Origin: Saprospiraceae bacterium
GTDB taxonomy: Bacteria; Bacteroidota; Bacteroidia; Chitinophagales; Saprospiraceae
Assembly: GCA_020629965.1 (NCBI GenBank)
Contig: JAHDCG010000023.1
Location: 1-57,354, forward strand
Reading direction: 5' to 3'
Length of the DNA: 57,354 nucleotides
The notes under the pieces are model-generated. The model made no database searches and was not told where the DNA came from. It saw nothing but the letters and a program-made list of their open reading frames with translations. The position numbers were made by a program, and so were the translations under genes. Positions 1 to 57,354 of the stretch are shown in pieces. The first letter of the stretch is position 1; every line of letters begins with the position of its first letter.

Positions 1-76
1 CGCATTTCAATTTATGAAACCGCTCGACAGGATTTGCAATCCGGCATTTTGAAACCGCATTTGCCACTCTTACCTT

Positions 77-97
77 AGACGTGGCAGTGCCGCGTCT
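77..97. repeat. Palindromic dispersed element, copy 1
   Basis: The arms AGACGTGGCA and TGCCGCGTCT face each other around a single base and are followed by CTACAA. The same core recurs at 15578-15605, and a diverged copy lies at 15448-15474. The rest of bases 1-165 has no gene; bases 127-165 hold a short AT-rich degenerate repeat in which ACTCAAACAATT occurs twice. Confidence 0.6.
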
Positions 98-165
98 CTA
101 CAACTCCGGGGAACGGTAGGCGCATAACGACTCAAACAATTTCCAACAACTCAAACAATTCAAAC

Positions 166-3100
166 CTACCCCTCCGCCAACTCAAAACTCTCCCGTATCC
201 GCAACGCATTCACCGCAATCAGCGGTAACTCGATGTAAAAATCAGTACCGACCCCGACTTCCGTCTCAAACCAAATGCGCCCGTCCACAATCTCGATAAT
301 CTTACGCGAAATGGCGAGACCCAAACCCGTACCCGAGCTTTTTGTCGTGAAATACGGTTGAAAAACCTTTGCTTTCATCGCATCGCTGATGCCCGTTCCG
401 TTGTCGCTGACTTTAATCACAACGCGGCTGTCGTTTTGATAAACCGAGGTTTTAACGTGTCCGCTGCGCTCGTCGGGAATGGCTTGAATGGCATTTTTTA
501 CCAAGTTATTCAGCACGCGCATCAGGTGTGATTTATCGGCGTACACCGTGAATTTTTCGGGCGGCAGCGTCAACGTCACATCTACTGTTTCGCTTTGATT
601 GCGGAAGAGGTCGTGTACGTTTTTGACGAGGCTGTTGAGTTCAAATTCCGAGTTTTCCGCAGAGGGCATTTTGGCAAAATTACTGAACTCCGTGGCGATA
701 TTCGTCAGTCCGTCGATTTGCTCGATGAGGGTATCGCTGACGCGCTGTATCATGCCGCCGATGTTGTCGGGGTTGCGTTTGTAGGCGTGCATCATAAGCT
801 GGATGCTGAGTTTCATCGGGGTCAGCGGGTTCTTGATTTCGTGGGCGACCTGCTTTGCCATTTCGCGCCACGCGCCTTCGCGTTCCGCCTTACCGAGTTG
901 GTCTGATTGCTCGGCGAGGGTCATAATCATGCGGTTGTATTCCTGAATGAGCTGCCCGACTTCGTCCTGTCGTTTGTAAAGAATAGGCTCGTTTTTACCG
1001 CCGAGTTGTACGCTGCGCAGGTAAGTCCCGAGGTTGGTTATCGGCTTGGAAATCGAGTTGGCGACCATAATGGCGATGACCCCGGCAAAGAGCAACAGAA
1101 AAACGTAAACGTTAATCAAAGTGCCCATAAAATCGGAAACGTCGCTGCGCAGTTTGCGCTGTTTGGAGTAATACGGCAAGCCCATATAAGCGATAACTTC
1201 CTGATTGTTGTTGTGTACGGGCACGTAAGCGGCTTTGTACTCCAGGTCGCCGACACGCTCGTTTTGAATACCTTCGGAGGCCTCTTGTCTTTTCAAAGTT
1301 TGGTAAGCATAACCGCCCATACGCGGCGAAATAATGCCTTTTTTGAAAATACCTTCCTCGCTCGAACTGATGAGATTGCCCTTCGTGTCATACAAATTAA
1401 TGTCCATGCGGTGTATTTCCGAAATCGGAATCACCAAGCCCTCCAACCCCGAGCGGGTGCTGTCGAGACTGTTGACCAGTTGAATTTCGTGCTCGGCATC
1501 CTTCAAAGCGGCGCGGACTTTACGCTCCAGACGGTCTTCGTGGTATTGGTCGGATGATTTTTGAAAAAACCAAACCGTGACCCCGCCGATGAAGACAAAA
1601 GATGTCAAAATGAGCAAGATAACGGAAAGCTGAATGCGATTGCCGAGCGAGGGTTTGCGCGTCAAAGAAAAATTGAGGGAGCGCGGCACGGCTTTTATCC
1701 AAGTATTGCCGACGGCCAAAATGAGCGTGGACAGCACCAACAAACCGAACAGGTAAGAAAACAGCGAAATCGGCTTGAGCCAACCACCCATTTCTTTGCC
1801 GATGATGACGACCGTGCCGTCTTCGCCGGTCAGCGTCACTTCCGAATATTCTGCGGTAGCAACGGACTCGTAGTAGGTTTTCGGTGCGGGGTATTCGACG
1901 TTTTCGGGCAGCACGGCGGGGTAGTTTTTGCCGCTGCCTTCGATGAGGTTGCCGTTTTTATAAATCGCATATTCGTATTTCCCCAAATCCTCCAAGCCCT
2001 TGTATTGCTTGTTGAGCAGCAGTTCCGTATAGACTTTCGAGGGGCTTTTTTGCTTGCGTTTAAATTCCAAATACGCCTCGCCGTCCGTGGTGCCGCCCGC
2101 GCGGTCGGGTACGTCGATGCGCAGCAGATAACTGAAATTTCGTCCGTCGGCTTGGTCTTGCCACAGTTTTATACCGCCGTAATCCGTCTTTTCCGCTTCC
2201 GCAAACATGCGCCGGTAGCGACTGCGCTCGGTGTCACTCGTGTCGTTCGGCGCGAAAAAATGCGTTTGCAGAAAATAGTTGTTGAACAGATATTCCTCAT
2301 TCGTGTAGTGCGACTCGGCAATGCGTTTCAGTCGCTCGACGGTCACGGAGTCGGACTCGGTTTGCGTATCTAAGACAAAAGTCGGCAGCCGTTTGAGTCG
2401 TTTTTTGGTTTCGTTGAGATTGATTTCGAGATTGGGGTCTTCGCGGGTAGAGAGCTTTTCGGCGTAGTTAATCCGCTGCGTCAGGTCTTTTTCGTTATTG
2501 TATTTAAACAAAAGCAAAGCCGAATAAAAAGCCAAAAGCACCAGCCAAAATATCACCCAGGTCAGATTCGGCAAACCCGAATCTTTAAACATATCGAACA
2601 GGACGATGTAAAAAAGCCCGGCGGGAATAAAAACGAAATAGTTGATTCCCAAATCGTTGATGTCGATAATCGGCAAAGAAATTATCATCGCTACCGTCAG
2701 ACAAACCAAGCGTTGCTCGACGGGCAGCCCCGCTTTCACATTCGTCAGCACCATGCGGTGACTGAAAAGGAAATGCGCAAACACCAACAGCACGATACCG
2801 ATGACGGCAAACAGACTGTAAATATTGAGGTTAAAGACGTTATCGAAGTCGAATTTAATGCCCGAATGTAAAATCAAACTGCGGAAAACCGACGCCACCA
2901 TCAACATGCCCAACAGAATGGAAAAGTAGTTGAGCGTCGTCAAAAACCACCGACTCGGCTTGCTGATATTGTCAAAATTACGCACCTGAAACTCGCGGTG
3001 AAAAAAGACCATCAGCCACAGCAAAATCACGATATTTATCAATAAATCGCCGAGCGAAGACTGCAAAACCGGCGTCGTAAAACTCTCCGTAAAAATGTTT

Positions 3101-3948
3101 AAATCCGAAAATCCGCTTTTGAAATTTAAAACCATACTCACCCCGCGCAACAAAAAAACGGTGCTGACCAAAAATGCCGCGCCTATCCACGGCTTGTATT
3201 TTTGCACGATAGTCACCGCGATATCGTTGAGCAAAACGCCGATGGTAATGAACGCCAACAGATAAAAAATCAGCAAAAGTTTTTGCTGAGAAGTGTCTTT
3301 GAAATCGTTTTTGGCGTAGAGATAAGTGAGCGTTTTTCCCTCCTTGGTTTGTATCGGAAAATCGGTGACTTTCGAGGTAATATCGACCGCCTTCGGGATG
3401 TTATTGTGACCCGTGAAGCGATTGATGAGATACTCGCTTTCGAGGGCAAAATTATTGCGCACGGGTATCAGTGCGACGGCGTAGTAATCATAGTGTTTAC
3501 CGTCTTTGAGCAGATTTTTTCTGACTTCGTAGTAGCCGTTTTCCAGTTCGACAAAGCGCGATTTTTGCGGCATCCGTTGTATCATTTCTACGGAGTCCAG
3601 CGGCAGAAAAGCGCGATTATTCGTCCAAAAAATCAGTTCGTCATTGCGATAGAGACAGATGTTGTAGTCCTTGTCGGTGAGTTGCGCGACTTTTTCCATG
3701 TCTTCGCGCAGCAGCGTTTGCAGGGGGGCTTCTTCGACAAATTGGCGCAGCAGCCAAGCGGTATCGGCAAACAGGGCGTCGGTTTCCGACTCGGCGCGGT
3801 GCAGCGAGGTCTGAATGTCGTCTTGATAGCCTTGCAGATTACGCTCGGAGGTAAAGAAAAATTCCAGACCGAAAGCCAGCACAAAAAAGACGAGGATGAG
3901 CGCCATCGTCAGGTAGTTTCGCTTGGAGATAAGCTCGTTTACGGACAT
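166..3948 (-). CDS. Large membrane sensor histidine kinase (NtrY-like core)
   Basis: A 1260-residue sensor kinase. What is seen: a membrane segment near residues 12-30, an extracytoplasmic stretch, a cluster of hydrophobic segments about 225-480, a second extracytoplasmic stretch, more membrane segments near 735-795 and 930-955, a HAMP-like linker, then HisKA with the H-box VAHEIKNPLTPMK (His1035) and a HATPase domain with N-box NLVKNAIQ, SDNGTGI and GTGLGLAIS. All catalytic motifs are intact, so it should autophosphorylate. The H-box and the following helix resemble NtrY-type kinases. It is much longer than usual because of the multi-pass N-terminal half, whose ligand I cannot name. No response regulator is adjacent in the window, so it looks orphan. 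A TAnnTTTG element at 4200-4207 reads towards it, leaving a leader of about 245 nt. Confidence 0.93.
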   Translation of the reverse strand: MSVNELISKRNYLTMALILVFFVLAFGLEFFFTSERNLQGYQDDIQTSLHRAESETDALFADTAWLLRQFVEEAPLQTLLREDMEKVAQLTDKDYNICLYRNDELIFWTNNRAFLPLDSVEMIQRMPQKSRFVELENGYYEVRKNLLKDGKHYDYYAVALIPVRNNFALESEYLINRFTGHNNIPKAVDITSKVTDFPIQTKEGKTLTYLYAKNDFKDTSQQKLLLIFYLLAFITIGVLLNDIAVTIVQKYKPWIGAAFLVSTVFLLRGVSMVLNFKSGFSDLNIFTESFTTPVLQSSLGDLLINIVILLWLMVFFHREFQVRNFDNISKPSRWFLTTLNYFSILLGMLMVASVFRSLILHSGIKFDFDNVFNLNIYSLFAVIGIVLLVFAHFLFSHRMVLTNVKAGLPVEQRLVCLTVAMIISLPIIDINDLGINYFVFIPAGLFYIVLFDMFKDSGLPNLTWVIFWLVLLAFYSALLLFKYNNEKDLTQRINYAEKLSTREDPNLEINLNETKKRLKRLPTFVLDTQTESDSVTVERLKRIAESHYTNEEYLFNNYFLQTHFFAPNDTSDTERSRYRRMFAEAEKTDYGGIKLWQDQADGRNFSYLLRIDVPDRAGGTTDGEAYLEFKRKQKSPSKVYTELLLNKQYKGLEDLGKYEYAIYKNGNLIEGSGKNYPAVLPENVEYPAPKTYYESVATAEYSEVTLTGEDGTVVIIGKEMGGWLKPISLFSYLFGLLVLSTLILAVGNTWIKAVPRSLNFSLTRKPSLGNRIQLSVILLILTSFVFIGGVTVWFFQKSSDQYHEDRLERKVRAALKDAEHEIQLVNSLDSTRSGLEGLVIPISEIHRMDINLYDTKGNLISSSEEGIFKKGIISPRMGGYAYQTLKRQEASEGIQNERVGDLEYKAAYVPVHNNNQEVIAYMGLPYYSKQRKLRSDVSDFMGTLINVYVFLLLFAGVIAIMVANSISKPITNLGTYLRSVQLGGKNEPILYKRQDEVGQLIQEYNRMIMTLAEQSDQLGKAEREGAWREMAKQVAHEIKNPLTPMKLSIQLMMHAYKRNPDNIGGMIQRVSDTLIEQIDGLTNIATEFSNFAKMPSAENSEFELNSLVKNVHDLFRNQSETVDVTLTLPPEKFTVYADKSHLMRVLNNLVKNAIQAIPDERSGHVKTSVYQNDSRVVIKVSDNGTGISDAMKAKVFQPYFTTKSSGTGLGLAISRKIIEIVDGRIWFETEVGVGTDFYIELPLIAVNALRIRESFELAEG

Positions 3949-4078
3949 CTGTTTGCGGTATTTTCACGGGATGTTTAAGACTCGAAATGCGGGTGCTGCT
4001 TTTTTTACGAATGTGGTCTTGTTTAGTTTGGTAAATTTTGAAAAGATGAGGACTGCGAAGAGTTCGGGTACTTTTCCG

Positions 4079-4107
4079 GACAAGATTGACAGGATTTTTC
4101 GGATTTC
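4079..4107. repeat. GGATTGACAGGATTTT-type degenerate repeat
   Basis: Bases around AGATTGACAGGATTTTTCGGAT belong to the ~9-bp-unit family also seen at 39977, 45652 and 50501. It sits in the long leader of the histidine kinase. The rest of 3949-4427 holds no supportable gene. Confidence 0.45.
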
Positions 4108-4199
4108 CTCTCTGACCTGTTCTATAATTTTTTCCTGTTTTAGGATAAAGAGATTTTAAAGCACCCATAGTTCTCCCGCGAGTCAAAAGTTCAAGGACG

Positions 4200-4207
4200 C
4201 AAAGGTA
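4200..4207 (-). promoter_or_regulatory. Bacteroidota -7 element for the histidine kinase
   Basis: The minus strand reads TACCTTTG, an exact TAnnTTTG match. I see no convincing -33 TTTG at the expected distance, so this is a half-site call. Confidence 0.45.
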
Positions 4208-4427
4208 GTAATAAGTTGATTTACATTTACTTTTGCATTAAATAAAAAACACATGCGATAAGTGCGGGACACTTTCAAAAGTACCTTGCACTTGATACCG
4301 GCTTCAGCCTGCATTCTCAAAAAGTTACAAAACTCCGCGTCTCTGCCTCTCCGGTTCTGCGTTCAATCCTTCCCTTCTCAAACGAAATATAAGGCAAAAA
4401 TCGCGCCGTAAAACAAAGGCAAAAGTG

Positions 4428-4435
4428 TACCTTTG
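4428..4435 (+). promoter_or_regulatory. -7 element of the RNase P RNA gene
   Basis: TACCTTTG matches TAnnTTTG and ends 6 nt before the first base of the RNase P P1 helix. That distance fits a transcription start exactly at the RNA 5' end, which makes it the best supported promoter in the window. Confidence 0.75.
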
Positions 4436-4440
4436 CGGTT

Positions 4441-4828
4441 TCGTTTCCCCGTCGTTCCGTCGCTCCGCACGTAAGTGCGGTGAGGAAAGTCCGGACAACG
4501 CAGTGTGCCGCACTACCTAACGGGTAGCGTCTTGCCCTTCGGGGCGAGGCAGAGCAAGTATCGCAGAAAATAACCGCCTCGACTTCGGTCGCGGTAAGGG
4601 TGAAAATGTGCGGTAAGAGCGCACGGTCGCTTTGAGCAATCAAGGCGGCGGATAAACCTTGCGGGTTGAAATGTCACGTAAACCGACGCGGCGGCTAAGG
4701 TCGCCAAAGAGTTACACGCTCGATGTCGGAGGGTAGGCAGCTACATCCCGTCCGTGAGGGCGGGAGCAGATAAATGACGGAAGCGCACCTCGGTGCGTAC
4801 AGAATCCGGCTTACAGACGGGGAAACGA
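4441..4828 (+). ncRNA. rnpB: RNase P RNA
   Basis: The catalytic RNA of RNase P, which trims the 5' leader of pre-tRNAs. The 5' strand CGTTTCCCCGTC (4442-4453) pairs perfectly with GACGGGGAAACG (4816-4827) to make P1. The universally conserved GAGGAAAGTCCGGAC lies at 4482-4496, and ACAGAATCCGGCTTA lies just before the closing P1 strand. The length of about 388 nt is normal for a bacterial type A RNA. A run of seven T follows at 4829-4835, consistent with intrinsic termination. Reading frames on the minus strand here are spurious. Confidence 0.97.
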
Positions 4829-4866
4829 TTTTTTTGAAAAAAAACACAAAGTTTAACGAAAGACGA

Positions 4867-4903
4867 GCCGTCCACCGTCCACCCTTCTACCGTCCGCCGT
4901 TCA
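4867..4903. repeat. CCGTCCA heptad array at the HlyD stop codon
   Basis: Units CCGTCCA, CCGTCCA, CCCTTCTA, CCGTCCG, CCGTTCA follow one another with a 7-8 bp period. The array runs into the stop codon of the minus-strand HlyD gene. Confidence 0.8.
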
Positions 4904-6199
4904 CTCAAACACCTTCCCGAAAACCCGATACAGCAACCGCGTCTCCTCGGTAATTATCTCTCCCACCGCCGGCATCCCTTGCCGAAAGTCGATTTTTTTA
5001 CTGCGCGTCGTGCTCATGCCGGCGGGCAATTCGACAATCAAATTGTACATTTCCTGTTCCTTGATTATTTCCTCTGCGTCGTTTTTAATTTTTTTGGTTT
5101 CGGTCAGTTTGGATTTTTTCGCGACTCTGCCGACCACATAACCGTACTCCAACGCCGGATAAGTATCGAATTTTATCTGTACTTTTTGCCCTTCTTCCAC
5201 TCTGCCCGAGCCGATGAGCGGTATCTGCATCGTTGCCACAATATCGTTATCGGAATGGTCGGGCAGGATGGCCATCACTTCTTCATTTTCTTTAATCAAA
5301 GATTCTTTTACCTGTGCGTTGTAGTAAGTCACGGTACCGTCGGCGGGTGACAGGATGTAGTACTTATTCTTCCAGGCATCGACGGCATTTTTCAGATTAT
5401 TCAGTTGCTTTTTAATGTCGTTGAGCTTGATTTTACTGCCGGTTCTGACCTTAATATCTTCGCCCATGATACTGAGATTACTCTCCGTAATGTCACGGCG
5501 AAAAGCCTCTCGGTTGGCTTCTTTTTCTTTAATTTCACGCTCGATGCGTTTAATTTTTTCCAACACGCTGTTGTACTGCGTAATGTCGCCGTCGCTGTTG
5601 TATTTTTTCTGCGCTCTTACTTTTTCGGTGTTCAGCGCGATTGCCTTTTCTTCTCGCAGTGCCTTAATTTGGTCGTTGATAAAGGCAATACTTTCTTCGT
5701 ATTTGCGGCGTTGATTGCGAATCGCCTGCTTTTTATTTTCGTCGCTGCGGTCGTTTTCTACCAATAAAAAATCGCCGATGGTCTCGTTGAAGCGGTCGAA
5801 AGCAGGTTGTATTTCACCCAAACTCAAAGTTTGCACCGGCACGTAGTCCAGATAATCTTCTTTGTTAAATTCCATCAAATTGATGACGATAGATTCTAAC
5901 TCCGCTACGTCAGCGGGTTCTGCGGGGTTACGAATGGTACCGAGCAACTCACCACGATTGACCTCCTCCCCTTCCGCTTTGTACAATTCCACATAGCCCG
6001 TCACCTTAGAAATCACCGAAATCGGCGGTATCTTCGTCGTCATTCGCACCTGCCCTTTCACCTTATCGGGGTAACTGACACTCCACATCACGACAAGGAT
6101 GCCCGCAAATGCTAACAGGGCGACGGTCGTACCGATTTGTACGAGTTTGCTCGGAGGTCTGCCCATAATGTCGTCGTATGCACTGCTGTGTTTGGTCAT
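4901..6199 (-). CDS. HlyD-family membrane fusion (adaptor) protein
   Basis: The periplasmic adaptor of a type I secretion system, expected to bridge the inner-membrane ABC exporter and an outer-membrane TolC channel. A single membrane anchor lies near residues 21-42 after a short cytoplasmic tail, followed by a lipoyl-like half (VTGYVELYKAEGEEVNRG), a long charged coiled coil about residues 150-280, the returning lipoyl half (LSPADGTVTYYNAQ) and a C-terminal beta barrel. Its 432 residues fit the family. It lies 81 nt downstream of the C39 peptidase-ABC exporter and is very probably cotranscribed. A paralogue with the same IMGxPPS and YPD motifs lies at 42284-43594. No TolC gene is linked; the nearest is at 35166. 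Confidence 0.93.
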   Translation of the reverse strand: MTKHSSAYDDIMGRPPSKLVQIGTTVALLAFAGILVVMWSVSYPDKVKGQVRMTTKIPPISVISKVTGYVELYKAEGEEVNRGELLGTIRNPAEPADVAELESIVINLMEFNKEDYLDYVPVQTLSLGEIQPAFDRFNETIGDFLLVENDRSDENKKQAIRNQRRKYEESIAFINDQIKALREEKAIALNTEKVRAQKKYNSDGDITQYNSVLEKIKRIEREIKEKEANREAFRRDITESNLSIMGEDIKVRTGSKIKLNDIKKQLNNLKNAVDAWKNKYYILSPADGTVTYYNAQVKESLIKENEEVMAILPDHSDNDIVATMQIPLIGSGRVEEGQKVQIKFDTYPALEYGYVVGRVAKKSKLTETKKIKNDAEEIIKEQEMYNLIVELPAGMSTTRSKKIDFRQGMPAVGEIITEETRLLYRVFGKVFE

Positions 6200-6207
6200 T
6201 TATTTTT

Positions 6208-6240
6208 GAGATATTAGATTTTAGACGTTAGATTTTAGAC
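6208..6240 (+). repeat. GAYNTTA heptad array, site 1
   Basis: Reads GATATTA GATTTTA GACGTTA GATTTTA GAC, an exact 7-bp period, between the exporter and HlyD genes. Confidence 0.85.
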
Positions 6241-6245
6241 TGCTG

Positions 6246-6277
6246 CTCTCTCCTCTCCCCTTTCTCTCCTCTCCCCT
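6246..6277. repeat. CTCTCTC pyrimidine array, site 1
   Basis: The 16-mer CTCTCCTCTCCCCTTT occurs twice in tandem. It lies between the GAYNTTA array and the exporter stop codon. The same pairing of the two families occurs at 43608-43699 upstream of the HlyD paralogue. Confidence 0.7.
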
Positions 6278-6280
6278 TTT

Positions 6281-8473
6281 TTAAACCCTCAACTGACTCC
6301 GCACCAATTCATAATATTTTTCTCTGCGATACAAAAGCTCTTCGTGCGGACCTTGCTCTACTATTTCTCCGTCTTCCAGCACGATAATATTATCCGCATT
6401 GCGTACCGTGCTGAGGCGGTGGGCGATGACGACGACCGTTTTACGTTTTAAGAAAACGTCGAGTTCTTCCATGATGAATTTCTCGTTTTGCGTGTCGAGC
6501 GCGTTCGTGGCTTCGTCCAAAAAGATGTAGAGCGGATTTTTGTAAACGGCGCGGGCAATGAGAATGCGCTGTCTTTGCCCCTGACTCAATCCCATACCGT
6601 TGGCTCCGATTTTTGTATCATAGCCCTGCGGCAAACTCTCGACAAAACTGCGAATGCGTGCCACTCGCGCCGCTTCAAACAAGCGTTTTTCGTCGATGCG
6701 CTCTTCGCCTACGGCAATATTTTTGGCGATGCTTTTACTGAAAATGTGCCCGTCCTGCAAGACCGCACTGACCTGCGATCGCCAAAAAGTATTTTTAAAA
6801 TTTTGTATCGGAATATTACCCAATTTGACCGCGCCGCTGTCGGGTTGGTAAAAATTGAGCAGCAGTTTGAGCATCGTCGTTTTACCGCTGCCGCTGCCGC
6901 CGACGATGGCAGTCGTGCGCCCTTCGGGAATGTAGCAGGAAATGTTGCGCAGCACGGGGCGTGTGTTGCCGCCTTCGTAGCTGAAGGTGACGTTTTCAAA
7001 ATGTAAATCTCCGTTTTCGGGCACGATGTTTATTTTTTGTTCCGGGTCTTCCTCCGCTTCGGCGCGGTGGATTTCGTTCATGCGCTCCAGATTGACTTTG
7101 GCTTCTTGTAATTCGCGCACAAAGTGCATCAGTTGCAGCAGCGGCAGATTGATTTGTGAAATAATAAACATCACCGCAATCAGCATTCCGAGCGTCATCA
7201 CGCCGTTGATGACAAACCAGGAAGAGAGTAAAATCAGGCAGATATTTTTCACCTCATTCAGCAGCAACGCAATCGACCTTTGCCGCTGCGCCGCCGTCAA
7301 ATAGTCACGACTGACGCGGTACAGTGTCGCCTCCGAGCGTTCCCAATCCCAACGCTGAGCGCGTTCGGCGTTGTGCAGTTTTATTTCCTGCATGCCCGAG
7401 ATCAGTTCGTTGAGTTGGTTGTAATTATCCGCCGCTTTGTCGATGCGTTTGTAGTCTAAGTCCTTGCGGCGGTTGGTGCTTTTCCAAATATAAACCAAAT
7501 AAATCGCCGTAAAAATCACGTACACGAGCAGCACCCACCGATTGTAAAAACCCATGACCCCTCCCATCAAAATAATGGTCACGAGGTCAAAAAAAGACAG
7601 CAAAGTCGAGGCCGTCAGCAGGCGCTCGATGCGCTCGTTGTCGTAGATGCGTTGTATCAAATCGGAGGTCATCTGTCGGTCAAAAAACCGCATCGGCAGA
7701 CTGACGACCTTGATAATAAAGTCCGACATCAACTTAATTTTCGTGCGCACCCCGATGTGCAGTAATATCCAACCGCGAACATTTTCGACCAAAACCCGCA
7801 AAATCAGCAACACCAACCACGCGCCGGCAATGGTATAAAGCAGACGAAAATCCTCGTTGGCGATGCCTTCATCGACAATCATCTGCACCATAAACGGAAA
7901 CAAAACCGCCAAAAAACTTGTGAGCAGCAGCCCGACGAACAGTTGCGCACCGAGTGCTTTGTATTCTTTTACGTAATTAAAAAGGTAAGCAAAACCGCCG
8001 CGGTCGGTGCGCACGTCTTCCGCTTCGTCAAAAGCGGGTGTTTTTTCGAGCAGCAATATCAGACCCGGATTCGAGCCGTCGGGGTCGTAGTCTTCGAGCA
8101 GCCAGCCCGCCAAAAATTCTTCTTTGGAAAGTTTGAGTTTATTATCATGCCCGGGGTCGGACACCCAAACGTGCGTATCGGTCACTTTATAGACCACGAT
8201 AAAATGGTCGCCGCGCCAGTGCGCGATGAGGGGCATATTGGCATCTTCGACGAGCTGTTCGTATTCGACTTTTGCGCCGAGGGTGCGCATGCCGATATGC
8301 TCGGCGGCGTCGCTGATACCGCGCAGCGATACGCCCTCGATGTTGATGTGCGTGAGCTGACGCAGGTATTCGAGCGAGTAAAATTTGCCGTAGTGCCGCG
8401 CCACGATACGCAGACAGACTGCGCCGCAATCCATGGCGGTCGGTTGTTTATAATGCGGAAAAGTATCGGACAT
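6281..8473 (-). CDS. C39 peptidase-containing ABC exporter (PCAT)
   Basis: A 730-residue fusion that should cleave the leader of a peptide substrate and export it. The N-terminal C39 domain carries Gln10, Cys16 (in MDCGAVC), His90 (in DHFIVV) and Asp106 (in SDPGH), so the Cys protease looks complete. Six membrane segments follow about residues 170-440. The nucleotide-binding domain has GGSGSGKTT, the signature LSQGQRQR and Walker B IFLDEATNALD. HlyD follows downstream in the same direction. A TAnnTTTG at 8913-8920 would give a leader of about 430 nt. No small gene with a double-glycine leader is visible nearby, so the substrate is unknown. Just upstream, a short in-frame string (IxCKINPRLLQQETL, then TGA) overlaps the start ATG; I could not make it into a gene. 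Confidence 0.95.
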   Translation of the reverse strand: MSDTFPHYKQPTAMDCGAVCLRIVARHYGKFYSLEYLRQLTHINIEGVSLRGISDAAEHIGMRTLGAKVEYEQLVEDANMPLIAHWRGDHFIVVYKVTDTHVWVSDPGHDNKLKLSKEEFLAGWLLEDYDPDGSNPGLILLLEKTPAFDEAEDVRTDRGGFAYLFNYVKEYKALGAQLFVGLLLTSFLAVLFPFMVQMIVDEGIANEDFRLLYTIAGAWLVLLILRVLVENVRGWILLHIGVRTKIKLMSDFIIKVVSLPMRFFDRQMTSDLIQRIYDNERIERLLTASTLLSFFDLVTIILMGGVMGFYNRWVLLVYVIFTAIYLVYIWKSTNRRKDLDYKRIDKAADNYNQLNELISGMQEIKLHNAERAQRWDWERSEATLYRVSRDYLTAAQRQRSIALLLNEVKNICLILLSSWFVINGVMTLGMLIAVMFIISQINLPLLQLMHFVRELQEAKVNLERMNEIHRAEAEEDPEQKINIVPENGDLHFENVTFSYEGGNTRPVLRNISCYIPEGRTTAIVGGSGSGKTTMLKLLLNFYQPDSGAVKLGNIPIQNFKNTFWRSQVSAVLQDGHIFSKSIAKNIAVGEERIDEKRLFEAARVARIRSFVESLPQGYDTKIGANGMGLSQGQRQRILIARAVYKNPLYIFLDEATNALDTQNEKFIMEELDVFLKRKTVVVIAHRLSTVRNADNIIVLEDGEIVEQGPHEELLYRREKYYELVRSQLRV

Positions 8474-8719
8474 TCAGAGGGTCTCCTGTTGCAGCAGGCG
8501 CGGGTTAATTTTGCAAATCAATTCCTGCTTATTCTAAAATTTTTTGGCGAAAATACGTTACGTCGATTGCTTTCGGCTTTCAACATATTAAAATAATTCA
8601 ATAACTGTACCACGGAAAGGCGCAGCAAGTTATTAAACCGAATCAGTGATTTAAAAATTGTGTTATCAGGATTTTGCTGCACTTTATAAGATACGTGCAG
8701 TAATTTTCGGTATTTTATC

Positions 8720-8776
8720 AAATCCGGGTTTACTCACAGGGTGACTCAAAGTCACCTTTTGAGTAAACCCGGATTT
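8720..8776. repeat. 57-nt nested hairpin containing a dispersed 35-bp core
   Basis: Outer arms of 17 bp are perfect (8720-8736 with 8760-8776). An inner stem GGTGACT/AGTCACC closes a CAA loop at 8740-8756. Bases 8731-8765 recur in inverse orientation at 51371-51405 with two changes. It sits in the leader of the exporter operon rather than at a gene end. Apart from this and the hairpins below, the 618-bp stretch 8474-9091 contains no supportable gene. Confidence 0.8.
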
Positions 8777-8912
8777 AACACGCTACTCATTTTCTTTTGG
8801 ATGTTTGAAATATTATATTCGACCGCGGATAAAAGTCGAACACGGCAGAGGATTACTGAAAAAATTCAATGTACACAGGGATTGTGCCTTGCCGATATGT
8901 GGTGTGTGCGGG

Positions 8913-8920
8913 CAAATGTA
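8913..8920 (-). promoter_or_regulatory. Candidate -7 element for the exporter operon
   Basis: The minus strand reads TACATTTG, an exact TAnnTTTG match, about 440 nt upstream of the exporter start. There is no clear -33 element. Confidence 0.35.
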
Positions 8921-8990
8921 CTTTCATTTCAGCGAAAAAAGAAATATTTTAAAAATAAATGTGAGAAGAGTTCCGTAATCCTGAAAATTA

Positions 8991-9025
8991 AAAAGCGGTG
9001 TACTTCATGTAAAGTACCCCGCTTT
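8991..9025 (-). terminator. Intrinsic terminator of the small minus-strand gene
   Basis: The stem AAAGCGG-GTACTT pairs with AAGTAC-CCGCTTT around a 6-nt loop. On the minus strand it is followed by TTTTTAATTTT. It lies 67 nt downstream of the stop at 9092. Confidence 0.7.
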
Positions 9026-9053
9026 CATCTCCGTTCTGTCCGGAAAAAATCTA

Positions 9054-9069
9054 CCCGATAATTATCGGG
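9054..9069. repeat. Perfect 16-bp palindrome CCCGATAATTATCGGG
   Basis: A perfect palindrome between the small gene and its terminator. It could be an operator or a small hairpin; nothing decides. Confidence 0.5.
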
Positions 9070-9070
9070 A

Positions 9071-9090
9071 CTAAAATCTAACGTCTCAAA
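9071..9090 (-). repeat. GAYNTTA heptad array, site 2 (short)
   Basis: On the minus strand it reads TTTGAGACGTTAGATTTTAG. It ends one base before the stop codon at 9092. Confidence 0.65.
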
Positions 9091-9091
9091 A

Positions 9092-9280
9092 CTACCGATG
9101 ACTCAAATGCGGAAACCGCTGTTCTCGCTCGCCGGCGTCGAAAATTTTCTGCGAAACGTCTTTACGTGTTTGTTTAAGGTCTTCTTTCATTTCGGTCACT
9201 TTTTGCGTCGCTTTCGGTTTCTCAAAAACACTGATAAAAAGGCTGACCGCAAGAATTGCAATGTAGAGTGTAAAAATCAT
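9092..9280 (-). CDS. Small single-pass membrane protein, unknown function
   Basis: A 62-residue product starting MIFTLYIAILAVSLFISVF, which is one membrane segment, followed by a charged, probably helical tail rich in Lys, Glu and Arg. I do not recognise a family. I chose this ATG because the membrane segment then begins at the N-terminus; an in-frame ATG at 9394 would add 38 basic residues with no visible feature. Support for a real gene comes from context: a TAnnTTTG element upstream (9479-9486) and a good intrinsic terminator downstream (8991-9025), both in this orientation. Confidence 0.5.
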   Translation of the reverse strand: MIFTLYIAILAVSLFISVFEKPKATQKVTEMKEDLKQTRKDVSQKIFDAGEREQRFPHLSHR

Positions 9281-9478
9281 ACGTGAGTGTTTGCTTTGCA
9301 GACAGACGGCTTTTGCGGACCGAACCGTTGCAATTTTTTTTGTGATGTAAGTTTTGAAAAATTTCGGAAGAGTCAAAAAGCGGGAGGGCTTCAACCGGGG
9401 AGGGAGAAGGAGGGTAAACGCAAAATTCAGGAGGAAAATATTAACAAGAGGAGGTCACGTCGTGCGTGTTTGTTTGTA

Positions 9479-9486
9479 CAAAGATA
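9479..9486 (-). promoter_or_regulatory. -7 element for the small membrane protein
   Basis: The minus strand reads TATCTTTG, an exact TAnnTTTG match, about 200 nt upstream of the start. The rest of 9395-9735 shows no gene. Confidence 0.4.
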
Positions 9487-9735
9487 AAGGGTTTTCGGAT
9501 GATTCCAAATGTTTTAGCGATATTTAGTCGGTCACAGACCCCACCGACGCAAAACACATTTTTATTATTTGAATAATTTTTGTTTATTTGTGACAGGCTA
9601 ATATTTCGCACTTCCACAAAGCAAAGCCCTGTAAGGCTTTCGGAATGCCGATTTTTCATAGTAATTTTTTCGATTATGTGATTTCATTCCGGAAACAGTC
9701 GAAAAAAAATTAAAAAAATATGTGACCGAAAGCCT

Positions 9736-9743
9736 TACTTTTG
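9736..9743 (+). promoter_or_regulatory. -7 element for the dehydrogenase gene
   Basis: TACTTTTG matches TAnnTTTG and lies 42 nt before the chosen ATG at 9785, a normal spacing. It would leave the upstream TTG/GTG candidates outside or at the edge of the transcript. Confidence 0.6.
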
Positions 9744-9784
9744 TCGTAAAAGAAAGAAAAACAGCTCAATCAACTTCAATATTT

Positions 9785-10990
9785 ATGAAAATAGGAATCA
9801 TCAGAGAAGGAAAAACGCCGCCCGACAGCCGGGTGCCTTTGACGCCGCAACAATGTAAAAAAGTCGCCGAAAATTTTCCCGTAGAAGTCAAAGTAAAACC
9901 CGCAAGCGGTCGTTGCTACAAAAACGAGGAATACCGCGATTTGGGCGTACCGATGTCCTATTCTCTGTCGGATTGCGACGTACTGATGGGCGTCAAAGAA
10001 GTGCCGATCGAGCAGTTGAGTCTGCATAAAACCTATTTTTTCTTTTCGCATACCATTAAAAAGCAACCTTATAACCGTGATTTGTTGCGGGCCTGCGTGG
10101 ACAGAAAAATCCGCCTCATCGACTACGAAGCCCTGACCGACGAAAACGGCAAACGATTGATTGCTTTCGGAAAATTCGCGGGCATGGTCGGCGCGCACAA
10201 CGGTGTGCTGACCTACGGACGGCGCACGGGCGACTTTAACCTGCCGCGCATGCACACCTTATATGACTACGCGGCGGCGAAGGAAGTGTACAAAAAAATG
10301 AATTGGACACCCATGAAAATCGTACTGACCGGCACGGGGCGGGTCGGTTCGGGCGCGGCGATGGTTTTGGACGATATGGGCATTCGCGAAGTCAGCCCCC
10401 GGGAGTTTTTGGAAAATGAGTACGACGAGGCGGTCTATACACAGTTGGCGTGCAAAGATTACGCCGCCCGCAAAGACGGCGGCGAGTTTAAGAAAAAAGA
10501 TTTTTACGCCAATCCGCAAGATTACAAAAGCATTTTCGCGCCCTACGCCGCTGCCGCCAACGTGATGATTAACGGCATTTACTGGGACAACGAAGCACCC
10601 GCATTTTTCACTTTGGAAGAGATGCAAACCGAAGACTTTAATATCGAAGTCATCGCCGATGTCACCTGTGATATTGCGCCGGTATCGAGCATTCCCGCCA
10701 CCATCGACGCTTCTACCATCGCCGAACCCGTCTTCGGTTTCGACCCGACAACGGGCGAAAAAACCGACGCCTTCGACGAGGCGGGTGTGGATATGATGAC
10801 CATCGACAATCTGCCCAACGAACTGCCCCGCGATGCTTCGGAAGCCTTCGGCAAGCAGTTTATCAAAAACATCCTCCCCGAGTTATTAAAGCCCGCAAGC
10901 GACGTCATCGAACGCGCGACGGTAACGAAGAACGGAAATCTGGGAACGCATTTTGAGTATTTGCGGGATTATTTGGAAGGCAGAGAGTAG
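9785..10990 (+). CDS. Saccharopine/alanine dehydrogenase-like NAD(P) oxidoreductase
   Basis: A 401-residue enzyme of the AlaDh/PNT/LYS1 superfamily. The N-terminal domain starts KIGIIREGKTPPDSRVPLTP, typical of this group. The central Rossmann nucleotide site is GTGRVGSGA at about residues 182-190, and a conserved VTCDIAPVSSIPATI segment follows in the C-terminal half. The family makes or breaks a C-N bond on an amino acid with NAD(P). Saccharopine dehydrogenase of the yeast LYS1 type fits the length and motifs best, but substrate assignment is an inference. The ATG at 9785 was preferred over the start 63 nt upstream because the -7 element at 9736-9743 lies between them. No neighbouring lysine genes are present. 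Confidence 0.85.
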   Translation: MKIGIIREGKTPPDSRVPLTPQQCKKVAENFPVEVKVKPASGRCYKNEEYRDLGVPMSYSLSDCDVLMGVKEVPIEQLSLHKTYFFFSHTIKKQPYNRDLLRACVDRKIRLIDYEALTDENGKRLIAFGKFAGMVGAHNGVLTYGRRTGDFNLPRMHTLYDYAAAKEVYKKMNWTPMKIVLTGTGRVGSGAAMVLDDMGIREVSPREFLENEYDEAVYTQLACKDYAARKDGGEFKKKDFYANPQDYKSIFAPYAAAANVMINGIYWDNEAPAFFTLEEMQTEDFNIEVIADVTCDIAPVSSIPATIDASTIAEPVFGFDPTTGEKTDAFDEAGVDMMTIDNLPNELPRDASEAFGKQFIKNILPELLKPASDVIERATVTKNGNLGTHFEYLRDYLEGRE

Positions 10991-11241
10991 AATTTTCCTT
11001 CCGAAAAAACTTTAACATACCGAGCCGTTACAGACCCGTTTCTGTGGCGGCTTTCCCTTTTCGCGTTAAAAAAATACTAAACCAAGACCGTAAAGATGCG
11101 GTAATCGACCTTTCCCTTATTTTTGGAAAGTATTTTGAATGAATGCTGACGAATGAGCGTTTCATTCAGGCACTGACACCAAATTTCTTTACTGAGCAAG
11201 ACAACATCGCCCGGCGATTTGTCGAAAAAATATCATCTTCC

Positions 11242-11778
11242 ATGCAAAAATTATTTGTCCTTTTCACTTTCCTTTGTTTCGCTTCTTTCTCTGCCAATGC
11301 ACAATCCTGCAACCCCGCAGCCTGCAAAAAATCGCAGAAAAACGTCAAAGTCGAAGCCACACAAACCAACGAAGCTGCCGTAAAATTGGCTTCTTTGGAA
11401 GAAAACATCGAAACGCGTACCTGCGCCAAAAGCGGTAAAGTTTCTTTCGTCCGCAAAGACGTCTGCGCAACCAGCGGTACCGTTAAATACACCGACGTAG
11501 AGTACTGCACCAAGTCCGCAAAATTTGTCAATGTATCTCCTTCCGCAAAAGCAAGCTGCTCGAAAGCCGCTAAAACTTCCGCTTCCTGCAATGCAAAAGG
11601 CGCAAGTTCAAAAAATGCAAACGCGAAAAATGTTTCCGCAGAGGCTGCTCCCGCGAAGAAAGGCTGCTGTGCAAACAAAGCAAAGTCTTGCGGTGCTAAG
11701 AAAACAGCTACCAAAATGACCGAAGCTGCTCCGGCTGCTAAAGACGGTCAGGTGAAGTTGATTAGCAACAAGAACTAA
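11242..11778 (+). CDS. Secreted Cys/Lys/Ala-rich low-complexity protein, unknown
   Basis: A 178-residue product with a clear signal peptide (MQKLFVLFTFLCFASFSANA, predicted cut before QSC). The mature part has about 15 cysteines, many as CK, CA, CS or CC, in two parts. An ordered-looking middle segment, about residues 60-100, has spaced TCAKSGKV, VCATSGTV and YCTKSAKF motifs that resemble one another. An Ala/Lys/Ser-rich tail follows. I do not recognise a family. Metal binding or disulfide cross-linking outside the cytoplasm is possible, but only inferred from composition. The ATG at 11242 was chosen because the signal peptide starts there. A heptad array begins 3 nt after the stop. Confidence 0.75.
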   Translation: MQKLFVLFTFLCFASFSANAQSCNPAACKKSQKNVKVEATQTNEAAVKLASLEENIETRTCAKSGKVSFVRKDVCATSGTVKYTDVEYCTKSAKFVNVSPSAKASCSKAAKTSASCNAKGASSKNANAKNVSAEAAPAKKGCCANKAKSCGAKKTATKMTEAAPAAKDGQVKLISNKN

Positions 11779-11781
11779 GAG

Positions 11782-11818
11782 TTGAGACGTTAGATTTTAG
11801 ATGTCAGACTTTAGATGA
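11782..11818 (+). repeat. GAYNTTA heptad array, site 3
   Basis: Reads GACGTTA GATTTTA GATGTCA GACTTTA GATGA, starting 3 nt after a stop codon. Confidence 0.85.
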
Positions 11819-11942
11819 TTTTCGTCTCTTGTTGTCTTTAACTCTGAAATTTTATCTCAATCTTTGAGAAAAAATTCCTCTGTGTACATCGAGTGCGCAG
11901 GGGAATTTTTAATTCACACAAAAAGTATTTCAGTAAGTCACA

Positions 11943-11979
11943 CCCGTCCACCGTCCACCGTCCGCCTTCCACCGTATTT
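11943..11979. repeat. CCGTCCA heptad array, site 2
   Basis: Units CCGTCCA, CCGTCCA, CCGTCCG, CCTTCCA, CCGTATT with an exact 7-bp period. The gap 11779-12147 otherwise holds the promoter below and no gene. Confidence 0.85.
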
Positions 11980-12052
11980 CTAAAGTTTTCCACAATTCGC
12001 AAATTTTCGGAATCAAATTTTCGGAATCTCGATTCCGCGCCTTACTTTTGCA

Positions 12053-12060
12053 TCGTTGAC
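12053..12060 (+). promoter_or_regulatory. -7 element for the DUF4920 lipoprotein
   Basis: TACTTTTG matches TAnnTTTG, 87 nt upstream of the start. Confidence 0.55.
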
Positions 12061-12147
12061 AAGAAAAATCGGCTATTGATTCCGTCAACTCCCACCTGTG
12101 AAACATTCCGAGAAAATTTATCATTCATTTCTGACAAATCAGTTTCA

Positions 12148-12651
12148 ATGTTAAAAAATATCTTCTTCGCTCTCGCAGCGATTATCGCATTCGGCGCGTG
12201 TAATAATACGCCCGAGCCTACCGCCGTGACCGAAAACGGTCAGTACTTCGGTGAAAAAATCAGTATGGATAATGCTTTGGCTTTTGATGAGTTTTTGACT
12301 AAAATGGAAGGACAAGACTCCATGCAGGTTAAAGTCGAAGGCATCGTCGAGAGCGTTTGCAAAAAGAAAGGTTGCTGGGCAAATATTCAATCCGCCGACG
12401 GCGAAAAAGAACTTTTTGTGAAATTTAAAGACTATGCTTTCTTTTTGCCTTTGGACTGCGAAGGTCAAAAAGTAGTCTTGGACGGCGTCGCTTTTCGAGA
12501 AGTCACGCCCGTCGATGAGCTGCGTCATTACGCGGAAGACGAAGGCGCATCGGCAGAAGAAATCGCGGCGATTACCGAACCGAAAGAAGAATTAAAATTC
12601 ATGGCGTCCGGCGTATTCTTGCAGGACAAAATGCAGGAGAGTAAACAATAG
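12148..12651 (+). CDS. DUF4920-like lipoprotein
   Basis: A 167-residue product. The N-terminus MLKNIFFALAAIIAFGAC is a lipoprotein signal with the lipid-attachment Cys at residue 18, so it should be anchored in a membrane facing the periplasm. The mature domain contains VKVEGIVESVCKKKGCWANIQ, a small OB-like beta fold with a CxxxGCW motif that I associate with DUF4920. The cysteine pair could bind metal or form a disulfide; that is inference. The longer upstream reading frame was rejected because the lipoprotein signal starts at this ATG and the -7 element lies within the extension. Confidence 0.8.
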   Translation: MLKNIFFALAAIIAFGACNNTPEPTAVTENGQYFGEKISMDNALAFDEFLTKMEGQDSMQVKVEGIVESVCKKKGCWANIQSADGEKELFVKFKDYAFFLPLDCEGQKVVLDGVAFREVTPVDELRHYAEDEGASAEEIAAITEPKEELKFMASGVFLQDKMQESKQ

Positions 12652-12745
12652 TCGGCAAAACGAGAAAACCAGTAACCGACAACATACTTTTTGTGAATTT
12701 GTGTGCGTTTTTTATGACAAATTCACCTTTTAAACAAACACTGAA

Positions 12746-14962
12746 TTGAGTAAACCTAAAGGCATAAAACGGCTGATTTTCATCTTAGCCGGTTTATGCC
12801 TTTCTTTTTTTTCGCCTCACCTCAGCGCACAAGAAGAATCTTACGCGGACGAATTGCGCCGCAACTTGTCGCGCCCTGCTCACGACACCTTAGAAGTTTT
12901 TTATCTCAACGAATTGGCTTGGGAACTGAAATTCGACGCGCCCGACAGCTCCCGCATGTTGTTGCGTCGGTCGATAGATTTAGCGGATAAACTCGATTAT
13001 CAAAAGGGAAAAGCCGACGCTTTGAATTATTTCGGCGTGACCGAAGACATTGCCGGTAACAGCCGCGATGCCGTCAGCTACTTAAAACGTGCGCTGCAAA
13101 TCCGCAAAGAAATTAACGACCGCCCCGGTCAGGCTTCCATTTACGCCAACCTCGGCAACATTTACGAATCGCTCGAAGACTACGGCGAGGCGGCGGCGGC
13201 ACTGCGTTTGGCGATTAGACTCAACAAAGATTTAAAGGACAAAAAGAAAGAATTGCGCGCCGTTTACGCACTCGGTATTTTGTATGAAAGTATGGGAAAT
13301 TACGAGGATGCCATGGAGCAAATGCGGCTTTACCTCGAAGAAACCTTCACCGGCGGAGACCCGACCGAAGTTGCCAACGCGCAAAACGTTACCGGAAATA
13401 TTCTGACGGAATTAGACCGCTTCGCGGAGGCTTTGGAATACTACCGCAAGGCGGAAAAAACCCACACCAAACTCAAAAACGAACGCGAACTCGCCACGGT
13501 GCTCAGTAATATCGGTTACGTTTACGATGCTCTGGCAGAGTTGGCTTTTAAGCGGGAAAATTTTGCCGAAGCAGACAGCCTTTTCGGGCAGGCGGAAAAT
13601 TATTTGCAGCGCACCTACGAAATGAATATCGCTTTGCAGGATGACGAAGGCGTGGCGCAGGTGCTGAATAATTTCGGCACCCTATACAAAAATAAAGGCG
13701 AATATCTGAAACTGACGGACGACGAAAACGGTGCCGCCGAAGCCTGGGAAACCGCCATGCGCTACGCCCTCAAAGCAAAAAAAAATCGGGAAAAGGCAGC
13801 GGATAAAAAAGGATTGCTCGATGTGTACAATACCATCGGCGACATCCTGCGGCGACAAGGAAAAATCACCGAAGCCCTGCGCTACGCACAACTCTGCCTG
13901 GAGACGGCGGAAGAAATACAGGACGACAAACTGCGCCAAAATGCTTACAAAGACTTGGCTCGCGCACACTACGCTTTGGGTAATTTTAAAATCGCTTACG
14001 AATATCGCGAAACCTACGACACCATCAAATATCGGCGACTAAATCAAGAGTCTATCGACCGCGACAAAATGCGCACCGCCAATCACAACAGTCGTATCAG
14101 TCTGCTGAATTCGGAAAATAAACTACTGCTGAAAGAACAGGAAATCAATCGACAAAAAGCCAAACTCGCTCGTGAAAGTCTGTTTCGCAATACGGCGGTC
14201 ATCGGTGCCATTGCCTTGGCTCTCTTGGCTTTTCTCCTCTTCAACCGCAACCGCATCAAGTCGCGCGCCAACGCCGATTTGCAGCAAAAAAATGCCGTTA
14301 TTGCCGCCGAAAAACAGCGAAGCGAAAGCCTGCTGCTCAACATTCTGCCCGCCGCTACCGCCGCCGAACTCAAAGCCGACGGCAAAGCCCGCGCCCGGCA
14401 TTACGACAGCGTAACCGTGATGTTTACCGACTTCAAAAACTTCACGGGCATCGCCGAGCAGTTGAGCCCGGAGCAACTCGTAGCGGAGTTAGACAGGTAT
14501 TTCGGTGCTTTCGACGACATCATCACTCGCCGTAATTTAGAAAAAATCAAGACCATCGGCGACGCCTACATGTGTGCCGGCGGGCTGCCCGTAGCCAACA
14601 CGACGCACCCGCAGGAGGTCGTTAATGCAGCCTTGGAAATTCGGGATTTTATGACAAAATCAGCGGCGGAAAAACGTGCAGCGGGACAGCCCGTTTTTGA
14701 GTTGCGCATCGGCATTCACACGGGCGCGGTGACGGCGGGCGTAGTCGGCAGCAAGAAATTTGCCTACGACATCTGGGGCGATGCGGTCAACGTCGCCTCG
14801 CGCATGGAAATGAGCGGAGAAGTCGGAAAAATCAACATTTCTCGGCAGACTTATGAGTTGGTGAAAAAGGACTTCGTCTGTGTTTCTCGCGGAAAAATCG
14901 AGGCTAAAAATAAAGGGGAAATTGAGATGTATTTTGTGGAAAGACCGGAAAAAAGGTTGTAA
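12746..14962 (+). CDS. TPR-repeat class III adenylate cyclase
   Basis: A 738-residue cyclase expected to make cAMP. It has a signal-like N-terminus (residues 1-28), six or more tetratricopeptide repeats about residues 65-420, a coiled stretch, one membrane segment near 478-495, another short coiled coil and a class III cyclase domain about 545-735. The domain has both metal aspartates (FTDFKNF and the FDDI segment), the purine-selecting Lys in KIKTIGDAY and Asp in YDIWGDAVN, and the NVASR motif, which together point to ATP rather than GTP. The TPR part would lie outside the inner membrane. The start is TTG: an in-frame stop at 12731-12733 leaves no other candidate before the signal sequence. 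The last codons fall in a repeat array. Confidence 0.92.
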   Translation: MSKPKGIKRLIFILAGLCLSFFSPHLSAQEESYADELRRNLSRPAHDTLEVFYLNELAWELKFDAPDSSRMLLRRSIDLADKLDYQKGKADALNYFGVTEDIAGNSRDAVSYLKRALQIRKEINDRPGQASIYANLGNIYESLEDYGEAAAALRLAIRLNKDLKDKKKELRAVYALGILYESMGNYEDAMEQMRLYLEETFTGGDPTEVANAQNVTGNILTELDRFAEALEYYRKAEKTHTKLKNERELATVLSNIGYVYDALAELAFKRENFAEADSLFGQAENYLQRTYEMNIALQDDEGVAQVLNNFGTLYKNKGEYLKLTDDENGAAEAWETAMRYALKAKKNREKAADKKGLLDVYNTIGDILRRQGKITEALRYAQLCLETAEEIQDDKLRQNAYKDLARAHYALGNFKIAYEYRETYDTIKYRRLNQESIDRDKMRTANHNSRISLLNSENKLLLKEQEINRQKAKLARESLFRNTAVIGAIALALLAFLLFNRNRIKSRANADLQQKNAVIAAEKQRSESLLLNILPAATAAELKADGKARARHYDSVTVMFTDFKNFTGIAEQLSPEQLVAELDRYFGAFDDIITRRNLEKIKTIGDAYMCAGGLPVANTTHPQEVVNAALEIRDFMTKSAAEKRAAGQPVFELRIGIHTGAVTAGVVGSKKFAYDIWGDAVNVASRMEMSGEVGKINISRQTYELVKKDFVCVSRGKIEAKNKGEIEMYFVERPEKRL

Positions 14963-14990
14963 GGGTTATAAGAGTTTTGAAAGGTTGGTT
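14947..14990 (+). repeat. AAAAGGTTGT-type array over the cyclase stop codon
   Basis: Units such as AAAAAAGGTTGT, AAGGGTTAT and GAAAGGTTGG span the stop codon, so the repeat supplies the final Lys-Arg-Leu-stop of the cyclase. Related arrays lie at 21022 and 37838. Confidence 0.55.
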
Positions 14991-15026
14991 ACACGCCGTC
15001 AAGTTTTCGCTTATTGTCAAAAAAAT

Positions 15027-15431
15027 ATGGAACAACAACATTTTTTCTACGGTATTCTCGGCATTTTCGCGGCGATATTTTTCCTCGTTTTTGCGCGGCA
15101 GAGCAAGCACGAAAAGCGCGTTTTGGCAGACAGTTTAATCGTAGCTGCGTTGATTTACGTCGTTTTTGCCTTGTGGCAAGCCGATTTTAATTGGGTCGGA
15201 ATCGAGGTCGGCGGCGTGTTTTTGTACGGTATTTTTTATTGGCTCGGTCGCACGAAAGCCTTTTTTTGGATAGGTGTCGGTTGGTTGCTGCATCCTTTTT
15301 GGGATGTGGTTTTGCACCTGTGGGGCGCGGGCGCGGAGATTGCGCCGACGTGGTATGCGATTGCCTGTTTGACCTTTGATTTTGTGGTCGGCGGGTATAT
15401 TTTGCGGGCGAATAAGATTTCTCTCAATTAA
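15027..15431 (+). CDS. Small multi-pass membrane protein (DUF6010-like)
   Basis: A 134-residue protein with about four hydrophobic segments starting at residues 8-24. The conserved-looking motifs LLHPFWDVVLHLWG and APTWYAIACLTFDFVVGGYI match my memory of the DUF6010 family, whose function is unknown. The start was placed at this ATG because the reading frame further upstream overlaps the cyclase end and encodes nothing membrane-like. It lies 64 nt after the cyclase and may be cotranscribed with it. Confidence 0.75.
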   Translation: MEQQHFFYGILGIFAAIFFLVFARQSKHEKRVLADSLIVAALIYVVFALWQADFNWVGIEVGGVFLYGIFYWLGRTKAFFWIGVGWLLHPFWDVVLHLWGAGAEIAPTWYAIACLTFDFVVGGYILRANKISLN

Positions 15432-15447
15432 ATATTTCCTTCCTTAT

Positions 15448-15474
15448 GTAGAGACGTTCAACTGCACGTCTAAG
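15448..15474. repeat. Palindromic dispersed element, copy 2 (diverged)
   Basis: GTAGAGACGTTCAACTGCAC followed by GTCTAAGG: the arms AGACGT and ACGTCT are exact, the centre is diverged. The 384-bp gap 15432-15815 contains this copy and the next but no gene. Confidence 0.5.
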
Positions 15475-15577
15475 GTAAAAACAGCAAGTAAAATACTGTC
15501 GTGTGGCAGCATTATTACAGGAAATGAAGTACTCCGAGCAATTTTTTTCGGAAAACAAATTCTTCCGTTTTTTCATG

Positions 15578-15605
15578 GTAAGACGTGGCAATGCCAAGTA
15601 TCTAC
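15578..15605. repeat. Palindromic dispersed element, copy 3
   Basis: Contains AGACGTGGCAATGCC and ends TCTACAA, matching copy 1 at 77-103 at most positions. Confidence 0.5.
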
Positions 15606-15815
15606 AAAATCGGCGGGAGAGAAATCGACTTCTCGAATCTCACCTTCTGTTTAATTTTCCTGTACATTGAAATCTTGATTCCCACAACTTCCTCACCGAA
15701 AAAGCGGCTTCATATTTGTAAATTATCAATAATGCATTATTTTCACCAAATAATTTAACAGCAACGTAAAAGCGGTCTGCGTGCATTCGGCTTTTTGCGA
15801 AAAAAAGTTACCCGT

Positions 15816-18017
15816 ATGACTCACTCAATCCGCTGCACACAGTCTCTGTTGTGCTTTGCTTTTTGCCTGTTTTTCAACCTGCAAATCAACGCGCAGGATT
15901 ACGCAACCGATTATACGCCTTTAGAAATTGCCGCGCCGATACCGGAATCTATTCTCACCAAATCTTACCAAAAAAGTCAAGCCGAAATCGAAGCCCGCGA
16001 CTCGGGCAACGAACGCCGCAAAGCCCGCCAAGCCAAAGACGGTTTCATTCTGCAAACCAATTTTATCCTGGATAAACTGCTCGACAGTCCGCAGCTTTTG
16101 TTTAATACCCCGCTCAACGCCGCCGTCGAAAAAGTAGCCGAAAAACTGCTGCGCAACCGACCGGAATTGTATCAATCCGCGACTTTTTACATCATCAAAT
16201 CTTCGGCAACCAACGCCTTTGCCACCGACCGGGGCGACGTTTTTATCACCATGGGACTGCTGGCGCGCCTCGAAACCGAAGCCGAACTCGCCTTCATTCT
16301 CGCCCACGAAATGATACACACGGACGAAAAGCACAGCATGCAATCTTTTGACCGGCGGTGGGAAATCAGCGAAAATCGCGCCTTCCGCAATCAGGGTTCC
16401 GTAGCGATGCTGACCGAGCAAAGTAACTTCAGCAAGGAAAAAGAAATCGAGGCCGATAACAAAGGTCTGAACCTCATGGCAGCCACGGTTTATGATTTAA
16501 AAAACATCACTTCCGCCTTCCGCAAACTCGAATACGGACATGCACCCATCTTCCGCGATACGCTGCAACGGGAGTTTTTCGAACTGCCAGAACTCATCAT
16601 TCGCGACGAACTCTGGACCGACAAAACCGTCGATATCACCGCTCTCGAAAGCGACGACGAGTACGCCACACACCCCGACATTAAAGAGCGTATCGAAAAT
16701 ATTCAGGAGCGTATTTTGCTCGACAAAGTGACCGACACAAAAGACTTCGATGTGCTGACACCGGCAGAATTTGCGGCTGTGGTCGAGACGGCGCGAATGG
16801 AGTTGTCGTTCATTTATTTGACCGAAAAACGCTTCATTCACAGCATATACCACACTGCGGTTTTACTCAAGAAATATCCGGATAATGCTTATTTGCAGGA
16901 AAATTTGGCTTACGGAATTTACACCTACGCGCAGCACCGCCAAAACGACGCTCTGAGCTACGAATACCTCGGCGAGGACGATTATTTTCAGGGAGAACCG
17001 AGTCGTCTGCGTCACTTTTTTCAGGAAATGACGGACAAGGAAAACGCGGTTTTCGCCACGGCACACGTTTATGAATTTGCCAAAAAATACCCCGACAACG
17101 AAAAGGCGCAACGCATGGCGCGCGACATGACGGAAGACCTCGTTATTTACACCGTCGAAGACCCGGACGACTTTTTTGTTACCGTAGAATTGGACACCGT
17201 CCGCGAGTTTTTTACCCGCACCGCTTTTACCGATTATTTGGCGGATGAAACCTTTAAAAAGTATTTGGCAGACGGCAAAAAATACCGCAAAGACAAAGAA
17301 GAGCGCGAGGAATTTAACAGCAGCCGCGCCGGAATTGCCGAAAATAAAAAGAAAGACAAAAAACTGAAAAATAAAGGTTACAGCCTCGGTTTGAAAAAAG
17401 TGGTGTACGTCAATCCTTTTTATTTTAAAGGCAAACTGAATGTACTCGGCGAAATCGAGCAGGACTACGAAAAATCGGAAAATCTGCAGGAAGATTTGCG
17501 CAAACACATTAAAGATGTTGCCGCGAAAACAAAAATGCGTACTCAAATCTTGGACATCAACTCACTGGGGCGCAGCGGTGCTTTGGAAAAACTGAAAGAC
17601 ATCCGCTTTATCGAAAACTGGGGCGACGAATTTTACGATAATCCGGGCTACGTCGTCAGCTTATACCACAACCAAACCGCGCCTTTGATTGAAAAATACG
17701 GTACCTCGCATTTTGCCTACACGGGCGTGGCAGGCTTGAACAACAAAGCGAGCGGACTGTCCGAAAAACTCGGCGTAGCCACGGTTTTAAGCTACTGGAG
17801 CTTCTTTGTGTTTTTAGTGCCGGAGGTCTCGCCCTACTTCATTTATCGCATGGTCAGGCGCAACAACGAGTTGTATTATTACACCTCGGTTTTCGACATG
17901 GCCGGCTACGAAAAGGAGATGGAAGAATTTAATTTTATGAAAATGAAAGACCGCGAGGAGGTAGTGAAAACACACCTGCATTGGTCGATGCAGCAGATGA
18001 AAAAGAAGGAGAAGTAA
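15816..18017 (+). CDS. M48-family zinc metallopeptidase, secreted
   Basis: A 733-residue protein with a signal peptide (residues 1-26, ending INAQ). The peptidase domain follows about residues 80-260, with HEMIH at 164-168 as the zinc site and general base, and EIEADNKGL as the third-ligand motif typical of M48 (Ste24/HtpX/BepA type). The 400-residue C-terminal part has helical, TPR-like character, then a segment with a YKxxLxLKKVVYVNPFYF-like beginning that I do not recognise. By analogy with BepA-type enzymes it may act on misassembled envelope proteins; this is inference. The ATG at 15816 is preferred over a TTG 21 nt upstream because it directly precedes the signal peptide. Confidence 0.85.
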   Translation: MTHSIRCTQSLLCFAFCLFFNLQINAQDYATDYTPLEIAAPIPESILTKSYQKSQAEIEARDSGNERRKARQAKDGFILQTNFILDKLLDSPQLLFNTPLNAAVEKVAEKLLRNRPELYQSATFYIIKSSATNAFATDRGDVFITMGLLARLETEAELAFILAHEMIHTDEKHSMQSFDRRWEISENRAFRNQGSVAMLTEQSNFSKEKEIEADNKGLNLMAATVYDLKNITSAFRKLEYGHAPIFRDTLQREFFELPELIIRDELWTDKTVDITALESDDEYATHPDIKERIENIQERILLDKVTDTKDFDVLTPAEFAAVVETARMELSFIYLTEKRFIHSIYHTAVLLKKYPDNAYLQENLAYGIYTYAQHRQNDALSYEYLGEDDYFQGEPSRLRHFFQEMTDKENAVFATAHVYEFAKKYPDNEKAQRMARDMTEDLVIYTVEDPDDFFVTVELDTVREFFTRTAFTDYLADETFKKYLADGKKYRKDKEEREEFNSSRAGIAENKKKDKKLKNKGYSLGLKKVVYVNPFYFKGKLNVLGEIEQDYEKSENLQEDLRKHIKDVAAKTKMRTQILDINSLGRSGALEKLKDIRFIENWGDEFYDNPGYVVSLYHNQTAPLIEKYGTSHFAYTGVAGLNNKASGLSEKLGVATVLSYWSFFVFLVPEVSPYFIYRMVRRNNELYYYTSVFDMAGYEKEMEEFNFMKMKDREEVVKTHLHWSMQQMKKKEK

Positions 18018-18020
18018 AAT

Positions 18021-18102
18021 TTGTTGAATCGTTGAGGTGTTGAATTGTTGAACGAGCAAACCTCGGAGGCCGAGCAGGTTCATAAGTTTTCAACGATTCA
18101 AC
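18021..18102 (+). repeat. GTTGAATC hairpin element, copy 1
   Basis: The left arm is four ~8-bp units (GTTGAATC, GTTGAGGT, GTTGAATT, GTTGAAC). The loop contains AAACCTCGGAGGCCGAGCAG, and the right arm is TTCAACGATTCAAC. It begins 3 nt after the M48 stop codon. Copies 2 and 3 are at 36612-36710 and 45708-45800. Confidence 0.85.
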
Positions 18103-18206
18103 CGCGACAGATTTCTCTATCAAATAGTAAAAATTTGCATCCGTTCGAGGGTTCTTTCATTGAACAGCGGCGAGCCGCTTAATCCTCTCTAAACAAAAAA
18201 CTTCCG

Positions 18207-18947
18207 ATGAAAAAATATATATCGCTTTTCATAATCGCCTTTTTACTGCAAATCGGTACCGCCGAGGCGCAGGGCATCTCGGGCAAACGCCTGACCGTAT
18301 TTTATAACGCCGACTATCACGGCAGTCTGCTCGCTGCTGTCCAACACAATGAGTTTGACAGTGACGCTTTCGGTTATTACAATTATGCGGATGACGAAGA
18401 CCCGTCCTTTCTGAAGTCAATCATCAATTTTCGGCACTCGCTCAACGTCAGTTACGCCCTCAGCCGGCGGGTATCGGTCGGCGGTCAGTTCGGCTTTAGT
18501 CGGGATGCTTACGGCGGCGAACCCTCGAATATAACAGCAAATTACAAAGCCTATTCTTACGAAGCCGAAGTAAAACTTTTCAATGTGCGACGCAAGGGAG
18601 GCATTGCGCCTTTAGGCACCTACTTTGCGATGCGGGCGGGTTTAAATAAAGTGCTGACGAATACGAAAGTCAGCGAACAGGTTCGGAATAATCCGGAAGA
18701 AATGCGCACGGTCGGCTCCGATGCTAATCTGTTCAGTTTGGCTTTCGTTTGGGGAAAACAGGTGATTGTATATAAAAAGGTGATGATGAATTTCGGTTTT
18801 GAAACCAAACTGAATTTTGTCGGCGGCACCGAAGAAGGGTCTGAAGGCGACTTTCTCTTAGACTTCAGCAACGAAAACCCCCGCACCCGCGTTTTTTGGA
18901 ATGACTTTATCCGATTGACCATCGGCGTCGGCATTGCGGCGTATTGA
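18207..18947 (+). CDS. Outer-membrane beta-barrel-like protein, unknown
   Basis: A 246-residue product with a signal peptide (MKKYISLFIIAFLLQIGTAEAQ). The mature part alternates polar and hydrophobic residues with many Gly, Tyr and Phe, and has strand-like segments such as RVSVGGQFGFS and YFAMRAGLN. The terminal IRLTIGVGIAAY resembles a last barrel strand. This suggests a small outer-membrane beta barrel, but I recognise no specific family. It follows the M48 peptidase in the same direction, separated by a hairpin element and a 100-nt gap, so cotranscription is uncertain. Confidence 0.7.
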   Translation: MKKYISLFIIAFLLQIGTAEAQGISGKRLTVFYNADYHGSLLAAVQHNEFDSDAFGYYNYADDEDPSFLKSIINFRHSLNVSYALSRRVSVGGQFGFSRDAYGGEPSNITANYKAYSYEAEVKLFNVRRKGGIAPLGTYFAMRAGLNKVLTNTKVSEQVRNNPEEMRTVGSDANLFSLAFVWGKQVIVYKKVMMNFGFETKLNFVGGTEEGSEGDFLLDFSNENPRTRVFWNDFIRLTIGVGIAAY

Positions 18948-19026
18948 TTTTATAAAATGCCGAAAACATTACGCAGCTTCAAAATGTTATTACCGAACGA
19001 AACACGCACGTTTGAAAAATAATCCT

Positions 19027-19034
19027 TACATTTG
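19027..19034 (+). promoter_or_regulatory. -7 element for rimP-nusA
   Basis: TACATTTG matches TAnnTTTG, 91 nt before rimP. A GGAACGGAAGCGTTCC inverted repeat lies between it and the start. Confidence 0.5.
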
Positions 19035-19124
19035 CACCAACAATACGAAACATCAGAAAAGGAGGGAACGGAAGCGTTCCCTCTTTTCGTTTTTCATGTT
19101 GACTGCGCCTAAAACATCTCAGCC

Positions 19125-19604
19125 TTGACCGAACAAAAAATAGAAGCCCTTTTAGAAAAATTATTTGCCGAAGACGAAGAGTTTCAGCATTGTTTTTTAG
19201 TGGATATGCACCTGGGCATTAACAAAAAACTCGAAGTTTTCGTAGATAGCGATACCGGAATCAAATTTTCGGAGTGTCAAAAAATCTCGCGTTATTTAGA
19301 AGGCTTCATCGATGAGGAAAATTGGCTCGGCGAAAAATACACGCTCGAAGTCTCCTCCCCCGGCGTCAGTAATCCGCTGAAAATGCCGCGACAGTATCCG
19401 AAAAATATCGGACGTCGTTTGGAAATCGTGAAGACCGACGGCGAACACCTCGAAGGTAAACTCGTAGAGGTCAAACCCAACGGCATTTTAATCGAAGACA
19501 AAGTGCGTGAAAAAGTGGGCAAAAGAAAGGTGACGAAAACCGTGCAGACCGATTTGGCTTTCGACGAAATAGCGAAGGCGGTGGTACAGATTAGTTTTAA
19601 ATAA
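19125..19604 (+). CDS. rimP: Ribosome maturation factor RimP
   Basis: A 159-residue protein needed for maturation of the 30S subunit. It has the two-domain RimP layout: an N-terminal alpha/beta domain with LEVFVDSDTGIKFSECQKIS and the conserved LEVSSPGVSNPLK near residues 78-90, then a C-terminal SH3-like barrel (GKLVEVKPNGILIE). The start is TTG; no ATG is available upstream of the conserved region. It is the first gene of the classical rimP-nusA-infB cluster. Confidence 0.95.
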   Translation: MTEQKIEALLEKLFAEDEEFQHCFLVDMHLGINKKLEVFVDSDTGIKFSECQKISRYLEGFIDEENWLGEKYTLEVSSPGVSNPLKMPRQYPKNIGRRLEIVKTDGEHLEGKLVEVKPNGILIEDKVREKVGKRKVTKTVQTDLAFDEIAKAVVQISFK

Positions 19605-19605
19605 A

Positions 19606-19640
19606 AAGGAGAGAGGAGTGAAGGGGAGAGGAGAGAGGCG
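19606..19640. repeat. CTCTCTC-type purine/pyrimidine array, site 2
   Basis: Plus strand GGAGAGAGGAGTGAAGGGGA and onward is the complement of the arrays at 6246 and 43674. It starts just after the rimP stop. Confidence 0.65.
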
Positions 19641-19779
19641 GTGCGTCTCTGTTTTCAATACTTTTGAAAACGAATAATCAGAATTTTGGTAATGAACTCT
19701 GTTGAACGGGAGTCAAAAAATGATTTGCTTACGCAAACGCATATACGATTTCACAAGTAAACAGATAAACAACATTATA

Positions 19780-21021
19780 ATGGGTGTAAGCTTAGTAGAT
19801 ACTTTTTCCGAGTTTAAAGCCGGGAAAAATATTGACCGTCCGACCATGGTACGTGTGCTGGAGGATGTATTTCGCACATTGATTAAGAAGAAATACGGCT
19901 CGGACGAAAATTTCGACGTCATCGTCAACACACAAAAAGGTGACCTCGAACTGTGGCGGGTACGCGAAATCGTGCCGGACGGTGAGGTACTCGATGACCG
20001 CTCGCAAATTTCGGTTTCCGAGGCTTTGTCGATTGATGAAGACTACGAAATCGGCGAAGAATGCTACGAGCAATTGTTTTTGGAGCACTTCGGTCGCCGA
20101 GCGATTATGGCGGCGCGTCAGACTTTGATTTCGCGTATCATGGAATTGGAGAAAGACGAAATCTTCAAAAAATACAGTGAGCGCGTGGGTGACGTGGTAC
20201 TCGGCGAAGTACATCAGATTTTGAAAAGAGAAATCCTGATTATCGACGATGTGACGGGTAACGAACTGATATTGCCGCGCAGCGAAATGATTCGCGGCGA
20301 TTACCTGCGCAAGGGCGATATGATACGCGGAGTGGTAAAGAAAGTGGAGATGAAAAACAACAACCCGGTCATTATCATGTCGCGCACGGACAGTACTTTC
20401 CTCGAAAAATTGCTGACGCAGGAAGTGCCGGAAATCGAAGACGGTCTGATTACCATTCAGAAAATCGTGCGTTTGCCCGGCGAGCGCGCGAAGGTTGCCG
20501 TGGAAAGCTACGACGAGCGTATCGACCCGGTCGGTGCCTGTGTCGGTATGAAAGGGTCGCGTATTCACGGGATTGTCCGCGAGTTGCGCAACGAAAATAT
20601 TGACATCATCAATTGGACGAGCAACGAAAATCTGTTCATTCAGCGAGCTTTGACGCCGGCACGCGTGACCAATATCGAACTCAACAAAGACGAAGCACGG
20701 GCTTCGGTTTACCTCGAACCCGACCAAGTTTCTTTAGCAATCGGCAAGGGCGGTACGAATATCAAACTGGCGAGCAAATTGACCGGTTATGAAATTGACG
20801 TGTACCGCAACACAAGTCAACACGAACTCGAAGACGTCGATTTGGACGAATTCAGCGATGAAATCGAAGCATGGGTAATTGCCGAGTTTAAGCGCATCGG
20901 TTGCGACACGGCGCGCAGTGTTTTGGAATTGAGCGTGGAAGAATTGGTACGCCGTACCGATTTGGAAGATGTGACGATTCAGAACGTTCAGACCTTGTTG
21001 GCGTCTGAATTTGAAGAATAG
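19780..21021 (+). CDS. nusA: Transcription termination/antitermination factor NusA
   Basis: A 413-residue RNA polymerase-binding factor that controls pausing, termination and antitermination. The layout is complete: N-terminal RNAP-binding domain (residues 1-125), S1 domain about 135-200 (VGDVVLGEVHQI), then KH1 and KH2 with GMKGSRIHGIVREL and SLAIGKGGTNIKLASKL, and a short acidic helical tail with one HhH-like motif near 370-410. The ATG at 19780 starts at the family N-terminus; the frame continues 78 nt upstream but encodes nothing conserved. It follows rimP after a 175-nt gap holding a repeat array. Confidence 0.96.
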   Translation: MGVSLVDTFSEFKAGKNIDRPTMVRVLEDVFRTLIKKKYGSDENFDVIVNTQKGDLELWRVREIVPDGEVLDDRSQISVSEALSIDEDYEIGEECYEQLFLEHFGRRAIMAARQTLISRIMELEKDEIFKKYSERVGDVVLGEVHQILKREILIIDDVTGNELILPRSEMIRGDYLRKGDMIRGVVKKVEMKNNNPVIIMSRTDSTFLEKLLTQEVPEIEDGLITIQKIVRLPGERAKVAVESYDERIDPVGACVGMKGSRIHGIVRELRNENIDIINWTSNENLFIQRALTPARVTNIELNKDEARASVYLEPDQVSLAIGKGGTNIKLASKLTGYEIDVYRNTSQHELEDVDLDEFSDEIEAWVIAEFKRIGCDTARSVLELSVEELVRRTDLEDVTIQNVQTLLASEFEE

Positions 21022-21052
21022 GAAAAAGGTTGTAAGGGGTTGAAAAGGTTGA
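21022..21052 (+). repeat. AAAAGGTTGT-type array after nusA
   Basis: Reads GGAAAAAGGTTGTAAGGGGT then TGAAAAGGTTG, starting at the base after the stop codon. It is followed by a 7-bp stem GAATCGT-CAT-ACGATTC at 21051-21067. Confidence 0.5.
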
Positions 21053-21211
21053 ATCGTCATACGATTCCGCTGCAATAATCCTCTTATCGGGTTATATTTC
21101 CGATTTTTTCAAAAATAAATGTAAAAGAAGGAACTTTTTAAACGAAAAAGGTTTTTTACTTACAGAAACTCTGTTTTAGATAAATTCAAGTTTGGGTTTT
21201 AAATTAAGCGA

Positions 21212-21269
21212 GCATCTACCCCCCGGAGCGGGGGAACTTTCTCCGAGATTGAGTTCGAGGGTAGATTGC
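21212..21269. other. Candidate three-way-junction structured RNA upstream of infB
   Basis: The outer stem ATCTACC/GGTAGAT (21214-21220 with 21260-21266), extendable by GC/GC, encloses two hairpins. One is CCCCG-GAG-CGGGG (21221-21233); the other is GAACT with AGTTC (21234-21238 with 21252-21256) plus an inner TCT/AGA. It matches no riboswitch I recognise. The 790-bp nusA-infB gap holds this, the stem-loop at 21472, a heptad array and the infB promoter, but no gene. Confidence 0.4.
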
Positions 21270-21471
21270 AAAGTTTGTTTTTACGACTTGGCTTAAACGG
21301 TAAGCAGCAGCGAAAAAGTAATTATGTTTACTTTTTTTATCGGCACTTTCCGTATTTCAAAATCAAAAATTAAATAATGATTTTTTAAGAATAAATCTGA
21401 TATAATACATCGTGAAATCGACGGCGCGTCGGCTTCACCTCGGAGTTGCTGAAAAAATATTGCATCGCAAG

Positions 21472-21502
21472 TGCCGAATGACGGATTCTATGTCATTCGG
21501 CA
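21472..21502. other. 11-bp perfect stem-loop
   Basis: TGCCGAATGAC (21472-21482) pairs perfectly with GTCATTCGGCA (21492-21502) around a 9-nt loop. There is no T-run on either side, so it is not a convincing terminator. Confidence 0.55.
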
Positions 21503-21560
21503 TTTCGCGTGTCGTAAAGGGTGATTTGGAAACCGGAAAAAAGGCAATAGTCAAGACAGA

Positions 21561-21597
21561 AGTCTAACGTCTAAAATCTAATATCTAACGTCTCCTC
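21561..21597 (-). repeat. GAYNTTA heptad array, site 4
   Basis: On the minus strand it reads GACGTTA GATATTA GATTTTA GACGTTA GACTTCTG, the reverse orientation relative to the flanking genes. Confidence 0.8.
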
Positions 21598-21719
21598 AAA
21601 TCAAAACAATCTATCATATCAATTCGGAAAAAAAGGCAATTTCCGAATAATATGCGCATAAGACCTTCTGCTTTCGTAAAACAAGCAGTCATAAGTGCCT
21701 TATAATCAAACATTAGGCT

Positions 21720-21727
21720 TATCTTTG
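21720..21727 (+). promoter_or_regulatory. -7 element for infB
   Basis: TATCTTTG matches TAnnTTTG, about 87 nt before infB. This suggests infB can be transcribed apart from rimP-nusA. Confidence 0.55.
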
Positions 21728-21813
21728 CGCACTGAAAAATGAGCAAGCACGAATTTTCATTGAAAATAACTTTCAAAATGTGCCGCTGCTCGACAAAAAT
21801 AATCAATTACTGA

Positions 21814-24800
21814 ATGGCGAAACGTCTCGTAAAGGTAGCTAAAGAATTTAACGTCGGTACCGGTACCATCGTGGACTATCTCAAGAACAACGGGTTCGAG
21901 ATAGAAAACAAACCTATTGCTAAGGTCACCGATGACATGTACGGCGCTCTGTTGAAGGAGTATTCGAAGGACTTGGCTGTAAAAGAAAAAGCAGAAGCGC
22001 TCAAAAAGGAAAATCAACCGGAGAAGAAAAGAGAAACCGTGACCCTGCGCCCCAACGCAGGTATCACCACGATTTCTACGCCTCCGCCGGCTCCGAAACC
22101 CAAACCGGAACCGACTCCCGCGCCCAAGCCTGCCCCCAAACCCGTGGAAGCGAAAAAGCCGGAACCCCCGGCTCCGGAACCTGCACCGGTCAAAGAAAAA
22201 GAAGTCGAAAAAACGACTCCGCCTCCCGTGCAAACGGAGGAAAAAAAGGACACGCCCGCACCTTCGGGTCGTCCGCAGGTCGGCGGTTTGAAAATTAAAG
22301 GCAAAATCGACCTGGACAACGTCGGTAAGCCCGTCGAGAAAGCCAAACCGACCGCCGAAGCTAAAAAGGCTGACGCACCCGCGCCCGCCAAAGAAAAGCC
22401 TGCCGCTAAGCAAACGGAAAAACCGACTGCCAAAAAGGAAAAAGCCGCACCCGCTGCCGCTAAATCCGAAGATGCCAAGCCTGCAGCCGCAGCCGACAGC
22501 AAGCCGAGCGCGAGTACGGATAAACCCGCCGCCGATGCCGCTCCCGAAAAGGAACTCAGCATCGAAGAGCAAAACAAGAAAAAAGGTGTTTTGCGCGCCG
22601 AGGCACCCGAGTTGCGCGGTCTGAAAATCAAGGGTAAAATCAACCTTGCGAACATCGAATCTTCGCGCGGTAAGAAAAAATCAAAAGACGATAAGAAGTC
22701 TTCGCCCGTCGCATCGAGCGACGGCAGCACTTCCGGTCGCAGACGCAGACGTCGTCGTCGCTCCGACGGCTCGCCCGCACCTTCGGGCGGCGGTCAGGCA
22801 CGTACTTCGGGCGGCGGACGTACCTCGGGCGGTCGCACATCAGGAGGCAGAACCTCGGGCGGTCGCGGCGGTACGAGTCGCAGAGGCGGTGAGCCGAGAG
22901 AAGTTTCCGCAAAGGAAATCGAAGATAAGATCAAGGCAACCATGGCGCGCCTTTCGGGGTCTAAGCGTCGTCGCCAAAAGATAAAAAGAGGAAACAGAGA
23001 GCGTATTCGTGAACGTCAGGAAGCCATGGAGGCCGAAAACTTCACGGAAGCGCTGCAACTCACGGAGTTTGTTTCCGTGCAGGAACTCGCCAACCTCTTG
23101 GACGTACCCGTTACCGATGTCATCACGGCATGTATGAACATGGGCGTCATCGTTTCGATAAACCAACGCCTGGATGCCGAGGTCATTGAAATGGTAGCTG
23201 CGGAATTTGACCGCGAAGTCGAGTTTACCACCGTCGAGGAGGTAGGTATGGACATTGCCGACATCGAAGACGCGGAGGAAGACATGGTGCCGCGCGCACC
23301 GATTGTCACCGTCATGGGTCACGTTGACCACGGTAAGACCTCGCTTTTGGATTACATCCGCGAGAGTACCGTAGTTGCCGGCGAGGCAGGGGGTATCACG
23401 CAGCACATCGGTGCTTACGAGGTGACACTGCCCGACGGAAAAGAAATTACCTTTTTGGATACACCGGGTCACGAAGCCTTTACGGCGATGCGGGCGCGGG
23501 GTGCCAAAGTCACGGATATTGCTATCATCATCATCTCTGCCGATGACAGCATCATGCCGCAAACGCGCGAGGCAATCAGCCACGCCGAAGCTGCGGGTGT
23601 ACCGATGATTTTTGCGATTAACAAAATCGACAAAGCGGGCGCAAACCCCGAAAAAATCAAAGGCGATCTCGCACAGATGAACTACCTCGTAGAAGACTGG
23701 GGCGGTAAGTATCAATCGCAAGACATCTCCGCACTGAAAGGTATCGGTATCGAAGAACTGCTCGAAAAAGTAGTCTTGGAAGCCGAAATTTTGGAACTCA
23801 AAGCCAACCCGAACCGCCGCGCCGTAGGTACGGTCTTGGAGGCGTCTTTGGAGAAAGGTCGCGGTTATGCTACCAAAACATTGGTCACGGCAGGTACTCT
23901 GCGCATCGGTGACCCGATGGTAGCAGGCAGCCACGCCGGTAAGGTCAAGGCGATGTTTAACGAGCGCAACAAGCGTATCAAAGAAGCGGGACCTTCTACT
24001 CCGGTACTCATTTTGGGTCTGGACGGCGCACCGCAGGCGGGTGAAGCTATGAAAGTAGCCGAAACCGAGCAGGAAGCCAAAACGGTAGCGAGCCACCGCG
24101 CACAAATTTCGCGCGAGCAAGCCAACCGTGCCACCAAACGTATCAGTCTCGAAGAGATTGGTCGTCGTTTGGCACTCGACAGCTTTAAGGAGCTGAACCT
24201 CATTGTCAAAGGTGACGTGGACGGTTCGGTCGAGGCCCTGGCGGACAGTTTAATCAAGCAATCCATCGAGTCCGTACAGGTGAATGTTATTCACAAAGCG
24301 GTCGGTCAGATTATCGACTCCGATATCCTTTTGGCATCGGCATCCGACGCGATTGTCATCGGTTTTCAGGTGCGTCCGTCGAACTCGGCACGTCAGTTGG
24401 CGGAGCGCGAAGGCGTACAAATCAAGACGTATTCGGTTATTTACGAAGCTATCGACGAAATCCGCAGTGCCATCGAGGGTATGTTGGAGCCGACGAAGGA
24501 AGAGAAAATCACCGGAAACCTCGAAGTACGCGAGACCTACAAAATCTCGAAAGTGGGTACGATTGCCGGTTGTTTTGTTACCGACGGAAAGGTCAAACGC
24601 AACAGCAACATTCGCCTCATCCGCGACGGTATCGTTATTTACCCGACGAAAGAGGGCGTAATCGGCGAAATTTCTTCGCTGAAACGCTACAAAGACGATG
24701 TCAAAGAAGTCACGAACCGCATGGAATGTGGTTTGACTATCAAAAACTTCAATGACATCAAAGTCGGCGATACCATCGAGGCGTATGAAATCATTGAAGT

Positions 24801-24825
24801 AAAACAAACGTTGGATTCGATTTAA
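21814..24825 (+). CDS. infB: Translation initiation factor IF-2
   Basis: A 1003-residue GTPase that brings initiator tRNA to the 30S subunit. A small N-terminal IF2_N fold (residues 1-55) precedes a long disordered Pro/Ala/Lys-rich linker that holds the motif GLKIKGKI twice (about residues 158 and 269). Then come an eight-Arg run and an Arg/Gly/Ser tract with four TSGGR-type repeats at about 305-360, a second IF2_N domain, and the G domain with [17 protein letters not shown] and NKIDKAG (about 505-640). Domains II, III and IV complete the protein. The long linker is usual for Bacteroidota; the RGG-like tract is notable. An intrinsic terminator follows 30 nt after the stop. Confidence 0.97.
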
Positions 24826-24853
24826 ATAATCGAGTACCGAGTTTTGAGAATAT

Positions 24854-24896
24854 AAAAAAGGGGACTTGATGAATTTTTCGTCAAGCCCCTTTTTTT
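24854..24896 (+). terminator. Intrinsic terminator of infB
   Basis: AAAAAAGGGGACTTGA pairs with TCAAGCCCCTTTTTT across an 11-nt loop and ends in a T-run. Confidence 0.92.
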
Positions 24897-24919
24897 GGTT
24901 GATAGTTGGTGGTTGATAG
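24897..24919 (-). repeat. AACCACC/AACTATC heptad array, site 1
   Basis: On the minus strand it reads CTATC AACCACC AACTATC AACC, a 7-bp period directly abutting the infB terminator. Confidence 0.7.
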
Positions 24920-25007
24920 ATTGTCACTTTACGTTTATCGGAAGGTAGTCGGATTTGAAGTCGGGGTTATTTTACGAGGTGCAATGAAAGTATTATAACC
25001 ACTTGGT

Positions 25008-25143
25008 AATCAGCGTAAAATCATATAGAATCATAAGAAATCAGCGTAAAAGAAACATAGTCATACAAGAAATCATAACTCACCATAACCATCATAAGTA
25101 ATCAGGGTCAAAAAAATAATCACACAAGCAATCAGCGTCAAAA
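25008..25143 (+). repeat. Four-copy AATCAGCGTAAAA repeat upstream of pdxA
   Basis: The 13-14 bp unit occurs at 25008, 25039, 25100 (AATCAGGGTCAAAA) and 25130 (AATCAGCGTCAAAA). Spacers are rich in AATCATA, and the inner spacings are about 30, 61 and 30 bp. The last copy ends 7 nt before the pdxA ATG. It could be a regulator-binding array or another degenerate tandem repeat. Confidence 0.7.
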
Positions 25144-25150
25144 CTTCACT

Positions 25151-26212
25151 ATGAAAGAGAAAATAAAAATCGGTATCAGCGTCGGCGACATCCACGGCAT
25201 CGGCTTAGAAGTCGTCCTCAAAGCCCTGCGCCACCGCAAGATTACCGACCTCTGCACCCCCGTTATTTACGGCAACACCAAAGTCGTCAACTTTCATAAA
25301 CGCGCGACCGATTTAGATGATTTTCAATTTCACAGTCTGCAATACGGCGACGCTTTCAAGACCGATAAAGTCAACGTCGTCAACTGCTGGAAAGAAGATT
25401 TGAACTTAGAATTCGGGAAAGTCTGCGAAACGGGCGGGATTTACGCGCAAATGTCCTTGGATTACGCGGTCACGGATTTAAAAAAGGGCGTCATCGACGC
25501 GCTCGTCACCGCACCGATACACAAAAAAGCGATGAACCTGTCGGCTTTTGAATATCCCGGGCATACGGAGTATTTAACCCACGAATTCGGCGGCGGCGAA
25601 AGTCTGATGTTTTTGGTCAATGATGATTTACGCGTCGGTTTAGTCACCAATCATTTACCGCTCGAAGAAGTCGCCAAAAAAATCACCAAAAAGCGGATTT
25701 TAGAAAAGCTGAACATCATGCACCACACGCTGCGCATGGATTTCGGTTTTGAAAAACCCAACATCGCCCTGCTCGGTCTGAACCCCCACGCCGGCGACGA
25801 CGGCGTACTCGGCAAAGAAGAAAACGACATCATTCGCCCCGCCGTCGTCGAAGCCAAAAAACAAGGTATTCGCGCGTTCGGCCCCTACCCCGCCGACGGA
25901 TTTTTCGGGTCCGGTCAGTTTAAAAAATTTGATGCCGTCTTAGCGATGTACCACGACCAAGGTTTGGTACCGTTCAAAGCCTTGTCTTTCGGTAACGGCG
26001 TGAACTACACCGCCGGTCTGTCGCACATCCGCACCTCGCCCGACCACGGCACGGGCATGGACATTGCCGGTAAAAATCAGGCAAGCCCGGACTCTTTCCG
26101 CCGCGCCCTTTTCTTAGCTATGGATGTGGTGCGCAACCGCAAAAATTGGCAGGAAATGACGGCAAATCCGGTGCAGCGGAAGCGGAAAGGGAGTGAGGGG
26201 AAGGGGAAGTAG
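25151..26212 (+). CDS. pdxA: 4-hydroxythreonine-4-phosphate dehydrogenase PdxA
   Basis: A 353-residue NAD-dependent dehydrogenase of the DXP-dependent pyridoxal phosphate pathway. The N-terminus KIGISVGDIHGIGLEVVLKAL, then GHTEYL, and the three metal-ligand histidines in TNHLPL, LNPHAGDDG and MYHDQGL are all present. The length is slightly above the usual ~330: the last dozen residues (RKRKGSEGKGK) are low complexity and arise from a GGGAGTGAGGGGAAGGGGAAG-like purine tract that resembles the array family at 19606, so the true C-terminus may have been overrun by a repeat. It is monocistronic and ends at a bidirectional terminator shared with the convergent pseudogene. Confidence 0.95.
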   Translation: MKEKIKIGISVGDIHGIGLEVVLKALRHRKITDLCTPVIYGNTKVVNFHKRATDLDDFQFHSLQYGDAFKTDKVNVVNCWKEDLNLEFGKVCETGGIYAQMSLDYAVTDLKKGVIDALVTAPIHKKAMNLSAFEYPGHTEYLTHEFGGGESLMFLVNDDLRVGLVTNHLPLEEVAKKITKKRILEKLNIMHHTLRMDFGFEKPNIALLGLNPHAGDDGVLGKEENDIIRPAVVEAKKQGIRAFGPYPADGFFGSGQFKKFDAVLAMYHDQGLVPFKALSFGNGVNYTAGLSHIRTSPDHGTGMDIAGKNQASPDSFRRALFLAMDVVRNRKNWQEMTANPVQRKRKGSEGKGK

Positions 26213-26240
26213 GTTTTGGAAGTCGATTTTTTTATAAAGA

Positions 26241-26280
26241 AAAAGCCTGTCTGCGGGGGTTGTTCCGGAGACAGGCTTTT
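26241..26280. terminator. Bidirectional terminator between convergent genes
   Basis: AAAAGCCTGTCT (26241-26252) pairs with AGACAGGCTTTT (26269-26280), with A- and T-runs outside the stem. It can serve pdxA on the plus strand and the pseudogene on the minus strand. Confidence 0.9.
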
Positions 26281-26304
26281 TTACTCTTGACGATTATTTA
26301 CGTG

Positions 26305-29300
26305 TTATTCCATTTTCACAAATCGTTTCAGAATTATCGTACCGTCGGCTTTTTTCGCATGGAGAAGATAAATGCCGGAAGGAAAAGCAGATATATCGAC
26401 TATACTTCTTCCGACTCCCGAAAATGTCGGAGCGTTTGTAATGTATTTGCCGTTGATGTCGAAAATATCGAGGCTCTGTACGCCTTCGATGTTAATTTCG
26501 ATTTTTAACTCTGCGGCAGCAGGAACCGGGTAAATGTAAATTTCCTCGGTTGAGTTTTGTTTCTTCAAAAATTCCCTTAATTGTGGATTTTCATCAGAGT
26601 CATTGACCGCATATCCTTCTACGGGAACATCATCACTTGTGCGTATTTTGCAGTAACACTCGTATTTTACAACTACTCTAACGTCTTTTCTGAAATCGAC
26701 CCCTTCGATTTCTCTTGAAACTACTAATTCCGAATATTCCTCGGATTTCGGTCGGTTAATTTCAATCTGTCTCGGATTTATTAGTTCTTCAGTCTCTTCA
26801 TTATACTCATTAGAAAGTGAAACCAAATATCTAATCGAGTCTTGATTTAAGGGTGCGCTTTCAGCGTACAGAGGATTTTCCCAACCAAAATTTTTATCAC
26901 CATTAGGCAAATCAATAATATCGACAGTTTCGATTTTGTTTTGCTCTTCGAAGACGGTCGGAGATTCACTGCCTGTCGGCGTGTTCGGTTCGACGAGTTG
27001 TTCGTCGCCCGGAGTATTCGTACCTGAATGACAGAGCACGATAACTTTTTTCAATCGTACTTCATTATTTAGCGCGGTAAGAATTATTGCCTCAAATTCC
27101 GGCTGAACTCCGCTATCGTAAACGAAATTTGCAAATGATTTCCATACACCATCTCCTCTTGTATCGTATTCTATTAAATCGTGTAAATTTCCTCCGGTAT
27201 CTCTGCCTTGCACCGTCAACAGATTATTACCGGTATGGTCATACAAATAAACTGCATCTATTTTTTGCGCACTTGTAAAAGGTACTCTCAATTGCTGTAC
27301 GTTATTGCAGTCATTAAAAGACCAAAACGGCTCGTTATTTAGTTCGGTAATATTTGCGGGTGAGTCCAAATCGCACAAGTCTAAATTATCGTATTCAAAT
27401 AAACTCTTAGCGTCGTCAAAACCTCCGCCGTTGCACTCATCACCCGAAATATTGTCTAAATCGACATCAACCGTACAAATGCAATTTTTACTTTTTACGC
27501 TTTTTCGACACCAATCCGAAAGATAGTATTCATCCTCGTTGTCTATGACGCCCCTAACGTAGATATTCCAATATTCGCAAAAATCATATTCCTCATCTTG
27601 AAAATCAGTTACGACAATCTCGCTCAAACTACCGTCTATCTCGTCATCATAAAGAGTAATCTCATCGAGTCGCGGATTGTCAGGGTCACTGACAGTACCG
27701 AAAGGAGCATAGTAAACCTGATATCTGTCCCATTCTTGTCCCGAACCTACACTATTATCAAGGGAAAGCCTAACATGTTTACAAGTTTGATATTCGACAT
27801 CTATTCCGCTTTCGCACAAAGAAGAGGGGTAATCTTGTTCGTATTCTCTGGCTAAAATAAAAATCGGCTTATCCGATACAACGATATTTTCGCCCAACTC
27901 GCTCCACTTTCCTCCTTCGTATGGCGCTTCCAATTCAATCAAAGTGCTGCTCTGAGAAATACCGGGCGCATATTGCTGAAATTGAGCAATTGTCATTTCC
28001 TCTTCAATGTTAAAACCTTCGGTCGGCAACCACACAGCATACACGGTTTTTCCGCCTCCCGTAAATCTGTAAACGCGCTTCGTGTCTCCCGCTATACTCA
28101 AATCCTCTATGGTTGTCGTACCGGACAAGGTTTTTTTGAGGGTACGCGTATAGTAGTAAGATGTTTTAGGGCTAAAACCGCTTTCTTTACCTTCCAACAG
28201 CCCCGAATTTTTAAAACGATATGAACCCGGGTCGTACTCTTCTATACAAGTGACTTCATTGTTAGAATTTCGCTTGAATAACCTGCCGTCAAAGGGCTGT
28301 TCGTCTCTGATACAAAACTGAATGACTTTATCCCAATCGGCTCTTCTCACCTCCATAAAACCTCTGACTAACCACCGTGCCTGCGTTTCGTATATGACAT
28401 CGAGTATTTTCTTTTGGTCTTCGGGATGTATTTCATCCCAATATTTTCTGAGAACGAGAATCCGGGAAGAGTTATCGTTAGCCGTAATAACATTATCGTT
28501 GCCGTCGCTGTTATTTACATAAAAATCTTGAAAATTTTCCGTTCTTCGTAAGTCTAACTCCGTTACACCTAATTCGACCACGTTCGTTTCTTGTACATCA
28601 CAGGAACCCGTCGCAGAGACCGCTACATCTTCGATAATATCGAGTGATGATTTTGACAAGGTTACGGTATATTCAGGCAGTGCCACTCCGTCAGAAAACG
28701 GATTTGTATCGTAGCCGAACTCTGACAGCCACACGTCTTTGTCTGATAATCCTAATGAAGCGATGTGTGCATTCAAAGCATCTAACTTCGCGTATAAATC
28801 AGGATTCGCCGTGCCGTCGCTTTCTTCGGGAGCAAGCCCGTAACTGCGCGGTAAACCGAAATCGGAAAAACGGTAATTGTGAAAGTTGAGAACATCAAAA
28901 ACAAATTTCACTTCCTCCGTCGGGCGATAATTTTCGAGTTCTGTCTTGACATCCGCCAAATAATCGTAAACATTCAAAGTTCGATTGAGCGAACCGTCTC
29001 ATTCAGTATTTCCAAATCTTCAATATCCAACAAGCCGCCCATTACAAATTTTCGGTCTTGATTTTCATCCACAGCATCATCGAAACCTTCCAAACTGGGT
29101 GCACTCATAACCTCATGCGCATCATAATTCGTACTCGACATCACCGCGTATTCTTGTGGAGTAAAGGAGTTCGGAGAACCGCACCACCACTTATCCTGCT
29201 CGTTCCAATTCTCTAAGTAAAACGTTTTTCCGGCAAACAAACTGTTTTGTAACTCTCCGTCGTAATAATCATCATAGTCTCCACCTGTAAAAAAAGAAGA

Positions 29301-29816
29301 CAGGCTGCTGATGTAATTTGTGTACCATGTATAGGCATCCGCCTGTGTACTTGTTATAGTACTGGTTGCGTTTGGACTAACTATACAATTTGTAGTAACA
29401 CTATTGTTTTCATCGAAGACAGGTGGCTTACCAAAGTCAAAAGAACAATCACCGTTATCGAAAATCGGCAACGACCCCTTGAGCGTTATACACATCTCAC
29501 GGTCGTCTTCGAGTAATTTTTGGTAAAAAGTTACAAAACTTCTCTCCGTTGTAGCTGCCGGGTTATTTTCCTAATCATATTTTGGGGTAAAAGGAAAAGA
29601 TGAACTGTACAATTCAAGGTTACCGCAATCATCAATTCCGCGTTCGTCGAGTGACCAAAGGTGATACTCACGCACAAACCCCACCGCGTCCAAGCGATTG
29701 GTCGGGTCTTCGCGCCGCGTATTCGTACCGAGAAAATCTTTGAAGTCCTGCGCTTGCGCGATTTCGGGAAAGCAAAAAAGGAGAAGAAAAAAAAGGGTTT
29801 TACAATAACAATTCAT
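26305..29816 (-). pseudogene. Broken T9SS-secreted glycoside hydrolase-like protein
   Basis: Three minus-strand pieces form one gene. The first (29571-29816) has a signal peptide and REDPTNRLDAVGFVREYH. An in-frame TAG at 29571-29573 follows, and the same frame stays open through 29495 to 28974. Then a one-base frameshift near 28977-28995 moves the coding to the frame of 26305-28977. Read through, the product is about 1,170 residues. ENWNEQDKWW and WLSEFGYDT look like the acid/base and nucleophile Glu regions of a clan-A (GH5/GH39-like) barrel. A large uncharacterised region follows, and the end (YPVPAAAELKIEI to LKRFVKME) is a type A sorting domain for type IX secretion. TAG acts as a stop elsewhere here (e.g. 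pdxA), so recoding is unlikely. Sequencing error is the main alternative for the frameshift. Confidence 0.8.
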
Positions 29817-30024
29817 AACAGAAATTTTTAAAAACGTTAAAAATTAAAGCGGGAGATTACCCTGCCGGCAGTACATTGACCGCATACCGACAAGACCCGT
29901 GAATTATAAATTGTTAATCGTATGAAAAGAGAAAAGTTACCTTGTGAATTTCGCTTATTACTTGTAACTTGGGTTCAAGTTGTAGAAAATAATCCGCAAA
30001 TACAAATTTTAATTGAAAATAATT

Positions 30025-33000
30025 ATGAATAATTTCGCATACTTAGTTTTTTTTTTACAAGAAATTAAAATACCAAAATATAATTTTGAAAAAATAAATT
30101 TTGTATTTTTTGCTGTCATCATTTCTTTTCCCCTTGCTGCCCAACAATGCGGCACTTCCCACATCCCACCCGCCGCCCCCGCAAAAGTCAAGCAACTCGA
30201 AAAAGAGTACGTCGCCGCTATGCAAGCCGACGAACCGAAACTCTTAGAAGATTACACTCTCCCCGTAGTCGTTCACATCATCCACAACGGCGGCGCAGAA
30301 CAACTTTCCGAAGCACAGGTACAGCAAGGCATAGACCACCTCAACGCCGCTTTTGCCAACACCCTGCCCTACGACCCCGACACCGGCGTGAATACGCAAA
30401 TTCAATTTTGCTTGGCACAGACCGACCCCGACGGAAATCTGACCGGCGGCATTACTTACACCCAATCCGTACTTACCGCAGGAGGAGCGACTGCCGACCA
30501 AATAGCCGGGCTTATTCGGTGGGAGCCCGATACTTACATCAATATTTGGGTAGTGCAGGACATCTGTAGTGTTACCGGCGGCAACTTCTGTGACGAGATA
30601 GCGGGCTACGCTTACGGTCCCGCTTGGCAGGGTTCATTTAACGACGGCATCTACGTCGAAGCCGCCGATTTTGGTTTCAGTCCGGCGGTGTCCGCCGTCT
30701 TGGCACACGAGGCGGGTCACTATCTCGGCTTAAAACATACCTTTGACGGCGGTTGTCTAAACAACAACTGCCTGACCGACGGCGACTACGTCTGTGATAC
30801 TCCTCCCGATAACTCAACGGCATACATACCTTGTGACGAAGAAATCAACAGTTGTACGACGGATACGGACAGTGGTTATAACTTCGACCTAAACGATAAA
30901 ATTTGGAACTATATGGACTATAGCGGCACTTGCCGCACGGGCTTTACCTCCGGGCAGGCGCAGCGCATGCAATATATGTTAGAAAATCCGCGCTCCGTTT
31001 TGTTAAGTTCTTCTGCCTGTCAGCCGCCCTGTCTGTCGCCTTTAACTGCTGCTTTCTCTGCTCCCGCTTCCGTCGAGGTCGGCAGTACCGTCGTGTTTAC
31101 CAATACCTCCGACAACGCCGATACCTACGAATGGAAAATAAACGGGACGGTTCAATCCGACGCGGAAAGTTGGGAATACTTTTTTGACAATCCGGGCATC
31201 TATACCGTAGAAATGACGGCGGCAAACAATGACATCTACTGCACACAAATCTTTGCGCAAGCGGTTGAGGTTACCTGTCCCGCAGAAACGGAAATAATAT
31301 GGGAAGCCACCCAACCCGCCTACGGAGATACACTAACTTTTACTGCCCTTACGAACACCGCTGACTTTATTTGGCGGGTAAACGGCACGAGTTACGGGAG
31401 TGAAGAAAGCATTATAGTGGTCTTCGACCAAATCGGGAGCTATTTAATAGAATTGCAAGGCAACCACGATTTTTGCAGCGACTTGACAAGTGAACTTTTA
31501 ATTTTAGAGGGAGAAGAAAATTGCGAGGTGATGCCGCAAACATTTACTTACGGTTATTCTACCCGGACGAATCCTTATGTAAGCGACCCGGATTATATAG
31601 GAGATTTTAATCCGAGATATACCGTAGGTGTCGAAGAAAATGTTTATACCTTGGGAAGAATGAGGGACTCGACTGATTATCACGGTGTTCTGATTACAAA
31701 ATACGATACCCTCGGTCAGATAGTAAAAGCAAAGAATTTTTTTACACCTTCCGACGCTTCTGTTTGGGTCAGATCTCGATTGTTTGCCGTTGGTGATAAA
31801 ATAGCTGTTCTATCCAAAGGTAATCCTTTCAGCACACTAAATCTAATGATAATCGATGCAAACTTAAACTTAGTTTTTGCAAAAGCAATCTTTAGTACTG
31901 TGGTTTCAGCTTTCGGAAATCCTTACAAAATAATCGAAACAAGTACGGGGAATTACTTAATTTTTATATCGGAAGACGAGTACGAATACAACAGAATTAC
32001 ATTTATCGAAACGGATGCGGAAGGTAATACAATCAACGTTAAGAATATTCAGTTCCCGCGCGGTACTTTAGGGAATTCAACCGGTAACGAACTTTTTGAA
32101 ACTGAAGACGGAAACTTTGCGATAGTTACTCGTAGGGGGATGACTTCTTTCAACTTAGAGACAGGTATTATATGGAGTAAAGAATTTGACTTGTATCCTA
32201 CATTTGGCGACCAAAGCGATTTTCGAATAGAAGATGCAACATACTCGAACGGAAAAACGGCAATTATCGGTCGTAATCACGAAATAGGTTTGTTTAATGA
32301 AGTCCTTGGTCTGATAGATGAAAACGGTGAGCCGGATTGGATGAAGAGTTATAGTTATACCTTATCATCTTCGGCAATCAACAGCAGTGTGTTGTATCCT
32401 TATATTTTTATGCGCGACAGTAGTATCATTACGACACAGTTACCGCGTTGTTTTGACTGCGACGGTCTCGGAGGCAGTATTTATCGTAATGTAAGAACTA
32501 AATGGGATTTTGATGCTAACGTAATATGGAGTCACGCCGAAAGCGTAGGAAGCTTAAAAATTTTTCACGAATACAACGACTCCTATTATTTTGCCGGTAC
32601 TTATCCGCGAATCGGTAAACTTAACGATACACGATTAATAAGAACCGACCAAAACGGTTATTTCCCCGGTTGCTCTGCTGCGGAGAGCACCGCTATGACC
32701 GAAGATATTCCTTTTGCCGTACTCGACGTAGCCGCAGAAATGACCGATACCCTGCTGCTTCCGTTACCCGCTCCCGAAATCCTGACGAGCGATGCCGTAG
32801 TCTATCGGCACGACCCCTGTAATCTGCTCCGCGCCGACGCGGCAGTCGATATTCTCGACAGCGAAATCTGCTCCGAGCATATCGCCGTCACCGTAGAAAT
32901 TTGTAACTACGGGCAGAAGACACTCTACCCCGTGACTTCCGTCGATTTTTACACGGCACATCCCGACCTCGAAACGAGTGTACCTTTCGACAGCGATGTT

Positions 33001-35067
33001 ATCGGTGCTTTTCTGCCCCAAAATCAATGCGATACAGTAGTCTTTTATACGAGCGGCATTCCGCCGACCGATAAACTGTACTGCATTGTAAACCAAGATG
33101 CAACAGCATTTTTTCCTCACAATCAGGGTTTCGATAACAGTACCTACGTCAATCAATACGAATGTACCTACGATAATAACCTCGACAGCCTGACTCTGCC
33201 GCCCTTTGCCTTTAGCAGTTTCGACCTGCCCGCAGACACCTTATTTTGCGGTGCAATAGATTTGACTCTTTCCGCACCTTTAGGCTTCGACACTTACACA
33301 TGGCAAGGCGACACCCTCGGCAGCAATTATCAGGTAACTGCCCCCGGTACTTACACCGCCGTTGTTACGGATAATTGCGGTTTGACACAGACCGATTCTC
33401 TTGTCGTCACTCAAGAGTCAAACGTTTCGCTTTTCGAGGTCGAGTCCGATTTGGAAATTTGTACTCAAGGTACGGTCGATTTGACCGTTCCCGACTATCC
33501 TTCCGTGCTTTGGAGCGACGGTTCAAGCGACCCTGATATTACTTTTACGCTGCCCGGCACTTACATTGTTACTGCTGCCGATGCCTGCGGCAATACGAAA
33601 AGCGACACCGTGGAAGTTACCGAAATCGTTACCGACTTCGACTTAGGCGACGACATCAGCATCTGCGCCGCAGACTCCGTCACCATAAGTTTACCCGCCG
33701 ACTTTACGAATATCACTTGGTACGCCGAGGGCGGCAACTGCACCGACTGCCCCGACCTGCTGCTGCAACCCGCCGTGAGTACCACCCTCGCCCTCATCGC
33801 CGAAACCGCTGCGGGCTGCCCCGTTGCCGATACGCTGCACATCGCCGTGGCGACTTTATCTCAAACGCTGAGCGTCACGCCGACCGCCTGCGCCGACTCC
33901 GCCGACGGCAGCCTGACCGTTACGGACTCCGATGCGGCGGCGTTCAGTCTCGACGGCAGTGACTTTTCGCCCGTCGGTTACTTTACCGACCTCGCTCCGG
34001 CAGACTATACTTTAACCGCAATCGACAGCGCGGGCTGTGTATTTCAAACGCCCTTTACAGTGACTGCTCCGCCCGCTCTCTCCGTCGATATCGGCGCGGA
34101 TACGCTGTTGTGTGCGGGCGATGCAGTGTCGCTGTCCGCCCCCGCCGGGCAGGCGATTTACGCGTGGTCGCCCGCTGCCGCCGTCACTTGTGCCGACTGT
34201 GCGCAAACAGTATATCGCGGTGATTTTGCCGGCACGGTGAGCCTGACCGTCACCGACCCGACGGGCTGCACGGCAAGCGACAGTCGCACTTTTGCGTTTT
34301 CGGAACTGACCCCGATTTTTTCCGTTACCGATGCCGACTGCCACGCCGAGGCGAGCGGTGCGCTAACGGTTGCTGCCGACCCGGGCGCGGCGACTTTCGG
34401 CATCGACGGCACGAACTTTTCCGTCGGAAGAACATTCACGGGTTTGAGCGCGGGCAGCTACACGCTGTACGTGCGCGACACGCTCGGCTGCCTGCACGAG
34501 TCGCCTTTTGACATCACCGAACCCGCGCCGCTGCAAGTTCTCCTCACCGCTGATACGACCGTTACGCAGGGCACAGAGGTCGCACTCGCCGCCGAGGTCA
34601 GCGGCGGCACACCGCCCTACGGCTACGCGTGGCAGCCGACCGATTTTTTAGATTGTACGGACTGCGATGCCGTGCGCGCCGTGCCGCCGTATTCCCTCGC
34701 TTACACCGCAAATATCACGGACGCTGCGGGCTGCACGGCAACGAGTCGCGTACAACTGACCGTAGAAAATGCCTACGAGGTTTATATCCCCACCGCTTTT
34801 TCACCGAACGGCGACGGCATAAATGATTATTTTACGGTATTCGGCGGTGCGAATGTGAGTGAGGTGATTGGTTTGAAAATCTATGCGAGAAAGGGCGATT
34901 TGGTCTTTGCCAAAAGCAATTTCGCCCCCGGTACCGAAGCTCTCGGTTGGGACGGTACGCACCGCAGCGAGCCGCTGAAAGGCGGAGTCTATGTGTATGT
35001 AGCGGAGGTACTTTTCTTGGACGGCACACGCAAAACATTTACGGGGGAGGCGGGATTGGTGCGGTGA
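30025..35067 (+). CDS. Giant T9SS surface protein: M43-type metalloprotease, PKD and SprB-like repeats
   Basis: About 1680 residues. A signal sequence (to about residue 35) precedes a pappalysin-like zinc protease domain with HEAGHYLGLKH at residues 228-238, followed by a Met-turn-like region (WNYMDYS). Next are two PKD-like domains (about 345-500), a long region about 510-900 predicted as propeller-like repeats (FAIVTRRG, GKTAIIGRN), several Ig-like segments with the DLTLSAP type, and at least two SprB-like repeats (AACADSADGSLTV, FSLDGSDFS). The end is a gliding-motility-associated C-terminal domain (TAFSPNGDGINDYF to the end), i.e. a type B T9SS signal. It should be exported and held at the cell surface. 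The start could also be the TTG at 30013. The middle third is AT-richer than the rest. Confidence 0.9.
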   Translation: MNNFAYLVFFLQEIKIPKYNFEKINFVFFAVIISFPLAAQQCGTSHIPPAAPAKVKQLEKEYVAAMQADEPKLLEDYTLPVVVHIIHNGGAEQLSEAQVQQGIDHLNAAFANTLPYDPDTGVNTQIQFCLAQTDPDGNLTGGITYTQSVLTAGGATADQIAGLIRWEPDTYINIWVVQDICSVTGGNFCDEIAGYAYGPAWQGSFNDGIYVEAADFGFSPAVSAVLAHEAGHYLGLKHTFDGGCLNNNCLTDGDYVCDTPPDNSTAYIPCDEEINSCTTDTDSGYNFDLNDKIWNYMDYSGTCRTGFTSGQAQRMQYMLENPRSVLLSSSACQPPCLSPLTAAFSAPASVEVGSTVVFTNTSDNADTYEWKINGTVQSDAESWEYFFDNPGIYTVEMTAANNDIYCTQIFAQAVEVTCPAETEIIWEATQPAYGDTLTFTALTNTADFIWRVNGTSYGSEESIIVVFDQIGSYLIELQGNHDFCSDLTSELLILEGEENCEVMPQTFTYGYSTRTNPYVSDPDYIGDFNPRYTVGVEENVYTLGRMRDSTDYHGVLITKYDTLGQIVKAKNFFTPSDASVWVRSRLFAVGDKIAVLSKGNPFSTLNLMIIDANLNLVFAKAIFSTVVSAFGNPYKIIETSTGNYLIFISEDEYEYNRITFIETDAEGNTINVKNIQFPRGTLGNSTGNELFETEDGNFAIVTRRGMTSFNLETGIIWSKEFDLYPTFGDQSDFRIEDATYSNGKTAIIGRNHEIGLFNEVLGLIDENGEPDWMKSYSYTLSSSAINSSVLYPYIFMRDSSIITTQLPRCFDCDGLGGSIYRNVRTKWDFDANVIWSHAESVGSLKIFHEYNDSYYFAGTYPRIGKLNDTRLIRTDQNGYFPGCSAAESTAMTEDIPFAVLDVAAEMTDTLLLPLPAPEILTSDAVVYRHDPCNLLRADAAVDILDSEICSEHIAVTVEICNYGQKTLYPVTSVDFYTAHPDLETSVPFDSDVIGAFLPQNQCDTVVFYTSGIPPTDKLYCIVNQDATAFFPHNQGFDNSTYVNQYECTYDNNLDSLTLPPFAFSSFDLPADTLFCGAIDLTLSAPLGFDTYTWQGDTLGSNYQVTAPGTYTAVVTDNCGLTQTDSLVVTQESNVSLFEVESDLEICTQGTVDLTVPDYPSVLWSDGSSDPDITFTLPGTYIVTAADACGNTKSDTVEVTEIVTDFDLGDDISICAADSVTISLPADFTNITWYAEGGNCTDCPDLLLQPAVSTTLALIAETAAGCPVADTLHIAVATLSQTLSVTPTACADSADGSLTVTDSDAAAFSLDGSDFSPVGYFTDLAPADYTLTAIDSAGCVFQTPFTVTAPPALSVDIGADTLLCAGDAVSLSAPAGQAIYAWSPAAAVTCADCAQTVYRGDFAGTVSLTVTDPTGCTASDSRTFAFSELTPIFSVTDADCHAEASGALTVAADPGAATFGIDGTNFSVGRTFTGLSAGSYTLYVRDTLGCLHESPFDITEPAPLQVLLTADTTVTQGTEVALAAEVSGGTPPYGYAWQPTDFLDCTDCDAVRAVPPYSLAYTANITDAAGCTATSRVQLTVENAYEVYIPTAFSPNGDGINDYFTVFGGANVSEVIGLKIYARKGDLVFAKSNFAPGTEALGWDGTHRSEPLKGGVYVYVAEVLFLDGTRKTFTGEAGLVR

Positions 35068-35128
35068 AGAATGAATACGAACTACACGCTGACAATTAAT
35101 TGCAAAATCGGAAATCCCTATTCATAAA

Positions 35129-35168
35129 CGTCACCGTCAACCGTCCGCCGTTCTACCGTCCACCGTCA
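35129..35168. repeat. CCGTCCA heptad array at the TolC stop codon
   Basis: CCGTCAA CCGTCCG CCGTTCTA CCGTCCA CCGTCAAAA; the array runs over the stop codon at 35166-35168. Confidence 0.8.
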
Positions 35169-36575
35169 AAACAACCGCCCCGCAGCCCATTCTAATTTAT
35201 AAGCCGTTTTCTCCAACTCCGCCGCTGCTTTCGCCGTTTTTAGGCGGGCTTCGATGAGCTTTTGCTCGCGGCTGTTGAGCAGGAAAATCGAGCTTTCACC
35301 GATACGGAATTTTTCGTTTTCGGCAGTCAGTAGTAAGCGGTAATTTTCGGTGGCTTCTTCCTGTAATTGCAGAATGGTCGCCGTATTTCTTGCTTCGTTG
35401 AGGGCGGCTCTGATTTTATTTTGAATTTCCAATTGTTTGCCGTCTAATTTCAGTTCGTTTTCGGATTGCTCTAAGCGCACAAAATCCAAACCGCCGCGGG
35501 CTTTGCGCAGAAAAATCGGGTATTCCAAGGTCGCGCCCCACTTATAATTTTCGGTAAGCAAACCCGTAAAATCTCCTTCATCGACGTCGCTCGGCAAAAA
35601 ATTTGTGCCGGTGCCGAGGAGGTTGAAATTGACTCGCAAATCGGGCTTCAAGGCTTCCCTTTTCAGTCTTTCTTTAATTGCCAAAGACTCTCTTTTGATT
35701 AAAATTTGCTGTAAATCGGGGTGAGAATTGCGCAGCGCATCCCGCGAAATATCGGGCATCTCGGGTATTAAATCCGCCGTCGGTAACTCGGGGCGTAGTC
35801 GTTCCGTGATTTCTAAGGGCGCGCCGTCGGTACTCCAGAGGTAGTTGGACAGTTCCAATCCCGCATTCAAATAATCGACCTGCGCCCGCTGATAGTCCAA
35901 GCGGCGCGTCTGGATTTGAATGAGTGCTTCCAAGGTATCGACCGCCGGTTTGTCGCCCTGCAAAAAACTTTCGCGCACACCGACAAAGCGATTTTCCGCC
36001 AATTCGACCGACTCTTCGTAGATTTTTACGGTTTGAAAATTAAACGCCCAATTCCAATAAGCCATCGCCGCATCCAAAATCAAATCGTTGCGAACAGCGC
36101 GGCGTTCGGCTTCGTTGGCGGCTTCCAAGAGTTCCGCCTGTCTGACCTGCTCACGTCTTTTATCGAAAAGCAGACCCTGCAGTACCGACACCTCCGCGCC
36201 GATTATCGCCTGCCCCTGCGAGGGTAGTGAATTTTCGGGATTGAGAAAAACGCCGCTCGACCACGTATAACCCGCTTTTAAATCCGCACCGAACCACAGC
36301 GGAATTTTCAGCCCCGCCTCACCGATTTTAAAATAATCTTTGCTGTCGAATTGCTTGTCCTCATAGTCGCCGTACAACTTCGGGTCGAAGCCGCCGCGTG
36401 CTTCGCGCAGGCGCGCCTCGGCTTTGGCTTGCAGCAGATTAGCCTGCCGCGTCACGGGATGTGTGCGGCGCACGATGTCGAGATATTCTTCGGCGGTAAA
36501 AACATTGTCCGATTGCGCGGACAGGACGGCGCAGAGCAGGAGAAGACTCAAGATATGAAGACAGGATTTTTTCAT
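35166..36575 (-). CDS. TolC-family outer-membrane channel
   Basis: A 469-residue outer-membrane efflux/secretion channel. A signal peptide (residues 1-20, ending AQS) precedes two homologous halves with long coiled helices. Recognisable are the N-terminal YLDIVRRTHPVTRQANLLQAK, strand segments such as GAEVSVLQGLLFD and LEYPIFLRKARGG, and a C-terminal helix ending AAELEKTAYKLEWAAGRLF. It would provide the outer-membrane duct for one of the two HlyD adaptors in the window, but none is adjacent. The last codons and stop lie in a heptad array. Confidence 0.9.
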   Translation of the reverse strand: MKKSCLHILSLLLLCAVLSAQSDNVFTAEEYLDIVRRTHPVTRQANLLQAKAEARLREARGGFDPKLYGDYEDKQFDSKDYFKIGEAGLKIPLWFGADLKAGYTWSSGVFLNPENSLPSQGQAIIGAEVSVLQGLLFDKRREQVRQAELLEAANEAERRAVRNDLILDAAMAYWNWAFNFQTVKIYEESVELAENRFVGVRESFLQGDKPAVDTLEALIQIQTRRLDYQRAQVDYLNAGLELSNYLWSTDGAPLEITERLRPELPTADLIPEMPDISRDALRNSHPDLQQILIKRESLAIKERLKREALKPDLRVNFNLLGTGTNFLPSDVDEGDFTGLLTENYKWGATLEYPIFLRKARGGLDFVRLEQSENELKLDGKQLEIQNKIRAALNEARNTATILQLQEEATENYRLLLTAENEKFRIGESSIFLLNSREQKLIEARLKTAKAAAELEKTAYKLEWAAGRLF

Positions 36576-36611
36576 TTGCGGATGATATAAAAGTCAGTAC
36601 GTTTTAATTCT

Positions 36612-36710
36612 GTTGAATCGTTGAACTGTTGAATCGTTGAAAATCCTGCGAGACTATTCGGCTTTCGAGGTTTACTTGTTCAACAATTCAACGACTCAAC
36701 GATTCAACAA
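36612..36710 (-). repeat. GTTGAATC hairpin element, copy 2
   Basis: On the minus strand the left arm is GTTGAATC, GTTGAGTC, GTTGAATT, GTTGAAC. The loop contains AAACCTCGAAAGCCGAATAG and the right arm continues with TTCAACGATTCAAC plus two further units. It aligns along its length with copy 1. It lies between the threonine aldolase stop and the TolC start. Confidence 0.88.
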
Positions 36711-36812
36711 AACCTTTTCTTTAATCAATATAAAAAACTGAAGAGGGGGTTTAGTTTACCGAAAATGAAAATATTATTTGGAAGTTTGTGAATACGATGT
36801 TAAATTATCCGA

Positions 36813-37835
36813 TTATCGCTTGTTCATTTCCTGCAAAACATCAATCACCTCCCGCATCATCTCTTCCGTAAAATCCAAATGCGTTACAAAGCGCACTGTT
36901 TGCGCTCCGAAGGGAGAAGCGGCGATGCCGTGTGCTTTGAGCTTTTCGAGAAAAGACTCTGCCGTCCAAGGACTTTTGACATCAAAAATCAGGATGTTGG
37001 TTTTGACCGGTCGCACCTCGGAGACGTAACTCATTTCCCGCAAAACCGCCGCAATTTGCTGTGCGCGGTCGTTGTCGATTTTGAGTCTTTGCCGCTGATT
37101 ATCCAAAGCGTAAATGCCCGCTGCCGCTAAAAATCCCGCCTGCCGCATGCCGCCGCCCATTACCTTGCGAAAGCGACGCGCCTGCCGAATAAACTCCGCA
37201 TCGCCGATGAGCAAAGAGCCGACCGGCGCACCCAATCCCTTTGACAAACAGACGGAAATGCTGTCAAAATGCGCTCCGACATCCTGCGTATTTTCCCGCG
37301 TTTCGACCAAAACATTGAAGAGTCGCGCACCGTCTAAATGCAGTTTTAATCCGCGTTTTTTACACAAATCCGTAATCGGTTTTATCTCGTCCAAAGTGTA
37401 ATAACTGCCGCCGCCCTTGTTACAACTGTTTTCCAAAACCACCAATTTACTCACCGGCAACCAATCGTACAGCGGTTTAATTGCCGCCTCGACCTGCGCC
37501 GCCGTGATTTTTCCGTGACTGCCTTGCAGCAGATTCATTGCCACGCCGGAGTGAAAAGCGTAGCCCGCCGTCTCGTACTGATAGACGTGCGAATACCGGT
37601 CACAAATCACCTCATCCAACGGTTGCGTATGCACTTTGATGGCAATTTGATTGGTCATCGTACCCGACGGACAAAACAGCGCCGCCTCTTTCCCGAACAT
37701 TTCCGCCGCTTTTTCCTGCAATAAATTGACGGTCGGGTCGTCCTGAAATACGTCGTCGCCGACCTCGGCTTGCAGCATGGCTTCGAGCATTCCGGAGGTG
37801 GGTTTGGTGACGGTGTCGGAGATTAGGTTTATCAT
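36813..37835 (-). CDS. ltaE: Low-specificity L-threonine aldolase
   Basis: A 340-residue PLP enzyme splitting L-threonine and L-allo-threonine to glycine and acetaldehyde. The family N-terminus INLISDTVTKPTSGMLEAM, the DDVFQDDPT motif, the LHLDGARLFN segment carrying the cofactor-binding Asp and Arg, and the Schiff-base lysine in SVCLSKGLGAPVGS are all present. The length is typical. The stop is 237 nt from the TolC start, with a hairpin element between them, so it is probably transcribed separately. Confidence 0.94.
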   Translation of the reverse strand: MINLISDTVTKPTSGMLEAMLQAEVGDDVFQDDPTVNLLQEKAAEMFGKEAALFCPSGTMTNQIAIKVHTQPLDEVICDRYSHVYQYETAGYAFHSGVAMNLLQGSHGKITAAQVEAAIKPLYDWLPVSKLVVLENSCNKGGGSYYTLDEIKPITDLCKKRGLKLHLDGARLFNVLVETRENTQDVGAHFDSISVCLSKGLGAPVGSLLIGDAEFIRQARRFRKVMGGGMRQAGFLAAAGIYALDNQRQRLKIDNDRAQQIAAVLREMSYVSEVRPVKTNILIFDVKSPWTAESFLEKLKAHGIAASPFGAQTVRFVTHLDFTEEMMREVIDVLQEMNKR

Positions 37836-37837
37836 TT

Positions 37838-37890
37838 GTCAAAGGTTGTGAAAAGGTTGCAAAAGTTGTAAAAAGGTTTGAAAGGTTGGA
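37838..37890 (+). repeat. AAAAGGTTGT-type array upstream of the aldolase
   Basis: Units AAAGGTTGTG, AAAAGGTTGC, AAAAGTTGT, AAAAAGGTTTG, AAAGGTTGG with a 9-11 bp period. A TCGTTT-to-AAACGA hairpin follows. Confidence 0.7.
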
Positions 37891-37955
37891 ATCGTTTTTT
37901 GAAACGAAAAATCAATTTTGAAAATGAGTGCTTATTTTAAGACGTTCTATCCGGC

Positions 37956-37997
37956 AACCACCAACCACCAACCACCAACTATCAACTATCAACCACC
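37956..37997 (+). repeat. AACCACC/AACTATC heptad array, site 2
   Basis: AACCACC three times, AACTATC twice, AACCACC: an exact 7-bp period that ends immediately at the stop codon of the DUF3857 gene (37998-38000). Confidence 0.9.
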
Positions 37998-39923
37998 CTA
38001 CGGTTTAACGGTTTTTTCCGTTTTCACCAGCACGATTTTCGTGTTATCGGCTTTAGCGACGGTTTTAAAAAAGTCGCGCATTTCCTCGTATTTATCGGCG
38101 GGCAAAGTCGCGGCGTTCAGTTCTAAAAAGCGAGTGACGACGACTTTATTGCCGAGTTTTCGGAGAGACAATTCGTATTTTCCGAAGTCGGACTCGGCGG
38201 AAATCGGTTGGCTCGGAATGCTTTCTACGGTGTAGCCGGGCGGGAAGGACAGCGTAATTTCGTCGCGGTCGGTGCGGTTTTCGTCGAGCGCGATTTCCGA
38301 CTCACGTTCTTTTTCCTGCGGCGGAATGCTCGTGTAAGTGCTGATGACATTGACGGGCAGAAAAATACGCTTGCCGGCTTTGCTGCCGTAGCGGTTGATT
38401 TTGATGCGGTAATTCAAATCGGTAACGGGCGCGGCGGGGTCGGGCGCAACGTCGAAAGTCTCGAAACCGAAGGCGGGAATGCCGCTGTTTTTTTGAAAAT
38501 GTTTGCGCAGGTCTGCGTCGCTCATTTCGTGCGAAAGATAACGCCAATAGCCTTCGCGGCTGCGGTGCAGTTTATTTTCTACGTCGATTATTGCCGAGCC
38601 GTCGGGTTGCAAATCGACGGCGATTTTATGTTCCGAAAGATTTTCGGCGGCGGTCGGGGTCGGGGTTTTTCCGAGTTTGCCGCCGTTTTCGTTAAAAAGC
38701 ATCACCGTTTTGCCTTCGGTGAAATCGCCGAGATAATTCGGCGGCGCGTAATTGCTCGTGCATTCCAACCAATAGTTTTCGGCGGGTACGTGCAGGATGA
38801 CGTGGTTGAAGCGCGGCGAGGCAAAATTTTCGTCGTAATCTATATCACGGCTGCCGGCGTAAACCAGAGCCGGGTCGCTGTCGATGCCGACGGTTTCGAG
38901 CATGGCCTGCATGTAGTTGGTGAGGGCTTTGCAGTCGCCGTACTTGTTTTGCTCGACGTAATTTGCGGCAAAAGGTTGCCAGCCGCCGATGCCGAGCTGC
39001 ACGCTGACGTAGCGCATATTGCTCTGCATCCATTGGTACAGGCGGTCGATTTTTTCGCGGTCGTCGGCTGCGTCGGCGGTAATTTTTTTGATTTCCGCTT
39101 GGGTTTCGGCGGAGAGTTCGCGGCGACCGGTCCACAGTTCGTCGATGAATTTGCCGAAGGTTTGCCAGCTCGTCATACTGCCGGTGTAGCCGTCCACGGT
39201 AAATTTTTCGGGGTTAAATTCCGTGAGTTTCATCTGACCGAAAAGGTCGGTGTCGTAGCGCGTCGGGGTGAGGGCGGGCAGGTTTTCGGCACGGTAGATG
39301 TGTACGATGTTTTTCTCGTTTTCCGTGGTTTCGGGTTCGATTTTTTGACCGATTTTGCGCACGGCGATTTTTAAATCTTTCGGCAAAGTCAAAATATATT
39401 CCGAGGACTCGACGGCGGTGTAATAGTCGGTTTGAATGCCCCAGTCCGGGAAGGTCGCATAGCTCATTCCGCTGATTTTTTGCTCGTAAGTCACCTCGAC
39501 GGTAAAGGGATAAACGGAGTGATTCAGCTCGAAATATTTAACCCGGCTGTCGGTGTACAAAGAGCCGCTGCCGACCGCGCTGTAATCTTGTACCTCTTTT
39601 TTTGCGGACATTTTGCGCAGCAGTTGTCCGTTTTGGTCGTAGATACCGGCGGAGATATTCTTGACGGGCGAGTCGGGGTCGTAGTAAATGATAAACTCGT
39701 TGGCATCGCTTTCTTCGTTGAGCACGGTGACGATTTGGTGTACGTTCAAAGTCGCTTCTTTGTCATTGCTGACGGTAATCTCAGTGCGGTCTTTGCGGTA
39801 GATTTCTTCGGCATTTTCGAGTAAATCGGGTGAAATGAGAAAAACGGACAACTCGGGGCGAGACTTTTGGGCGAGTATTTGCGAAGCGGAAAAAAGGAAT
39901 AAAAGCAGGAGTAAGCGCGGCAT
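37998..39923 (-). CDS. DUF3857 and transglutaminase-like domain protein, secreted
   Basis: A 641-residue protein with a signal peptide (MPRLLLLLFLFSASQILAQ). DUF3857 occupies about residues 45-220. A transglutaminase-like fold follows about 260-370, with the Cys in KYGDCKALTNYM and the His in FNHVILHV. The third position reads WLECTSN, a Glu where classical transglutaminases have Asp, a variant I recall in this Bacteroidota group. A C-terminal beta-rich domain completes it. The family is common in Bacteroidota and exported; the substrate is unknown. It shares the direction of the aldolase and CobW genes, but repeat arrays occupy both gaps. Confidence 0.88.
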   Translation of the reverse strand: MPRLLLLLFLFSASQILAQKSRPELSVFLISPDLLENAEEIYRKDRTEITVSNDKEATLNVHQIVTVLNEESDANEFIIYYDPDSPVKNISAGIYDQNGQLLRKMSAKKEVQDYSAVGSGSLYTDSRVKYFELNHSVYPFTVEVTYEQKISGMSYATFPDWGIQTDYYTAVESSEYILTLPKDLKIAVRKIGQKIEPETTENEKNIVHIYRAENLPALTPTRYDTDLFGQMKLTEFNPEKFTVDGYTGSMTSWQTFGKFIDELWTGRRELSAETQAEIKKITADAADDREKIDRLYQWMQSNMRYVSVQLGIGGWQPFAANYVEQNKYGDCKALTNYMQAMLETVGIDSDPALVYAGSRDIDYDENFASPRFNHVILHVPAENYWLECTSNYAPPNYLGDFTEGKTVMLFNENGGKLGKTPTPTAAENLSEHKIAVDLQPDGSAIIDVENKLHRSREGYWRYLSHEMSDADLRKHFQKNSGIPAFGFETFDVAPDPAAPVTDLNYRIKINRYGSKAGKRIFLPVNVISTYTSIPPQEKERESEIALDENRTDRDEITLSFPPGYTVESIPSQPISAESDFGKYELSLRKLGNKVVVTRFLELNAATLPADKYEEMRDFFKTVAKADNTKIVLVKTEKTVKP

Positions 39924-39976
39924 TTTTGAGTGTGTTTTGTGATTTTTGAAAGGTTAAAGATAAGAGTTTTGAGGTT

Positions 39977-40045
39977 GTCGGACAGGATTGACGGGATTTT
40001 TAGGATGGTGCTACCCTTAAAACATTTTAACCCTTTCAACCCTTT
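39977..40045. repeat. GGATTGACAGGATTTT and AACCCTTTCAACCC degenerate arrays
   Basis: GACAGGATTGACGGGATTTT (39981 onward) is followed by TTTTAACCCTTTCAACCC up to the CobW stop codon. GGTTAAAGATAAGAGTTTTG just upstream (39953 onward) is roughly complementary to the latter, so the gap may fold. Confidence 0.5.
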
Positions 40046-41023
40046 TTACTTCGCCAGGCAATTCCGCAACGCCCGCTCGAATGCCGACCTTTTCAGCCCC
40101 TTTCCGATAAAAACTAAGCGTGTTTCGCGCGTTTCGTCGGGCTGCCAATCGTCGCCGCGCGTGAAGGCCGGCGTGGTTTGTACGGATTGAAAAATCATTT
40201 TTTGCTTTTCTCCGCGAAAGTTCATGATGCCTTTGACGCGGTACAGATTTTTGCCCTGTACTTTGAGCAGCACATTTGACCAGTGCATAAATTTCATAAA
40301 ATCAAACGGCTCGCTGAAGGTAAAACTGTGGCTGCCGACGTCTTTGGTGTGGTCGTGATTGTGATCGTGTGTATGGGTATGACTGTGTGCGTGTGCGGCG
40401 GCCTGCGCGACATTGTCAACGGTTTCCCTGGGTGCGTAGGCGTCGAGGGCGAGCAGATTATTTTCGGAGGCGGCATAATCGACGGTTTCGATTTGGGCGA
40501 AGGGATTCATTTCGCGGAGGACAGTTTTGACTTCTTCCAAAACAGCGTCATCCGTATCCGATTTTTTGTTGAGCAGCAGATAATCGGCGAAGGTAATTTG
40601 CTTTTTAGCTTCTTCTCTTTCTTCCAAAACGGGCAGCAGGTGCGCCGCATCGACGAGGCAAATCGTAGCATCCAATTTAAAAACACTTTGAATGCCGGGG
40701 TCGCTGACGAAGGTCTCGGCAACGCCGCCGGGTTCGGCCATGCCCGTGGTTTCGATGATGAGGTGGTTAAATTCTTTGCCGCTGTGCAGCAAATCGCGCA
40801 GCACCACCACGAGTTCGTCATTGAGGGTGCAGCAGATGCAACCGTTCGACATTTCAAAAATCGACTCGTCGGCACCGACTACCAGGTCGTTGTCGATATT
40901 GATGTCGCCGAATTCATTTTCAATTATCGCAAACTTTTTTTCGGGATGCTTTTGTATGAGGTGATTGAGCAAAGTCGTTTTGCCGGAACCGAGAAAGCCG
41001 GTGAGAATGGTGACGGGAATCAT
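40046..41023 (-). CDS. CobW/COG0523-family metal-chaperone GTPase
   Basis: A 325-residue P-loop GTPase of the G3E group that delivers metals, often zinc. Visible motifs are GFLGSGKTTLLN (Walker A), the metal-binding GCICC, ETTGMAEP and NKKSD (specificity motif). A His-rich stretch about residues 210-230 with repeated HSHTHTHDHNHDH-like residues comes before the C-terminal CobW_C domain. The His-rich tract supports metal binding, but neither the metal nor the client is shown by the sequence. I start at the second ATG because the seven residues added by the upstream one fall in the flanking heptad array. Confidence 0.92.
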   Translation of the reverse strand: MIPVTILTGFLGSGKTTLLNHLIQKHPEKKFAIIENEFGDINIDNDLVVGADESIFEMSNGCICCTLNDELVVVLRDLLHSGKEFNHLIIETTGMAEPGGVAETFVSDPGIQSVFKLDATICLVDAAHLLPVLEEREEAKKQITFADYLLLNKKSDTDDAVLEEVKTVLREMNPFAQIETVDYAASENNLLALDAYAPRETVDNVAQAAAHAHSHTHTHDHNHDHTKDVGSHSFTFSEPFDFMKFMHWSNVLLKVQGKNLYRVKGIMNFRGEKQKMIFQSVQTTPAFTRGDDWQPDETRETRLVFIGKGLKRSAFERALRNCLAK

Positions 41024-41030
41024 TGTGTTT

Positions 41031-41070
41031 GAGACGTTAGACATTAGATTTTAGATTTTAGATTTTAGAC
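41031..41070 (+). repeat. GAYNTTA heptad array, site 5
   Basis: GACGTTA GACATTA GATTTTA three times, then GAC. It is the most regular array of the family and overlaps the alternative N-terminus of the CobW gene. Confidence 0.9.
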
Positions 41071-41142
41071 TGCATTTTTGACTTTCGAGACTTACCGAAT
41101 TTTAAAAACGCGTGATGCTGCCTTGAGTTGCACGGTCATTTT

Positions 41143-42210
41143 TTAAAATAAAGCCAGACTCAGCAAAGCAGTAACCGTCATCGTAAATATGACCAACATC
41201 CAGTACGCAGCATTGAGCAGAAGGAATTTCAACAGTGTTTTTCTAACAGATTGTTTATAGAAAAAAAGGACGGCGAAAAAAACGTATATCGCGTGAAAAA
41301 GTGCCAACAGACTCATAGACAAAGCCGTTTCGGTTTCGGAAAACGGCAGCACCACCGCGATGCCGAAAAAAATGAAACTTTGCAGGTGCATGGTAAAAAC
41401 CAAATGCTCGATGTAGTAAAAATTGCGTCGGATATAAAACAACTTCAGCACCAGAGCGTACAGCGGTAAAGTGAATAAGACCAACCATAAAATGTTTCCG
41501 AAAAGATAGCTCAGCAGCCGGTCCGTTCTCTTGGTCAGGCGGATGGCTTGACGCCAAATCAACCGCTCGACCCGGTCGGTAATGCCGTATTTATCGACAA
41601 TTTCTTCGCCGGTCAACTCTAAGTAATCTTTACGCGCCATGACTACTTCGCTGCTTCTGCCGAAAACATTGCCCCCTCCGAAACGAATGCTGTCTTCTAC
41701 CGGTTCGCGCCGCACAAAGCGAGTGTAAAAGGTATCGACGGCGGCGGCAGCGACGGTATCCTGCGGGTCAATTTCCTGCAATACCTGCAATCTGACGGTA
41801 TCCAAACGCCGGTAATCTTCGGCGCGGACGGCTGTCGCTTTTTCGCCGTCGATGATTTCATTACCGCTGATATTGCCTTCGGCGACTTTTCCGACGTAGT
41901 AATTCAAAGAAAAAATCAACAGAAAAATACTCACCAAAAGCAGCCGCATCGGGTGTACATAGCGTTGGCGTTTGCCCGAAAAAAAGTCCTTAGTCAGCCG
42001 ACCGGGAATAAATATGGCACCGGTTGTCCGAAAAAATTTGTTATCGAGATTGAAAATGACGGAAAAGGCTTCGCTGATTAGGTTGCCGAGAGAAATGCGA
42101 CGCGGCAGATTCTTTTGCCCGCAATCGGGACAGTAATTATCGGTGGCGGGATCTAAAATTTGCCGACAATTTCCGCAAACACGTGATTTTTTATTTTTCG
42201 TTTTTTTCAT
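41143..42210 (-). CDS. DUF3667 membrane protein with N-terminal zinc ribbon
   Basis: A 355-residue protein. The N-terminus has CGNC and CPDC pairs (about residues 12-33), i.e. a zinc ribbon, followed by the DUF3667 hallmark region (DNKFFRTTGAIFIPGRLTKDFFSGKR). Then come one membrane segment near 100, a charged extracytoplasmic stretch and four hydrophobic segments in the C-terminal half (about 240-352). The function of the family is unknown. Confidence 0.88.
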   Translation of the reverse strand: MKKTKNKKSRVCGNCRQILDPATDNYCPDCGQKNLPRRISLGNLISEAFSVIFNLDNKFFRTTGAIFIPGRLTKDFFSGKRQRYVHPMRLLLVSIFLLIFSLNYYVGKVAEGNISGNEIIDGEKATAVRAEDYRRLDTVRLQVLQEIDPQDTVAAAAVDTFYTRFVRREPVEDSIRFGGGNVFGRSSEVVMARKDYLELTGEEIVDKYGITDRVERLIWRQAIRLTKRTDRLLSYLFGNILWLVLFTLPLYALVLKLFYIRRNFYYIEHLVFTMHLQSFIFFGIAVVLPFSETETALSMSLLALFHAIYVFFAVLFFYKQSVRKTLLKFLLLNAAYWMLVIFTMTVTALLSLALF

Positions 42211-42283
42211 GGATGAAGTAAGAAGACACTGAATCTTTTGCTAAAGAAAACGATAAAAATCGAGAAAGGAAGAAATAAACACA

Positions 42284-43594
42284 CTAATCATTCCGCAACG
42301 CACTCGTCAGCTTATCGAGCAGCCTTTCCAAATAGCGGCGTTCTTCCGTGATGATGCGCGCCGTGCCGGGCATTTGCTGACGAAAAGGCAGGGCTTCGTC
42401 TTTGCGCAGGCGCGTTTTCAGACCGTCGTTTAGGCTGACTTCGACCAAGTAGCTGCTTTGCTGCGGCAGGGCGGCGATGCTTTCGACAACGCCCTCGACC
42501 GAGCCGAATTGCTGATACGGAAAGTCTGCCAGACGTATCAAAACTTTCTGACCGGGTTCTACCTTGCCCGCGCCGGCGAAGGGCAGCGCGGCAAAGCCTT
42601 TCACGGCACCGGAGTCGTCGCCGGGCGGCAAAATTGCCATAATCTCGTCGCCCGCTTTGACGTATTCGTTTTCGGAAACGGGCTTGGTGAAGGTGACTTT
42701 TCCGGCAATCGGGGCTTTGAGCAGGAAGTTCAATTTCCACGCCTCGACGGCACTTTTCAGGTTTTGAAAAGTCTCCTCGGCGCGTACCTGCTTGGTATTT
42801 CCCGTAAAATCTTTGCTCTCGCGCAGTTGCTCGATGGAACTGCGGAGTTGCTGCACGGTGATTTCGTTGTTGATAAACTCACTGTCCAAGTCCGTGATTT
42901 GTTGTTGCAAATCGTTGACTTCCGTAATCAGGGCTTCGTAATTTTGCAAACTCATATTACCGCCGGCGTACAGTTCTTTGCCGCGCATTTGCTTGGCGCG
43001 GGTCATTTTCAATTTCTCCTGCAAACTCGCTTTGCGCTGCTGCAATACCCGCACCAGTCGCTGATTGTCATAAATTTGCTCTTCCAACATCGAAGCCTTA
43101 CGTGCCGTGCGGTCTTTGCGCAAAAAGTATTGATAATCACGGTAGGCTTCCGAAAAAGCCGACCAACTGTCCTGTAAATTTCCGAGTTCGAGATTGTCGG
43201 GCAGGTCAAGGCGACTTGTAATACCGGTTGCATCTACACTCTCGATAAAATCGTCCAAACGCGCCACATCCGCTTTTTCAGCCGTATTTTCAAAAGTCAG
43301 CAGCAGGTCGCCCTCTGATACAAAGTCACCGTCGGACACCATCAGGTTTTCGATTTTTCCGCCGATTTGCGCCGGCATGCGGATGGGCGGATTTTCGGTT
43401 TCGAGCTGCACGGGAGCTTCGATGACATCAGGATATTTGACGTACCAAGCCGTCAACAGCAGCACCGTGACGCCGATAAAAACCAAGGAAATACCCCAGC
43501 GCACAATCCACGACGGCGGGTCGCCCATGATTTGCTGAATTTCCTGCTGCTCGTTGAGCTTGATGTCTTGCGGGTCGCTGATGAGTTCGGGCAT
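42284..43594 (-). CDS. HlyD-family adaptor protein (second copy)
   Basis: A 436-residue membrane fusion protein. It has a membrane segment near residues 32-52, a lipoyl half (IGGKIENLMVSDGDFVSEGD), a coiled coil about 140-280, the returning lipoyl half (LKAPIAGKVTFTKPVSENE) and a C-terminal barrel ending in RRYLERLLDKL. It shares IMGxPPS, the YPD-x-x-x-A step and the PP-I-x motif with the copy at 4901-6199, so the two are paralogues. Here no ABC exporter is adjacent. The same pair of repeat families (GAYNTTA then CTCTCTC) lies upstream of both copies. Confidence 0.92.
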   Translation of the reverse strand: MPELISDPQDIKLNEQQEIQQIMGDPPSWIVRWGISLVFIGVTVLLLTAWYVKYPDVIEAPVQLETENPPIRMPAQIGGKIENLMVSDGDFVSEGDLLLTFENTAEKADVARLDDFIESVDATGITSRLDLPDNLELGNLQDSWSAFSEAYRDYQYFLRKDRTARKASMLEEQIYDNQRLVRVLQQRKASLQEKLKMTRAKQMRGKELYAGGNMSLQNYEALITEVNDLQQQITDLDSEFINNEITVQQLRSSIEQLRESKDFTGNTKQVRAEETFQNLKSAVEAWKLNFLLKAPIAGKVTFTKPVSENEYVKAGDEIMAILPPGDDSGAVKGFAALPFAGAGKVEPGQKVLIRLADFPYQQFGSVEGVVESIAALPQQSSYLVEVSLNDGLKTRLRKDEALPFRQQMPGTARIITEERRYLERLLDKLTSALRND

Positions 43595-43607
43595 TGTGTT
43601 TTGACTT

Positions 43608-43655
43608 GAGATTTTAGACGTTAGATATTAGATTTTAGACTTTAGATTTTAGACG
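43608..43655 (+). repeat. GAYNTTA heptad array, site 6
   Basis: GATTTTA GACGTTA GATATTA GATTTTA GACTTTA GATTTTA GACG: seven units with an exact 7-bp period. Confidence 0.9.
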
Positions 43656-43673
43656 CGGAGGCGGAGAGTTTTA

Positions 43674-43699
43674 CCCTCTCTCCTCTCTCCTCTCCCCCC
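43674..43699. repeat. CTCTCTC heptad array, site 3
   Basis: CTCTCTC CTCTCTC CTCTCCC CCC, ending at the stop codon of the small lipoprotein gene. Confidence 0.75.
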
Positions 43700-44079
43700 T
43701 AATCCACCACCTCCAAAACAAGCTTATCCTTCCGCAATTCTTTAATTTTCATCGGAAAAGGCTCGTAAGTGCCGTCCAGAGTTTTCATGATGAGGACGCT
43801 GTCTTTTACTGTCCAAGTACCGTCGATATGCAAAGGAGCATCCGCCGGACCGAAGGTATTTCTGACCATTTTGCCGTCGGCGGAAAAGGTAAAACCGTCG
43901 ATGCCGCGCGAAGCCTGAACTTCGTAGGAACAAGGGCGATACACGCTTTCCGTGCCTTGTCCTTCCCCCCAAGACTTTTTCCAACATTGGTGCAAATCGG
44001 TAAAATCCGAACCGGATTGCGGCGCATTATTTTGACAAGTCGCCGCTAAAAGAAATGATAACAGAATAAACTTCGACAT
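43699..44079 (-). CDS. Small lipoprotein, unknown function
   Basis: A 126-residue product whose N-terminus MSKFILLSFLLAATCQNN carries a lipobox with Cys15. The mature part contains DLHQCWKKSWGEGQGTESVYRPC, then GFTFSADGKMVRNTFG, IDGTWTVKDSVLIMKT and a C-terminal KDKLVLEVVD. This is the beta-rich pattern of small lipocalin-like Bacteroidota lipoproteins, although I cannot name the family. The reading frame continues 72 nt upstream, but the lipoprotein signal fixes this start. Confidence 0.72.
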   Translation of the reverse strand: MSKFILLSFLLAATCQNNAPQSGSDFTDLHQCWKKSWGEGQGTESVYRPCSYEVQASRGIDGFTFSADGKMVRNTFGPADAPLHIDGTWTVKDSVLIMKTLDGTYEPFPMKIKELRKDKLVLEVVD

Positions 44080-44211
44080 GAAATGTATTTTATAAATTCG
44101 GAAAAAGGTACGAGGTACTTGTTTTTGCAAAAGCCGTAAGAATACCGACATGTTCCGTGTTGTTCGTCAGAAAAGTACCCCGTACCTAAACAGCAACCTA
44201 CGGAAATCTCT

Positions 44212-44250
44212 CCAATCTTTCAACTCCCCAACCTCCAACCCTTTCAACTC
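44212..44250. repeat. CTTTCAACTC/CCAACCTCCAACCC degenerate array at the permease stop
   Basis: AATCTTTCAACTCCCCAACC followed by TCCAACCCTTTCAACTCTCATTC runs into the permease stop codon. The repeat is loose. Confidence 0.4.
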
Positions 44251-45575
44251 TCATTCATCTTTTTAAACACAAAATAAGCCCCGACTCCCAACAGCAAAAC
44301 GCCGATACCGAACCAAGCCTGCACGGGTTTTTCTATCAAAGTACTCAGCACGAAAGCTGCGGAAATAAAGACAAAGATAGCCGGTACTATCGGATAAAGA
44401 AAGGCGCGGTAAGGTCGCTCGCGGTCGGGCATTTTTCGGCGAAAAATGAAAATACTGAAACCCGCCAAGGTCATAAACACAATGTCCATGAAGGTGACGT
44501 AAGTGATGAGATTGCCGAAAGTCTGCCACAGCAGCAGCAAAATAATTGCCCAAACCGCCTGCACGGTCATAGCATTGACGGGGGTTTGGTACTTTTTGTG
44601 GACTTTTGCCAGGGCGGGAAAAAAGACCTCGTCACGTGCCATCGCAAAGTAAATGCGCGGCGCCGACATGGTATAAATGCCGATGGTGCCGAAAATGGAA
44701 ATCGCAATAATGACCGCCGCAATTTTGCCGCCCAAAGGCGTAATGCGCTGCAAAGCATCGCCCGCAACCGCCTGACTCGCAGCGATTTGCGGCAACGGCA
44801 TCAGCATCATGTAAGCAATATTTGCCAACAGATAAACGACGGTCACGATAGTCACGCCGAGTATCATGGCGCGGGGCACGGTGCGTTGGGCGTCTTTGGT
44901 TTCGCCCGCCAAATAGCTCGCATGATGCCAACCGCCGAACGACCACAGAACGCCGATGAGGGCAACCAGCATCGCGCTCATCAGACCGCTTGCGGTGTCG
45001 GGCAGTGCGGCGTTTGCGGTGTCGAAAAGTTGAATATCGACTTCGCCGGGTCGGTAGAATATAACGCCCGCAATGATGATACCCGCAATGGCGGCAAGTT
45101 TGAGACCCGAAAAAAGATTGGTAAAAAATTGACTGATGTTGACGCCGATCATGTTCATCAAAGTCAACGAAGCAATGGTCAAAATCGCCAAAAGGGTTTT
45201 GCGCTCTTCCGTCATATCGGGGATAAAAAACTGCATATAATCCGCAAAAACGACGGACAATGCCGCCAGTGCGCCCGTATTGATGACCAATAAAATTACC
45301 CAACCGTAGAGAAAACCGGGCAGCTTGCCGTAGGCTTCTTTGATATAAACATACACACCGCCTGCCTTGGGAAACATGCCGCCGAGTTCGGCAAAAGTGA
45401 GTGCGCCGGTCAGCGCAATCAGCCCGCCGATTGCCCAGACCAACAATGCCAAACCGTGGTGCGGCACCTGCTGTATGACACCGTTGGGCGTGGCGAATAT
45501 TCCGGAACCGATGCAGCCGCCGACGGCTATCATGGTGAGTCCGTAAAGGGTAAGTTTTTTGTCTAATTTCGGCAT
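44244..45575 (-). CDS. APC-family amino acid permease
   Basis: A 443-residue secondary transporter with about twelve hydrophobic segments. The first has the substrate-binding signature GGCIGSGIFATP, followed by ALTFAELGGMFPKAGGVYVYI, typical of the amino acid-polyamine-organocation (LAT/SteT-like) group. It is expected to exchange or import amino acids across the inner membrane; the substrate is not determined. It is flanked by repeat-containing gaps on both sides and probably transcribed alone. Confidence 0.92.
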   Translation of the reverse strand: MPKLDKKLTLYGLTMIAVGGCIGSGIFATPNGVIQQVPHHGLALLVWAIGGLIALTGALTFAELGGMFPKAGGVYVYIKEAYGKLPGFLYGWVILLVINTGALAALSVVFADYMQFFIPDMTEERKTLLAILTIASLTLMNMIGVNISQFFTNLFSGLKLAAIAGIIIAGVIFYRPGEVDIQLFDTANAALPDTASGLMSAMLVALIGVLWSFGGWHHASYLAGETKDAQRTVPRAMILGVTIVTVVYLLANIAYMMLMPLPQIAASQAVAGDALQRITPLGGKIAAVIIAISIFGTIGIYTMSAPRIYFAMARDEVFFPALAKVHKKYQTPVNAMTVQAVWAIILLLLWQTFGNLITYVTFMDIVFMTLAGFSIFIFRRKMPDRERPYRAFLYPIVPAIFVFISAAFVLSTLIEKPVQAWFGIGVLLLGVGAYFVFKKMNES

Positions 45576-45651
45576 GAACGGCAGCGGTTAAGATTGAACG
45601 GTTGAGCGTTGCGTAATGCCGGTAAGGTCTGAAAAAATATCGGGAAATTTA

Positions 45652-45683
45652 GGAGAGACAGGATTTTTTTGCGGATTTCGCGG
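45652..45683. repeat. GACAGGATTTT-type degenerate repeat
   Basis: GAGACAGGATTTTTTTGCGG with ATTTCGCGG; loosely related to sites 4079, 39977 and 50501. Confidence 0.35.
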
Positions 45684-45707
45684 GGCGGCGGACGCGGATT
45701 TTAATTT

Positions 45708-45800
45708 TTGTTGAGTTGTTGAATCGATGAATCGTTGAGCGCGTAAAACTTGAAAGCCGTGCTGTTGCATGTGGTTTTCAACGATTCAACGATTCAATAA
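45708..45800 (+). repeat. GTTGAATC hairpin element, copy 3
   Basis: The left arm is GTTGAGTT, GTTGAATC, GATGAATC, GTTGAGC. The loop contains AAAACTTGAAAGCCGTGCTG and the right arm TTTTCAACGATTCAAC plus GATTCAAT. It aligns with copy 1 across arms and loop. It lies between the permease start and the choice-of-anchor-B stop, in the orientation opposite to both genes. Confidence 0.85.
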
Positions 45801-45834
45801 CATTACAAAACCCTGATTGTAATTTCTTCGATAA

Positions 45835-48219
45835 TCACTTCACCTTCACCACCCTTTCCGTGCGCAAAATTTTTCCTTCCGCTTCGAGTTGCAGAAAGTA
45901 AATACCGTTGCGCCACGTTTGCCCGAGGCGGCGGTTGCCCGCGCCGGCGTTCAGTTTTTCCGTGAAAACGACCTGCCCGATTTGATTAAAAACCGTCACG
46001 CGAGCAGCTTCGACCTCGCTCGGCAAATCGTACTCAAAGTTCAAAGCATCGGAAAAAGGATTCGGAAAAACAGACATACCGAAAGAAAGTACGTCCGCTT
46101 CGTCGGTTGCCGTCGTGTTGCCTTCGGTAATGCGAAAGACATCGAAACCGCCCTCGACGATGAAGTCCGGGTCGGTGTTGATGACCACGACTTTGAGGCG
46201 CATATTGTCCGTAATTTCGATAAAATCGGCAATTTGATAAGTCGTCAATGACTGCCAAAAACTGCCGGAAGTATTGGTACTTTGCAGCACGACTTCATCG
46301 ACTCCGTTGTTAATCAGTACTCGAAAACGCGCATCTTCATTGCGAAATCCTTCGGCATTGCGGTTGTAAATCCACCAGCGGTAGCGCACGTAAGGGTCGT
46401 CGAAAATCGTCAAATCCATCGGTTGCGAAGTCAACACGACCGTGCCGTCATCGACGTAATCCAAAGCATCGGAATTGCCGGTCACATAAGCCGACTCGCC
46501 GAAATCGCCGGCAATATCCACTCCCGGATTACCGAAAGCACCGCTCGGATTGGGAAAAGTCACGACGGGTTCGGCGCGTTCCCACTCCCCGAAAAGGGTG
46601 GTAGCGGAAGTTTCCCATCCCAAATCAAAGAGAAAATCATCGCGATAGCCGCGCTCCAATTCTACGGTAATTTCGGAATCTTCATTCAAATTAAAATCCG
46701 AAAGTTTGTACTCAAAATGCCAAGCGGCGGTCACGGCGGAGTATTCTCCCTCGAAAATTTGCTCGAAGATAAACACTCCGTTTTCATCAGCCTGCGTCGT
46801 ATAAGTAAAAAAGCCGTCGTTAATTTCGATGTGTCCGAAAGGCACCGGGTCGCCGTTGTCTGCGCGGACGATATTGCCCGTCAGGTCATAGCGCGGTGCG
46901 GCGTCGAGTTGAATATCCTGAATAGTCGTCACACCGTTTTCCAAGACGACGCTGACCGTCTGCGGCAGGTAGCCGGGTGCGTCGTAAGTGACGGCAAAAG
47001 TGCCCGCTTCCGCTAAGCCGGTTTTGTAACCGCCCGTAAAGTCGGAAACGGCTGCGTTGACCTGCGCGGCGTCAATGACTACATCGGTAAAGGCAACGGG
47101 TGCACCCGTCGCGGCGTCGGTCACGGTGCCTTCGAGGCGGGCGGCGCGGACGTAATTCGGCGTTAAAACGTACAATCCGTTTTCAATATCGCTCAAAAAT
47201 ATCAATCCGTTCGGCGAATAAGGATAGGCACCCCAGCAGCCGTGAAAGCCCGTTGTGAAGTCAAATGAAGTATCGTAATTTCCGACTTCGACTAAATTTG
47301 TCGGCTCGCTCGCATCGACGATAATGCCGCCGTCGGTGTAGTGCGAAGTGATAAGATAATCGTCTAAAACATGTGTGTTATGCGGAACAACACCGGTGCC
47401 GACGGTGCTTTGCGGGCGCCAATTATCGAGTACTTCGATGTCCGTAAAATCGCTGATGTCGTAAGAACCCGTGGTAGCATTGGCTTTTTCATCGGTGGTA
47501 AAAAGGTAATTGCCGTCGTCGCTCAACCAAGCATTATGGGTCGTATTAAAAAGCGTCGGACTCGACCCGAGCGCGAAGATGTTCTGTTTGTCGTTAGCAT
47601 CGTAAATGGTGAAAATGCCTTCGCCGATTTCGGAAGAATAGACGATGTTGTCACGGGCGTAAACGTCGTGCGAGTAAACGTCATTGCCGTAGGAAACAAA
47701 CTGCGGCTGCCCCGGTGTGCTGAACACATCGACGACAATCACGCCGCCGCCGTTAATCGGGTTGCAGCCGGCGAGGTAGCAGTAGCCGAATTCGTCGATA
47801 AATAAATTGTGGCAGGTCTGCAAAGTATCGCCGCCGGGCAAGACGGGCGTCCAGTTAAAAGAGGTGACTTCGCCGCCGTCGGGCAGGTCGCCGAGAAAAA
47901 TGACCTGCAAGCCGTTTGCTTCTTCGTTGGTCACGTAGGCGTAGTCGCCCCACGTTTTGAGGTCGCGCCACACGGTGGTCGGACCGGGCAAAAAGGCGCG
48001 CTCGACGATGTCGTCGGGGTCGGTAACTTCGACAATCGACACACCCGTGCGGGCACCGACGATGGCGTATTCTTTTTCGGTTTCGGCATCGTACCAGCCC
48101 CAGATGTCGTTGAGTTTGGTTTCGCCGTAGTCAAGGCTGTCGCGGAGCGTAAGGTTGACTTGCGCGGCGGCGGTCAGGGAAAAAAACAGGGCAAAGAAAA
48201 GCGTCAGGTATTTTGTCAT
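45835..48219 (-). CDS. Choice-of-anchor B / LVIVD-repeat T9SS protein
   Basis: A 794-residue secreted protein. A signal peptide (to residue 19, ending AAAQ) precedes a beta-propeller-like region (about 25-370) with repeats such as GVSIVEVTDPDDI and TWGDYAYVTNEEANGLQV, the choice-of-anchor B signature. Two carboxypeptidase-regulatory-like domains follow (LEGTVTDAATGAPVAFTDV and LTGNIVRADNGDPVPFGHI), then a jelly-roll-like segment. The end is a T9SS type A sorting domain (FPNPFSDALNFEYD to LRTERVVKVK). It is therefore sent to the cell surface or medium. The ligand or function of this family is not established. Confidence 0.9.
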   Translation of the reverse strand: MTKYLTLFFALFFSLTAAAQVNLTLRDSLDYGETKLNDIWGWYDAETEKEYAIVGARTGVSIVEVTDPDDIVERAFLPGPTTVWRDLKTWGDYAYVTNEEANGLQVIFLGDLPDGGEVTSFNWTPVLPGGDTLQTCHNLFIDEFGYCYLAGCNPINGGGVIVVDVFSTPGQPQFVSYGNDVYSHDVYARDNIVYSSEIGEGIFTIYDANDKQNIFALGSSPTLFNTTHNAWLSDDGNYLFTTDEKANATTGSYDISDFTDIEVLDNWRPQSTVGTGVVPHNTHVLDDYLITSHYTDGGIIVDASEPTNLVEVGNYDTSFDFTTGFHGCWGAYPYSPNGLIFLSDIENGLYVLTPNYVRAARLEGTVTDAATGAPVAFTDVVIDAAQVNAAVSDFTGGYKTGLAEAGTFAVTYDAPGYLPQTVSVVLENGVTTIQDIQLDAAPRYDLTGNIVRADNGDPVPFGHIEINDGFFTYTTQADENGVFIFEQIFEGEYSAVTAAWHFEYKLSDFNLNEDSEITVELERGYRDDFLFDLGWETSATTLFGEWERAEPVVTFPNPSGAFGNPGVDIAGDFGESAYVTGNSDALDYVDDGTVVLTSQPMDLTIFDDPYVRYRWWIYNRNAEGFRNEDARFRVLINNGVDEVVLQSTNTSGSFWQSLTTYQIADFIEITDNMRLKVVVINTDPDFIVEGGFDVFRITEGNTTATDEADVLSFGMSVFPNPFSDALNFEYDLPSEVEAARVTVFNQIGQVVFTEKLNAGAGNRRLGQTWRNGIYFLQLEAEGKILRTERVVKVK

Positions 48220-48260
48220 TTCGGAAGCGTTGAATTATCGGAGACAGAAATTTTGTTTAT

Positions 48261-48422
48261 TAGAGTTGTTGTATAGGTATTTGGCTAATATGAGAATTGT
48301 ATTTTTTCGTTTAAGGAATTAATTTTTTCAGTGCATAGCCGTAGCTACGGACTTAAAAAATTCGTTTCTTAAACGGAATAAAGACTTTTTCATATTAGTC
48401 TAATATTTATACAACAACTCTA
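48261..48422. mobile_element. MITE-like 162-bp imperfect palindrome
   Basis: Terminal inverted repeats TAGAGTTGTTGTATA (48261-48275) and its exact complement (48408-48422). Internal matched pairs are TAATATGA/TCATATTA, CGTTTAAG/CTTAAACG and AATTTTTT/AAAAAATT, and the centre is the 12-bp palindrome CCGTAGCTACGG (48339-48350). It encodes nothing. Flanks allow a target duplication of TA or ATT, depending on where the end is set. It separates the choice-of-anchor-B start from the toxin-antitoxin operon. Confidence 0.8.
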
Positions 48423-48545
48423 TTGGTAAATTTACGGGTTTAACGTCGGAACGCGGGGTTCGTTCTGTAATTTTGAGGAAGAGTTGTCGGAGGGGCGTTA
48501 AAAACAACTAAATGACGCTAATCGTCGTTTTTACAAAAAAACAAT

Positions 48546-48553
48546 TATCTTTG
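48546..48553 (+). promoter_or_regulatory. -7 element of the toxin-antitoxin operon
   Basis: TATCTTTG matches TAnnTTTG and lies 31 nt before the antitoxin ATG. Confidence 0.6.
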
Positions 48554-48583
48554 AACAAGATTCACAACAGCTAAATTAAAATT

Positions 48584-48811
48584 ATGAAACTCGAACTCGA
48601 AAAATATTCTCTTATTCAGCAGATTATGCTTGCAAATGCAGAAGAATTTAAATTAATCAGACAAGCAGTTGAAACTACGTTTTCTAAAAAAGAAGACTTG
48701 AATGATTTTGAATTGAGAAAACTTGAAATCGGCTTAAGTCAGATGAAAAACGGACAAGTAAAATCCTCCGAAGCGGTGAAAGCAGGAGCGCGTAAAGCAC
48801 TCGGATTATGA
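48584..48811 (+). CDS. Type II antitoxin-like protein
   Basis: A 75-residue, mostly helical, charged protein. It has no recognisable DNA-binding N-terminus; the C-terminus (KNGQVKSSEAVKAGARKALGL) resembles the tails of antitoxins paired with RelE/ParE toxins. The call depends on context: its stop codon overlaps the toxin start (ATGA, 4-nt overlap), which is the usual coupling in these operons. The antitoxin should neutralise the downstream toxin and probably autoregulate the promoter. Confidence 0.82.
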   Translation: MKLELEKYSLIQQIMLANAEEFKLIRQAVETTFSKKEDLNDFELRKLEIGLSQMKNGQVKSSEAVKAGARKALGL

Positions 48812-49092
48812 TTTTTCCGGTACAATGGTCTGATGAAGCTTATGATGACTACATCGCTATTCTGAAATACTTAGATGAGAATTTCGGTTCTGATACTGCA
48901 TTAGTACTCTTCGACAAGATAGATTCCTTTGAAAGTAATATTTCAAAAATGCCGAAAATGTATCCGGCTACTCGCAAAAGTAAGAAACTCAGAAAAGCGG
49001 TCATTTTAAAATTTGCCGTGGTTTTTTATTACATTGGAGACGAAAAAATCACTATCGTTTCTGTTGTAGATGCAAGAAATTCCTCTCACTGA
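48808..49092 (+). CDS. RelE/ParE-family toxin
   Basis: A 94-residue toxin of the RelE/ParE fold. It begins FPVQWSDEAYDDYIAILKYLDENF, the helical hairpin start of the ParE group, continues with FDKIDSFESNISKMPKMYPATR and ends with KFAVVFYYIGDEKITIVSVVDARNSS, matching the family strand pattern and the terminal D-x-R. Whether it hits gyrase (ParE-type) or mRNA on the ribosome (RelE-type) cannot be decided. It converges on the glutamine synthetase-family gene with only 16 nt between stops and no visible terminator. Confidence 0.9.
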   Translation: MIFPVQWSDEAYDDYIAILKYLDENFGSDTALVLFDKIDSFESNISKMPKMYPATRKSKKLRKAVILKFAVVFYYIGDEKITIVSVVDARNSSH

Positions 49093-49108
49093 TTCTAAAA
49101 ACAACAAC

Positions 49109-50479
49109 TCACCCCCGCTCAAAATACCGCTCCCGTTCCCAATCCGTCACCGCCGCGTCGTAAGCCTTTTGCTCCGAGGCAAAATGATGTGCGTAGTGCT
49201 TGACGACTTCCTCATCGAAAGCTTTTTTTGCAAATTTGCTTTGCTTGAACAATTCATTTGCAGCGCGTAAAGTCTTGGGTATCTCGGGCAAATCCTTTGC
49301 CGCATACACATCTCCGACAAACATTTCCGGCACTTTAATCTTATTTTCAATCCCCGCCAAACCCGAAGCCGACAGCGCGGCGTAAGCCAAATACGGATTA
49401 CAGTCCGCGCCCGGAATGCGGCACTCGATGCGCAGACTTTCGCCGCTGCCGACTACTCGAAAGCCCGCCGTGCGATTGTCCGCGCTCCACGCGAGGCGGG
49501 TCGGTGCCCAAGAGGCGTCGGCGTAGCGTTTGTAAGAATTAACGGTCGGGGCGTAAAAAGGCGTGAGTTCGGCGGCGTATTTTAAGCAGCCGCCGAGAAA
49601 ATAACCGAAGGTCTCGGAGGCGCGCAGATTACCGAATTTTTTATCGCCGACAAAGGCGTTTTTGCCGTCGCGGTGCAGACTCAAATGAATATGACAACTC
49701 GACCCGGCACCGTCCGCTTTATATTTTGCCATGAAGGTCACGGAAAGATTTTGCGCCATCGCCGTTTCTTTTACGCATTGTTTGAAAACGAGGTGACGGT
49801 CGGCAGACTCTCCGATGTCAGCGTAGCGCACGTTGATTTCGTGCTGCCCGAGTCCCCACTCCCCTTTCGAGGTTTCGACGGGAACGGCTGATTTTTGTAA
49901 ATATTTTCGTGCCGCCGCCGTAAATTTTTCGGTGCGCGTGCCCTGCAAAATGTGGTAATCCTCCAAGTACCAGCCGACGGGTCGCAAATCCCGATAGCCG
50001 GCGGCGTGTGCGCTGCGGTAGTCATTTTCAAAAAGGTAGTACTCCAACTCGGAGGCGGCAAAAGCGGTGTAGCCGGCTCGGTGCATTTTTTGGATTTGTC
50101 GCTGCAAAATCGAACGCGGTGCCACAGAGACGGGTCGGTGCTTTTCGCCTTCCGTTATATCACAAATCACAAGTGCCGTTTTTTTCAGCCAAGCGGCGCG
50201 GCGCAGGGTATCAAAATCGGGCTGTAAGTGAAAATCGCCGTAACCTTTTTCCCAATTTGCAAAGTCAAAACCGGGCAGCGGTTCCATTTCCATATCGGCG
50301 GTGAGCAAATAATTACAGGCGTGCGTGCCGTGTTTGGCGGCGCTGTCCAAGAAAAAATCGGCGGTAAAGCGTTTGCCGATTAAGCGACCGTAAATGTCCG
50401 GAAAGGCGACGATAACGGTGTCGATTTTGCCTTGTTTTGCTTTTTTGCGAAGTTGTTTTACGATTAGTTTTCCTTGCAT
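49109..50479 (-). CDS. Glutamine synthetase-family ligase
   Basis: A 456-residue ATP-dependent glutamate-amine ligase fold. Metal-site residues are visible in ASELEYYLF and GLGQHEINVRY, the ATP/substrate motif in GSSCHIHLSL, and the glutamate-binding Arg in NRTAGFRV and SLRIECRIPGADCNPYLAYAA. The adenylylation loop tyrosine of enteric GlnA is absent and the N-terminus (GKIDTVIVAFPDIYGRLIGKRF) is of the PuuA/GlnT-like kind. It may therefore ligate an amine other than ammonia, such as putrescine; that is inference. It stands alone. Confidence 0.88.
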   Translation of the reverse strand: MQGKLIVKQLRKKAKQGKIDTVIVAFPDIYGRLIGKRFTADFFLDSAAKHGTHACNYLLTADMEMEPLPGFDFANWEKGYGDFHLQPDFDTLRRAAWLKKTALVICDITEGEKHRPVSVAPRSILQRQIQKMHRAGYTAFAASELEYYLFENDYRSAHAAGYRDLRPVGWYLEDYHILQGTRTEKFTAAARKYLQKSAVPVETSKGEWGLGQHEINVRYADIGESADRHLVFKQCVKETAMAQNLSVTFMAKYKADGAGSSCHIHLSLHRDGKNAFVGDKKFGNLRASETFGYFLGGCLKYAAELTPFYAPTVNSYKRYADASWAPTRLAWSADNRTAGFRVVGSGESLRIECRIPGADCNPYLAYAALSASGLAGIENKIKVPEMFVGDVYAAKDLPEIPKTLRAANELFKQSKFAKKAFDEEVVKHYAHHFASEQKAYDAAVTDWERERYFERG

Positions 50480-50500
50480 GACGAGAGATTGACTTCTTTG

Positions 50501-50559
50501 TATAGGATTGACAGGATGATTATTTTATGACAGGATTTGAGGATTGTTAGGATTTTTTC
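50501..50559 (+). repeat. GGATTGACAGGATGATTA degenerate array
   Basis: GGATTGACA, GGATGATTA, ATGACAGGATTTGA, GGATTGTTA, GGATTTT, with about a 9-bp period. It is the clearest member of its family and lies upstream of the glutamine synthetase-family start. Confidence 0.6.
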
Positions 50560-50696
50560 TCTTTACTTTTCGGATAGAACCCACGGTTTTAATTTTCCGT
50601 ATTTTTCATAAAAAAAACACATTTACAAGACGCACAAAAGGGTGAACTCAACCCAAGTCCACCCTTCTGCCCCGAAAAAAATCGGTCATTCTTTCT

Positions 50697-51044
50697 TTAA
50701 ACCAAACGATTGTTATCATCCGGAAAGACCGCAACCGGTTTGAAAGTCTTCGCCTCCTCGGCATCCAGCCACGCGTAAGAAATAATGATGACAATGTCAC
50801 CGACTTCCGCCCGTCTCGCCGCCGCACCGTTGAGACAGATGATACCCGAGCCGCGCTCGCCGCGTATGACGTAAGTCTCGATGCGCTCGCCGTTGTTGTT
50901 GTTGACAATCTGCACTTTTTCGCCCTCCAGCAGGTTGGCGGCTTCCATTAAGTCTTCGTCGATGGTAATCGAACCGACGTAGTTCAAATTCGCCTCGGTG
51001 ACTTTGACGCGGTGTATCTTGGACTTAAACATCTGTAAAAGCAT
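50697..51044 (-). CDS. panD: Aspartate 1-decarboxylase
   Basis: A 115-residue pro-enzyme that makes beta-alanine for pantothenate. [19 protein letters not shown] is the family N-terminus; the self-cleavage pair is Gly24-Ser25, which would give the pyruvoyl group on Ser25. [20 protein letters not shown] follows as expected. The annotated start is the ATG at 51042-51044, but a TAnnTTTG element ends 3 nt upstream of it, so the transcript may begin inside this codon and translation may use the second ATG (51032). The longer upstream reading frame is not conserved-looking. Confidence 0.95.
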
Positions 51045-51046
51045 AG

Positions 51047-51054
51047 CAAATGTA
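51047..51054 (-). promoter_or_regulatory. -7 element for panD, close to the start codon
   Basis: The minus strand reads TACATTTG, an exact TAnnTTTG match. By the spacing at rnpB, transcription would start about 51041, i.e. leaderless or with a leader of about 10 nt if ATG 51032 is used. Confidence 0.5.
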
Positions 51055-51370
51055 CGTTGAGGAAGCGCAGACGCGGTAGTTCGTTTGCTGCTCCGATTAT
51101 GATTTGGTTCAAAATGATTAGGATGCCGAAAGACGGAAAAACCCGAGTTTCCCCTTTCCGCGCTGCAAAAGTATTTTCTTTTTTTGACTTTGAAAACCTT
51201 TTTTGCAGAAAAAAGACCGAACGGTCGGTTTTTTTTTAATAAAACGATGCGAGCTGTCCGAAAGTTTTCGGGAACAAAAAAAACCGAATCGTACAAAAAG
51301 CAAAAAATCTCGAAAAGCAATCAGCCTTCCGAGATTTAGTAATGATTTAATTTAGTTGATATTTCACTTT

Positions 51371-51405
51371 TACTCAAAAGGTGATTTTGAGTCACCCTGT
51401 AAGTA
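51371..51405. repeat. Dispersed 35-bp hairpin core, copy 2
   Basis: Begins TACTCAAAAGGTGATTTTGA. It is the reverse complement of 8731-8765 except for two positions, and it can fold through GGTGA/TCACC and TACT/AGTA. The 441-bp gap 51045-51485 contains this, the panD promoter and a heptad array, but no gene. Confidence 0.8.
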
Positions 51406-51449
51406 ACTACAGACTCAATACACTAACCGAAAATTTCAAGCGGCAGCAG

Positions 51450-51485
51450 CCGTCCACCGTAAAACCGCCTGTCGTCCACCGTCTC
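51450..51485. repeat. CCGTCCA heptad array at the hybrid-kinase stop codon
   Basis: CCGTCCA CCGTAAAA CCGCCTGT CGTCCA CCGTCTC; degenerate, ending at the stop codon at 51486. Confidence 0.65.
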
Positions 51486-53435
51486 TCAATTCATCACCAT
51501 ACTCAACAGCCCCATAATTTTCGCATACAATTCGTGCGGTTTGAATGGCTTGGGCAGGTAGTCATTCATGCCCGCTTCAAAGCAGTTATCTTGTTCTTGT
51601 TTGGTAGAATTGGCGGTCAGGGCGATAATCGGCACGTCGCTGAACTCTCTGATTTTGCGCGCCGAGTCGAGACCGTTCATGACGGGCATTTGCAAGTCCA
51701 TCAGAATTAAATCGTAACCGTGCTCGCGGAATTTTTCTACGCCGACCAGCCCGTTTTCGGCAATATCGACCGTCACCAAGTCCGACCAGGTCGTGAGGAC
51801 TTTTTTGGTGGCGATTTGGTTCAAAAAGTGGTCTTCGACCAGCAAAATACGCAGCGGAATTTCGGGCGTATCGGAGGTACTGAGGCGGGTCATACGCGCC
51901 GATTTTACGGGCAAAACGACCTCGAAACTGCTGCCCTTGCCGACCTTACTTTCGACCTGTAACTCACCGCCGAGAGTCTTTGCCAATTTGACGACAATCG
52001 CCAAACCCAGCGGACGTTCGTCCTTTTTTTGCTCTTCTTCCGAGTAAACTTCCAACAGTTTATCCGCGTCGGGTATTTCTTTCAGCATTTTTTCGCCGAT
52101 GCCTTTGCCCGTGTCTTTGACGTAAAGGTGCAGGTTAAATTTATCGTTGCGAATGTTTTGCGCGCGCGCCGCTATTGTCACCGTGCCGCCCTCTTCGGTG
52201 TAGCGGATGGCGTTGTCCATCAGGTTGTATAGAATTTGGGTGACCTTACGTTGGTCGCAGATTATTTTTTCGGGCAGGTTGTCGTCGGCTTGCAGTTCAA
52301 GTTTCAGCTTGGCATTATCCGCTTTGATTTTTGCGGAACGCTGCATACTTTGCAAGAAGTCGCGGAGGTGAAACTCTTCGGCTTCGGCTTTGACATTATC
52401 GGAAACCAAAACACTGAAATTCAACAGATTAGTAATCGCAATCGACAGGTCATCGACCGAGGTTTTGAGGTTGCCGATGTAGTCTTTTTGCGCGGGATTG
52501 ATGCGGGTATTTTCGAGCAAATACATCAAATTCACAATCGAAGACAGCGGCGTACGGATGTTGAAACTCATTTCGCGCAGGGCTTCTTCTTTGATTTTGG
52601 CGGTGCGCGATTGCATGTTTTTTTCGATAATCAATCGCTCCGTCACTTTGCGCTCCGTGATGTCCTGCATGGCACCGATGAGCAGCAGCCTCTGCGTCAG
52701 CTCGTCGTAGTTGACTTTGGCCTGCACGCTGAGGTATTTCAGGTTGCTGCCTTCGAGAATGATGCGGTGTTCGATGGTGTGCAGTTTGCCGTCTTTCGCG
52801 GCGTCTTCAAAGAAATTTTCAACCTTTTCGCGGTCTTCGAGGTGCACGTAAGACATGTAGTCCGACATGCCGGGGTTCATGCTGCCGGGCTGAAAATTAA
52901 AAATGCGAAACACCTCGTTGGTCCACTTCATTTCGTTGGTCACGATGTCCATTTCCCAGTTGCCGAACTGTGCCATTTCCTGCGCCTCGACGTAGCGTTT
53001 TTCGTTGACGGCGAGGCGGTGCGCCGCGTCTTCGAGTTTTTGCTGCTCTTTAAATCTTTGCAGGGCATAACGCACCGCACGCCCGAGTAATTTACCGTCG
53101 AATTGTCCTTTTACCAAAAAATCCTGCGCACCCGCTTTTACGGCTTGATTACCGATAATTTCGTTGTTCATGCCCGTCATGACGATGACCGGTATATCGC
53201 TCGATTTTTCTAAATATTTCGTTAAAGTCTTAAAGCCGTTGCTGTCGGGCAATGACAAGTCTAACAGAGTCAGGTCGATGTCACGCGCGGCGAGAATTTC
53301 GTCGGCGGCGTAAAGCGACTCGGCGTGGTGCATTTCTACTTTCATCGCGGCATCTTGCAGGAAAATGTTGATGAGTTCGACGTCTCCCGGATTGTCTTCG
53401 ATGAGCAGAATATGCGTTTTGTGCTTGGTATTCAT
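51486..53435 (-). CDS. Hybrid response regulator-PAS-kinase-receiver, H-box histidine missing
   Basis: A 649-residue cytoplasmic protein. Receiver domain 1 (about residues 8-125) has the phospho-Asp in LTLLDLSLP. A PAS domain (about 155-265) ends in the usual ITERKV. The kinase-like region follows (about 275-510), then receiver domain 2 (about 530-645, ILMDLQMP, KPF). The H-box reads MSFNIRTPLSS where MSHE(I/L)RTPL is expected: Phe291 and Asn292 replace the phospho-accepting His and its acidic partner. The ATP lid region is also odd (RPLGLAIVVKL rather than GTGLGLAI), although LMDNAIRYT and VKDTGKGIG are kept. It is probably not a normal autokinase; it may act as an ATP-binding scaffold. It forms an operon with the response regulator 60 nt upstream. 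Confidence 0.93.
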   Translation of the reverse strand: MNTKHKTHILLIEDNPGDVELINIFLQDAAMKVEMHHAESLYAADEILAARDIDLTLLDLSLPDSNGFKTLTKYLEKSSDIPVIVMTGMNNEIIGNQAVKAGAQDFLVKGQFDGKLLGRAVRYALQRFKEQQKLEDAAHRLAVNEKRYVEAQEMAQFGNWEMDIVTNEMKWTNEVFRIFNFQPGSMNPGMSDYMSYVHLEDREKVENFFEDAAKDGKLHTIEHRIILEGSNLKYLSVQAKVNYDELTQRLLLIGAMQDITERKVTERLIIEKNMQSRTAKIKEEALREMSFNIRTPLSSIVNLMYLLENTRINPAQKDYIGNLKTSVDDLSIAITNLLNFSVLVSDNVKAEAEEFHLRDFLQSMQRSAKIKADNAKLKLELQADDNLPEKIICDQRKVTQILYNLMDNAIRYTEEGGTVTIAARAQNIRNDKFNLHLYVKDTGKGIGEKMLKEIPDADKLLEVYSEEEQKKDERPLGLAIVVKLAKTLGGELQVESKVGKGSSFEVVLPVKSARMTRLSTSDTPEIPLRILLVEDHFLNQIATKKVLTTWSDLVTVDIAENGLVGVEKFREHGYDLILMDLQMPVMNGLDSARKIREFSDVPIIALTANSTKQEQDNCFEAGMNDYLPKPFKPHELYAKIMGLLSMVMN

Positions 53436-53495
53436 TTTTGAAAAAATTGAGCCGATATAGTACGTTGAGCGGTAAAAAACGGAGGGTGAAAAAAA

Positions 53496-53942
53496 CTATC
53501 TCATTCTGCCGGGCAAAATGGCGGTCGTCAACCAAAAATCTTCAATCATTTGAATGATGTCGAAAAAGCGGTCGAAGTCCACGGGTTTGTTGATGTAGCA
53601 GTTGACGTGCAAATCGTAGGTTTTCAAAATATCCTGCTCGGCGTTGGAAGTCGTCAAAACGATGACCGGAATGCGCTTTAAGGCGGGTTCTTCTTTAATT
53701 TCGGCGAGCACTTCGCGTCCGTCTTTTTTCGGCAGATTCAAGTCCAAAAGAATCAAGTCGGGCTTTACGGCATCTTGGTAAGGCGGTCTTTTGTGCAAAA
53801 AATGCAGTGCCTCCACACCGTCCATGACGACATCGAGGCGATACTCCAATTTTCCTTCTTTAAATGCTTCCTGCGTCAATCTGACATCACCGGGATTGTC
53901 CTCGATGAGTAATAAATTGACCGGTCTTGACTTGTGCGACAT
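53496..53942 (-). CDS. Single-domain response regulator (Rcp1-like)
   Basis: A 148-residue stand-alone receiver. It starts NLLLIEDNPGDVRLTQEAF, the acidic pocket of Rcp1-type regulators, with the phospho-Asp in LILLDLNLPKKDG, the signalling Thr in VLTTSNAEQD and the Lys in NKPVDF. There is no output domain, so it passes phosphate by protein contact. It precedes the hybrid kinase by 60 nt, in the same direction. The frame extends 87 nt further upstream but overlaps the divergent polyprenyl synthase promoter region; the ATG at 53942 fits the family start. Confidence 0.92.
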   Translation of the reverse strand: MSHKSRPVNLLLIEDNPGDVRLTQEAFKEGKLEYRLDVVMDGVEALHFLHKRPPYQDAVKPDLILLDLNLPKKDGREVLAEIKEEPALKRIPVIVLTTSNAEQDILKTYDLHVNCYINKPVDFDRFFDIIQMIEDFWLTTAILPGRMR

Positions 53943-54037
53943 GATTTTTTCGGTATGTTTTAATTCTTGTTCTTCAGGAAAAGTCCGGGGTCGGGTAAAA
54001 TTTCTCGGTGCTCTCCTTTCAATCAGCACACGATGTT

Positions 54038-54045
54038 TATCTTTG
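54038..54045 (+). promoter_or_regulatory. -7 element for the polyprenyl synthase
   Basis: TATCTTTG matches TAnnTTTG, 61 nt before the ATG. Confidence 0.6.
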
Positions 54046-54105
54046 CGCCGTTTTGCGGGAAAAGTATCGTCTGATTTTTTTTCGAAACTTATTAAAAAAA
54101 GAATT

Positions 54106-55092
54106 ATGCAAACTCTAAGCCAATTCCAAGATTTATTCTACAAGTATCTCGCGGAAAATCAATTCGACTACTCTCCGAAAGAATTGTACGAACCCGTGCG
54201 CTACATTATGAATCTCGGCGGCAAGAGAATGCGCCCGCTGTTGGCACTTATGGCACACGCGGTTTTTGACGACGACATCGAAAAATCCATGCCCGCCGCT
54301 TTCGCCGTCGAAGTGTTTCACAACTTCACCCTCGTGCACGACGACATCATGGACGTGGCTCCGCTGCGACGCGGCAAACCGACCATTCACGAGCATTTTT
54401 CGCAAAATCATGCGATACTTTGCGGTGACGTGATGATGATTTACGCCTATCATTACCTCAACCAAACCGCCGATAAATCCTTGGTCGGCGAGTTATTTAC
54501 CCTTTTCAACAAAACGGCCATCGAGGTCTGCGAAGGACAGCAAAACGACATGAACTTCGAAACCCGCGACAACGTGAGCATCGAGGAATATTTGAAAATG
54601 ATTGAGTATAAAACCGCCGTCCTGTTGGGTTGTGCCCTACAGATGGGCGCAAGAGTCGGCGGCGGCAGCAAAGAAGATGCCCGGCATCTGTACGAGTTCG
54701 GGCGCAATGTCGGCTTAGCGTTTCAAATGCAGGACGACCTCTTGGATACCTACGGCGACCCCGAAAAATTCGGTAAAAAAGTCGGCGGCGACATCGTGCA
54801 AAACAAAAAAACCTACCTCGTGCTGCGCGCCATGCAATCCGACGACGAAAAAAGCAAAAAAGAGCTGAAAGATTGGCTGAAAATCGTGACCGTCACGCCG
54901 ACGGCGGAGGAAGAAAAGATTGAAAAAGTGCGCGAAATTTTCGACCGCTTGGAGGTAAAAGCGGCAGCGGAAGAATTGAAAAACAGCTACCAAAAGACGG
55001 CGTTTGAACACTTAGCGGCGGTCGATGCGCCGGAGGAAAGAAAGGCGGTATTGCGCGCTACGGCGGAGAGTTTGTTGGTGAGGGAGGTGTGA
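54106..55092 (+). CDS. Trans-isoprenyl diphosphate synthase
   Basis: A 328-residue polyprenyl synthetase that extends allylic diphosphates with IPP, providing precursors for quinones or lipid carriers. The first Asp-rich motif is VHDDIMDVAPLRRGKPT, the second FQMQDDLLDTYGD, and the conserved GGKRMRP lies near residue 40. Residues before the first motif (HNFTLV) do not by themselves fix the chain length; medium to long chains are possible. The start is the ATG downstream of the -7 element; the longer frame reading back over the response regulator is a shadow. It is convergent with the doubtful small gene below. Confidence 0.94.
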   Translation: MQTLSQFQDLFYKYLAENQFDYSPKELYEPVRYIMNLGGKRMRPLLALMAHAVFDDDIEKSMPAAFAVEVFHNFTLVHDDIMDVAPLRRGKPTIHEHFSQNHAILCGDVMMIYAYHYLNQTADKSLVGELFTLFNKTAIEVCEGQQNDMNFETRDNVSIEEYLKMIEYKTAVLLGCALQMGARVGGGSKEDARHLYEFGRNVGLAFQMQDDLLDTYGDPEKFGKKVGGDIVQNKKTYLVLRAMQSDDEKSKKELKDWLKIVTVTPTAEEEKIEKVREIFDRLEVKAAAEELKNSYQKTAFEHLAAVDAPEERKAVLRATAESLLVREV

Positions 55093-55259
55093 GTTTGAAA
55101 CGCTCCGAAAGACTGCCGCAAATTTTGATTTTCATGCAAAGAAGCCACCGCCCGCGCCACCGCTTTGCCCGCCGCCCGCGTCTTCCGAATACGGTCGATA
55201 AGGACGTAAACAATGAAGCCGAAAAACAAAGCCGTAACCGCTAAAAGTGCATATTTCAT
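54987..55259 (-). CDS. Doubtful small membrane protein
   Basis: A 90-residue frame whose N-terminus MKYALLAVTALFFGFIVYVL is one membrane segment followed by RIRKTRAAGKAVARA, a positive-inside pattern. The rest has no recognisable domain, and its last 35 residues are antisense to the end of the polyprenyl synthase. The first half occupies otherwise empty DNA, so a short real gene is possible, but the C-terminal part may not be authentic. No family is recognised. Confidence 0.35.
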   Translation of the reverse strand: MKYALLAVTALFFGFIVYVLIDRIRKTRAAGKAVARAVASLHENQNLRQSFGAFQTHTSLTNKLSAVARNTAFLSSGASTAAKCSNAVFW

Positions 55260-55295
55260 AATAGATTTTTTTTTACCAAAATTTCAAACAAACCT

Positions 55296-55322
55296 CGCCG
55301 TCCGCCGTCAACCATCCACCGC
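55296..55322. repeat. CCGTCCA heptad array over the uvrC stop codon
   Basis: CCGTCCG CCGTCAA CCATCCA CCGCATC. The uvrC stop (TGA at 55308-55310 on the minus strand) and its last codons lie inside the array. Confidence 0.7.
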
Positions 55323-57119
55323 ATCCCTGAAATACTGCGTTACCTTCTCCGCCGCCGCCTTTCCTACGACTTCGATTAACTCCGTCTGCAAAGCAGTTTT
55401 CACCTTCTTTACCGAACCGAAATGCGACAATAATTTCTGCGCCGTTTTCTCGCCGATACCGGGAATTTTGGTCAGTTCCGTCTGTGTAAAGGCGCGGGAA
55501 CGTTGATTTCTGTGAAAAGTAATGGCAAAACGGTGCGCCTCGTTACGGGCGTGCTGAATTATTTTCAGCGTCTCCGATTTTTTGTTGATGTACAGCGGCA
55601 CCGGGTCGTTGGGAAAGAAGATTTCTTCCAGTCTTTTGGCGATACCGATGAGCTGTACGCGGTCTTCGATGCCGAGTTGTTTGAAGATTTTATAAGCCGC
55701 GCTCAACTGCCCCTTCCCCCCGTCGATGATGACCAACTGCGGCAGGTCTTTATTTTCCGTGAGCAGGCGTTTGTAGCGGCGCATCACGACCTCTTCCATA
55801 CTCGCAAAATCATTCGGCCCTTCGACGGTTTTGATGTTGTAATGGCGGTAATCGCGCTTGTAGGGCTTACCGTTTCTGAACACGACACAACTCGAAACCG
55901 GGAACGAACCGTGAAAATTAGAGTTATCAAAACACTCGATGTGCAGCGGCGGCACGTCCATTTGCAAGTCCTCCTGCATGGTGCGCATGATGCGTTCCGT
56001 AGAGGTTTGCTTTTTGATATTGTTAATTTTTTCCTTCTTCTTTTGCAGCAAAAAGTAGGACACGTTTTTTTGCGACAGTTCGAGCAGTTTTTTCTTTTCG
56101 CCCCGCTGCGGCACGGTGACTTTCAGTTCTTCGTTGTTCAGCGTGACCTTTTTCGGAACGATGATTTCGGGAGCAATGGAGTTGAATTTATCGCGCAATT
56201 CGGGTATCGCAAACTCCAATAAATCGCGCTCGTCGTCATCCAAATTTTTCACCAATTCCTGCGTGTAAGTATTGATAATCGCGCCGTTGGCGACTTTCAT
56301 ATAGTTGATGTACGCCTGCGTCTCATCCGCAGCAATCGCAAAAACATCGACGTCTTTAATGACCGCGCTGACCACCGTACTTTTGCTTTGATAATCTTCA
56401 AATGCGCCGAGTTTGACCTTCAGTTGCTGCGCTTTTTCGTATTCCATCGCCTCGGCGTACTGCGCCATCTTTTCCTTGAAATGCGATTTCACAATGCCGA
56501 AATTTCCTTTCAGCATATTCTTAATTTGGTCGATTTTTTCGTTGTATTCCTCCTCCGTTTCCTCCCCGATGCACGGCCCGAGACAGTTCTTAATGTGGTA
56601 TTCCAAACACACCTTAAACTTCCCCTGCTCGATATTTTTTTCGGACAAATGCAAAGAACAAGTGCGCAGCGGAAACAAAGTTTTTATCAATCCCAAAATG
56701 ACCTGCATCCGATTTTTGGAAGTGTAAGGCCCGTAGTAAGAAGAGCCGTCTTTGATCACGCGGCGCGTCAAAAACACCCTCGGAAAGCGTTCGTTTTTCA
56801 CGCACAAATAGCTGTAAGACTTGCCGTCTTTGAGCATCACGTTGTAGCGCGGCTGAAATTTTTTAATCAGCGTATTCTCCAAAAGCAGTGCATCCGCCTC
56901 CGTCTCGACGATGGTAAACTCGACCCGGTGTGCGTTTTTGACCATGATGCGCGTGCGATTCGCTTGCTGCTTTTTGGAAGTAAAATAAGACGACACCCGA
57001 TTTTTTAAAACCTTCGCCTTACCCACGTACAGGATGATGCCGTCTTTGTCGATAAAACGGTACACCCCGGGCTGTTTGGGCAAAGTCGGTAAGAGTTTTT
57101 TATAGTCGTCGTTGTTCAT
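55308..57119 (-). CDS. uvrC: Excinuclease ABC subunit C
   Basis: A 603-residue nuclease of nucleotide excision repair that makes both incisions. In order: the GIY-YIG domain (PGVYRFIDKDGIILYVGKAKVLKNRV, residues 18-43), the cysteine-bearing linker, a UVR helical hairpin (AEAMEYEKAQQLKVKL, about 220-240), the UvrC RNase H-like domain with IECFDNSNFHGSFPVS and VIIDGGKGQLSAA, and the C-terminal helix-hairpin-helix pair (IPGIGEKTAQKLLSHFG). Length and motifs are complete. The final Val-Asp-Gly-stop falls in a heptad array. Confidence 0.97.
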   Translation of the reverse strand: MNNDDYKKLLPTLPKQPGVYRFIDKDGIILYVGKAKVLKNRVSSYFTSKKQQANRTRIMVKNAHRVEFTIVETEADALLLENTLIKKFQPRYNVMLKDGKSYSYLCVKNERFPRVFLTRRVIKDGSSYYGPYTSKNRMQVILGLIKTLFPLRTCSLHLSEKNIEQGKFKVCLEYHIKNCLGPCIGEETEEEYNEKIDQIKNMLKGNFGIVKSHFKEKMAQYAEAMEYEKAQQLKVKLGAFEDYQSKSTVVSAVIKDVDVFAIAADETQAYINYMKVANGAIINTYTQELVKNLDDDERDLLEFAIPELRDKFNSIAPEIIVPKKVTLNNEELKVTVPQRGEKKKLLELSQKNVSYFLLQKKKEKINNIKKQTSTERIMRTMQEDLQMDVPPLHIECFDNSNFHGSFPVSSCVVFRNGKPYKRDYRHYNIKTVEGPNDFASMEEVVMRRYKRLLTENKDLPQLVIIDGGKGQLSAAYKIFKQLGIEDRVQLIGIAKRLEEIFFPNDPVPLYINKKSETLKIIQHARNEAHRFAITFHRNQRSRAFTQTELTKIPGIGEKTAQKLLSHFGSVKKVKTALQTELIEVVGKAAAEKVTQYFRDAVDG

Positions 57120-57183
57120 CGTTTCAAGTTATCAGGCGTCTGACGCTTTAGTTCGCAAATAGCAGGATTGTCAAGAAATATCG

Positions 57184-57191
57184 CAAAAATA
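57184..57191 (-). promoter_or_regulatory. -7 element for uvrC
   Basis: The minus strand reads TATTTTTG, a TAnnTTTG match, about 65 nt before the uvrC start. It lies between two inverted copies of GGCGTCTGACGC (57135-57146 and 57203-57214). The rest, to base 57354, shows no gene. Confidence 0.5.
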
Positions 57192-57354
57192 AGTAAATAA
57201 CAGCGTCTGACGCCGGCACTTTCTAAACCGGGACGTTTAAGCAATTATATTTTTCAACGTAGTAGTAACGTCCGATTTATCCGATAGGTTTTGTGAAAGT
57301 AAATGCGATTTTCGGGCGGTTCCGACTCGCGTTTTGACGGTATTTTTCAAATTT

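Follow-up and report, generated by a model that had tools for sequence, protein, structure and literature searches.

Family-wide loss of the phospho-accepting histidine in a hybrid pseudo-histidine kinase of the Saprospiraceae

What is a histidine kinase fold kept for once the histidine that should accept the phosphate is gone? The question is raised by a 649-residue hybrid protein encoded by a Saprospiraceae bacterium (GenBank assembly GCA_020629965.1, contig JAHDCG010000023.1), of which the whole 57,354-nucleotide stretch analysed here is called the window. An initial annotation of this DNA held that the phospho-accepting histidine is missing from the protein's H-box, and the reading is correct at the level of the codons: on the minus strand, residues 291 and 292 are encoded by TTC AAC, within EMSFNIRTPLSS, and translate as Phe-Asn. 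The features discussed below are collected in Table 1.

Table 1. Positions in the window of the hybrid protein, its parts and the neighbouring genes
Feature	Position	Strand	Basis
HAMP-HisKA-HATPase_c kinase, 1260 residues	166-3948	-	Pfam
Pseudo-histidine-kinase hybrid, 649 aa, REC1-PAS-DHp-CA-REC2	51486-53435	-	ORF, Pfam, AlphaFold model
REC2, residues 528-645, with Asp580 and Lys629	51501-51854	-	Pfam
CA (HATPase_c) domain, residues 353-512; evolves fastest of the group's domains	51900-52379	-	
G2 box ERPLGLA, altered	51999-52019	-	
G1 box DTGKGIG, residues 441-447; intact here, degenerate in most relatives	52095-52115	-	
DHp helices (model helices 260-308 and 314-344); HisKA match below the Pfam cut-off	52401-52658	-	
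Altered H-box MSFNIRTPLSS, residues 289-299	52539-52571	-	
Phe291-Asn292, replacing HisKA His-Glu/Asp	52560-52565	-	
PAS domain, residues 145-262 (PAS_3 match 169-255)	52650-53003	-	Pfam, model
REC1, residues 1-125, phospho-Asp at Asp59	53061-53435	-	Pfam
Single-domain response regulator, 148 aa, 60 bp upstream of the hybrid	53496-53942	-	ORF, Pfam
Polyprenyl synthetase (PF00348), divergent from the signalling genes	54106-55092	+	Pfam

In its domains the protein is built like a hybrid kinase. Above threshold, Pfam finds two Response_reg stretches, in agreement with the two receivers claimed for it at the outset, together with PAS_3 and HATPase_c (74.2 bits); HisKA reaches 22.0 bits, below its gathering cut-off of 26.9. 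The N and G1 boxes are intact, and the G2 box is altered as first described, reading ERPLGLA where active relatives have, for example, GTGLGLS. The initial annotation took much of the ATP site to be kept; in most of the protein's relatives the site is degenerate. Pfam gave no HPt match within the 649 residues, and the C-terminus is formed by REC2, whose last helix runs in the model up to residue 647. An AlphaFold model from a 23-row alignment (mean pLDDT 82.5, pTM 0.41) keeps a kinase-like fold and gives the domain order REC1, a long helix, PAS, the DHp helices, CA and REC2, with a poorly defined CA lid (residues 464-472 score under 50). From these scores we take the domains to fold as they do in a hybrid kinase and their relative placement to be unreliable. 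The best 50 Foldseek matches of the model in the PDB include many histidine kinases, plant phytochromes and DivL (4q20, rank 40), LvrB (8vc9) is also among the PDB matches, and in sequence the hybrid matches DivL 4q20 at 1.6e-15. With a kinase fold and the conserved loss of a catalytic residue, the protein is a putative pseudo-histidine kinase, predicted to show no autokinase activity in vitro.

The loss is neither a sequencing error nor a recent mutation: the protein of a genus mate, 83% identical, has the same Phe-Asn, and histidine is absent from the other members of the group as well. Of the matches listed by a search of 398 genomes of the family, the 137 with scores of at least 457 bits were all retrieved, and none of them has His at residue 291. 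From the weaker family matches, listed at 427-452 bits, one that reads Phe-Asp (L223) was included, and those in G181, G243, G266, G274 and G307 were left out, together with every match beyond the listing. Adding L223 and two syntenic relatives that are still more degenerate, L267 and L268, gives a pseudo group of 140 sequences, one per genome and counting that of the window. Residue 291 is aromatic in 132 of these, Phe in 128 and Tyr in four; the eight non-aromatic cases are Ser in three and Lys, Pro, Glu, Arg and Leu in one each, so that Phe291 itself is absent from 12. The initial annotation had singled out close homologues all carrying His as the decisive comparison, and none of the close homologues carries it. 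Its companion suggestion, that the Phe-Asn pair might be conserved, holds for Phe291 and fails for position 292, which varies.

The 140 rows were divided from 23 His-bearing ones by residue 291 itself, which makes the absence of His from the 140 true by definition. We therefore rely on evidence independent of that split, namely the score rank (137 of 137 without His), the synteny with the synthetase gene (105 of 105 loci without His) and a tree that ignores the H-box. This FastTree tree was built with the H-box and Asp59 columns omitted, from 169 rows: the 140 non-His proteins, the 23 His-bearing hybrids and six REC-PAS-only proteins, which have no DHp and are not counted in the 140. A single branch with local support of 100 divides the 140, along with the six REC-PAS-only rows, from the 23 His-bearing hybrids, which include 14 from the same family with intact N, G1 and G2 boxes as well as hybrids from the order's other families. 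Identity between the two groups is about 33%. Outside the family, in overlapping samples of 298 genomes from the order and 395 from the phylum that include family members, the four strongest matches (538.9, 533.1, 442.1 and 394.0 bits; L265, L050, L270 and L266) all carry His, and a distant non-His relative could still lie among the weaker matches. The simplest history would have His lost once, at the root of the group, by an active kinase with a regulator of this type already in its neighbourhood; near two His-bearing hybrids of other families lies a response regulator that shares 63% identity with that of the window, adjoining the hybrid in L272 and two genes away in L265.

For comparison, a motif scan of loci L002-L030 of the window genome, with the acceptor site restricted to His, Phe, Tyr, Asn or Gln, gave seven distinct coding-strand H-boxes, all with His; it also failed to pick up the H-boxes of several further kinases and produced two spurious opposite-strand matches. 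The published baseline for HisKA domains without His is 0.9% (722 of 76,471; PMC12632262). Since the HisKA of the window protein falls below the Pfam cut-off, counts of pseudo-kinases that depend on such a cut-off can miss proteins of this kind.

The acid that follows the histidine has gone with it. Position 292 (H+1) is Glu or Asp in 23 of 23 His-bearing rows and in three of the 140, the others having His (62), Asn (31), Gln (29) or some other residue (15). Work on CrdS, HK853 and two more HisKA proteins describes H+1 as needed for kinase and not phosphatase activity and H+4 as the reverse, and the acid at H+1 as required for kinase activity in the HisKA proteins tested (PMC3510030). In our group the H+4 residue, Thr or Asn in HisKA proteins and here Thr295, is kept in 132 of 140, as are Arg294 in 129 and Pro296 in 131. 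The Mg-binding Asn408 is kept in 41 of the 140 and the G1 Asp441 in 56. Within the N-box, residue 404 (window about 52224-52226, minus strand), its first Asn, survives in 128 sequences and Asn408 in 41, whereas nucleotide binding on its own would predict the opposite. The initial annotation had also entertained an ATP-dependent switch. Both Asn408 and Asp441 are present in the window protein, but their loss from most of the 140 led us to reject such a switch as a property of the group, and as a family property it appears unlikely. The second receiver, for its part, remains phosphorylatable: Asp580 is present in 138 of 139 sequences, and so is Lys629. In L213 Asp580 is replaced by Asn.

Constraint is distributed unevenly along the protein. 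Mean pairwise identity in the pseudo group (3000 random pairs of 9730 possible) is 47% for REC1, 45% for PAS, 44% for DHp, 23% for CA and 58% for REC2, and in the active set (all 253 pairs) it is 43, 25, 52, 45 and 46%, respectively. The CA domain, at 23% against 45%, thus stands out as released; from the PAS figures we conclude nothing, as the active set is more diverse. Across 16 independent close pairs, all from the pseudo group since the active relatives include no close pairs, dN/dS is lowest for DHp (0.033) and REC2 (0.035), followed by PAS (0.051), REC1 (0.063) and CA (0.093), and it falls to 0.015 for residues 286-300. The same pairs show a mean of 22.5 amino-acid changes per 15-residue segment and only two in residues 286-300, where the count of seven non-synonymous steps most likely reflects serine codon-box switches. 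Two changes or fewer occur in 18 of 635 overlapping segments, with starts at 282-289, 326, 328-331 and 529-533, so that change is slowest in the part of DHp helix 1 that surrounds Phe291, in DHp helix 2, and in the acidic pocket of REC2 with the start of its first helix. These are the faces that meet in known kinase:regulator complexes such as HK853-RR468. The chief argument for docking is that they remain the most constrained parts although the acceptor and, in most members, a good deal of the nucleotide site have been lost. Active kinases likewise conserve the H-box and REC, and the pattern alone is therefore no proof of docking without catalysis. What it does indicate is that the altered H-box is strongly preserved by selection and is not decaying.

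One gene beside the hybrid encodes a candidate partner. The single-domain response regulator that had been noted just upstream recurs in the group, on the same strand and adjacent in 87 of 126 loci, with 51-85% identity to the window's copy (the window aside). The 126 are those of 138 pseudo-group loci with at least 1300 bases upstream, L267 and L268 not included, and a regulator was counted if it was shorter than 231 residues and scored at least 70 bits. The divergent polyprenyl synthetase is present in 105 of the 126, both neighbours in 68 and neither in two. When 17 His-bearing loci were scored alike, three of them with fewer than 1300 bases upstream, there was no synthetase and one regulator, at 41% identity. 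The synthetase probably lies outside the signalling unit. Searched genome-wide at 1e-30, 34 of 40 genomes (the 39 without an adjacent copy, plus G096) had no match to the regulator; as a control, the search recovered it in all 10 genomes tried in which it adjoins the hybrid (52-100% identity). The six remaining genomes, all of genus g85, have a match elsewhere at 47-49%, which could be a moved copy, since even the regulator beside the hybrid in G116 reaches only 52% identity. With 39 of 126 loci lacking an adjacent regulator, and most of these genomes giving no match at 1e-30, the regulator cannot be the sole partner of the hybrid.

The phospho-accepting Asp59 of REC1 has been lost in several lineages: the 135 scored relatives have Asp in 111, Glu in 16, Asn in seven and Ser in one. 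Because our start rule took the first ATG, several N-termini were shortened, and L150 (REC1 Asp intact) and L204 (Glu) fall outside the 135; L208 has a stop upstream, and the frames of L215 and L218 run off contig ends. The change to Glu, a possible phospho-mimic, is seen in L145, L147, L149, L151, L154 and L161, all of genus g85, and also in L049, L202, L204, L205-L207, L214, L216, L140, L179 and L180. Among 127 rows, those with fewer than 800 bases upstream or no residue 59 having been omitted, Asp59 is lost and the regulator absent in 20, lost and present in three, kept and absent in 20, and kept and present in 84. Counting independent pairs across branches with support leaves only six, with a median sign-test p of 0.5, too few events for the association to be more than suggestive.

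At some related loci the protein has neither a kinase core nor a second receiver: these parts are missing, not silenced. In family f14 of the same order, a regulator 59-64% identical to the window's sits beside a REC-PAS-only protein of 304-326 residues (L261, L263, L264 and L274), and in family f21 one of 49% identity adjoins a REC-PAS-only protein (L273); L262 has a REC-PAS protein with no regulator beside it. Within the window's own family, L260 (genome G096) encodes a REC-PAS-only protein of about 330 residues beside the synthetase, in a genome with no regulator match at 1e-30. In the tree the REC-PAS-only rows fall within the pseudo group, a placement to be taken with caution, as these sequences are short and sit on long branches, where joins are unreliable.

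What, then, might this protein do? The initial annotation suggested signalling without classical autophosphorylation, and given the loss of both His and the H+1 acid this is the likeliest reading, although it remains a prediction. More specifically, we propose, at about an even chance, that the hybrid is a catalytically dead, DivL-like hub for docking receivers. Input would arrive through REC1 and the PAS domain. The four-helix bundle of the DHp would make no phosphohistidine but would keep its receiver-docking face, with Phe291 at the phosphate's place, and would dock a phosphorylatable receiver, most likely the protein's own REC2 and, where present, the adjacent response regulator. Phosphate would reach REC2, REC1 and the regulator in trans, from another kinase or from a small phosphodonor, and docking would read, hold or clear the phosphate, the resulting state being passed on via REC2. 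A kinase elsewhere on the contig, about 48 kb away (Table 1), had been named as a possible phosphate source. It has an intact His in its H-box, AHEIKNP, and its HAMP, HisKA and HATPase_c domains lie at the C-terminal end, the large N-terminal part having no convincing Pfam match; nothing we found links it to the hybrid, and the suggestion is unsupported. In a stronger form of the docking proposal, which we think somewhat unlikely, the kinase core has been turned round into a reader of receivers: the Phe-bearing DHp would dock its own REC2 and the regulator, receiver phosphorylation would be the input, and a phosphatase activity might be kept. Were this so, the protein would be a receiver-reader hybrid in which phosphate enters from outside and is never made inside.

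The alternative with the most support is that the hybrid is a sensor that only dephosphorylates, its kinase half switched off, with Thr295 helping to remove phosphate from REC2 or the regulator under the control of REC1 and PAS. Thr295 survives across the group while exactly the two kinase-specific residues, H and H+1, have been lost; ranked by entropy, no DHp position is more conserved, and Thr295 is kept in three relatives that have lost the aromatic residue (L051, L203 and L215). The published survey of pseudo-kinases points in both directions, describing His as not essential to HisKA phosphatase activity yet as contributing to the reaction, and arguing against such activity as a general function of pseudo-kinases (PMC12632262); in DivL, by the published account, it is absent (PMC4211667). 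We do not prefer this explanation, and hold it to be unlikely, because Arg294 and Pro296 are kept about as well as Thr295, so that the block may be structural, and because losses of Thr295 show no trend with absence of the regulator (four of six scored losses retain it). A decaying kinase core, serving as a spent linker on its way to being lost, could account for the low identity of CA, for the still greater degeneration of L267 and L268 and for L260, which retains only REC-PAS at the same site. It sits poorly with the strongest constraint falling on DHp and REC2, both in dN/dS and in segment counts, and with a His loss at the base of the group after which the aromatic residue has been kept in nearly all members, and we find it improbable.

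Two further alternatives deserve mention. The dead DHp and CA might pair with an active paralogue, either tuning it or borrowing its kinase activity for REC2. Candidate partners exist: several of the same genomes hold REC-PAS-HK-REC relatives with intact SHEMRTP, N, G1 and G2 (L065-L072), and the window genome has an 802-residue relative with SHEMRTP on contig C204. The groups are nevertheless only about 33% identical, and the conserved DHp residues specific to the pseudo group (Phe291, Asn302, Asp329 and Asn339) rather favour self-pairing, which leaves this pairing improbable in our judgment, even with the precedent of the ChrS pseudokinase, reported to heterodimerise with HrrS (PMC9491836). 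Alternatively, residue 292 or another residue nearby might take the phosphate in place of 291. Besides the many relatives with His292, His288 occurs in five (L049, L202, L204, L214 and L218) and His290 in the very divergent L267. A one-residue shift along a helix, however, rotates the side chain by about 100 degrees, position 292 is elsewhere Asn, Gln or another residue and is Asn in the window protein, and the nucleotide site of CA is degenerate in most relatives. As an acceptor for the whole group His292 can be rejected, being present in only 62 of 140, and the chance of any displaced acceptor appears very slight.

The docking hub that we favour has its closest parallel in DivL of Caulobacter, a PAS-linked DHp-CA protein with an aromatic residue at the His site that works with the response regulator DivK. 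In the study of that protein, Tyr550 occupies the His site, the docking face of the DHp binds phosphorylated DivK, the Y550F variant retains this specific binding, and neither kinase nor phosphatase activity is reported as seen (PMC4211667). DivL is described there as consisting of PAS domains and a DHp-CA with its other kinase boxes kept (PMC4211667), whereas the hybrid has receivers at both ends and Phe in place of Tyr, and most of its relatives have lost the G1 Asp and the Mg-binding Asn. DivL is recognised by the absence of receivers and by Tyr or Ala at the His site; the hybrid has two receivers and Phe. We find no evidence of common descent between the two beyond the shared kinase fold. 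RcsD also contains a pseudo-kinase domain, which is described as part of a phosphorelay (PMC3762810), but RcsD has an HPt with a phospho-His of its own and the hybrid ends with REC2, with no HPt found by Pfam. In LvrB and the Rec-controlled histidine kinases a receiver likewise controls a kinase-like core; the published description of LvrB is that of a histidine kinase and its mechanism of activation (PMC13269768), whereas the hybrid has no acceptor. ChrS, too, is reported to be inactive and yet to signal, with a heterodimer demonstrated (PMC9491836), but it arose from a frameshift in CA during laboratory evolution, while the hybrid represents a natural, lineage-wide family.

Pseudo-histidine kinases as such are already recognised, as DivL, the RcsD domain (PMC3762810), ChrS (PMC9491836) and the survey of HisKA domains (PMC12632262) illustrate, and form a small group that has been framed only recently. 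Our search of open-licence PubMed Central found no literature on a Saprospiraceae family of non-His hybrids, and the hybrid is apparently an undescribed variant that extends family-wide across the Saprospiraceae. What sets it apart from the named pseudo-kinases is a receiver at either end, a Phe that is nearly fixed, and an ATP site lost by degrees across the lineage. With 140 members, a His-bearing sister set and that graded loss, it provides a natural test set, to which evolution has added the loss of the partner regulator, that of the REC1 phospho-Asp and, at a single site, that of the entire kinase core. The family thus makes directly testable what a kinase fold is kept for after kinase activity has been lost.
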